Source of the DNA: Caldifarciminota bacterium
GTDB taxonomy: Bacteria; Hydrothermota; Hydrothermia; Hydrothermales; JAJRUZ01
Assembly (NCBI GenBank): GCA_024277525.1
Contig: JAJRUZ010000034.1
Span: 1-33,429 of the forward strand
Direction of reading: 5' to 3'
Length of the DNA stretch: 33,429 bases
In this document: piece by piece, positions 1-33,429 of the stretch
Layout of the letters: each line of letters begins with the position of its first letter
Numbering within the stretch: position 1 is the stretch's first letter
Position numbers and translations under genes: made by a program
Notes under the pieces: generated by a model
What the model was told of the DNA's origin: nothing
The model's input: the letters and a program-made list of their open reading frames with translations, nothing else
Database searches by the model: none

Positions 1-1
1 A

Positions 2-205
2 AAAATTATCCAGGAAATAAATGAACTGCCTGAAGAGATGTTACCTTTTGTAATGCAGTTAATACATATTATAAAAAACGGGATTGAAAAGGGGAAAGGC
101 AAAAGAGGTTCGCTTAAGGGAATATGGAAAGGCAGTAAAATAGATGAGTCTCTGATTAAGGAAGCAAAAAAATCCCTGTTTCCTTATGAATTTTCTGAAA
201 AATAA
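2..205 (+). CDS. Antitoxin of a VapBC-type pair, 5' partial
   Basis: The reading frame is open from the window edge and stops with TAA at 203-205. The visible 67 residues include an LPEEMLPFVMQLI stretch, a basic linker and a tail ending in AKKSLFPYEF. This resembles the C-terminal half of small antitoxins (DUF2281-like) that precede PIN toxins; the family is suggested by the pattern, not proven. The DNA-binding N-terminus would lie off the window. Its stop overlaps the start of the toxin by one base (TAATG), so the two are translationally coupled. That arrangement is the strongest reason to call it an antitoxin. Confidence 0.6.
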   Translation, partial: KIIQEINELPEEMLPFVMQLIHIIKNGIEKGKGKRGSLKGIWKGSKIDESLIKEAKKSLFPYEFSEK

Positions 206-591
206 TGAATTATGTGGTAGATACTCATGCAATTATATGGTATTTTACCGAGGATAAAAGACTGACTAAGAGAGTATATAAAATATTTGAAAATTCTTTA
301 AAGAAAGGGTTGATAATAATACCATCTATTGTATTAGCGGAAATTATGTATATTGCGCGTAAGGGGAAAATAACGATTACATTTGAAGAGACATTAAACA
401 GAATAGAAAAATATCAAAATTTTTTTATTGCTCCCCTTGATGTTGAAATATTGAAAATAGCAAATAAAATTAAAGCAAATATAGAAATGCATGATAAATT
501 AATAATAGCAACAGCCATTTATTACGGAGCAACTCTCATAACTAAAGACAGAAGTATTCGTGAATTAAGACTTTGCAAAACTGTCTGGTAA
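205..591 (+). CDS. vapC: VapC-type PIN-domain ribonuclease toxin
   Basis: A 128-residue PIN-domain protein of normal VapC length. It starts MNYVVDTHAIIWY, typical of the DUF2281/VapC pairs. The acidic metal-binding residues expected in the active site are visible: Asp6, Glu46 (VLAEIMY), Asp97 (MHDKLIIATA) and Asp115 (LITKDRSIRE). VapC toxins cut RNA, often initiator tRNA or the sarcin-ricin loop of 23S rRNA; the target here cannot be read from the sequence. It overlaps the antitoxin by one base and has no Shine-Dalgarno of its own, consistent with coupling. All catalytic residues are present, so the toxin looks intact. Confidence 0.88.
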   Translation: MNYVVDTHAIIWYFTEDKRLTKRVYKIFENSLKKGLIIIPSIVLAEIMYIARKGKITITFEETLNRIEKYQNFFIAPLDVEILKIANKIKANIEMHDKLIIATAIYYGATLITKDRSIRELRLCKTVW

Positions 592-592
592 G

Positions 593-757
593 AAACATAA
601 GGATAAGTTTCTCAGAAAATTTAATCTTGATTTTGATGATGCTTATCAGCGTGCAGTTGTGGAGAAATATAATTTAAAAATAATAAGTTTTGATAAGGAT
701 TTTGATAAAACTGAAAAAGGGAAGTTAACTCCGAGAGAGGTGTTAAAACAAAAATAA
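593..757 (+). pseudogene. C-terminal remnant of a second PIN-domain toxin
   Basis: Just after vapC, in another frame, an open stretch ends with TAA at 755-757. It encodes about 54 residues, including LDFDDAYQRAVVEKYNLK and IISFDKDFDKT. The DFDDAYQ and SFDKDFD parts match the third and fourth acidic motifs of a different PIN subfamily from the intact neighbour. No start codon or N-terminal half is present, so this is a decayed second toxin gene. The frame runs back a few codons into the vapC end. Confidence 0.6.
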
Positions 758-840
758 AAGTAATTTGTGAATCTCAGTGGCAAATTTATGGCTTCATCAA
801 TTTTTCAATTTTCATATTCAAATTTTGCTTTTTACTTTTT

Positions 841-879
841 ACTTTTAACTTTTTCTTATTTCCCTATTTCGGGGTTTGA
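841..879. repeat. Interspersed repeat family C, copy 1
   Basis: This 39-base segment (starting acttttaactttttc and ending ggggtttga) matches 5646-5684 without gaps at 36 of 39 positions by eye. It lies in the gene-poor stretch 758-912 between the PIN remnant and the secreted repeat protein. Nothing else was recognised in that stretch. Confidence 0.6.
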
Positions 880-912
880 CCCGCTATCCCCTCTCTCTTT
901 ATTACATGATTA

Positions 913-1929
913 TTACTCAGTAGCTACTACTACTCCGTGTCTATTTAAATAAATAGTTTTTTTAAGATTTCCCTTTTCATCATAAATCCATCTTATTATC
1001 GCAGTCTGAGACCCCTTCCAATGTGTAAGATTGCCGTCTGTATCAAAAAATCTTTTTTCTATTGTATTTCCTTCATTGTCGTATTTATACTTAATTATAG
1101 CAACGCCCCAGTCTTTTCGCTTCTTCAGTTTCCCATCAATACCAAAGTATCTTACTTCTATGACATTTCCCTTTTCATCATATTTCCAACGAATAATAGC
1201 AACATTTAACCCTTTTCTTTCCTTTAATTTTCCATCAGCCCCGAAATACTTCTCTTCTATTCTGTTTCCTTTCTCATCGTATTTCCACTGAACCATAGCT
1301 ACCCCGTTTTGATCTTCTTTAAGTTTGCCGTTAATATTGTAATATCTTATTTCTTTTATATTACTTTTCTCATCATATTTCCATCTTACTTCATATATTC
1401 CATCTTTATCCTTTATTCTTCTTCCTTTGGTATCAAACCTTATTGATTTTATCCTCCTTCCTTTGTTATCAAGAGTCCACACATATTTGGCAACACCATC
1501 TTCATTTTCTACAATTTTACCTTCTTTATCCTGATTGGTTAAAGATTTTTTATATCCTTTGGTATCTAACTCAAAATAATAAGCATATACACCTCTATCG
1601 CTTTCCGTTGGATTATTATTATGGTCATAAAAAGTCCATTTTTCATATTTTTCGGTACGCGTTATCTTAATTTGTGCAACTCCGAAATAAGGATCGTAAT
1701 GTAGGTTTCCAGCTTTTAAATATTCAACTTTTATAAGTTTATTTTTCTTGTCATAAGTGAATTTATAGCAGTTCACTCTCTTTGCTGTATTTTTATCTAT
1801 AGGGTATCTTCCAATAATATTATATCTACCATCCACTTTTATATGTCTGTAAAACTTAACTCTTTCCTGAGAATAAAGCATATGTATTTTAACATTGCAT
1901 ATGAATATAAGCAAAAAAATTTTTTTCAT
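913..1929 (-). CDS. Secreted protein with tandem YDEKGN repeats
   Basis: 338 residues from the ATG at 1927-1929. That start is chosen over an upstream one at 2004 because a strong AGGAGG lies just before it and the protein then opens with a signal peptide (MKKIFLLIFICNVKIHM, cut near LYSQ). The C-terminal half is built of about four to five tandem units of roughly 33 residues, each with W-K-Y-D-E-K-G-N, then a hydrophobic/charged strand and a D-G-K-L-K turn. This resembles YD/RHS-like or MORN-like beta repeats, but no named family was recognised. It is the last gene of a six-gene minus-strand operon; the preceding stop is two bases upstream and its SD overlaps that stop. Function is unknown; a cell-surface or periplasmic location is inferred. 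Confidence 0.75.
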   Translation of the reverse strand: MKKIFLLIFICNVKIHMLYSQERVKFYRHIKVDGRYNIIGRYPIDKNTAKRVNCYKFTYDKKNKLIKVEYLKAGNLHYDPYFGVAQIKITRTEKYEKWTFYDHNNNPTESDRGVYAYYFELDTKGYKKSLTNQDKEGKIVENEDGVAKYVWTLDNKGRRIKSIRFDTKGRRIKDKDGIYEVRWKYDEKSNIKEIRYYNINGKLKEDQNGVAMVQWKYDEKGNRIEEKYFGADGKLKERKGLNVAIIRWKYDEKGNVIEVRYFGIDGKLKKRKDWGVAIIKYKYDNEGNTIEKRFFDTDGNLTHWKGSQTAIIRWIYDEKGNLKKTIYLNRHGVVVATE

Positions 1930-1931
1930 TT

Positions 1932-2414
1932 TTACCTCCTCTTTACAATGATGAAATATATAAGTAATGCAAAGCCGATTAAAATTATACTGCCAGTCAG
2001 CCATGCTGGAAGTATACCCAAAATCACTATTGCTACCAAGAATAACAATATAAAACCAATAGTTTGTAACACCATATTTAGGGGTTTTATCCCGATTTTA
2101 TCAGGTTTATAATCGGGTTTATCAAGATTTTCCAAGGTCTCTGTAAGACGTTTTATACAACTTTTAGCACCCGCGGACCATATATCATCGCTGACTGCAG
2201 TAACAGAAATTATTGAACCGGCTTCGTATTTCCTTATTTTTATTTTCAATTTAACATTTTGAAATCCATATTTACAGGTACCCTCGATGGTCATGTCAGT
2301 TTTGTTTACACTTTTGACACTCCCAATCATATTAAGTGCCTTTTTTACATCTAAAATACTCTCGTTGACGGGTTTGTTATATTTTATATCTTTAGAACTT
2401 TTACCTAAAGCCAT
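1932..2414 (-). CDS. Hypothetical protein with C-terminal two-helix membrane anchor
   Basis: 160 residues. The first 110 are soluble and beta-rich (SVKSVNKTDMTIEGTCKYGF, a lipid-binding or DUF1499-like feel, not firmly assignable). They are followed by two adjacent transmembrane segments (about residues 113-135 and 137-156) and a basic end KRR. AAGGAG lies eight bases before the ATG. The end of the gene carries AGGAGG, which serves as the ribosome site of the next gene. It sits in the operon between the lipoprotein and the YDEKGN protein, so a role at the envelope is inferred. Confidence 0.7.
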   Translation of the reverse strand: MALGKSSKDIKYNKPVNESILDVKKALNMIGSVKSVNKTDMTIEGTCKYGFQNVKLKIKIRKYEAGSIISVTAVSDDIWSAGAKSCIKRLTETLENLDKPDYKPDKIGIKPLNMVLQTIGFILLFLVAIVILGILPAWLTGSIILIGFALLIYFIIVKRR

Positions 2415-2452
2415 TTTTGTATCTCCTTTTGGATTTCATATACAATGTTGTT

Positions 2453-3142
2453 TTACTTTTTTTCTTTTTTAATTGTATATCTCCATTTTATATCAACAAA
2501 TTTTTCTATTTTTTGGATGCTGTCTCCCAAGAATATATTTAGATATCTATAATCATCATAAGGTCCCCATTTTTCTTTTTTGCTTATAAGAAAATAATAT
2601 TTCCCATTTTCCAAGACCCAAATTTGCCATCTAGAAAAGAGATTGGAAAGATACATTTTAGAACCTATAGCATCAAAAGGTCCTAACTCGGTGACATTTG
2701 TGATTAAATAAAATTTATCATTTCTTGTTCCAATGAATACTGGGCGTGGACAATAGTAATCACGGTATTCACAAACATCAGCTACGGCTATAGTTTTATA
2801 CGGTCCAAATACTTTACCGTTCATAATTATATAATTTGTGTCACCTTTAGCAACCCCAAAACTCCACAAAACTTTAGAACCTTTCCAGTATTCTATAAAA
2901 TCAGAGACCTTGTCATAAGGACCATATTCTTTATTATCAACGACTACATATAATTTATTATTTTTCTCCACAATAGCATATCCTTTAATACTCACAAAAT
3001 ATGACGGAATTTCATATGTACCCAGTTGAGATTCTACTATTTCTCCTATAAGTGTTTTTACATCTTTCTTTCTTTTTTTACATCCTGAGAAGATGAAAGA
3101 TATAATTACTAAAATTTTGATAAGTTTAATATAACTTTTCAT
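2453..3142 (-). CDS. Lipoprotein with repeated GPY/GPF motifs
   Basis: 229 residues with a lipoprotein signal: a basic and hydrophobic N-terminus and the lipobox IFSGC with Cys21. The body repeats the pattern 'short strand, E/K-x-G-P-Y/F-D/K' four times (KEYGPYDKV, KVFGPYKTI, TELGPFDAI, EKWGPYDDY), about 45 residues apart. Each unit also has a 'x-Y-x-L/I' strand before it, as in small beta-propeller or WG-like repeat proteins. No enzyme motif was seen. The SD is weak (AAGAAG). It is the fourth gene of the minus-strand operon and probably faces the periplasm or cell surface. Function unknown. Confidence 0.75.
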   Translation of the reverse strand: MKSYIKLIKILVIISFIFSGCKKRKKDVKTLIGEIVESQLGTYEIPSYFVSIKGYAIVEKNNKLYVVVDNKEYGPYDKVSDFIEYWKGSKVLWSFGVAKGDTNYIIMNGKVFGPYKTIAVADVCEYRDYYCPRPVFIGTRNDKFYLITNVTELGPFDAIGSKMYLSNLFSRWQIWVLENGKYYFLISKKEKWGPYDDYRYLNIFLGDSIQKIEKFVDIKWRYTIKKEKK

Positions 3143-3197
3143 ACTTCTTAATTGATAATTGAAAAGGACTCGAACCTCAAGTAAAATTTATATTTAA

Positions 3198-3566
3198 TTA
3201 TCTCTGTTTTTTCTTTGCTCCAAAAAAAGCAAATGTTCCTGCAATTCCGAATAATATTCCCCAAATTAAAATATCAGTTCCTGTGGTAATTCCTATAAGA
3301 AAATCAATACCGGCAGATACAAAAAGTAGTATCCAGCCAGCTTTATAGCCTTTTAATGATAAAGAGGCTCCAATAATTCCAAGAATTCCCATGAGTAAAC
3401 TAATTGCACCTGCTCCGGCTATCTCACTTCCGGTTGTCATTGCTTCCTTTTCTTGAAAGGTTTCACCTAATTCGTATGCAAACGTTCCAGCACAGGCTGC
3501 AGGAAATCCCCATAATAGTGAAATTATACCAGTTACTAATCCCAACACAAATGACGTTACTTTCAT
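3198..3566 (-). CDS. Four-helix small membrane protein (DUF4064-like)
   Basis: 122 residues with four predicted transmembrane segments (about 4-29, 50-70, 76-93 and 96-115) and a short charged end KKKQR. The glycine-rich helices around GAISLLMGILGIIGASLSL resemble DUF4064-type proteins; this match is tentative. The start ATG at 3564-3566 is only three bases after the stop of the 27-residue peptide, and no good SD is visible, so translation is probably coupled to that peptide. Function unknown. Confidence 0.7.
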   Translation of the reverse strand: MKVTSFVLGLVTGIISLLWGFPAACAGTFAYELGETFQEKEAMTTGSEIAGAGAISLLMGILGIIGASLSLKGYKAGWILLFVSAGIDFLIGITTGTDILIWGILFGIAGTFAFFGAKKKQR

Positions 3567-3569
3567 ACT

Positions 3570-3653
3570 TTATCCCATGCAGGTTTGAAAAGCAATTATC
3601 AAAAAAACAATCGCTACCACTGTTAAATAGATTTTTCTTGATAATCTCTCCAT
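3570..3653 (-). CDS. 27-residue single-helix membrane peptide
   Basis: A very short ORF, MERLSRKIYLTVVAIVFLI followed by IAFQTCMG. It has a basic N-terminus and one hydrophobic helix, and ends with Cys25. It is supported by a good AGGAG seven bases before the ATG, by the same direction as its neighbours, and by tight placement: 26 bases after the zinc-ribbon gene and three bases before the four-helix protein. It may be a membrane peptide in its own right or a leader whose translation opens the next gene. A decayed lipoprotein signal is a third possibility. Confidence 0.55.
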   Translation of the reverse strand: MERLSRKIYLTVVAIVFLIIAFQTCMG

Positions 3654-3679
3654 ATCAATTCTCCTGTTTGGCGGTTCTT

Positions 3680-3826
3680 TTACTTTATACGTTCCATTTT
3701 ACCCTTTCTGCATATTTGACATATTGATGTTCCTCTATTGCATTTTATACAGGACACATTACCACATTTATTACATTTGTATAACGTTACACCCTTTTTA
3801 CTACACTTTGGGCAACTCATAGCCAT
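3680..3826 (-). CDS. Small zinc-ribbon protein with four CxxC knuckles
   Basis: 48 residues from the ATG at 3824-3826. This start has GGAGGAAATAAAG before it; the longer frame upstream runs through a GC-rich structured stretch and is unlikely to be coding. Four CxxC pairs are visible: Cys5/8, Cys18/21, Cys26/29 and Cys36/39, enough for two zinc sites. Small proteins of this pattern (SCPKCSKKGVTLYKCNKCG) are widespread and uncharacterised. It is the first gene of the operon. Confidence 0.7.
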   Translation of the reverse strand: MAMSCPKCSKKGVTLYKCNKCGNVSCIKCNRGTSICQICRKGKMERIK

Positions 3827-3837
3827 CTTTATTTCCT

Positions 3838-3915
3838 CCCCCGCCCCTGAGCACCATAAGGGCGGATTTGCCCGTTTACGGCCGGTGCCGCCGATGGAAG
3901 GAATCGGACCTTCCA
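3838..3915 (-). other. GC-rich structured element upstream of the operon; tRNA-3'-end-like
   Basis: About 78 bases are strikingly GC-rich in otherwise AT-rich DNA. On the minus strand the element begins with a hairpin (GAAGG, loop TCCGATT, CCTTC) that looks like a tRNA T-arm with one changed base (TTC to TCC), followed by CATCGGC. A second fold pairs GCACC with GGTGC around an inner GGGC/GCCC hairpin. No matching 5' acceptor strand or anticodon arm exists upstream, so it is not a tRNA. It could be a tRNA remnant or attachment site, a 5' leader RNA of the operon, or a decayed repeat. Confidence 0.4.
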
Positions 3916-3976
3916 ATTTTTCAAAAATTTAAGAGAGCCTTTTGAAGGTTTGATAAAGAAAATTAATATACTACGG

Positions 3977-3990
3977 GAGAGAGAGAGAGA
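3977..3990. repeat. (GA)7 microsatellite
   Basis: Seven GA dinucleotides in a row. They lie in the 490-base gene-free stretch 3827-4316, which otherwise holds the GC-rich element, palindromic repeats and a promoter. Confidence 0.8.
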
Positions 3991-4080
3991 ATAAACCGAA
4001 GTTTTCATATTTTTATTATAAAAATTTTTAATCATATTTTTCAATTTTAAAAAATTTTTGGTTTCAATTTCAAAAAATCC

Positions 4081-4117
4081 GCGTTCGGAAACCGCTCCTG
4101 CGAGTTCGCAGGCTACA
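4081..4117. repeat. REP-like palindromes (family A), two units
   Basis: The first unit is an imperfect hairpin, GCGTTCGGAAACCGC. The second (4097-4112) is perfect: CCTGCG, loop AGTT, CGCAGG, followed by the tail CTACA. The layout of a short GC stem, a tetraloop and a tail ending in CTAC(A) recurs at seven other places in the window. Confidence 0.75.
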
Positions 4118-4123
4118 GTTTTT

Positions 4124-4160
4124 CAATCCCCCTAACCTCCTTCTCCAAGGGGGAAATTTT
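4124..4160. repeat. Interspersed repeat family B, copy 1
   Basis: The segment starts caatccccct and ends ccaagggggaaat. It pairs CCCCCT with AGGGGG. It matches 32537-32571 inside moeA over about 35 bases with a handful of substitutions and no gaps. It is embedded in the palindrome cluster 4081-4236. Confidence 0.7.
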
Positions 4161-4165
4161 AATGT

Positions 4166-4189
4166 CGCGATTGGGAAATCGCTCCTGCA
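4166..4189. repeat. REP-like palindrome (family A)
   Basis: GCGATT, loop GGGA, AATCGC, followed by TCCTGCA. Same stem-tetraloop-tail layout as its neighbours. Confidence 0.75.
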
Positions 4190-4213
4190 TTTATTTTTTA
4201 ATCTGAAATTATC

Positions 4214-4236
4214 GCGGTTCGGAAACCGCCCCTACA
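4214..4236. repeat. REP-like palindrome (family A)
   Basis: GCGGTT, loop CGGA, AACCGC, followed by CCCTACA. A perfect six-base stem. Confidence 0.8.
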
Positions 4237-4278
4237 TAAATTTAAAACACACAAAATTTAAAATCTTGTCATTTTAGA

Positions 4279-4308
4279 TTGACATTTTTTTAAAAATCTT
4301 GTTATAAT
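4279..4308 (+). promoter_or_regulatory. Sigma-70-type promoter for the DUF4143 ATPase
   Basis: TTGACA at 4279-4284 and TATAAT at 4303-4308, 18 bases apart: both hexamers match consensus. The expected start of transcription is near 4315, and the ATG is at 4317 with no SD, so the mRNA would be leaderless or nearly so. Confidence 0.75.
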
Positions 4309-4316
4309 AAATTGAC

Positions 4317-5554
4317 ATGATTTTAATTGAATATTATAATCCGCACTGGGAAGAAGGATTCTTCTATAATTTTGTTAAAAAAGAGAGATTTTTGATAAAT
4401 TATATAAAAACCTGAAAAATAAATTTATTATAATACTCACAGGCCAGAGGAGAACAGGAAAAACAACCCTTTTAAAACAACTGATTGATGAACTCATAAA
4501 AAGCGGAATAAAAAGAAAAAATATATTTTATTACAGTTTTGATGAGGAAAAAGGCAAAATTTTTGATGTTTTAAGAACATACGAAAATTATCTGGGAGAA
4601 AGAATTGATAAGGAAAAAAGATTTATATTTCTTGATGAGATACAAAAGATTAAAGGATGGGAAACGGAGATTAAATTTTTCTATGATAATTACAAAAATC
4701 TCAAATTTTTCCTTACCGGCTCTGCCTCTCTTTTCATAAGAAAGGGAATGCTTGAAAGTTTGGCAGGAAGAACCATTGATTTTGTTTTACCTCCCCTCAA
4801 TTTTTCCGAATATCTTTATTTTAAAAATAAAAAATATCTTTTAAAAAACCCTTCCTTGCATCGGGAAAAATTGTTGCAGGAATTTTTAATGTTTTTAAAA
4901 AGACCCTATATTGAGATAATTGAATTTCCCGAAGATGAAATAAGGCTATACATAAAAAACCTTATTGAAAAGATTATTTTTGTGGATATACCTTCCATTT
5001 TCCCTGTTGACGAGATTTCATTAATTGAGCGTCTTTTTAAAATAATAGCAGAAAGACCGGGTATACTTTTAAATTACAATGAATTATCAAAAGAACTCGG
5101 GTATCACAGGGTTACAATTTCAAATTACCTTGACTATCTTGAAAAGGGATTCTTAATAAGGAAAATCTATAATTTTTCAAAGAACCTTATAACCAGTGAG
5201 AAAAAAATGAAAAAATTTTATCCCTATTCTCCTGTATTTTGCAGTTACCTTGTAAAAGAGGTCCCCTTATCCTTACTTGTGGAAAATCTGATAATAAGCG
5301 CTCTGGATGTAAAATATTTCTGGAGGGATAGCTTTTCCCATGAAGTGGATGCGGTTCTTTCAAATAAAAAAATTATTCTCCTTGAAATAAAATTCAAAAA
5401 TAAAATTTTGGATAAAGATTTAAAGGGTCTTAAATATTTTTTGAAAAAATTTAAATTAAAAAAAGGAATTCTTATAACACAATCCCTGAAATCAATCAAA
5501 GATAATATTGAATTTATACCCGTATGGGAGTATGAAAAGTTTATCGGATTTTAA
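4317..5554 (+). pseudogene. AAA ATPase with DUF4143 domain, frameshifted near its start
   Basis: The family usually opens with a NPHW motif, then an ATPase domain and a C-terminal DUF4143 domain. Here the ATG at 4317 gives MILIEYYNPHWEEGFFYNFV in one frame, which stops at 4413. The rest continues in another frame: KREIFDKL, Walker A TGQRRTGKTT (about 4440), Walker B FIFLDEIQKI, FLTGSASLFI, the ESLAGR motif, and the DUF4143 part with LLEIKFKNK near the end. Adding one A to the A6 run at 4377-4382 restores VKKREIFDKL, exactly what the family has there. It is therefore a fresh pseudogene, a homopolymer sequencing error, or a gene read by slippage. A short internal product from the ATG at 4748 would lack both Walker motifs. 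The family's role is unclear. Confidence 0.8.
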
Positions 5555-5593
5555 AGGATTTGGCAACTGTTTTCTTATTTTGAAACAATTTTT

Positions 5594-5636
5594 AATCGCG
5601 ATTAGCTCCTAAATGTGCGATAAATCGCACCGCTAC
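5594..5636. repeat. REP-like palindromes (family A), one perfect and one decayed
   Basis: A perfect unit at 5615-5636 (GTGCGA, loop TAAA, TCGCAC, tail CGCTAC) is preceded by a shortened one (AATCGCGATT, then AGCTCCTA). They lie between the convergent ends of the ATPase and nhaA, a usual place for REP elements. Confidence 0.75.
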
Positions 5637-5645
5637 TTTCCTTTA

Positions 5646-5684
5646 ACTTTTGACTTTTTCTTTTTTCCCTATTTCTGGGTTTGA
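5646..5684. repeat. Interspersed repeat family C, copy 2, overlapping the nhaA end
   Basis: 39 bases matching 841-879 at 36 positions by eye. The nhaA stop codon (minus strand, 5669-5671) and its last four sense codons lie inside the repeat. The repeat has therefore replaced or set the C-terminal end of NhaA. Confidence 0.6.
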
Positions 5685-6994
5685 GCCTTTGTGGTTCTTG
5701 AAGCACCTGTTATCCGCAGGATTGTATAACCCGTAATACCCGAAATTAAGGACCCTGTAATAATTCCCACTTTTGCTGAATTCAAATTTATTAAATTCTC
5801 ATAAAAAGCCAGATTATTTATAAAAATGGACATCGTGAATCCCACCCCTGCAACAGCAGCTATCCCAAGTATATGTTTTATATTCATTCCTGTCGGTAAA
5901 TCTGTTAGTTTGAGTTTCAGTCCGAGAAGGGAAAACAGGGTTATTCCCGTGAATTTACCCACAAACAAACTGATTGCAATATTGAACATAAGAGCAAGAT
6001 TAAAATTATATTCGGTGCTGATTGCAACACCCGCATTTGCAAATGCAAAAACAGGGAGTATAAAAAATGCAACCCAGTTATGCAATTTATGCTCAAGGTG
6101 CTGTAAGGGTGAACGGACTTCTGAAATCAAATTATCCAGATGATCAATATATTTAATTTCCTCTTTTGTAAGCAGATGTTTTTTATGGTCATCGGATGCA
6201 GTAATAATTTTGTCTGATATAAGGGAAAGCTGTTCTGAGAATGATTTGATGTCAATCCTTCTTTTGATCGGTATTGTGAATGCAAGAAGCACACCTGCAA
6301 TTGTCGGATGAATTCCTGATTTTAAAAACAGAAGCCATATAATGAAGCCAAAAACAAGACCGATACCGAGTGAATATTTAAATCTGGAATAAATCAATCC
6401 CAGGATTCCTATCAGGATAATTCCGTAAAAAAGAAAACTCCAGTTTATATTTGAACTGTAGAAAATAGCAATAACAAGAACTGCTGCAATATCGTCAATA
6501 ATTGCAAAGGCTGTCAGAAATATCTTTAAACTTACAGGTATTCTTTTACCGAGTGCACTCAGTATTGCAAGGGAAAAGGCAATATCCGTTGCCATGGGTA
6601 TTCCCCAGCCTCTTACAGTTTCAGGATTTTTATTCAGAATGAGATAAAGGGTAATGGGGATAATCACACCCCCCAGTGCTGCTATAAAAGGAAAGGCTGC
6701 TTTTTTGAGTGTATTTATCTCACCTATGAGCAACTCCCTTTTAAGTTCAAGACCTATCAAAAAGAAGAAGATGGTCATCAATCCATCGTTAATCCAGAGT
6801 AGAATTGGTTTCTTTAATTCAAAATTATAAAAGGATATCCCTATTTTATACTGCCATAAACCTTCATAATATCTTCCGTAGGGTGAATTAGCCCAGATTA
6901 AGGCAATAACTGCTGCAACAAAAAGGAGTATGCCTGCTGAACTTTCCGTTTTAACAAATTTCTGAAACGAGGATAAAAGTATATTTCTTTTCAT
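5669..6994 (-). CDS. nhaA: Na+/H+ antiporter NhaA
   Basis: 441 residues from the ATG at 6992-6994; a TTG start at 7036 would add 14 residues, and neither has a clear SD. NhaA expels Na+ (or Li+) in exchange for two protons across the inner membrane. Family motifs are clear: SSAGILLFVAAVIALIWANS near the N-terminus, LLWINDGLMTIFFFLIGLE, ATDIAF with Asp137, and the ion-binding pair Asp167-Asp168 in AIIDDIAAV. Later come FANAGV and GFTMSIFI. A charged loop of about 65 residues (SFSEQLSLISDKIITASDD) sits between two helices, as in the longer NhaA type. The last residues (QTQK) are encoded by an interspersed repeat. Confidence 0.95.
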   Translation of the reverse strand: MKRNILLSSFQKFVKTESSAGILLFVAAVIALIWANSPYGRYYEGLWQYKIGISFYNFELKKPILLWINDGLMTIFFFLIGLELKRELLIGEINTLKKAAFPFIAALGGVIIPITLYLILNKNPETVRGWGIPMATDIAFSLAILSALGKRIPVSLKIFLTAFAIIDDIAAVLVIAIFYSSNINWSFLFYGIILIGILGLIYSRFKYSLGIGLVFGFIIWLLFLKSGIHPTIAGVLLAFTIPIKRRIDIKSFSEQLSLISDKIITASDDHKKHLLTKEEIKYIDHLDNLISEVRSPLQHLEHKLHNWVAFFILPVFAFANAGVAISTEYNFNLALMFNIAISLFVGKFTGITLFSLLGLKLKLTDLPTGMNIKHILGIAAVAGVGFTMSIFINNLAFYENLINLNSAKVGIITGSLISGITGYTILRITGASRTTKAQTQK

Positions 6995-7036
6995 TTTTAA
7001 AAAGTTAATAATGATTGTAAAAAGAATTCTCAACAA

Positions 7037-7314
7037 ATTTCAAAAGTGGCTTTTAAATCAGGTAATTACCGCGGTAAATAATGAGAGCCCGAACTCACGG
7101 TATTATGCTCTGCTCAGTCAATTTTTGGACTTCGGGGTAAATTCGGTCAGACAAAAATAAAAAATTGGCTCTTTTTGTTCTCTCGGATTAGAGACATTGA
7201 AAAAGACTAATAAAAAACAGAAAAACATTTGAAGACGGAAAATTCCGATTAGATTGATAAGAGCATCAAGCAGAATAAAAAACTTATAATTAAAAGACTA
7301 AAAAGGAGGAAAAT
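7037..7314. promoter_or_regulatory. Divergent intergenic region between nhaA and purE
   Basis: A TATAAT at 7285-7290 lies 24 bases before the purE ATG, but no -35 box at normal distance was seen. AAGGAGG ends five bases before the ATG. The rest (7037-7280) has scattered short inverted repeats such as ATTACCGCGGTAAT and no recognised riboswitch or gene. Confidence 0.4.
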
Positions 7315-7794
7315 ATGAATAAAGTCATAATAATTATGGGTTCAAAAAAAGATATTGAACACTCAAAAAAAATTTGCAAATATCTTGAAAAATTTGAAAT
7401 AAAATATGAATTACGAATTGCATCCGCGCATAAAACTCCTTTTAAAGTGCTTGAAATATTAAAAGAACACGAAGATAAAGATGTAATTTTTGTAACAGTT
7501 GCAGGAAGAAGTAATGCTTTAAGCGGTTTTGTGGATGCAAACACTTCAAAACCAGTGATTGCCTGTCCTCCTTACAGTGAAAAATTCGCAGGTGCTGACA
7601 TATTTTCTACCCTCAGAATGCCCTCTGGTGTTGCTCCGCTTACAGTGCTTGAACCCGAACAAGTCGCAATTGCAGTTGCTAAAATATTCGGATTAAAAGA
7701 TAAAATTTATCAAGAAAAAATAAAAGAATATCAAAAAAAGATAAAAGATGAGATTGAAAAAAATGATAAGGAGATAAAATATGGGAAGTGTTAA
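7315..7794 (+). CDS. purE: PurE, class II (AIR carboxylase type)
   Basis: 159 residues. PurE acts in purine synthesis. Class I converts N5-CAIR to CAIR; class II carboxylates AIR directly with CO2. Here the active-site stretch reads VAGRSNALSGFVDANTSKPV, then ACPP and STLRMPSGVAPLTVL, and the protein ends with a helix after IFGLKDK. AGRSN and the CPP...LR-PSG pattern are those of the class II domain of animal PAICS, not the AGGAAHLPG of class I; MGSKKD and SAHKTP at the N-terminus are shared by both. A strong AAGGAGG precedes the ATG. No purK was seen nearby, consistent with class II. It overlaps purC by 14 bases. Confidence 0.9.
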   Translation: MNKVIIIMGSKKDIEHSKKICKYLEKFEIKYELRIASAHKTPFKVLEILKEHEDKDVIFVTVAGRSNALSGFVDANTSKPVIACPPYSEKFAGADIFSTLRMPSGVAPLTVLEPEQVAIAVAKIFGLKDKIYQEKIKEYQKKIKDEIEKNDKEIKYGKC

Positions 7795-8800
7795 AGACCT
7801 TATTATACTTCAAAAACCCGAAAATGAAAAGCCCGGGAGAGGAAGATTTATCTTTTCTGATAGATACTCTGTTTTTGACTGGGGAGAAATGCCCGACCAC
7901 ATTGAAGATAAAGGAAAAGCAATATGCATCGCAACTGCTTATTTTTTTGAAAAGCTGGAAGAGAAAGGCATTAAAACCCATTATCTCGGACTTTTGGAAA
8001 ACGGAAAGGTTAAAAAATTGAATGAACTGGAAAATCCCTCCGATACCATGGAGATAAAACTTTTGAGAGTCTTAAAACCCGAAGTAAAAGGAGAAAATTA
8101 CGATTACTCCCTTTATGAAAAAGAAAAAGTCAATTTCCTTATACCCCTTGAAGTAATATACAGAAATTCCCTTCCTCCGGGTTCCTCTGTGTTTAAAAGA
8201 TTAAAATCCGGAAAATTAAGCCCCATAGACCTCGGTCTTAAAGAAATGCCGAAACCCGGACAAGTTCTTAATAATCCCTTTCTTGATGTTTCAACAAAAC
8301 TCGAAGAAATAGATAGATATATCTCATGGGATGAGGCAAAAAAAATATGTAATCTTTCGGATAAAGAAATTGAAGAATTAAAAGAAAAAACACTTTTTAT
8401 AAACGATCTCATAACACAAGAGACCAAAAGAATAGGATTATTTAATGAGGATGGAAAAATTGAATTCGGGTTTGATGAAAAAAGAGATATAATCATTGTG
8501 GATGCTCTCGGAACCCTTGATGAATGTAGATTATCGTTTAAAGGAATACCAGTCAGCAAAGAAATAGCAAGAATTTTTTACAGGGAGACCGAATGGTTTA
8601 AGGAAGTTCAACAAGCAAAAAATAAAGATAAAATAAGATGGAAAGAATATGTGAGTAAAAAGCCTCCTCCTTTACCCGAGAAATTGAGAGAAACTATAAG
8701 TATGATATACAAAGCATATACCAATGAATTGACCAAAAGGGAATGGTTTAATGCTACTCCGCTTAAAGAAACACTTGAAAAGTTGAAAAGTATAATATGA
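7781..8800 (+). CDS. purC: SAICAR synthetase PurC
   Basis: 339 residues. It joins CAIR and aspartate using ATP to make SAICAR, the step after PurE. The opening GRGRFIFSDRYSVFDWGEMP is the PurC nucleotide-binding motif (S-D-R-x-S-x-F). PLEVIYRNSLPPGSS matches the substrate-binding R-N motif, and IIVDALGTLDECRL the late metal-binding motif. At 339 residues it is longer than the usual 235-residue enzyme and resembles the long archaeal/bacterial form. The start overlaps purE by 14 bases, with AAGGAG just before it. Overlapping purE class II and purC echo the fused PAICS protein of animals. Confidence 0.92.
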   Translation: MGSVKDLIILQKPENEKPGRGRFIFSDRYSVFDWGEMPDHIEDKGKAICIATAYFFEKLEEKGIKTHYLGLLENGKVKKLNELENPSDTMEIKLLRVLKPEVKGENYDYSLYEKEKVNFLIPLEVIYRNSLPPGSSVFKRLKSGKLSPIDLGLKEMPKPGQVLNNPFLDVSTKLEEIDRYISWDEAKKICNLSDKEIEELKEKTLFINDLITQETKRIGLFNEDGKIEFGFDEKRDIIIVDALGTLDECRLSFKGIPVSKEIARIFYRETEWFKEVQQAKNKDKIRWKEYVSKKPPPLPEKLRETISMIYKAYTNELTKREWFNATPLKETLEKLKSII

Positions 8801-8828
8801 TAATTCCCTTTAAAGAATTAAAAAAATT

Positions 8829-9272
8829 TTGAAAAATTTAAAAAAACAAGGAAAGAAAGTTGTTTTTACAAATGGGTGTTTTGATATATTACATGCAGGA
8901 CATATTGAAATTTTAAAAAAAGCAAAAGAAAAAGGAGACATTTTAATAGTGGGTCTTAATTCAGATAAATCAATTAAAAAAATAAAAGGAAGAAAAAGAC
9001 CTATAATGGATGAAAAAGACAGGGCTTTAATTCTTGATTCAATAAAATTTGTTGATTATGTTGTTTTGTTTGATGAAGAAACACCATATAACCTGATAAA
9101 AGAGATAAAACCTGATGTTCTTGTTAAGGGTTCTGACTATAAAATAAATGAGGTCGTGGGTGCGGATATTGTAATTAAAAATGGCGGGGAGGTGTTTCTT
9201 GTTCCTCTGTTAAAAGGTAAAAGCACATCAAAAATAATTGAGGAAGTCCTGAAAAGGTATGGAAAAAATTAA
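8829..9272 (+). CDS. rfaE2: RfaE2-type heptose-phosphate nucleotidyltransferase, 5' end probably frameshifted
   Basis: 147 residues from a TTG at 8829 with no SD. It is a cytidylyltransferase-fold enzyme with FTNGCFDILHAGH (HxGH motif), GLNSDKSIKKIKG and KGKSTSKII. It matches the HldE C-terminal/RfaE2 family, which adenylylates D-glycero-D-manno-heptose 1-phosphate for LPS core. The true start is probably the ATG at 8797, which overlaps the purC stop (ATGA) and gives MIPFKELKK before stopping. One extra A in the A7 run at 8820-8826 would join it as MIPFKELKKILKNLKKQGKK, the usual family N-terminus. It overlaps the helicase gene by 14 bases. No kinase half (RfaE1) is in the window. Confidence 0.85.
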   Translation: MKNLKKQGKKVVFTNGCFDILHAGHIEILKKAKEKGDILIVGLNSDKSIKKIKGRKRPIMDEKDRALILDSIKFVDYVVLFDEETPYNLIKEIKPDVLVKGSDYKINEVVGADIVIKNGGEVFLVPLLKGKSTSKIIEEVLKRYGKN

Positions 9273-11301
9273 TTTTGAAAAGGAATTAAATAAAGAACAA
9301 TTAAAAGCAGTGTATCATGGAGAAGGACCTGCATTTGTACTTTCCGGAGCAGGGACAGGTAAGACAAGGGTTTTAACTTACAGAATTATATATCTTCTTG
9401 ATAAAGGCATTCCTCCGGATAGAATTCTTGCTCTTACTTTTACAAATAAAGCAGCAGATGAGATGAAAGAAAGAATAAGGTATTTAATACCGGAAAAAAT
9501 TAAGGGAATATGGATGGGAACATTTCACTCCGTAGGTTTAAGAATTTTAAGAGAAAAAAGGGAATTTTTAAACTTGCCTGAAAATTTTGTTGTATATGAT
9601 AGAGAGGATTCAAAGAGAATTTTAAAAGACATCTTACCAGAAGAAGAATCTCCGAGGGTATGGATAGAGAAAATTTCAAAAATAAGACAGGAAATATATT
9701 ATCCTGATGAATACGAAATGCAGATTGTAAAAAAATATGTAGATACTTTAAGAAAAAACAGGGCTGTTGATTTTGATGACCTTTTGATTTTATTACTGCA
9801 GCTTTTTAAAAATAAAAAAATAAGAGAATATTATCAAAACAAATTTTTACATATCCTTGTTGATGAGTATCAGGATACCTCTTTTATTCAATACAGAATT
9901 TTAAAAATACTTTCAAAAAAACATAAGAATTTATTTATTGTGGGAGACGAGGACCAATCAATTTATGCTTTCAGAGGAGCAAGGGTTGAAAATGTTTTTG
10001 ATATTTTAAAGGATTTTCCTGATATAAAAATCTATCGGCTTGAAAAAAATTACAGGTCAAATGAAGTTATTTTAAAAGCGGCAAATGAGGTTATCAAAAA
10101 CAACCGGGAGAGAATAGGTAAAACCTTATATACGGAAAAAAGAAAAGGGGACAGAATCAGAATCATTGAATGTGAAAATGAAAGGGAAGAAGCAGAAAAT
10201 GTTTATGAGATTATTAAAAATTATGAACCAAAAGATACATTGATTTTATATCGAACAAATGCCCAATCAAGGGCAATTGAAGAAGTTTTTAACATAAAAG
10301 GAGTTCCCTATCAAATTGTCGGAGCCCTTAAATTTTTTGAAAGAAGAGAAATTAAAGATTTTATTTCTTATCTTAAATTTCTAATAAATCCTTATGATTA
10401 TGTGAGTTTTGAAAGATTGATTCAGGCACCAAGAAGAGGGATAGGTGAGGTTTATTTAAAAAAGATAAGAGAAGCGGGTGAAAAAAAAGAGATTTCTATT
10501 CTTGATTCCCTTAATGATGAAAACTTATTAAAAGAATTTCCACAAAAAGTAAGAAAAGAAATAAAAAAATTGTATGAACTTTTCATTGATTTAAGGGGCA
10601 AATTGTATTCCTCTACCTGTCTTGATATTTCAAAAGAAATCTACGAAAGGGTGAATTTCATAAGCCATTTAAAAAGAATATCAACGGATAACTTTAATTT
10701 TCAGGTTAGATTTCAGAACATAGAGGAATTGTTTGCATCAATGAGGGAGTTTGTATTAAGGGAAGAAAATCCTGATTTAATGAACTATTTACAAAATATA
10801 CAGGTGAGGGTTGATGAGGATAATTTTAATAAAGATTTCATCCTTTTAATGACCGTGCATAATGCAAAGGGGCTTGAATCAAAAATTGTCATAATAACAG
10901 GGATGGAGGAAGGGCTTTTTCCTCATTATTTATCCCTTAAAAATGAAAAGGAAATTGAGGAAGAAAGAAGGCTTTTTTATGTTGGATTAACAAGGGCAAA
11001 GGAGAAGATTTTTCTTTTATATTCAAAAGAAAGGTGGAGAAGAGGGATAAGGGAAAGTGTGCCTTCAAGGTTTCTCTATGAATTACCAGAAGATTGTGTT
11101 ATATGGGAAAAGAAAGAAAGAGAATTTAAGGAAGATAAGATTTTCAGAAGAGGAGACAGGGTCTATCATCCTTTTTGGGGAGAAGGGATAATCCTTGAAG
11201 TTGCTGACGGAAAGGCAAGGATAAATTTTTTTAAAAGAGGATATGTGACTCTTGTATTAAGAAAAGTGCAAGGTTTAAAAAAGATTTATTACAATGAATA
11301 A
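9259..11301 (+). CDS. pcrA: UvrD/PcrA-type superfamily 1 DNA helicase
   Basis: 680 residues. An ATP-driven 3'-5' helicase for nucleotide excision repair, mismatch repair and removal of transcription blocks. Visible motifs: the Q motif ELNKEQLKAV, Walker A SGAGTGKTR (29-37), Walker B VDEYQDTS (201-208), GDEDQSIYAFRGA, LEKNYRS, TVHNAKGLE and VGLTRAKE. The last 50 residues (FRRGDRVYHPFWGEGIILEV) form the Tudor-like domain that PcrA/UvrD use to bind RNA polymerase. Length and order are normal. It sits in the purE-purC-rfaE2 operon and overlaps the LptF/G-type gene by eight bases. Confidence 0.95.
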   Translation: MEKINFEKELNKEQLKAVYHGEGPAFVLSGAGTGKTRVLTYRIIYLLDKGIPPDRILALTFTNKAADEMKERIRYLIPEKIKGIWMGTFHSVGLRILREKREFLNLPENFVVYDREDSKRILKDILPEEESPRVWIEKISKIRQEIYYPDEYEMQIVKKYVDTLRKNRAVDFDDLLILLLQLFKNKKIREYYQNKFLHILVDEYQDTSFIQYRILKILSKKHKNLFIVGDEDQSIYAFRGARVENVFDILKDFPDIKIYRLEKNYRSNEVILKAANEVIKNNRERIGKTLYTEKRKGDRIRIIECENEREEAENVYEIIKNYEPKDTLILYRTNAQSRAIEEVFNIKGVPYQIVGALKFFERREIKDFISYLKFLINPYDYVSFERLIQAPRRGIGEVYLKKIREAGEKKEISILDSLNDENLLKEFPQKVRKEIKKLYELFIDLRGKLYSSTCLDISKEIYERVNFISHLKRISTDNFNFQVRFQNIEELFASMREFVLREENPDLMNYLQNIQVRVDEDNFNKDFILLMTVHNAKGLESKIVIITGMEEGLFPHYLSLKNEKEIEEERRLFYVGLTRAKEKIFLLYSKERWRRGIRESVPSRFLYELPEDCVIWEKKEREFKEDKIFRRGDRVYHPFWGEGIILEVADGKARINFFKRGYVTLVLRKVQGLKKIYYNE

Positions 11302-12391
11302 TAAACTTTCAAAATTTTTAATTTTAGAAAATCTTATTTTTATTTTAATTTTCACAGGAGGTGTAATTGTTCTTTATGTAATAATTGATTTTTTTGAAAA
11401 CATTGATAAATTTTTGAAGGGATTTCATCCTGTTAAGATTTTTTTATATTATTTTTTTCAGACTCCCTATCTTTTTGTTCTTCTTTTACCCGTAGGTTCT
11501 TTGCTTGCTCCCTTTTTCACAATCGGAAGGATGGCAAAGGATTTTGAACTCATTGCGGTTAAGACAAGCGGAATTCATATAAGAAAATTCTTTTTCCCTC
11601 TTTTAATTCTCGGTTTTATATTATCTCTTTTGTCTTTCTTTGTGAATGAAACCCTAACCCCTTATTTTATGAGAAAATCAGAAGCAATTAAATACAGGGA
11701 AATAGAGAAAAGACCCCCTCCATGGGAAAGAATATTTGAGGTGGATTTTAATTTCATAGAAAAGAAAAAAAATATTGAAAGATTTTTCCATTTTGGCTCA
11801 ATAGATTCAAGGGTAAATAAGGGAAGGGAAATTTATATTGTTGAGACGATTGATGGAAGAACAAAGAGATTCATTTACGCAAAAAACGGAGAATTTTCGG
11901 AAAAAGGGTGGGAACTTTGCGATGGAATATTATATGAATATGATATAAAAGGAGATAAGGTTTTAAATTTTGAAAAATTTAAAAAAAAGGTATTTTCTGA
12001 AATGAGAATTTCACCTTTAAAGATGCTTTCTGAAAGAAAAACTCTTGAGGAGATGAATATATTTGAGATAAAAAAACTTATAAAGACGCTCAAAAGTGCG
12101 GGGCTTGAGTTTAAAAAAGAAGAGGTAGAATTTTTTGTTCATTTTTCTTTTCCTTTTTCTGTTTTTATAACACTTTTGCTTTCTTTAAGTTTAGCATCAA
12201 TGACAAGACAGAGGGGGCGTGCTTTTACAATAACACTTGCTTCACTTTTATCCTTTATTTACTGGGGATTACTTGAGATATCAAGGGCTATGGGGTATGC
12301 GGGTTTTTTGCCTCCTTTTGTTTCTGCATGGCTACCGAATATCATCTTTTTCTTGCCCGCACTTCTTTCCTTTTTTTTGATTCCTGCATAA
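11294..12391 (+). CDS. LptF/LptG-type permease of the LPS export complex
   Basis: 365 residues. LptF and LptG form the inner-membrane part of LptB2FG, which extracts LPS and feeds it to the LptC-LptA bridge. The fold is visible as three N-terminal helices (starting near residues 12, 50 and 97), a central periplasmic domain rich in Lys/Glu (about 125-270), and three C-terminal helices. Motifs fitting the YjgP/YjgQ family include PYLFVLLLPVGSLLAPFFTI and FVNETLTPYF. F and G cannot be told apart safely. It ends the purE operon; together with the RfaE2-type gene it shows an LPS-bearing outer membrane. Confidence 0.88.
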   Translation: MNNKLSKFLILENLIFILIFTGGVIVLYVIIDFFENIDKFLKGFHPVKIFLYYFFQTPYLFVLLLPVGSLLAPFFTIGRMAKDFELIAVKTSGIHIRKFFFPLLILGFILSLLSFFVNETLTPYFMRKSEAIKYREIEKRPPPWERIFEVDFNFIEKKKNIERFFHFGSIDSRVNKGREIYIVETIDGRTKRFIYAKNGEFSEKGWELCDGILYEYDIKGDKVLNFEKFKKKVFSEMRISPLKMLSERKTLEEMNIFEIKKLIKTLKSAGLEFKKEEVEFFVHFSFPFSVFITLLLSLSLASMTRQRGRAFTITLASLLSFIYWGLLEISRAMGYAGFLPPFVSAWLPNIIFFLPALLSFFLIPA

Positions 12392-12458
12392 ATTTTTTTT
12401 ATAATTTTTATTTAAAAATTTACAAAGGTTCAAATCCTTAAAAAATTTTGGGAAAAAA

Positions 12459-12689
12459 ATGGTGAAGGCATTTGTCTTTGTGAATATTGAAGCAAGCAAA
12501 CATTATGAAGCATTTGAAAAAATAAAGCAGATTGAGGGTGTAAGGGAAGCTCATATTGTAACAGGTCTTCATGATATAATCCTGCTTGCCGAGGCAGAAT
12601 CGATTAAGGCACTGGGAGAGCTAATTGTGAAGAAAATTCAGGGTGTTCCGGGTGTATCAAGAACAGTAACCTGTATTGCGGTAGATTAA
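12459..12689 (+). CDS. Free-standing AsnC/Lrp ligand-binding (RAM) domain protein
   Basis: 76 residues: MVKAFVFVNIEASKHYEAF, then EGVREAHIVTGLHDIILLAE and a C-terminal VTCIAVD strand. This is the alpha-beta sandwich that binds amino acids and oligomerises in Lrp/AsnC regulators, here without a helix-turn-helix. Such proteins are common in archaea and some bacteria and may act as small-molecule sensors or partners of full-length regulators. The 67 bases before it are nearly pure A/T with a poor SD (GGGAAAA). Its own promoter was not identified. Confidence 0.85.
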   Translation: MVKAFVFVNIEASKHYEAFEKIKQIEGVREAHIVTGLHDIILLAEAESIKALGELIVKKIQGVPGVSRTVTCIAVD

Positions 12690-12852
12690 GAGATAAAATC
12701 AGAACCGATTCCGCGGTATCGGAAAGCCTTCTTTAAAGTTGTCCAATGTAAAAGTAGGGGAAATTTTTTAATTGCGAATTATTTTACATAGTGGCAGTTT
12801 AATTGTGTATGATATAGAAAAGTTGAGGTGTTATTCAAGTTAAATTTATTTT
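12690..12852. other. Intergenic stretch with a weak hairpin
   Basis: A small hairpin at 12705-12722 (CCGAT, loop, ATCGG) follows the RAM gene but has no T run, so it is not a convincing terminator. The part near 12738 (GTTGTCCAATGT) loosely resembles the inverse end near 13202 (GTTGTGTAACGT) and could be the far edge of the dead insertion sequence. Confidence 0.35.
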
Positions 12853-13140
12853 TCATTTTTGGTATTTATCAAAGAAGAAAGAGAAGTAGGGTAATTTATG
12901 TTTTGTTCTTTTTTCATTCAATTCTTTTATAATGATAAACAGGATTTTTTCGGCTGATTCATGGGATGCCCCTTCTTTTGATTTCTTTGATAGTTCTTTC
13001 AAGAGAGTTTGTTGTATAGATGAATTTTCTTACAGGTTCAGGAAACTTAAGGAAAGTTGTTTCTCTATTTTCCTCCCGGAGATATCCTCTAAGACCTGTT
13101 TGACAACCGGCTTTAAAAACTCTAAAATATTTATAGGTTT
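12853..13140 (-). pseudogene. IS256-family transposase remnant (C-terminal part)
   Basis: Minus-strand translation gives FPEPVRKFIYTTNSLERTI followed by KEIKRRG in one frame, and HESAEKILFIIIKELNEKR in the next. The F-P-x-x-V/I-R-x-x-I-Y-T-T-N-x-x-E motif followed by K-R-R is diagnostic of the end of Mutator/IS256 transposases. At least one frameshift divides the pieces, the catalytic DDE parts are missing and no start codon remains. The stop is at 12853-12855; the 5' limit is uncertain. It is a scar of a once mobile element between the RAM gene and purA. Confidence 0.75.
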
Positions 13141-13237
13141 AAATTGTTTTTGTTTTATTTTTAACATAAAATCCCATGCACAAACTAACGTTACACAACC
13201 ATAAAATTCTTGAAATTGCGGATAAGATTATTAATTT

Positions 13238-14488
13238 TCATGAAACTTTTTTAATTTCTTCACCTTTTGATGCCGAAATATAAGTTATTTTTGTGCCTGT
13301 CTCTTTTTCAATGAAATCCAAAAATTTTCTTAAATTTTTGTCCTTTTCATCCGGCTCAAAACCTTCAAATTCCTTGTAAACAGGCTTAACCCTGTAAAGT
13401 TCATCACTTAAAGCAGGAGGAAACTCAATTTTTCTTCCCTCAAGCTCATATTCTGTGCATACTTTGACTTTCTTAAATCCTGACAAAACATCAAGTTTTG
13501 TGATTACAAGTTCTGTTGTTCCTGTAATTCTTATTGCATATTTTAAAAGAGGAAGGTCAAGCCATCCGCACCTTCTTGGTCTTCCTGTTGTTGCTCCAAA
13601 TTCCTGCCCTTTTTCCCTTAAAATTTCTCCTATTTCGGATTTTTCCTCGGTAGGAAAAGGACCTTCTCCCACTCTTGTGGTATAACACTTCATAACACCG
13701 ATTATTCTTCTTATCCTCCAGGGAGGAACCCCTGTTGAAAGTAAAATGCCTCCTGTAATTGTGTGGGAAGAGGTTACATAAGGGTATGTTCCGAGTAATA
13801 TATCAAGCAAAGCACCCTGAGCACCTTCAAACAAAATTCTTTTTCCTTGTTTTTCCTTTTCTTTTAAAAAAATAATTCCATCTGTTAAAAAATCTTTGAT
13901 TTTTTCAAATAAAGAAAAATGCTTTTCAAACACCTCATCAAGGGGTTTAACCGGTCTCCCGAATCTTGAACCGATTACTTCTGATGCCCAGTTCCATAAG
14001 TTTTTAAATTTTCTATAAGCAAAATCTTTATTTTTAAACTCACCTATTTTGATTTGTTTTCTATCAATTAAGTCCCTGTAAGCAGGTCCGATTCCTTTAC
14101 CGGTTGTTCCGATTTTCCCTTTCTTCTCATTTTCAAGCACATCCTCTTCTTTATGAAAATCAAAAACAAGCGGGGTTCTTTCATCAATAAACAGCCTCCC
14201 TTCAGGGTTTATGTTCCTTTTTTTAAGTTCCTCAATTTCGTTTATGAGTGCTTCCAAGTCAAGCACACATCCACATGTAATAAGTGCCTCTTTTTCTGTA
14301 CAGAGAATTGCAGAGGGTATTTGGTGAAGTATAATTTTATCCTCCCCTTTATATACCGTATGTCCCGCATTTGCGCCTCCCTGAAATCTTACACCTATTT
14401 CATATTCGTTCTTTAATGCATTTATAACTTTACCCTTCCCCTCGTCTCCCCACTGGAGTCCGAGAATTGCAATGAGTTCTGTTTCCAT
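13238..14488 (-). CDS. purA: Adenylosuccinate synthetase PurA
   Basis: 416 residues. It uses GTP to join IMP and aspartate, the first step to AMP. The N-terminal GLQWGDEGKGK (P-loop with the catalytic Asp), GGANAGHTV, the IMP-binding GTTGKGIGPAY, LFEGAQGALLDILLGTYPYV and TTGRPRRCGWLD are all present. It ends with GTKITYISASKGEEIKK. Length is near normal. No SD precedes the ATG; instead a TATAAT ends eight bases upstream, so a leaderless mRNA is likely. It stands alone, away from purE-purC, and is divergent from tRNA-Thr. Confidence 0.95.
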   Translation of the reverse strand: METELIAILGLQWGDEGKGKVINALKNEYEIGVRFQGGANAGHTVYKGEDKIILHQIPSAILCTEKEALITCGCVLDLEALINEIEELKKRNINPEGRLFIDERTPLVFDFHKEEDVLENEKKGKIGTTGKGIGPAYRDLIDRKQIKIGEFKNKDFAYRKFKNLWNWASEVIGSRFGRPVKPLDEVFEKHFSLFEKIKDFLTDGIIFLKEKEKQGKRILFEGAQGALLDILLGTYPYVTSSHTITGGILLSTGVPPWRIRRIIGVMKCYTTRVGEGPFPTEEKSEIGEILREKGQEFGATTGRPRRCGWLDLPLLKYAIRITGTTELVITKLDVLSGFKKVKVCTEYELEGRKIEFPPALSDELYRVKPVYKEFEGFEPDEKDKNLRKFLDFIEKETGTKITYISASKGEEIKKVS

Positions 14489-14496
14489 GTATTTTA

Positions 14497-14502
14497 ATTA
14501 TA
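14497..14502 (-). promoter_or_regulatory. -10 box for purA, probably leaderless transcript
   Basis: TATAAT on the minus strand ends eight bases before the purA ATG (14486-14488), so transcription would start at or next to the codon. No good -35 box at 17 bases. The spacing equals that at the DUF4143 ATPase promoter. Confidence 0.5.
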
Positions 14503-14538
14503 TCTTTTTTTGCCTTAAAATTTAAAATATTAAAACTT

Positions 14539-14611
14539 GCCAGGGTAGCTCAACCGGAAGAGCATCGCATTCGTAATGCGAAGGTTGCGGGTTCGACTCC
14601 CGTCCCTGGCT
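14539..14611 (+). tRNA. tRNA-Thr (anticodon CGT)
   Basis: A 73-base cloverleaf. The acceptor stem GCCAGGG/CCCTGGC is perfect, the D arm is GCTC/GAGC, the anticodon stem TCGCA/TGCGA carries loop TTCGTAA (anticodon CGT at its centre), and the T arm has loop TTCGACT. The discriminator is T and the CCA end is not encoded. It reads ACG codons. A phosphohexomutase gene begins 12 bases downstream on the same strand. Confidence 0.95.
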
Positions 14612-14623
14612 CATTTATAAAAT

Positions 14624-15949
14624 TTGAATTTATTTTTTACTGTCAGCGGTTTAAGAGGTATCGTTTTTTCAACACTTACCCCTGAATATGTTTTGAAAGT
14701 TTCTGCGGGTTTTTGTAATCTTTTTGATGTTCCGAGTTTAATAATAGGAAGGGACACAAGACCCTCCGGAAGGGCACTCCTTCATTCGGTGATTTCAGGT
14801 GCAATTTCTAAAGGAAAAAAAGTTTTTGATGGGAAAATTGCTCCTACCCCCTCAATTGTTTACTCTGTAAGAGAAAGAGAGAAAAAAGCAGTAGGTATAG
14901 TAATAACTGCGAGCCATAACCCTCCTGAATGGAATGCACTGAAATTTATTCATCCCGAAGGAAGATTTCTATTTGAAGAAGAGATCGAAAGATTAAAAAA
15001 AGAAATAAGATTTTTTAACTGGGAAAATACGGATTTAATCGGCACATTACACTCATTTGATCCTGTAAATGAACATGTGGAGGGAATTTTGAGACACCCC
15101 CTTATTCTTGACGATGAAATAAGAATAAGAAAATTTAAGGTCGGAATAGATACGGGAGGCGGAGCGGGATACAACATTTTTCCCCTTCTGCTTAAAAAAC
15201 TCGGATGCGAAATATCGGGAATTAACAGAGAAGCAGGTAATTTTAAAAGACCTTTTGAAGTAAATATAGAAAATATAAAAGAACTTGGAGAACTGGTTAA
15301 AAATAAAAATCTGGATATCGGCTTTGCCATTGATGCTGACGGAGATAGACTGCTGATTGTGTTAAAAGGAGGAGAGGTTCTTTCCGAAGAAGATACCTTG
15401 CCCATATGTCTTTATTATCTTTTATCAAGGGCTAAAAGTAATGTCGTAACAAATTATTCTACCACTGAACATGTTGAAGATATTGCAGAAAGGTTCAATG
15501 TAAATGTTATAATAACAAAAGTCGGAGAGGCAAATGTGGTTAAGAAAATGAACGAAACCAACGCTTTATACGGTGGAGAGGGAAACGGAGGAGTCATTGT
15601 AAGGGATTTTAATTTAACAAGGGATGCCGTCTTTGCATCCGCACTTTTACTCTCTTTCTTAGTTGAACTTGGGGACTCAAGGGAGTTTAAGAAGCTCTTC
15701 CGTCCGAGATTCAGAAAAAAAATAAAAATTCCTGTAACAGAAAGAAAGATTCCCCTGAATATGGAAAAATTTATAAGCAGTTTAAATTCATCGGATATAA
15801 ATCAGGAAGACGGCATAAGGGTAAAAATTGACATAGGATTTATCCATATAAGATTATCAAATACAGAACCCGTTTTAAGAATTATAATGGAAACAAAAGA
15901 AAGGGAGGTATTAAGGGAATGGGAGGAGAAATTAAAGAGGCTTCTTTAA
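14624..15949 (+). CDS. Phosphohexomutase (phosphomannomutase/phosphoglucosamine mutase family)
   Basis: 441 residues from a TTG. The enzyme moves phosphate between C6 and C1 of a hexose, using a phosphoserine. Key parts are visible: SGLRG (8-12), IGRDTRPSG, the catalytic Ser97 in TASHNP, metal-binding DADGDR (237-242), the sugar loop GGEGNGG, and the phosphate loop RLSNTEPVLRI near the end. It is closest in pattern to the archaeal-type PMM/GlmM branch, so substrate (mannose or glucosamine phosphate) is not decided. No SD was seen. The start lies 12 bases after the tRNA, so the message may be freed by tRNA 3' processing. It overlaps dnaX by 31 bases. Confidence 0.88.
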   Translation: MNLFFTVSGLRGIVFSTLTPEYVLKVSAGFCNLFDVPSLIIGRDTRPSGRALLHSVISGAISKGKKVFDGKIAPTPSIVYSVREREKKAVGIVITASHNPPEWNALKFIHPEGRFLFEEEIERLKKEIRFFNWENTDLIGTLHSFDPVNEHVEGILRHPLILDDEIRIRKFKVGIDTGGGAGYNIFPLLLKKLGCEISGINREAGNFKRPFEVNIENIKELGELVKNKNLDIGFAIDADGDRLLIVLKGGEVLSEEDTLPICLYYLLSRAKSNVVTNYSTTEHVEDIAERFNVNVIITKVGEANVVKKMNETNALYGGEGNGGVIVRDFNLTRDAVFASALLLSFLVELGDSREFKKLFRPRFRKKIKIPVTERKIPLNMEKFISSLNSSDINQEDGIRVKIDIGFIHIRLSNTEPVLRIIMETKEREVLREWEEKLKRLL

Positions 15950-17400
15950 ATCTTGCAAGAAAATACAGACCCCAAAAATTCTCGGAAGTTGTGGGACAGA
16001 AAGTAATAACAAAAACCCTTAAAAATGCTTTAAAGATGAATAAACTGGGTAATGAGATTCAGGCTCTTTTATTTGCTGGCCCCAGGGGAAGCGGAAAGAC
16101 AAGCATTGCAAGAATTGTTTCAAAAACTTTGAATTGTGAAAAACCACAGGACGGAGAGCCTTGTGATGAATGTTCGTCCTGTCTCGAAATCAAAAAAGGG
16201 GCATCTCTTGATGTTCTTGAAATTGATGGTGCATCATACAGAGGGATTCAGGAAGCCAAAAACATAATTGAAATTACAAAACTTGTTCCTACAAAAAATA
16301 AATATAAAGTTTTTATAATAGATGAAGTCCACATGTTCTCAAAAGATGCTTTTAATGCACTTTTAAAGACCCTTGAGGAGCCCCCGCCCCGGGTTTTTTT
16401 CATTTTTGCAACAACAGAACTTTACCGTGTACCTGACACAATTCAATCAAGGTGTCTTGTTTTTGAATTTTCTCCGATACCGGAAGAAAGCCTTTTTGAA
16501 AGATTAAAAGAAGTGTGTGAATATGAAAACATAAAGGCAGAGGAAAGTGCTTTGAGACTTATTTCAAAAAGTGCAGGAGGCAGTTTAAGGGATGCACTAC
16601 AATTACTTGAAAAAACTTATTATTTCAGTGAAGGGAAAATAAATGAGGAAAATGTAAGAGAAATTCTCGGTTTTTTACCAGATGAAACGAATGCATTATT
16701 ACTTGAATACATCTCCGAAAGAAAAGGAGGAGAATTGATGGAATACTTGGATGACCTCTTAAAAAAACATACGGAAAAAGAAATATTGAATTCATTCCTG
16801 TACTTTCTTGAAGATGTTTTAAGGGAGATGGAAAGAAATATCGTGAAAAGATATTCAAAAAATTTAACAAAGGAGGACATTACGAGATTCATGCAATATA
16901 TATTTGATGTACAAAAAATAATTTACTTTATTCAGGACCCCAGACTTTTGATTTTGCATGCTTTTTACAGGATGATTTACTTGCCCAGAGCAATTGAAGT
17001 AAGGGAGATATTGGAAAAAGGAGATGTATTTTCGGATTTACATAAAAAGGAAGTTGTAAGAATTGAAGAAAAAAAAGAAGAAGAAAAAAAAGAAGAATCA
17101 CCGGTTGACCTTTTTTTGCTTGAAGTAAGAAAAATCAATAATTTGATTTATTCAATATTAAAAGACAGGGGAGAATGGGGCGAGAATTCTTTAAGTGTTA
17201 AAGTAAAAGAAGGTATTGAGAGCGAATTGATGGAAAAAGAAAATAAAAGGATTGAGGAAATATTAAGGGAAATATTCGGAAAGGAGTTTGAATTCAAACT
17301 TATTATAGAGACCAAAGAAAAAGAGGAATTTCCCGAAATTTTAAGAAAATTTGAAAATGAGTTTTCCTTATCTTTATTTAAGGAGGAGGAAAAAGGATGA
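15919..17400 (+). CDS. dnaX: DNA polymerase III subunit tau (and possibly gamma)
   Basis: 493 residues. This is the clamp-loader ATPase that opens and places the sliding clamp. Visible: ARKYRPQKFSEVVGQ, Walker A GPRGSGKT (54-61), zinc cysteines 73, 82, 85 and 88, Walker B IIDEVH (133-138), LLKTLEEPP, and the SRC sensor (177-179). The AAA part ends near 245, followed by the collar domain to about 370 and a short Lys/Glu-rich tail. Residues 383-393 are encoded by two A8 runs; a -1 shift there ends within a few codons, giving a gamma-like form of about 396 residues. The start ATG lies inside the preceding gene, with GGGAGG-like bases around it. It overlaps osmC as ATGA. Confidence 0.95.
   Translation: MGGEIKEASLNLARKYRPQKFSEVVGQKVITKTLKNALKMNKLGNEIQALLFAGPRGSGKTSIARIVSKTLNCEKPQDGEPCDECSSCLEIKKGASLDVLEIDGASYRGIQEAKNIIEITKLVPTKNKYKVFIIDEVHMFSKDAFNALLKTLEEPPPRVFFIFATTELYRVPDTIQSRCLVFEFSPIPEESLFERLKEVCEYENIKAEESALRLISKSAGGSLRDALQLLEKTYYFSEGKINEENVREILGFLPDETNALLLEYISERKGGELMEYLDDLLKKHTEKEILNSFLYFLEDVLREMERNIVKRYSKNLTKEDITRFMQYIFDVQKIIYFIQDPRLLILHAFYRMIYLPRAIEVREILEKGDVFSDLHKKEVVRIEEKKEEEKKEESPVDLFLLEVRKINNLIYSILKDRGEWGENSLSVKVKEGIESELMEKENKRIEEILREIFGKEFEFKLIIETKEKEEFPEILRKFENEFSLSLFKEEEKG
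17069..17108 (+). promoter_or_regulatory. Candidate frameshift/slippage site in dnaX
   Basis: Two runs of eight A (17069-17076 and 17084-17091) each place A AAA AAA G in frame, a permitted slippery heptamer, and long A runs also favour polymerase slippage. In the -1 frame the reading after the second run is Arg-Arg-Ile-Thr-Gly and stop (TGA 17106-17108). In the +1 frame TAA follows at 17126-17128. The site falls right after the collar domain, as in E. coli and Thermus dnaX. Confidence 0.5.
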
Positions 17401-17810
17401 AGGTTCTTATAAAACAGATAGAGGGTTTGAAGTTAGTGGGTAAAAATGAAAAAGGGCATGAGGTTACCGTGGATACCCGGAAAGATGTAGGTGGATTTGA
17501 GTCCGCTATGACACCTATGGAGCTTGTTCTGGTTGCACTCGGTGCCTGTACCGCTATGGATGTAATTTCTATTTTGAAAAAAATGAAGGTTGAATATGAG
17601 GAATTCGGTATAGAAGTTGAGGGAGAAAGGGAGAAGGAACATCCGAAAGTCTATAAAGATATTAAACTGACTTATATTTTTAAAGGAAAGAATCTTCCGT
17701 ATGACAAAATTGAAAAAGCGATAAATCTATCCCTTAACAAGTATTGTTCTGTTTCAAATATGATAAACAAGACGGCAAAAATTTCTTATAATATAAAGTT
17801 AAATGACTGA
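17397..17810 (+). CDS. OsmC-family peroxide-reducing protein
   Basis: 137 residues. OsmC/Ohr proteins reduce organic peroxides with two cysteines; here Cys51 (ALGACTAMDV) and Cys117 (NKYCSVSNMI) stand in the expected places. The N-terminal VTVDTRKDVGG and MTPMELVLVALG fit the OsmC/YhfA branch rather than Ohr. The start overlaps the dnaX stop (ATGA). The link with dnaX is one of operon position only. Confidence 0.88.
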   Translation: MKVLIKQIEGLKLVGKNEKGHEVTVDTRKDVGGFESAMTPMELVLVALGACTAMDVISILKKMKVEYEEFGIEVEGEREKEHPKVYKDIKLTYIFKGKNLPYDKIEKAINLSLNKYCSVSNMINKTAKISYNIKLND

Positions 17811-18021
17811 AATAGTATTAATCGGTTTGTGGATTGCTGTGGGTTTCTTGTTTTTTCTTTTATCTTTAATTTTATTTTCAAGAAGACTATTGATTCTTTT
17901 TTATTTTGCGATACTATGTGCGTATTTTCAGTATTATAAGTTTAATTTAAAATACAATGTTTTGATTTTTTTAATTGTTTCTCTGTTTTTCTCAATCACC
18001 GAGAGGAAAAAGTTATCTTAA
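17803..18021 (+). CDS. Small hydrophobic membrane protein
   Basis: 72 residues with two to three transmembrane segments (about 3-26, 29-45 and 52-64) and a basic end ERKKLS. No family was recognised. It overlaps osmC by eight bases and reads in the same direction, so it is probably translated by coupling as the last gene of this operon. The 71 bases after it, up to the convergent prmC end, hold no clear terminator. Confidence 0.6.
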   Translation: MTEIVLIGLWIAVGFLFFLLSLILFSRRLLILFYFAILCAYFQYYKFNLKYNVLIFLIVSLFFSITERKKLS

Positions 18022-18092
18022 TTTTGTAAGCTTATCTTTATTATTAAAACCTGATTCGTTAAGAGAGATATCGGATATATTTAAACCAGCAG

Positions 18093-18887
18093 TTAAAATC
18101 TAATAAAAACCCACATCCTCTTCTTTCCGTAGAAGTCTTTTTTTTCATAAATTAAATATTTTTCAAATTTTCGCAGAATTTTCTTGCTCCAAAATGATGA
18201 AATTTCACTTATGAAGAATCCTTTGGGTTTTAACACTTCAAATCCTTCTTTTAACCACTTTAAGAATGTCTCATAGCCTTTTTTCCCACCCACAAGTGCT
18301 TTTTTTGATTCACCTTTGAAGGGTCCGAATTTTATAAATTCTTCCTCAGATAAATAGGGAGGGTTTGTTATTATTAAATCAAATTTTTTTTTAAAAATTT
18401 TGAAATTCTTTGCCGTTATTATTTTTATTTTGAGTTTTTTATTCTTACTGTTAATTAACGTACATTTACACGCTCTTTTTAAACAATCAACCGCTACAAC
18501 TTGTGAATCAGGAAATATTCTCTTAGCCCATATTGCAAGAATTCCTGTTCCTGTTCCAAAATCAAGGATTCTTTCGGGTGAAAAATTTTTATTTTTTAAT
18601 TCCTTCAAATAATTCACAATTTCAGCTGTTTCCTCCCTTGGAATCAAAACCCCCTTTTCTATATAGAATTCTTCATCAAGAAAAGTTGTTTTTTTAAAAA
18701 TATATTCCGGTTTTTCTCCTTTTTTGAGGAGATTAAGAATCCTATAGAACTTTTTTACTTTTCTTTTATCTATTTTATTTTTTGTCAACAGTCTTTCCAG
18801 TTTTTCTCCGAAAATACTTTCCATAACAAATCTTTCATTCACTCCCTCAATCCTTTTTAGTTCTTTATAAAGTTCAATAAAATTCAT
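18093..18887 (-). CDS. prmC: Release factor glutamine methyltransferase PrmC (HemK)
   Basis: 264 residues from the ATG at 18885-18887; a TTG 36 bases further upstream is less likely because it would overlap mgtE. PrmC methylates the glutamine of the GGQ motif in release factors using SAM. The helical N-domain ends near 65, followed by IPREETAEI, the SAM-binding DFGTGTGILAI (109-119), and the catalytic NPPY (175-178) in LIITNPPYLS. It lies 13 bases after the mgtE stop, so the two are probably co-transcribed. The usual partner prfA is not nearby. Confidence 0.9.
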   Translation of the reverse strand: MNFIELYKELKRIEGVNERFVMESIFGEKLERLLTKNKIDKRKVKKFYRILNLLKKGEKPEYIFKKTTFLDEEFYIEKGVLIPREETAEIVNYLKELKNKNFSPERILDFGTGTGILAIWAKRIFPDSQVVAVDCLKRACKCTLINSKNKKLKIKIITAKNFKIFKKKFDLIITNPPYLSEEEFIKFGPFKGESKKALVGGKKGYETFLKWLKEGFEVLKPKGFFISEISSFWSKKILRKFEKYLIYEKKDFYGKKRMWVFIRF

Positions 18888-18900
18888 CACAAAATATTTT

Positions 18901-20268
18901 TCAGAAGATAAAAAGAGAGGCAATTCCCAGATATATAAATAGTCCGCCTATATCAACAATTGTTGTTATTAAAGGAGATGAAGAAACAGCAGGGTCAATT
19001 TTTAAAAGTTTGAAAATTACAGGTAAAGAAAGCCCTAAAAGATTTGAAAATTGAATTACCGAAAATAAGGCAAGAAATATCACCGCTGAAATTTTCAAAT
19101 TTTTTAAAATAAAAAAAGCAACACTTCCACCAACAAGACCGAGAACCATTCCCAGTCCTATACCTGTGAGAATTTCCTTTATAAATATTTTGAAAAACTC
19201 TTTTATCTCAATCTCTCCGAGTGTTAATGCTCTTACCGAAAGGGTAACCGATTGAGTACCTGTATTTCCGCCCGTCCCTACAAGCATGGGTATAAAATAA
19301 GAAAGAAAAACCGCCTGCGAGAGAAGCCTGTTAAATCCCTTAATCACGGTTGCTGTAAATACTTCAAATATTAAAAGGGCAATAAGCCATGGAACCCTTT
19401 TTTTTACCCTTTCCCATAAACTCAATCTGAAATATTCCTCTTCAGGTTCAGGGGATGGAAGACCTCCTAATTTGTGAATATCCTCCGTTGCCTCTTCTTC
19501 TGCTATATCCATTACATCATCCACAGAAAGAACACCTATTAATCTTCCTTCTGAATCAACCACAGGCAATGAAATTAAATCATGATCCATTAAAATCTTT
19601 GCTGCTTCCTCCTGATCTTTTCCTGCATAGATTGCTATCGGATTTTTATCCATTATATCCTCAACCCTTTTATCAGGCTCAGCTAACACCAGTCTTGTAA
19701 TCGGAACCCTTCCGACAAGTCTTCTCTCATTATCCGTCACATATATTGTTCTTAAAAGCTCCTCATCATACCCTTTTCTTCTCAATCTTTCAATTGCATC
19801 TTTTACCCTCTCCTCTGCTCTCACATGGGCAAACTCGGGTCTCATTCTGTGCCCTGCTGAACCCAAAGGATACCCCATCAAAATTGCTATCTCATCCCTT
19901 GCAGTCTTATCCATTAATCTTAAAAGCTTTGAAGCAAGATTTGCCGGCAATTCATCAAGAATCCTCACCCTGTCATCAGGGTCCATTTCGGAAAGAATTT
20001 CCCTAACTTCTTCACTCTTTAAAGTTTCAATCAATTCTTCAACCTGGTCCTTTGACATCTCTGATAAAACATCTGCTGCTTTATCCTTTGGTAATAATCT
20101 GAAAATCAAAGCCCTTTCCCTCGGTTTTAAATCCTCAAGAATTTCTTCAATTTCTGAAGCATGAAGATTTTCAAGAAATTTTTTCAATTCGTCCCATCTT
20201 CTCTCTTTAATGGACTCCTCTATCTCCGGAATCAAAATCCTGAACCAATGTAAGGAAGTCTTTTCCAT
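18901..20268 (-). CDS. mgtE: Magnesium transporter MgtE
   Basis: 455 residues with the standard MgtE order: an acidic superhelical N domain (about 15-135, with repeats such as LEDLKPRERALIFRLLPKDK), a CBS pair (about 140-260, with LISLPVVDSEGRLIGVLSV), a plug helix, then five membrane helices. The pore signature PMLVGTGGNTGTQSVTLSVR is present. The cytosolic domains close the channel when Mg2+ is high. No SD is visible; TAAAAT ends five bases before the ATG, so a leaderless start is possible. Confidence 0.95.
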   Translation of the reverse strand: MEKTSLHWFRILIPEIEESIKERRWDELKKFLENLHASEIEEILEDLKPRERALIFRLLPKDKAADVLSEMSKDQVEELIETLKSEEVREILSEMDPDDRVRILDELPANLASKLLRLMDKTARDEIAILMGYPLGSAGHRMRPEFAHVRAEERVKDAIERLRRKGYDEELLRTIYVTDNERRLVGRVPITRLVLAEPDKRVEDIMDKNPIAIYAGKDQEEAAKILMDHDLISLPVVDSEGRLIGVLSVDDVMDIAEEEATEDIHKLGGLPSPEPEEEYFRLSLWERVKKRVPWLIALLIFEVFTATVIKGFNRLLSQAVFLSYFIPMLVGTGGNTGTQSVTLSVRALTLGEIEIKEFFKIFIKEILTGIGLGMVLGLVGGSVAFFILKNLKISAVIFLALFSVIQFSNLLGLSLPVIFKLLKIDPAVSSSPLITTIVDIGGLFIYLGIASLFIF

Positions 20269-20304
20269 ATATAATTTTAAGACATTTTAAGGGGATAAAA
20301 CTTT

Positions 20305-20673
20305 TTATTCTGCTTTAAAGGCGTCTTCAAATACCCGAATTTGCTCTTCCTCAATTATCACAACATCAAACCTTACATCACATTTTTCATAAAGATTTCT
20401 TCTCTCAAGATAAATTTTTGCAAATTTTATTATTCTGTTAATCTTTCTTCTATCAACCGATAACACACCTAATAACACCTCTCCTTTTTTTCTTTTTTTA
20501 ACTTCGACAAAAACTATTAAATTGTTCTTTTTAAAAATTAAATCAATTTCGCCTGCCCTGAAATAAACATTTCTGTCAAGGAGTTTATAACCTTTTTTTG
20601 TATAATATTTAATTGCTATGTCTTCGCCTTTTCTTCCTTCTCTTATTTTTTCATTCAATGTCAACAATTTCAA
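20305..20673 (-). CDS. UPF0102/YraN-family endonuclease-like protein
   Basis: 122 residues. The restriction-endonuclease fold is shown by GRKGEDIAIKYY at the N-terminus, RAGEIDLIF, and the metal-binding stretch LIVFVEVKKRKK with the E-V-K motif. The family is widespread and poorly defined; a role in DNA processing is presumed from the fold only. The start lies inside the upstream phosphodiesterase gene (23-base overlap), so translation is coupled. Confidence 0.85.
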   Translation of the reverse strand: MKLLTLNEKIREGRKGEDIAIKYYTKKGYKLLDRNVYFRAGEIDLIFKKNNLIVFVEVKKRKKGEVLLGVLSVDRRKINRIIKFAKIYLERRNLYEKCDVRFDVVIIEEEQIRVFEDAFKAE

Positions 20674-21142
20674 TCTCTTTTGTTTTTAAATCAATAATTG
20701 CAAAAGTCTTTTTACCGTGAAGATATCCGCATACCTCCCCGGGGTTTAAAAAAATTGTTTTTTCCTTTCTGACATGAATTACCTTATGCCAGTGTCCGAA
20801 TAAAACAAAATCTATTCCTTCAACCGGAGCAAAGTAATTTTCGGGATGATTGTGATAAAGCATAATTTTTTTCTTCTGGATTTCGTATAAAAGGGGAGGT
20901 TCATAAATCTCAAATCCCAGTTTTCTTGCTGTTTCATAAAGTCCCTGCTTTTCTCCGTCATTATTTCCGAAAATTCCTATAAGATTTCCTTTGTAAAATT
21001 CTTTTATTTTTCTCAGAGTAAAAGGAGCAACAAAATCACCGAGATGGAAGATAAAGTTTATTTTTCTTTCAGCAACTTTTTTCATAACTTTAACCGTTGC
21101 TGAAAGATTATCATGTGTATCGCTTATAACTGCTATTTTCAT
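20651..21142 (-). CDS. YfcE/MJ0936-type metallophosphoesterase
   Basis: 163 residues. A small calcineurin-like phosphodiesterase: metal ligands in ISDTHDN (Asp8, His10), HLGDFV, GNNDGE, LYHNH and FGHWHK are all there. Relatives hydrolyse phosphodiesters in vitro; the natural substrate is unknown. It overlaps the upstream thioesterase gene by one base (TAATG) and the UPF0102 gene by 23, forming a three-gene operon. Confidence 0.9.
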   Translation of the reverse strand: MKIAVISDTHDNLSATVKVMKKVAERKINFIFHLGDFVAPFTLRKIKEFYKGNLIGIFGNNDGEKQGLYETARKLGFEIYEPPLLYEIQKKKIMLYHNHPENYFAPVEGIDFVLFGHWHKVIHVRKEKTIFLNPGEVCGYLHGKKTFAIIDLKTKEIEIVDIE

Positions 21143-21540
21143 TATTTTATTATAAATTTTTCAAGCATTCTTTTAACTTTTTCCGGTATCCTCACAGGCT
21201 TCATATCTTTATTTACTACCACATGTCTTGTAAATCCTTCTGCAAGCACCTTGCCCTCCCTCACAACTTTATAACCGTATTTAAAAGAGGTATTCTTCAA
21301 TTCCAGAACCCACAAATGAATTTCGAGTTCGTCATCATAATGAGCAGGTGATAAATATTTGCAATAAGCCTCAACAACAGGAACAAAAAAACCGTTTTTC
21401 TCCATCTCACTGTAAGGGAAACCGTGAGTTCTCATGAATTCTGACCTGGCAGCCTCAAAGTATATAAAAAAATTGGCATAATAAACTACACCCATCTGGT
21501 CGGATTCCGCATACCGAACCCTTAATTTGCATTTGAACAT
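21142..21540 (-). CDS. Acyl-CoA thioesterase, YbgC/4HBT hot-dog family
   Basis: 132 residues. The single hot-dog domain opens with VRYAESDQMGVVYYANFFIY, which carries the catalytic Asp13 and the family's M-G-V-V-Y-Y-A-N motif. It then has FEAARSEFM and the E-V-x-A-Y-C-K-Y-L strand. Such enzymes cleave acyl-CoA thioesters; YbgC is linked to the Tol-Pal system, which is not visible here. A TATAAT ends five bases before the ATG and no SD is seen, again fitting a leaderless start. First gene of a three-gene operon. Confidence 0.9.
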   Translation of the reverse strand: MFKCKLRVRYAESDQMGVVYYANFFIYFEAARSEFMRTHGFPYSEMEKNGFFVPVVEAYCKYLSPAHYDDELEIHLWVLELKNTSFKYGYKVVREGKVLAEGFTRHVVVNKDMKPVRIPEKVKRMLEKFIIK

Positions 21541-21617
21541 CTTGAATTATAAAAAATTTTATTTTAAATTTGCTATTTGAGTAATTGTTTATACCCTGGA
21601 ATGTCCAGAAAGAGTGT

Positions 21618-21676
21618 AACGGTCAATGGTTATAAATCATACCGTTATCCCTCGCAATCCGAAAGTTGCGGCTACA
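21618..21676. repeat. Imperfect hairpin plus a decayed REP-like unit (family A)
   Basis: AACGGT (21618-21623) pairs with ACCGTT (21641-21646). Directly after it, 21653-21676 (CGCAA, loop, TTGCG, tail GCTACA) matches the unit at 33251-33274 in moeA at 20 of 24 positions by eye. The 209-base stretch between the asparagine-synthase-like and thioesterase genes holds nothing else recognised. Confidence 0.65.
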
Positions 21677-21749
21677 GAGATTTATTGATTTCGCAGTTAA
21701 GGAACCACTCTTCCAAATTTCCATTTAATAGAAAGGGGTTCATTACGGT

Positions 21750-23435
21750 TTATTTATATCTTCGGTGCCAAAAAAGATCTCCAGTTGAAAGTTTTTCAAT
21801 ATAAAACAAATTAAGAATGAGAAGACTGTTTCTGGATTTTATTTCAAATTTTTTATGAAAGTTTAATAAATTGCTTTGCCCTATGTAATTTTTCAAAATT
21901 TCTTTCTCTTCTGCATTAATATGAGAGCTTTCTCTTATTTTCTTCTGTAAAAAAGGAAAGAATGCATAAATTATTGAAAATAAGTATCGCGAAATCTTGA
22001 ATTTTAAAGAAGTTATAGGCATCCCGGCATTTGCGTATGTAATTTCTGCTGTTTCATTCCATAAATTTTTTAAAAAATTCCTGTAAAGTTTTAAATTTTC
22101 TTTATATTTTTTGGGAATTGATATTACTTTTTCAAAGAATTCTCTTGAATAAAAAGGAGTCTGAGACCATACAAAGAATCTGTTTCTGTCTTCACCCTCA
22201 AATACAAGTTTAAAATCCCTTTGATATATTAAAAAATGTGAATACTTGAAATCAGAAGTATTTTCCGGAAAATTTTCAAGTATCTCCATTATATCCTCTT
22301 TTATTTCTTTTTTATTTAACCCAAGAAGTTCTGCTGATTCACTTGGTTTAAAATAAGAATGCTTTTCTATTATATATTTATAGAGTTCTTTTATATTCCT
22401 TGTTTTTCTGTATGGAAAAATTCCGGGATTCAAAACAGGTCCGCCAAAGCCGGTAAAACAGTTTATCTTCCTTCCTTTAAGTTTCCATAATTTTTCAAAA
22501 AAATCAATAGAATAAGCAAATTTAAAGTTGTTCAATCCGTATTTCATTCTAAGCAATTTTTCTATATGCTCTTTTTTTTCTTCTGTTTTAATTAAATGAA
22601 ACTCTACATTTAACTTTTTGGCTACTCTTTCTGCTATCTCAACATCATATAAGTTGGACTTATCCGGTAAGAGACAACTTACACATATAAAAGGAAGTTT
22701 TTCTTTAAAAAGCGCTGTTCCTGTTGTCCTTGAATCAAGCCCCCCACTTAAAGAAAGAACATTAACACTTTTTCCATCATATCTTTCTTTACATGCTTTT
22801 TTAAAAAGTTCTATAACTTTATTTAATTCTTTTTCTGTAAATCCTTCTTTTTCTTCAAAATTGAGTTCTTTAATTTTTTTTATTTTCACTTCATTTTCAT
22901 TAATAAGAATGAAAGAAAAAGGCGGGATTCTTTTAATGTGCTTAAAAAGGGTTCTCTCTCCCAGAGGGTAGGAAAAAACAAGATATTCTGCAAGTCCTTT
23001 TTTATCAATTTCAAATTTTTCTATTAATTTTTTTATAAACCCTATTTCCCTTGAAATTATTATTTTGTTATTATCCTTATAAGAATAGAGAGGCAATCGC
23101 CCAAGAAAGTCATTGAAAATTACTATTCCTTTCTTGTTTTTAATAAAAATTATATAATCACCGTCATTTTTATCAACAAATTTCTCAATATCTTTTTCGT
23201 TCCTGATTTTCAAAATATCTGTCTTAAATTCCGGGTTATTGTAAATTTTTCCTTCAATGAATACGCCTTCGGTAATCCTTTTTAGAGGATAATTTTCATA
23301 AAGAGTTGCGGATAAAATTTTGTTTTTTTCTTTGAAAAGTATCTTGTGGAAATAATTTTCAAAATACAATATTTCTTTAAGTGCAGAAAGATGCTCTTTT
23401 TCATGCACATTTACTGTAAAATGGAATCCCGGCAT
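21750..23435 (-). CDS. Asparagine-synthase-like ATP-dependent amidotransferase without the glutaminase cysteine
   Basis: 561 residues. The C-terminal half carries the ATP pyrophosphatase loop LSLSGGLDSRT (SGGLDS at 230-235). The N-terminal half keeps the shape of a class II glutaminase domain (FVDKNDGDYIIFIKNKKG, NDFLGRLPLYSY) but begins MPGF in place of the MCG that supplies the catalytic Cys, so it cannot use glutamine in the normal way. Enzymes of this build include beta-lactam synthetase and lasso-peptide cyclases, as well as many of unknown role. No precursor peptide or protease partner was seen beside it. AGGAGA precedes the ATG. It appears to be a single-gene unit. Confidence 0.8.
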   Translation of the reverse strand: MPGFHFTVNVHEKEHLSALKEILYFENYFHKILFKEKNKILSATLYENYPLKRITEGVFIEGKIYNNPEFKTDILKIRNEKDIEKFVDKNDGDYIIFIKNKKGIVIFNDFLGRLPLYSYKDNNKIIISREIGFIKKLIEKFEIDKKGLAEYLVFSYPLGERTLFKHIKRIPPFSFILINENEVKIKKIKELNFEEKEGFTEKELNKVIELFKKACKERYDGKSVNVLSLSGGLDSRTTGTALFKEKLPFICVSCLLPDKSNLYDVEIAERVAKKLNVEFHLIKTEEKKEHIEKLLRMKYGLNNFKFAYSIDFFEKLWKLKGRKINCFTGFGGPVLNPGIFPYRKTRNIKELYKYIIEKHSYFKPSESAELLGLNKKEIKEDIMEILENFPENTSDFKYSHFLIYQRDFKLVFEGEDRNRFFVWSQTPFYSREFFEKVISIPKKYKENLKLYRNFLKNLWNETAEITYANAGMPITSLKFKISRYLFSIIYAFFPFLQKKIRESSHINAEEKEILKNYIGQSNLLNFHKKFEIKSRNSLLILNLFYIEKLSTGDLFWHRRYK

Positions 23436-23479
23436 TAATTTCTCCTATATCTATCTTTATGTAATTTTTAATTCAAAAA

Positions 23480-24256
23480 TTAATAAAGTTCTTCCCTCAC
23501 TGTTGCGATGGTTATATCAACTTTTGTTCCCTTTTTAACCTTTGCTCCTGGTCTCGGATTCTGTCCTATTATCTTATTCTCCGGATATTCTGCACTTACT
23601 TGTTTATAAACATTTCCAAGTGTTAAACCTGCTTTTTCAAGTATTCCTCTTGCCTGATATAAATATTTTCCTATCAATCTGGGCACAGTCACGAGTTCTG
23701 CACCCGCGGAAACATAAATTGTCACCTTTGAACCCTTAGGAAGCTCCATACCTGCAGGAGGATAAGTTTTTATAACATGACCTTCCGGAATCTCTTCATT
23801 TGCTTCTTTTTTTATTTCACCTATCAGAAATCCTTTCTCTATAATTAATCTTTGAGCACTTGCAAGGTCAAGTCCCATAACAGGCGGAACCTTAACAGAT
23901 TGAGCTTCCTTTGTTTTTACAATCTTTACATAAATTGATGAACCTGTTTGTAAGACCGAACCGGGTAAGGGTCTTTGTTCTCCTATGGTTCCTTCCGGAT
24001 ATTCTGCACTTTCCATTTCCCCTTCAACCACAAGGGAAAGTCCCAATTGACTTAACACAAGTTTTGCCTGGGAAGGTAAAGAGCCTCTTAAATCAGGGAC
24101 CTCAACATTTTTTATTTGTTTTTCAACCGTTTCGGTTGTTCTTTTGGATCGTTGAAGAGCAGGTTCCACCCAGTAATAAAAAGCAAAATTAACCAAAATC
24201 GCCACAAAAAGTGACGTTACCAAAGATATTAAAAAAGCAGTTCCTCTATCAACCAT
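23480..24256 (-). CDS. Membrane-anchored protein with three PASTA domains
   Basis: 258 residues: one N-terminal transmembrane helix (about 8-30), then three PASTA repeats (about 50-115, 119-187 and 189-255). Each has VP-x-L/V-x-G, a helix, G-L/F, and a P-x-G-x-x-x-x-G-x-x-V strand (for example PRPGAKVKKGTKVDITI). PASTA domains bind peptidoglycan fragments and usually belong to Ser/Thr kinases or penicillin-binding proteins. Neither a kinase nor a transpeptidase part is present, so this is a bare sensor or wall anchor. It overlaps the prenyltransferase fusion by eight bases, with AAGGAT as SD. Confidence 0.88.
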   Translation of the reverse strand: MVDRGTAFLISLVTSLFVAILVNFAFYYWVEPALQRSKRTTETVEKQIKNVEVPDLRGSLPSQAKLVLSQLGLSLVVEGEMESAEYPEGTIGEQRPLPGSVLQTGSSIYVKIVKTKEAQSVKVPPVMGLDLASAQRLIIEKGFLIGEIKKEANEEIPEGHVIKTYPPAGMELPKGSKVTIYVSAGAELVTVPRLIGKYLYQARGILEKAGLTLGNVYKQVSAEYPENKIIGQNPRPGAKVKKGTKVDITIATVREELY

Positions 24257-25595
24257 AATTTATCCTTGATATTATAAGGCCAAGTGTGAATAAAATTCCA
24301 AAAAATAAATGAAGTTTTGCAGTGAATAAATCAAGGAGTCCGAATGAAAGGTAATCCGGTCTGAACGATAATTTGATATTCCTGTATGCAACAGGGATTG
24401 TAAAGAGCACAATAAGTGTTTGCCAAGGTAAAATTCTTAAGATAACAAATAAAATTGTTAATAAATAAGCAAAAGATACCAGAATCAGATAATAATAAGA
24501 AGAGCCTTTTATTCCGAGATAAGAAGCAATGGTTTTATACCCTGCCTGGACATCTTCAACCAGGTCTCTAAAGTTATTTCCGTGAAGAATCCCTATAACA
24601 AGGAGTCCAATCGGTATTGCTGCTACAAAAGGAAGCCATTCAATTCTGCCTGTTTGGACATAATAAGAACCGAGTGCTAAAAGCGGTCCGAAAGCCAAAA
24701 ATACGCAAATATCACCCAGAGCTCTGTATTTAAGACCTATCGGCTTTATCTGATAAAAAACACCGAGAAAAACACCTATGATTCCTATTATTAGAACCCA
24801 TATTCCTTTGATAAAAGTCAAGATAAAACCGATAATTGAACCGAGTGAAAGCAATACTATTACTAAAATTGTCTGTTCTTTAACACTCAATAATTTATCT
24901 TGAAGCATTCTTGAAGCGCCCAGAACGAGCCAATCATCGATTCCGTATTTATAATCCATTAAGTCATTTAATGCATTTATTCCTGCATGAAGAAAAAGCA
25001 CTCCGAAAAATGTGAGCAATAAGAGCAGAATATTAACTTTTGGAGCAAGAAAAGTACCCAGCAAAACAGATATAAGGGTTGCTGTAAATGCAAAGGGTCG
25101 CGTTGCTTTAAAAAATCTTTCCCATTTCGGCATCCCTTTATCAAGTTCAAGTGCTGTTTTAAAATCTTCTTCTTTGACTTCAATTTCCTGTCTGGGTTTA
25201 AAAACCGTTCTGAAATCCGAAAGATAAATTTTTGTAGGCTTTATCCTTATAACAAAAAGATTCGGGACTTTTTTAACAAACGGTATTAGTTCAATATTCT
25301 TTTGAAAAAGGAGTGCTCTTTCTTCCTCTCTTTCTTCGGGTGTTCCCAAAATTTCAACTTCTCCTTCTCCTTGAATAAAAAGGTCAGGCACACCCTTTTC
25401 AATAACAAAGAACACTTTATTGTTTTTTTGGATATTTTTAAAATTTCTGGATTTTTCAATAATTGCATAAATGTAAAGTCCTTTTGTCGCAAAATAGAGC
25501 CTGCTTGACCAAAGATAATCCCCGGAAGTTGAAATGGTTAAAGTTTTATTCCTCTTAAATACTTCAAAAATATTTTCAATCTGTTTTTTGTCCAT
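24249..25595 (-). CDS. Fusion of a flavin split-barrel domain and a UbiA-type prenyltransferase
   Basis: 448 residues. Residues 1-135 look like a pyridoxamine-phosphate-oxidase-type split barrel (LTISTSGDYLWSSRLYF, IIEKSRNFKNIQKNNKVFF, LFIQGEGEVEILG). From about 160 on the protein is a UbiA/MenA-type prenyltransferase with eight or nine helices. The two aspartate motifs are NALNDLMDYKYGID (207-220) and NNFRDLVEDVQAGYKT (340-355); the second is the MenA form. UbiA enzymes move a polyprenyl chain to an aromatic ring, here perhaps for menaquinone. The split barrel may bind a flavin or the aromatic substrate. No men gene is nearby, so the pathway is inferred. No good SD at the start. Confidence 0.82.
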   Translation of the reverse strand: MDKKQIENIFEVFKRNKTLTISTSGDYLWSSRLYFATKGLYIYAIIEKSRNFKNIQKNNKVFFVIEKGVPDLFIQGEGEVEILGTPEEREEERALLFQKNIELIPFVKKVPNLFVIRIKPTKIYLSDFRTVFKPRQEIEVKEEDFKTALELDKGMPKWERFFKATRPFAFTATLISVLLGTFLAPKVNILLLLLTFFGVLFLHAGINALNDLMDYKYGIDDWLVLGASRMLQDKLLSVKEQTILVIVLLSLGSIIGFILTFIKGIWVLIIGIIGVFLGVFYQIKPIGLKYRALGDICVFLAFGPLLALGSYYVQTGRIEWLPFVAAIPIGLLVIGILHGNNFRDLVEDVQAGYKTIASYLGIKGSSYYYLILVSFAYLLTILFVILRILPWQTLIVLFTIPVAYRNIKLSFRPDYLSFGLLDLFTAKLHLFFGILFTLGLIISRINYG

Positions 25596-25664
25596 TTTTA
25601 AGTTTAAAATACCACAGGGAATGGAACCCGTTGTAAATTATATTATAAATAGAAAAGTAAGAAT

Positions 25665-25693
25665 AAAACAAAGACTCCCCGTTAAGGGGAGCC
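25665..25693 (-). terminator. Rho-independent terminator after the T9SS-sorted protein gene
   Basis: On the minus strand CTCCCC, loop TTAAC, GGGGAG, followed by TCTTTGTTTTATTCTT. It lies 40 to 70 bases past the stop at 25735 and separates that gene from the prenyltransferase fusion. Confidence 0.7.
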
Positions 25694-25734
25694 AAAATAT
25701 GAGAAATAACAAAATAGATTATATGTCTTTTTTA

Positions 25735-27393
25735 TTACCTCACAATAATCATTTTTGATTTCTGACCATTTATTTGGAGAAAAAATATTCCTTTTTTCTC
25801 AAGATTTATCTTATAAGATGATTTACCCTTTTGAAAATGTTTGTTGAAAGATTCTACAAGTGAGCCATTTAAAGAGTATATTTTCAAATTAAGCATTTTG
25901 CTCTGAAGCAAAGTTATATTAAGAACAGCACCTTTATCCGTAGGTAAGATAAAAATCTTTTCTGAATTAATTTTATCAAAGTTATCTTTTTCCGATATTC
26001 CTACATTCCAGAAGTAATCAAACCATACCCTATCAGATGCGAACTCTCTATAAACAATGGTATGACCACCGAAAGAAATATTTAAGTCAATTCTGGGTCC
26101 GAATTCTGTTGTCGGAGCATAATCATTGATTATTTCTCTTCCGTTCCACGAGGAGGGAGAGCTTGCGTATGCCCATGCTGTAACAACAGAGTCATCACCT
26201 GTTGTATAAACAACGGTAGAGACAGCACATATATCATAGGGATATCTGAAACTTGTTGTAACCCATGGGTATCTTATGTTTCCGTATGCATAATTTGTAT
26301 GTGGCCAGAAACTCCATGTCCAACTTGCTCCTCCATCGGTTGTATAAGCATAATGAACATCATAATTGCCTGTGGATGAATGATAATTTCTGTAAAAAAT
26401 CCATGCAGTTTGAGAATCAGGTATTTGGAATCTGGACGCAGCAATAGAAGGTGTGAACTCAAAATCACCGTCTGTTTCTATGTCTGTGAAATTCCATGTC
26501 CCTGATAGATACTTTGTATTTCTTCCTACTCTTACGATTGTATCATTTACAATATATACTATGTAAAAGACGCTGTCTCCTCCTATGGCTATTTCGGGTT
26601 CTCTTCTGTTTCCGGCTGAAATTAAAACAGGGGAAGACCATGTTAATCCTAAGTCTTCAGACATAGTAGCATATACATTCCATGAACCGGTACTTGTGAG
26701 CTTTGTATATGCAAGAAACAGAGTTTCTAAGGAGTCCATGTCAACTGCGAAGTCACCAATCGAGTCTCCGGGTTGTACAATCCATATCCAATCCCATGAT
26801 AAAGCATCCGCTCTCATTCTCCTCATTACAAGACCACCACTATTTGGGGTTCCAGCATCCTGAGCATGGAAAAATGTGTATATCCAAGGATTTATACCTC
26901 TTCCCACCAGCAATTCAGTCTGAAATACTGTATCACCGCCAGGGTAATATACAAGGGGCCAAGTTGACCACGTATTTCCATCCGTGGACCTATAGAAAAA
27001 TACAGTGTCATTTACACCTGCATGATGTTCAATAACAGCTACGAATACCTCGCCTTCATCAGTATGGTCAATTGATAGCCATCCCCATGTGAGAATATCA
27101 CCCGTTCTTACCAATTTATCCGTGCCGAATTTTAAAGTATTTTTGTTTATTCCTATGTCTCCTTTAGGGTTTTCTTTATAGATATTACTAAATTTTTCAG
27201 CAATGTCATTTAAGCTGTTCAGAAATGTTCCTTTTTTTATTTTTACCGTTTCGTCAACGGGAACAGAATTTCCGGTATTATGGGATTGTGTATAATCTAC
27301 ACTTTTTATGGAGTGTAGATCAGAAGCTATGAGATGTCCTTCAAGGACTAAAAAGAACACCCCTACTGCTATTATTTTTGCGAAAGGTTTCAA
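25735..27393 (-). CDS. Secreted Asp-box (BNR) protein with T9SS C-terminal sorting domain
   Basis: 552 residues from a TTG with AAGGAG six bases before it. A signal peptide (KIIAVGVFFLVLEGHLIAS) is followed by a linker and a beta-propeller-like body with Asp-box/BNR motifs (STDGNTWSTW, SEDLGLTWSS, TTDGGASWTW), as in sialidases and related propellers. Sialidase catalytic residues were not confirmed. The last 75 residues (from about 478) form a Por-type sorting domain: MLNLKIYSLNGSLVESF, FQKGKSSYKINL, KKGIFFLQI and MIIVR. This domain sends proteins through the type IX system and is then removed. No T9SS machinery is in the window. The gene is a single unit with its own promoter and terminator. 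Confidence 0.85.
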   Translation of the reverse strand: MKPFAKIIAVGVFFLVLEGHLIASDLHSIKSVDYTQSHNTGNSVPVDETVKIKKGTFLNSLNDIAEKFSNIYKENPKGDIGINKNTLKFGTDKLVRTGDILTWGWLSIDHTDEGEVFVAVIEHHAGVNDTVFFYRSTDGNTWSTWPLVYYPGGDTVFQTELLVGRGINPWIYTFFHAQDAGTPNSGGLVMRRMRADALSWDWIWIVQPGDSIGDFAVDMDSLETLFLAYTKLTSTGSWNVYATMSEDLGLTWSSPVLISAGNRREPEIAIGGDSVFYIVYIVNDTIVRVGRNTKYLSGTWNFTDIETDGDFEFTPSIAASRFQIPDSQTAWIFYRNYHSSTGNYDVHYAYTTDGGASWTWSFWPHTNYAYGNIRYPWVTTSFRYPYDICAVSTVVYTTGDDSVVTAWAYASSPSSWNGREIINDYAPTTEFGPRIDLNISFGGHTIVYREFASDRVWFDYFWNVGISEKDNFDKINSEKIFILPTDKGAVLNITLLQSKMLNLKIYSLNGSLVESFNKHFQKGKSSYKINLEKKGIFFLQINGQKSKMIIVR

Positions 27394-27434
27394 AACACTC
27401 TCCTTTTCTTTAATTGAGAATAGAACTCTGTTTA

Positions 27435-27463
27435 ATTATACCTTTGATTTTTCAATTTGTCAA
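27435..27463 (-). promoter_or_regulatory. Consensus sigma-70-type promoter of the T9SS-sorted protein gene
   Basis: On the minus strand TTGACA (27463-27458), a 17-base spacer and TATAAT (27440-27435). Both hexamers and the spacing are exact consensus, so strong, constitutive expression is expected. The -35 box begins 11 bases after the permease stop codon. Confidence 0.8.
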
Positions 27464-27473
27464 GTAAGCGATT

Positions 27474-29702
27474 TTATCCTGCAATAAATCTTCTTATCCA
27501 AGATAGGACTTTACCTTCATATTTTCTTACCACCATAACCGGTTTTCGGGATTTTCTTAATAATTTCTCGGGTATTGTACCGAATCTTATCCTTCTCCAT
27601 AAGTTTTCCCTACTTGCACCTATTATAACTAAATCATAGTTTTCACTCTGTTTAAGTAAGGTATTTAAAATATTTTTCCCCTCAACTATCTTTTCGTTTA
27701 ATATTTTTTTTCTAAATTTAACACCTTCTTTGGTTTTTGAAAGCCAAAATTTTGCCTTTTCTTCTTCCGCTTTGTCTTTTATTATATACATTAATGTAAC
27801 TTTTCCTTTATTCTGATTTGCAATCCATGTTGATATTTCAAATGCGAGTTTCGCATTCGGTCCTCCTGCTGTCGGAACAAGAATTTTCCTGTACCTTTTT
27901 ACATCGTTTTTTATTTTTAACACACATATATCAGAGGGAGCTTCCTGGAGAAGGGGCTCTATAATATTCCCGAATAACCTTCCTCTTATTTTTATTTCTC
28001 CTGCTCCGAGAATTAAGAGATTTGTTTTGTTTTCATGCGTTGAATCCAAAATACCTTGCCATACATTATGAGATATTCTTATGCTGAAACTTACAGGAAT
28101 TTCGTCCTTTTCTCCTATTTTCTCCGCATTTTCAAGCATCTTTCTTCTTCCCTCAACAAGTCTTTTTCCTGCATGAAGCGGTGTCTGAGGAGGTAAAGGA
28201 ATTATATGAGTCAAGAAAATCTCCCCATCTTTTTCTTTTGCTATATCAATTGCAATTTTCATAAGTGATTTTATTTCGTTCTCTTTTTTTATGGCAACAT
28301 TTATTTTGAAATCCTTATGCACAAGTTCTTTTTCTTCAATAAGAACTTTCGGCCCTACTTCCTCTTTTTCTCTTTTTACAGAATAAGCATAATAAATTGC
28401 TACCCCTGCTCCGACCCATAAAAGGCTTAAGAAAAATGATTTGGGACTGTAAATAAACATGACAATTATTAAAACCGCCTGCGTTAAAATTGCTATAACA
28501 GGGAACAAAGGAAAGAAAGGAGATTTATACCCCTTTAAATTATGAGGTTTTTTTCTTCTGATATGAATAAGGGAAATATTTACAAATATAAAAAGATATA
28601 GAAACATCACATCAGCACTTGAAGCAATGTCTTCAATCGGTAAAAGGATTACCATAAGAATTATTAAAACTGTTGATATGAAAATGGAACCATCAGGAGT
28701 TCTGTATTTTTTATGAATCCTTGAGAAAATTTCGGGCAAATTATAGTCCCTTCCCATTGCAAAAGAAACCCTTGATGAGCTGTAAATTGTTGCATTAAGG
28801 GCTGATATTGTTGAAAGAAGTCCTCCTATAAGTATAACAATACCTCCGATTACACTTATCCCCCTTGCAGCTTCAACAAGTGCAATTTCTTTTTTTTGTG
28901 CAAGAATATCCCAAGCCTTTAAATTTGCTTCCGGATTTACTATTCCTAAGGCAACAAAAGCAACGAATATGTAAATCGGAATAACAATTAATAATGATAG
29001 AAAAATGGCTCGCGGTATATTTTTTTCAGGATTTTTAACCTCTTCTCCGCTTTGTGCAATAATTTCATAACCTTCAAATGCAATATAAGTTAAACCCATT
29101 GCAGTTAAAATGCCTCCGAATCCTTTTGAGAAAAATGGTTTAAAATGCTCAAATCTTACCGGTTCTGAAAAAATTATTCTTAGTCCGAGTAATACAAAAA
29201 ATAAAAGTATTATAACTTTTAAAACTGTTACAACATTTCCTGCTCTTCCGGTTTCTTTTGCACCTTTATAATTTATATATGAGAAAATTAAAACAATAAA
29301 AACAGCCAGTGTTCTTTTTAAAATCTCCGGATGTATAGGAAGGTTGAATCCGAATTCATATAGAACTTCTCCGAAATATGCTCCAAAACCCGTTGCATAA
29401 AGCGAACAAGCAACAGAATGTGCCATCCAGGACATCCAACCTGCTAAAAATCCAGAAGGTTGAGGCAAGGTGTTTTTAACCCATAAATATCCTCCTCCTG
29501 CCTCAGGGATTGAACCCCCGAGTTCTGCATATGCGGATGCCGTAAAAAATGCAACTATTCCGTTCAAAAGAAAAGCAAGAATCACAGCAGGTCCGGCAAT
29601 ACCGGCAGCAATTCCTGTTAAAACGAATATTCCCGCACCTATCATTGCTCCGACTCCTATCATGGTCACCGAAAAAAGCGATAAATCCCTACTTAATTTC
29701 AT
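27474..29702 (-). CDS. APC-family amino-acid permease fused to two UspA domains
   Basis: 742 residues. About 430 residues form a 12-helix APC transporter: GVGAMIGAGIFVLTG in helix 1, EAGGGYLWV, GLTYIAFEGYE in helix 6, and SSRVSFAMGRD. Two tandem UspA domains follow (about 455-600 and 607-735), with LLILGAGEI and VIIGASRENLWRRIRFGTIP, which carries the G-x-x-G-x(9)-G-S/T-like ATP loop in a divergent form. Permease-UspA fusions are known in archaea and other bacteria and may couple uptake to nucleotide state. Substrate is unknown. No SD was seen. It may be co-transcribed with the small acidic protein upstream (30-base gap). Confidence 0.9.
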   Translation of the reverse strand: MKLSRDLSLFSVTMIGVGAMIGAGIFVLTGIAAGIAGPAVILAFLLNGIVAFFTASAYAELGGSIPEAGGGYLWVKNTLPQPSGFLAGWMSWMAHSVACSLYATGFGAYFGEVLYEFGFNLPIHPEILKRTLAVFIVLIFSYINYKGAKETGRAGNVVTVLKVIILLFFVLLGLRIIFSEPVRFEHFKPFFSKGFGGILTAMGLTYIAFEGYEIIAQSGEEVKNPEKNIPRAIFLSLLIVIPIYIFVAFVALGIVNPEANLKAWDILAQKKEIALVEAARGISVIGGIVILIGGLLSTISALNATIYSSSRVSFAMGRDYNLPEIFSRIHKKYRTPDGSIFISTVLIILMVILLPIEDIASSADVMFLYLFIFVNISLIHIRRKKPHNLKGYKSPFFPLFPVIAILTQAVLIIVMFIYSPKSFFLSLLWVGAGVAIYYAYSVKREKEEVGPKVLIEEKELVHKDFKINVAIKKENEIKSLMKIAIDIAKEKDGEIFLTHIIPLPPQTPLHAGKRLVEGRRKMLENAEKIGEKDEIPVSFSIRISHNVWQGILDSTHENKTNLLILGAGEIKIRGRLFGNIIEPLLQEAPSDICVLKIKNDVKRYRKILVPTAGGPNAKLAFEISTWIANQNKGKVTLMYIIKDKAEEEKAKFWLSKTKEGVKFRKKILNEKIVEGKNILNTLLKQSENYDLVIIGASRENLWRRIRFGTIPEKLLRKSRKPVMVVRKYEGKVLSWIRRFIAG

Positions 29703-29732
29703 TTTAAAAAAGAATTTTATGATAACTTTTTA

Positions 29733-30008
29733 TCAAAGACCGAATTCTTTTTGTGCTTTTAATTCCCTTATCTTCTCTATTGCCTGGTCATATTGACCGA
29801 TTTTTAAAAGACGAATTATATCATCAATTTCCTCTGCTTTTGACTCATTTTCCTCCAATTCAAATGTAAATGTCCCTTTCCCTTCTTCAAATATTAAAAA
29901 ATCATTTTTCTCCTTCTTTTCCTCTTCTCCGGGTTCTTCTATTATTTCTTTTAATAAGGAAGGACATTTTTCTTTCAACTCCTTTTTTAATTCTTCCAAA
30001 AATTTCAT
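29733..30008 (-). CDS. Small acidic protein with a possible TPR-like end
   Basis: 91 residues, very rich in Glu and Lys (EEPGEEEKKEKNDF). A mid strand FTFELEEN is followed by two C-terminal helices (IDDIIRLLKIGQYDQAIEKI) that look like one TPR hairpin. No family recognised. The start overlaps the stop of mtaB (ATGA), which supports it as a real coupled gene. Confidence 0.6.
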   Translation of the reverse strand: MKFLEELKKELKEKCPSLLKEIIEEPGEEEKKEKNDFLIFEEGKGTFTFELEENESKAEEIDDIIRLLKIGQYDQAIEKIRELKAQKEFGL

Positions 30009-31225
30009 GGTTTAATTATACTCCCTACGATGCACTCTTTTTCAATATTTTCTGCTTTTATTTTTACAATATCTCCTTTTCTTATGTTATTTCCCTTGAA
30101 TTTTACTTTTATTCCGTATTCAGAAAGTCCTTTCATAAATCCATTTTCCTTTTTTTCATATACAGGTTCTAATATTTCATTTAAAAGAGATTGCATAAAT
30201 TTGTTTCTTTTCTTGATATCAATCTCTTTTATTATTTTTATTCTTTCCTTTATCTCCTCAGGATTAATTTCTTTAAGTTTTGCTGCGGCTGTTCCTTTTC
30301 TTTTTGAAAAAGAAAATATATGAATATAACTAAATGGCGAATTTTCAATAAATTTCAATGTCTCGTTAAATTCTTTTTTTCCTTCGGTTGGGAATCCAAC
30401 AATTAAATCCGTCCCTATGTTAAATTTTCTTCTTATTTTCAAAATTTTATTTAAAGTTTTTTCATAGAATTCAATTGTATAAGGTCTTTTCATATCTCTG
30501 AGAACCTTTTGAGATGCACTCTGTAAAGGAATGTGAAGATGAGGGACTATTCTTTGTTCGGATAATAAGTAAAATATTTTATATAAATGTGCGGGATGCA
30601 AAGAAGAGAGCCTTATTCTGAATGAGGGGGAAATTTCGAGAAGTTTCTCTATTAAAGATCCCAGATTTAAATATTTACCCGTATCTTTTCCGTAATCACC
30701 TATTTGTGTGCCTGTTAATACAATTTCTTTATAACCTTTTTGAATCGCAATTTCTGCTTCTTTAATTATTTTTTCTAAAGGATAAGACCTTGATTTACCT
30801 CTTTTAAAAGGAACTATACAAAATGAGCACTTATAATCACATCCCTCTTGAATTTTTAAAAAATATCTTGAATGCCCTGATTCAGAAGGAGAAAGGACCT
30901 TTTCCTCTATTCTTTCAAATTTTAAATTTTTTATTAATTCCTCAAATGAAGGTAAAATATTTAAATTTTTTTTATTCAGAAATAAATAAAAAGCACATCC
31001 GAAAACATAAATTTTTGCTTTTTTATTTTTCTTTAATACTCTGTTTACGAGTTTTCTTGAGTCCCTATCTGCCCTGTGCGTAACCGTACAAGTATTTATA
31101 AAAACATAATCCGCCTCACCTATATTGTCTGTATATTCAAAATTTTTATTTTTTAAAACAGCCCTTAATTTTTCACTCTCAGCAATGTTTGTTCTGCAAC
31201 CGAGTGTCAGGATTGTAAATTTCAT
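30005..31225 (-). CDS. mtaB: MtaB-type tRNA methylthiotransferase
   Basis: 406 residues of the MiaB/RimO/MtaB radical-SAM group. The N-terminal UPF0004 domain holds Cys10 (TLGCRTN), Cys46 (NTCTVT) and Cys77, which bind one Fe-S cluster. The radical-SAM motif CDYKCSFC (Cys129, 133, 136) binds the other. A TRAM-like end (IKVKFKGNNIRKGDIVKIK) binds tRNA. TLGCRTN without a following Q favours MtaB, which makes ms2t6A at position 37 of ANN-decoding tRNAs; MiaB is less likely. It overlaps both neighbours by four bases (ATGA). Confidence 0.88.
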   Translation of the reverse strand: MKFTILTLGCRTNIAESEKLRAVLKNKNFEYTDNIGEADYVFINTCTVTHRADRDSRKLVNRVLKKNKKAKIYVFGCAFYLFLNKKNLNILPSFEELIKNLKFERIEEKVLSPSESGHSRYFLKIQEGCDYKCSFCIVPFKRGKSRSYPLEKIIKEAEIAIQKGYKEIVLTGTQIGDYGKDTGKYLNLGSLIEKLLEISPSFRIRLSSLHPAHLYKIFYLLSEQRIVPHLHIPLQSASQKVLRDMKRPYTIEFYEKTLNKILKIRRKFNIGTDLIVGFPTEGKKEFNETLKFIENSPFSYIHIFSFSKRKGTAAAKLKEINPEEIKERIKIIKEIDIKKRNKFMQSLLNEILEPVYEKKENGFMKGLSEYGIKVKFKGNNIRKGDIVKIKAENIEKECIVGSIIKP

Positions 31226-32184
31226 TTTCTATTTTTCCTTCTTGATTCAATCCCTTTTATGAGAAAGGTTATTATTTTGTTAAATACAACATTAACTCCA
31301 CATTTCTCTCCGTATTCAACTATTTTTTTATTTAAAAAATCAATCTCTGTCTTTCTTCCTGCTTCAATATCAATGAGCATTGAAGGTTTATGATACCCCC
31401 CTTTTTCAAGATATGATATACAAAATTCAAAGAAATTTTCCGGAAATTTTATGCCGGTTTTTTCAGCAACATTAATCCCTTCTTTTATGATGTTTTCAAC
31501 AATTTCCCTTATATAAGAGTTATCCATCGCTTCTTTCATTGTAAGACCGGTTACAGCACATACAGGAGAAAGAGCAGCATTTAATATGGTTTTCTCCCAT
31601 TCATATTTTTTTATCTCTGTGGTAAATTCGGTATCCAGTCCTGATTTTGTGAGAATTTCCGCGATTTTTTTTGCAATCTCATTGCTTTTTTCCTCCATTG
31701 CACCGATATAATTGGGTTTATTAAAAAATGTAACTTTTACCTCGTTATGAGAAAGCATGGAACCTGCATAATTAACAACAACTCTTAAAACATTTTCTTT
31801 ACCGAAACTTTGAGCAAGCAATTCCTCATTCCCGAGTCCATTTTGAAAAGAAACAACCTTACTATTCGGTTCCCTTATCTCTTTAATCTCTTTTATCACA
31901 TTATCCAATGCGTATGTTTTAACACATATAAAAAATACATCTATTTTTTCCTTTACCTTTTTAACTGAATTTTCAAACTTCTCCGGATATACAGTAAAAT
32001 TACCAATTATGCAGTTTTTCTCATCTTTTATCTTTAACCCTTTTTGTTTTATTTCACTAATTCTTTCCTCGATAACTTCTACAAGGATTACATTATGTTT
32101 GTTTTTTATAAGATGAGCACTAAGAATACTTCCGATGGGACCGAGTCCTATTACACAAAATTTTTGAGGAAAATTCATTACCAC
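31222..32184 (-). CDS. panE: 2-dehydropantoate 2-reductase family protein (PanE/ApbA)
   Basis: 320 residues. PanE reduces ketopantoate with NADPH on the way to pantothenate. The Rossmann loop VIGLGPIGSILSAHL, the QNGLGNEE motif, the catalytic Lys in EWEKTILNAALSPVCAVTG, and the late KPSMLIDIEAGRKTEIDFLN are all clear. The start could be GTG at 32184 or the ATG two codons later. It begins seven bases after moeA and overlaps mtaB by four, so moeA-panE-mtaB-acidic protein read as one operon. Other ketopantoate-reductase-like enzymes share these motifs; the pantothenate role is likely but not certain. Confidence 0.85.
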   Translation of the reverse strand: MVMNFPQKFCVIGLGPIGSILSAHLIKNKHNVILVEVIEERISEIKQKGLKIKDEKNCIIGNFTVYPEKFENSVKKVKEKIDVFFICVKTYALDNVIKEIKEIREPNSKVVSFQNGLGNEELLAQSFGKENVLRVVVNYAGSMLSHNEVKVTFFNKPNYIGAMEEKSNEIAKKIAEILTKSGLDTEFTTEIKKYEWEKTILNAALSPVCAVTGLTMKEAMDNSYIREIVENIIKEGINVAEKTGIKFPENFFEFCISYLEKGGYHKPSMLIDIEAGRKTEIDFLNKKIVEYGEKCGVNVVFNKIITFLIKGIESRRKNRK

Positions 32185-32190
32185 ATTTTA

Positions 32191-33429
32191 TTAAAAGTTC
32201 CGATCAGGAAGCAAATGAGCAATCACTTTGTTGCCTTTTTTGATTTTTTTCATATTCTTCGGAGCAATTATTAAACAATCTGCTTTTGCAAATGAAGAGA
32301 GCATGTGTGATTCTTGATAATCTAAGGGGATTACCCCTCTTTTTGTAATTTTTCCTCTCAAAAACCATAATCTATCCGTTTCTTTTTCTATGTCTTTTAA
32401 AAGGGTTATTTTCTTTTTAACCAAAAATATATTTTTAAACCCTGATAATGCCCTTATTGCAGGATATACATATTCATAAAAACAGACAAGAACAGAAGCA
32501 GGATTCCCGGGGAGTGCAAATATCAGTTTTTTATAACAATCCCCCTGCCCCCTTTCACCAAGGGGGAAAATGCCAAAATATAAAGGTTTCCCAGGTTTTT
32601 GTTTAACTTTATAAAAAATTGTCTTAACTTTTTCTTTTTCCATCAAATCCCTTACAAAATCATAATCACCTACCGAAATTCCTCCTGAAAATAAAATTAT
32701 GTCTGCAAATTCAAGTGCCCTATAAAATTCCTTTTTAATTTTTTCAAAATCATCCTTTATTCTTTTTATTTTAATTTCACTAACTCCTGCCGATTTTAAA
32801 GCAGAATATAAAGAAAAGGAATTTGCATCATAAATCTTTCCCTCTTTTAGTTTTTTACCGGGTTCTGTAAGTTCATTACCTGTGATTATTATATAAACTT
32901 TCGGTTTTCTTATAACCTTAACCTCCTTTATCCCCATTGTGCTTAAAAATCCTATTCCCGCAGGATTTAAATATGTTCCCTTTTCGAGAACCTTCTCTCC
33001 TTTTTTGATTTCTTCCCCCTTAAATCTTATGTTTTCTCCTTTTTTAATCTGTTTTTTTACATACAGAATATTATTCTTAACTTCTGTAAATTCTTTCATA
33101 ATGACAGCATCCGTATTTACAGGTAAAGGAGAACCTGTAAAAATCTTAACGGCTTCACCGGGCTTTAATTTTATTCTTTTATAATCTCCCGGTTTTATTT
33201 CTTTTTTTTGCAAATAAAAAGTCGCATAAATGCGACCGCTACATTTTTTTCGCAACCTAAAGGTTGCGGCTACATTTCTTATTGTTTTAAACCTCACAGC
33301 AAACCCATCCATTGCGGAATTCGTAAAAGGCGGAAGGTCTATAGGAGAATAAATGTCTTCGGCTAAAATATATGAAACAGCATCTTTAATATGAATTTTA
33401 ACAGAATTAAGAACAAACAAATTCTCCTT
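32191..33429 (-). CDS. moeA: Molybdopterin molybdenumtransferase MoeA, 5' partial, with in-frame repeats
   Basis: The frame is open to the window edge, giving 412 visible residues. A TTG at 33420 has an SD too close, and MoeA normally has 20-30 residues before this point, so the gene very probably begins beyond the window. MoeA inserts molybdate (or tungstate) into molybdopterin. Motifs seen: LAEDIYSPIDLPPFTNSAMDG, KPGEAVKIFTGSPLP, LFSGGISVGDYDF and ALPGNPAS, with a C-terminal domain IV. Two stretches do not belong to the family: about 18 residues encoded by two palindromic repeats (33221-33274), and about 12 (FPLGERGQGDCY) encoded by a family B repeat (32537-32571). Both keep the frame open. 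Confidence 0.9.
   Translation of the reverse strand, partial: KENLFVLNSVKIHIKDAVSYILAEDIYSPIDLPPFTNSAMDGFAVRFKTIRNVAATFRLRKKCSGRIYATFYLQKKEIKPGDYKRIKLKPGEAVKIFTGSPLPVNTDAVIMKEFTEVKNNILYVKKQIKKGENIRFKGEEIKKGEKVLEKGTYLNPAGIGFLSTMGIKEVKVIRKPKVYIIITGNELTEPGKKLKEGKIYDANSFSLYSALKSAGVSEIKIKRIKDDFEKIKKEFYRALEFADIILFSGGISVGDYDFVRDLMEKEKVKTIFYKVKQKPGKPLYFGIFPLGERGQGDCYKKLIFALPGNPASVLVCFYEYVYPAIRALSGFKNIFLVKKKITLLKDIEKETDRLWFLRGKITKRGVIPLDYQESHMLSSFAKADCLIIAPKNMKKIKKGNKVIAHLLPDRNF
32537..32571. repeat. Interspersed repeat family B, copy 2, inside moeA
   Basis: Similar to 4124-4160 over about 35 bases without gaps. On the minus strand CCCCCTT, loop GGTGA, AAGGGGG. It encodes FPLGERGQGDC between YFG and the conserved KLIFALPGNP of MoeA. 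Confidence 0.75.
33221..33274. repeat. Two REP-like palindromes (family A) inside moeA
   Basis: Unit 1: GTCGCA, loop TAAA, TGCGAC, tail CGCTACA (33221-33243). Unit 2: CGCAACC, loop TAAA, GGTTGCG, tail GCTACA (33251-33274). Both stems are perfect. Their copies outside genes are at 5615-5636 and 21653-21676. Confidence 0.85.

Follow-up and report, generated by a model that had tools for sequence, protein, structure and literature searches.

In-frame GTAG-tagged hairpins and an associated C/G-rich repeat within moeA of an uncultured bacterium from the order of Candidatus Hydrothermus

The moeA gene and its three repeats

The stretch of DNA analysed here (the window, 33,429 nt) is contig C24 of a 2.34-Mb genome in 102 contigs, 96.5% complete, of an uncultured bacterium that belongs to the order of Candidatus Hydrothermus. 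Its end is occupied by moeA, the gene for molybdopterin molybdenumtransferase (32191–33429, minus strand), which is cut by the contig end; 412 codons are present, and the first codons are found on a different contig. The Pfam models MoeA_N, MoCF_biosynth and MoeA_C each score above cut-off in this gene, solved MoeA proteins in the PDB match it with an E value of 5e-57, and identity to the closest relatives is 60–68%, with the best match from the same order in Candidatus Hydrothermus pacificus (G004). No moeA was matched in G001 and G002, which belong to the same family, and the matches in two genomes from one genus of the class (G016 and G006; L028 and L029) contain one in-frame TGA apiece. 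Elsewhere in the window, tandem repeats of ~99 nt occupy positions 926–1383, within a gene on the minus strand (ORF of 363 aa) that has a match to an RHS repeat.

Three repeats lie within moeA on the minus strand, at the positions originally predicted for them. Two are REP-like hairpins, placed in tandem in one orientation with a short A run between them, and together they span 33221–33274. R3 (33250–33273/74) has a GTAG head and a 7-bp stem, reads TGTAG-CC-GCAACC-TTTA-GGTTGC-GA on the coding strand and would be translated as VAATFRLR; R2 (33221–33242) reads TGTAG-CG-GTCGCA-TTTA-TGCGAC, corresponding to the peptide (C)SGRIYAT. The third, repeat B (32537–32571), is a C/G-rich element with the sequence CCCCCTTGGTGAAAGGGGGCAGGGGGATTG and the conceptual translation IFPLGERGQGDC. 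RNA folding against shuffled sequence found R3 and R2 to be more stable than expected (z −3.4 and −2.4), with their GTAG left unpaired in the predicted fold, and B not to be so (z −0.4); having neither GTAG nor a stable hairpin, B is not a REP. The reading frame stays open through all 412 codons, the three repeats included, as had been predicted, and from this open frame we infer that the repeats are translated.

The hairpins occupy a first site after MDGFAVRFKTIRN, and B a second site after KPGKPLYFG. At the second site the DNA of relatives reads TTT GGA AAA AAG GGT AAA AAA CT, and here 39 nt including B replace AAA AAG GGT (9 nt), for a net gain of 30 nt. In the proteins, the loop between two conserved anchors at site 1 comprises 51 aa against 32–43 in 35 homologues, a gain of 8 to 19 residues (8 relative to Hydrothermus, 16 relative to G003) from which the exact size of the insertion is uncertain because this region varies in length. 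At site 2 the loop has 28 aa; 31 of the 35 homologues have 18 there and none more than 23, the gain being usually 10 residues. The expected lengthening of both loops is borne out by these comparisons, and it coincides exactly with the repeats. The DNA of G003 and G004 at moeA is free of the repeats, and these two relatives and the 35 homologues have neither the extra residues nor the repeats, an outcome that does not refute the proposed insertions.

The MoeA signature and active-site residues are conserved, and all three domains of MoeA are recognised. Among the positions of E. coli MoeA mutated in solved structures, D59, T100, R137, E188, D228, K279, R350 and S371 are kept, and D142 is replaced by E. 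An AlphaFold2 model of the protein has a mean pLDDT of 90.4 and matches the Cnx1E/MoeA fold with a TM score of 0.88. The repeat-encoded segments form loops in this predicted model, and they are the one internal part in which it lacks confidence; among the segments listed, pLDDT falls below 50 at residues 51–64 and 293–298, both within repeat-encoded stretches, where gaps in the alignment are part of the cause of the low values. The inserts would be extra, probably disordered loop residues, and MoeA is presumably made and active.

Repeat families across the genome

The genome contains a recognisable set of related hairpins. At up to three mismatches, R1 (GTAGGAGCGGTTTCCGAACCGCGA) has 42 copies genome-wide and R2 has 24, of which 12 are exact, and a reversed-pattern control for both returned none. 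R3 is represented by one exact copy and one at three mismatches, with stem variants at 21652 in the window and beside C29:11123. Strict patterns find three copies of B genome-wide; outside moeA it occurs at 4124–4156 in the window, at C47:5320, and on C85, where relaxed copies form a 39-bp tandem array. The proposal that the repeats of moeA also occur in the non-coding DNA of the window finds confirmation in three intergenic features: a cluster of R1-type hairpins with the B copy just mentioned (4062–4235, unstranded), an R2-variant hairpin, GTAGCGGTGCGATTTATCGCAC (5615–5636, minus strand), and the R3 variant at 21652–21676 (minus strand). An apparent R3 match at 14571 is a chance one and forms part of a tRNA-Thr gene; this tRNA was the sole match in Rfam.

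GTAG or a variant of it such as GCAG heads the stem in nearly all copies of R1, R2 and R3, and by shape we class all three as GTAG-tagged REPs. In a set composed of R1 copies at the three-mismatch limit and two variants, four of the six stem pairs vary on both sides, an outcome seen in 0 of 500 shuffles. Some clusters alternate in orientation, as in the forward-reverse-forward arrangement within the LUD gene at C69:6284 and in intergenic clusters. R1 was not found in any other genome from its family, order or class, and in the wider phylum two genomes have single copies. A Y1/RAYT transposase (PF01797) was not found in this 96.5% complete genome with a search that gave matches in control genomes. 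Several R2 copies, on C48, C58, C59, C60, C81 and C85 and mostly at contig ends, share ~40 nt of identical flank, which suggests that they lie within a longer repeat, the probable cause of the breaks in the assembly.

Most copies lie outside genes, with 14 of the 66 R1 and R2 copies falling within genes or gene fragments. By a crude call on a 339-kb sample of the genome, ORFs make up ~92% of the DNA, and given this fraction most insertions into genes have presumably been lost.

The search of other ORFs that the original prediction called for yielded several further genes with in-frame repeats. A TauE/SafE permease (C47:5320–5380) carries B and R1 adjacent and internal, and its orthologue in Hydrothermus pacificus (L244, 1795–1950; 74% identical), which adjoins moeA in that genome, has two in-frame B-type repeats in the same loop; no further B copy occurs in 340 kb of G004. 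An LUD/4Fe-4S protein (C69:6284) contains three alternating internal hairpins in frame, and an S9 peptidase (C7:17937) has an in-frame repeat with 14 residues more than in G001 and G003. Among the PQQ-propeller paralogues, one on C7 combines an AATCCCG-type array with three copies of R1, and one on C22 has two R1 copies and a shortened one. The absence of the repeat from homologues is demonstrated for moeA and the S9 peptidase.

The case of a kdsB-like cytidylyltransferase (C21:9425), which also has an in-frame internal hairpin, is different. Its homologues in the same-family genomes G001–G003 are of equal length and have no repeat-like DNA, and the more distant relatives are ~7 residues shorter. 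The refuting condition set out for moeA, equal residues in close relatives with no repeat-like DNA, does apply to this gene. A simple insertion is therefore not supported here and we dropped this gene as a clean example; either a REP took the place of existing codons, or the insertion is old and has since degenerated in the sister genus or relatives. Short R1-bearing ORFs (such as one of 97 aa on C1 and one of 129 aa on C85) and the N-terminal cases on C40 and C92 were not counted, as the start codon is possibly downstream in each, the homologues of the C40 gene beginning past the repeat. The C-terminal cases C32:4657 and C25:36837 were set aside for possible changed ends.

Spread, tolerance and alternative explanations

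What could account for hairpins and a non-REP repeat within an apparently intact enzyme gene? We consider it very probable that the GTAG-tagged hairpins and B spread mainly between genes, and that a minority came to lie in frame within loops, where they are tolerated. REP-like hairpins of 22–24 nt and the associated C/G-rich B would have spread chiefly through intergenic DNA, by a REP-type process (transposase-mediated, on single-stranded DNA) or by recombination. A few would have landed within genes, and those that kept the frame and fell in loops would have been near-neutral and so tolerated. As a result, moeA and several other genes would encode, and presumably translate, the repeats as additional loop residues.

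Two possibilities had been raised initially, tolerance at surface loops and selection for open frames in the repeats, and the former is the better supported. R1 is read in two frames that give unrelated peptides, VGAVSxPR (e.g. VGAVSEPR) and xRSGFRTA (e.g. RSGFRTA), which argues against selection for one peptide, and the predominance of copies outside genes weighs in the same direction. Were the encoded peptides selected for a function, as a domesticated motif that favours open-frame repeats, one could expect the uniform orientation of the in-gene copies: all eight independent R1 and R2 events are sense. Simple neutral insertion would not predict this, because R1 is open in both sense and antisense frames (two sense, the third containing TAG, and three antisense). 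The occurrence of the B peptide in the same TauE/SafE loop here and in Hydrothermus also speaks for a selected peptide. However, copies between co-directional genes lean towards sense as well (17 against 7 antisense), so that the bias within genes may stem from the mode of insertion; the host genes are without an evident common role, and the inserts are of low confidence in the model. A functional peptide is consequently very improbable in our judgement, and spread at the DNA level combined with tolerance explains the in-gene repeats better.

A decaying or spare moeA, with the insertions as pseudogene debris, would be in line with a 5' fragment of the gene that runs into a REP on C19 and with the lack of a moeA match in G001 and G002, which suggests that the gene may be dispensable. 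Yet the repeat-bearing moeA is the only complete copy genome-wide, the other moeA being that 5' fragment, so the gene is not a pseudogene beside an intact copy. Its long open frame, the retained signature and active-site residues, the degree of identity to its closest relatives, and the same pattern in other intact genes likewise oppose decay, which we regard as unlikely. An artefact of assembly, with reads joined at the repeated hairpins, is barely credible. Several contigs do end near repeats, that of moeA in a repeated stretch of 110 bp, but the hairpins at 22–24 bp are far below this contig-end overlap, one continuous MoeA frame passes through both flanks, and two different sites in moeA and several other genes are affected alike.

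The 110-bp sequence (33320–33429, minus strand) recurs at both ends of C19 and at the end of C82. The 5' part of moeA is present twice (C19 1–240, C82 4210–4364, window 33283–33429). C19 begins with the moeA fragment, 147 bp at 99% identity, and then diverges; 15 nt past the divergence lies an R1 copy, at the offset of R3 in the complete moeA, and another gene follows. Either the contigs are ordered C82-C19-C24, which would place the fragment 5 kb from the full moeA, or the two ends of C19 join each other. The PQQ-propeller genes form a multi-copy family (L221 on C84, L225 on C83, L051 344–1807, and L220), and two 5' fragments of it share a common right flank, the one on C84 being cut exactly at the second in-gene REP and the one on C83 at the first. 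These exact cuts suggest recombination at in-gene hairpins, and we tentatively propose that in-gene REPs serve as recombination joints, with partial gene copies ending at or beside them. If so, the hairpins would add length to proteins and also give rise to partial duplications of genes.

Relation to known repeat systems

To our knowledge, translated in-gene hairpins have not been known from this lineage. The present case would extend translated REPs to an uncultured lineage whose recent elements form a recognisable set. By comparing orthologues with and without repeats, one can test by what route short hairpins get into genes and for what reason a part of them is retained; intact enzymes such as MoeA show the extent to which such loops can be borne. 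Selfish repeats may also give rise to gene fragments, as the truncated copies that end at in-gene hairpins suggest; these joins and the shared TauE/SafE site are, in our view, the most interesting leads.

GTAG-tagged REPs are hairpins of 20–40 bp whose stems vary in a complementary manner, and a genome has several types of them (PMC3733652). Di Nocera, De Gregorio and Rocco (2013) described them within ORFs, single, dimeric or grouped, where they encode extra residues and were proposed to occupy linkers or loops (PMC3733652). The elements described here share with them the GTAG tag, the dispersed short palindromes, the stem covariation and the in-ORF copies, and their GA spacer, which separates GTAG from the stem, recalls the GTAG-1/2 format; they differ in the Y1/RAYT gene that was not found, in a moderate copy number (66 for R1 and R2), and in the non-REP repeat B that shares two of the genes (PMC3733652). 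Two different families in one gene had been thought unusual. Intragenic REPs are already known outside Rickettsia, and two insertions in a single gene are on record for O. terrae uvrA as well as for R. conorii uvrB (PMC3733652); B is not REP-like.

REPINs and RAYT-mobilised REPs have the GTAG head, the short dispersed hairpin and some alternating clusters in common with our elements (PMC3116915, PMC2817692). The differences are that the transposase was not found here and that a fifth of the R1 and R2 copies lie in genes or gene fragments.

The parallel with the palindromic elements of Rickettsia (RPEs), drawn at the outset, is a sound one, with in-frame repeats at tolerated loops in moeA and several other genes. 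In Rickettsia and Wolbachia, elements of 100–150 bp reside in ORFs with the frame kept, at solvent-exposed places, and orthologues have inserts at the same locus (PMC3767692). Insertion into ORFs with the frame kept (moeA, S9 peptidase and others) and same-locus inserts in orthologues are alike in both systems; the 22–24 nt GTAG-tagged elements of this unrelated lineage are set apart from RPEs by description. The phenomenon is already known as intragenic REPs and is akin to RPEs, and it is the lineage that is new.
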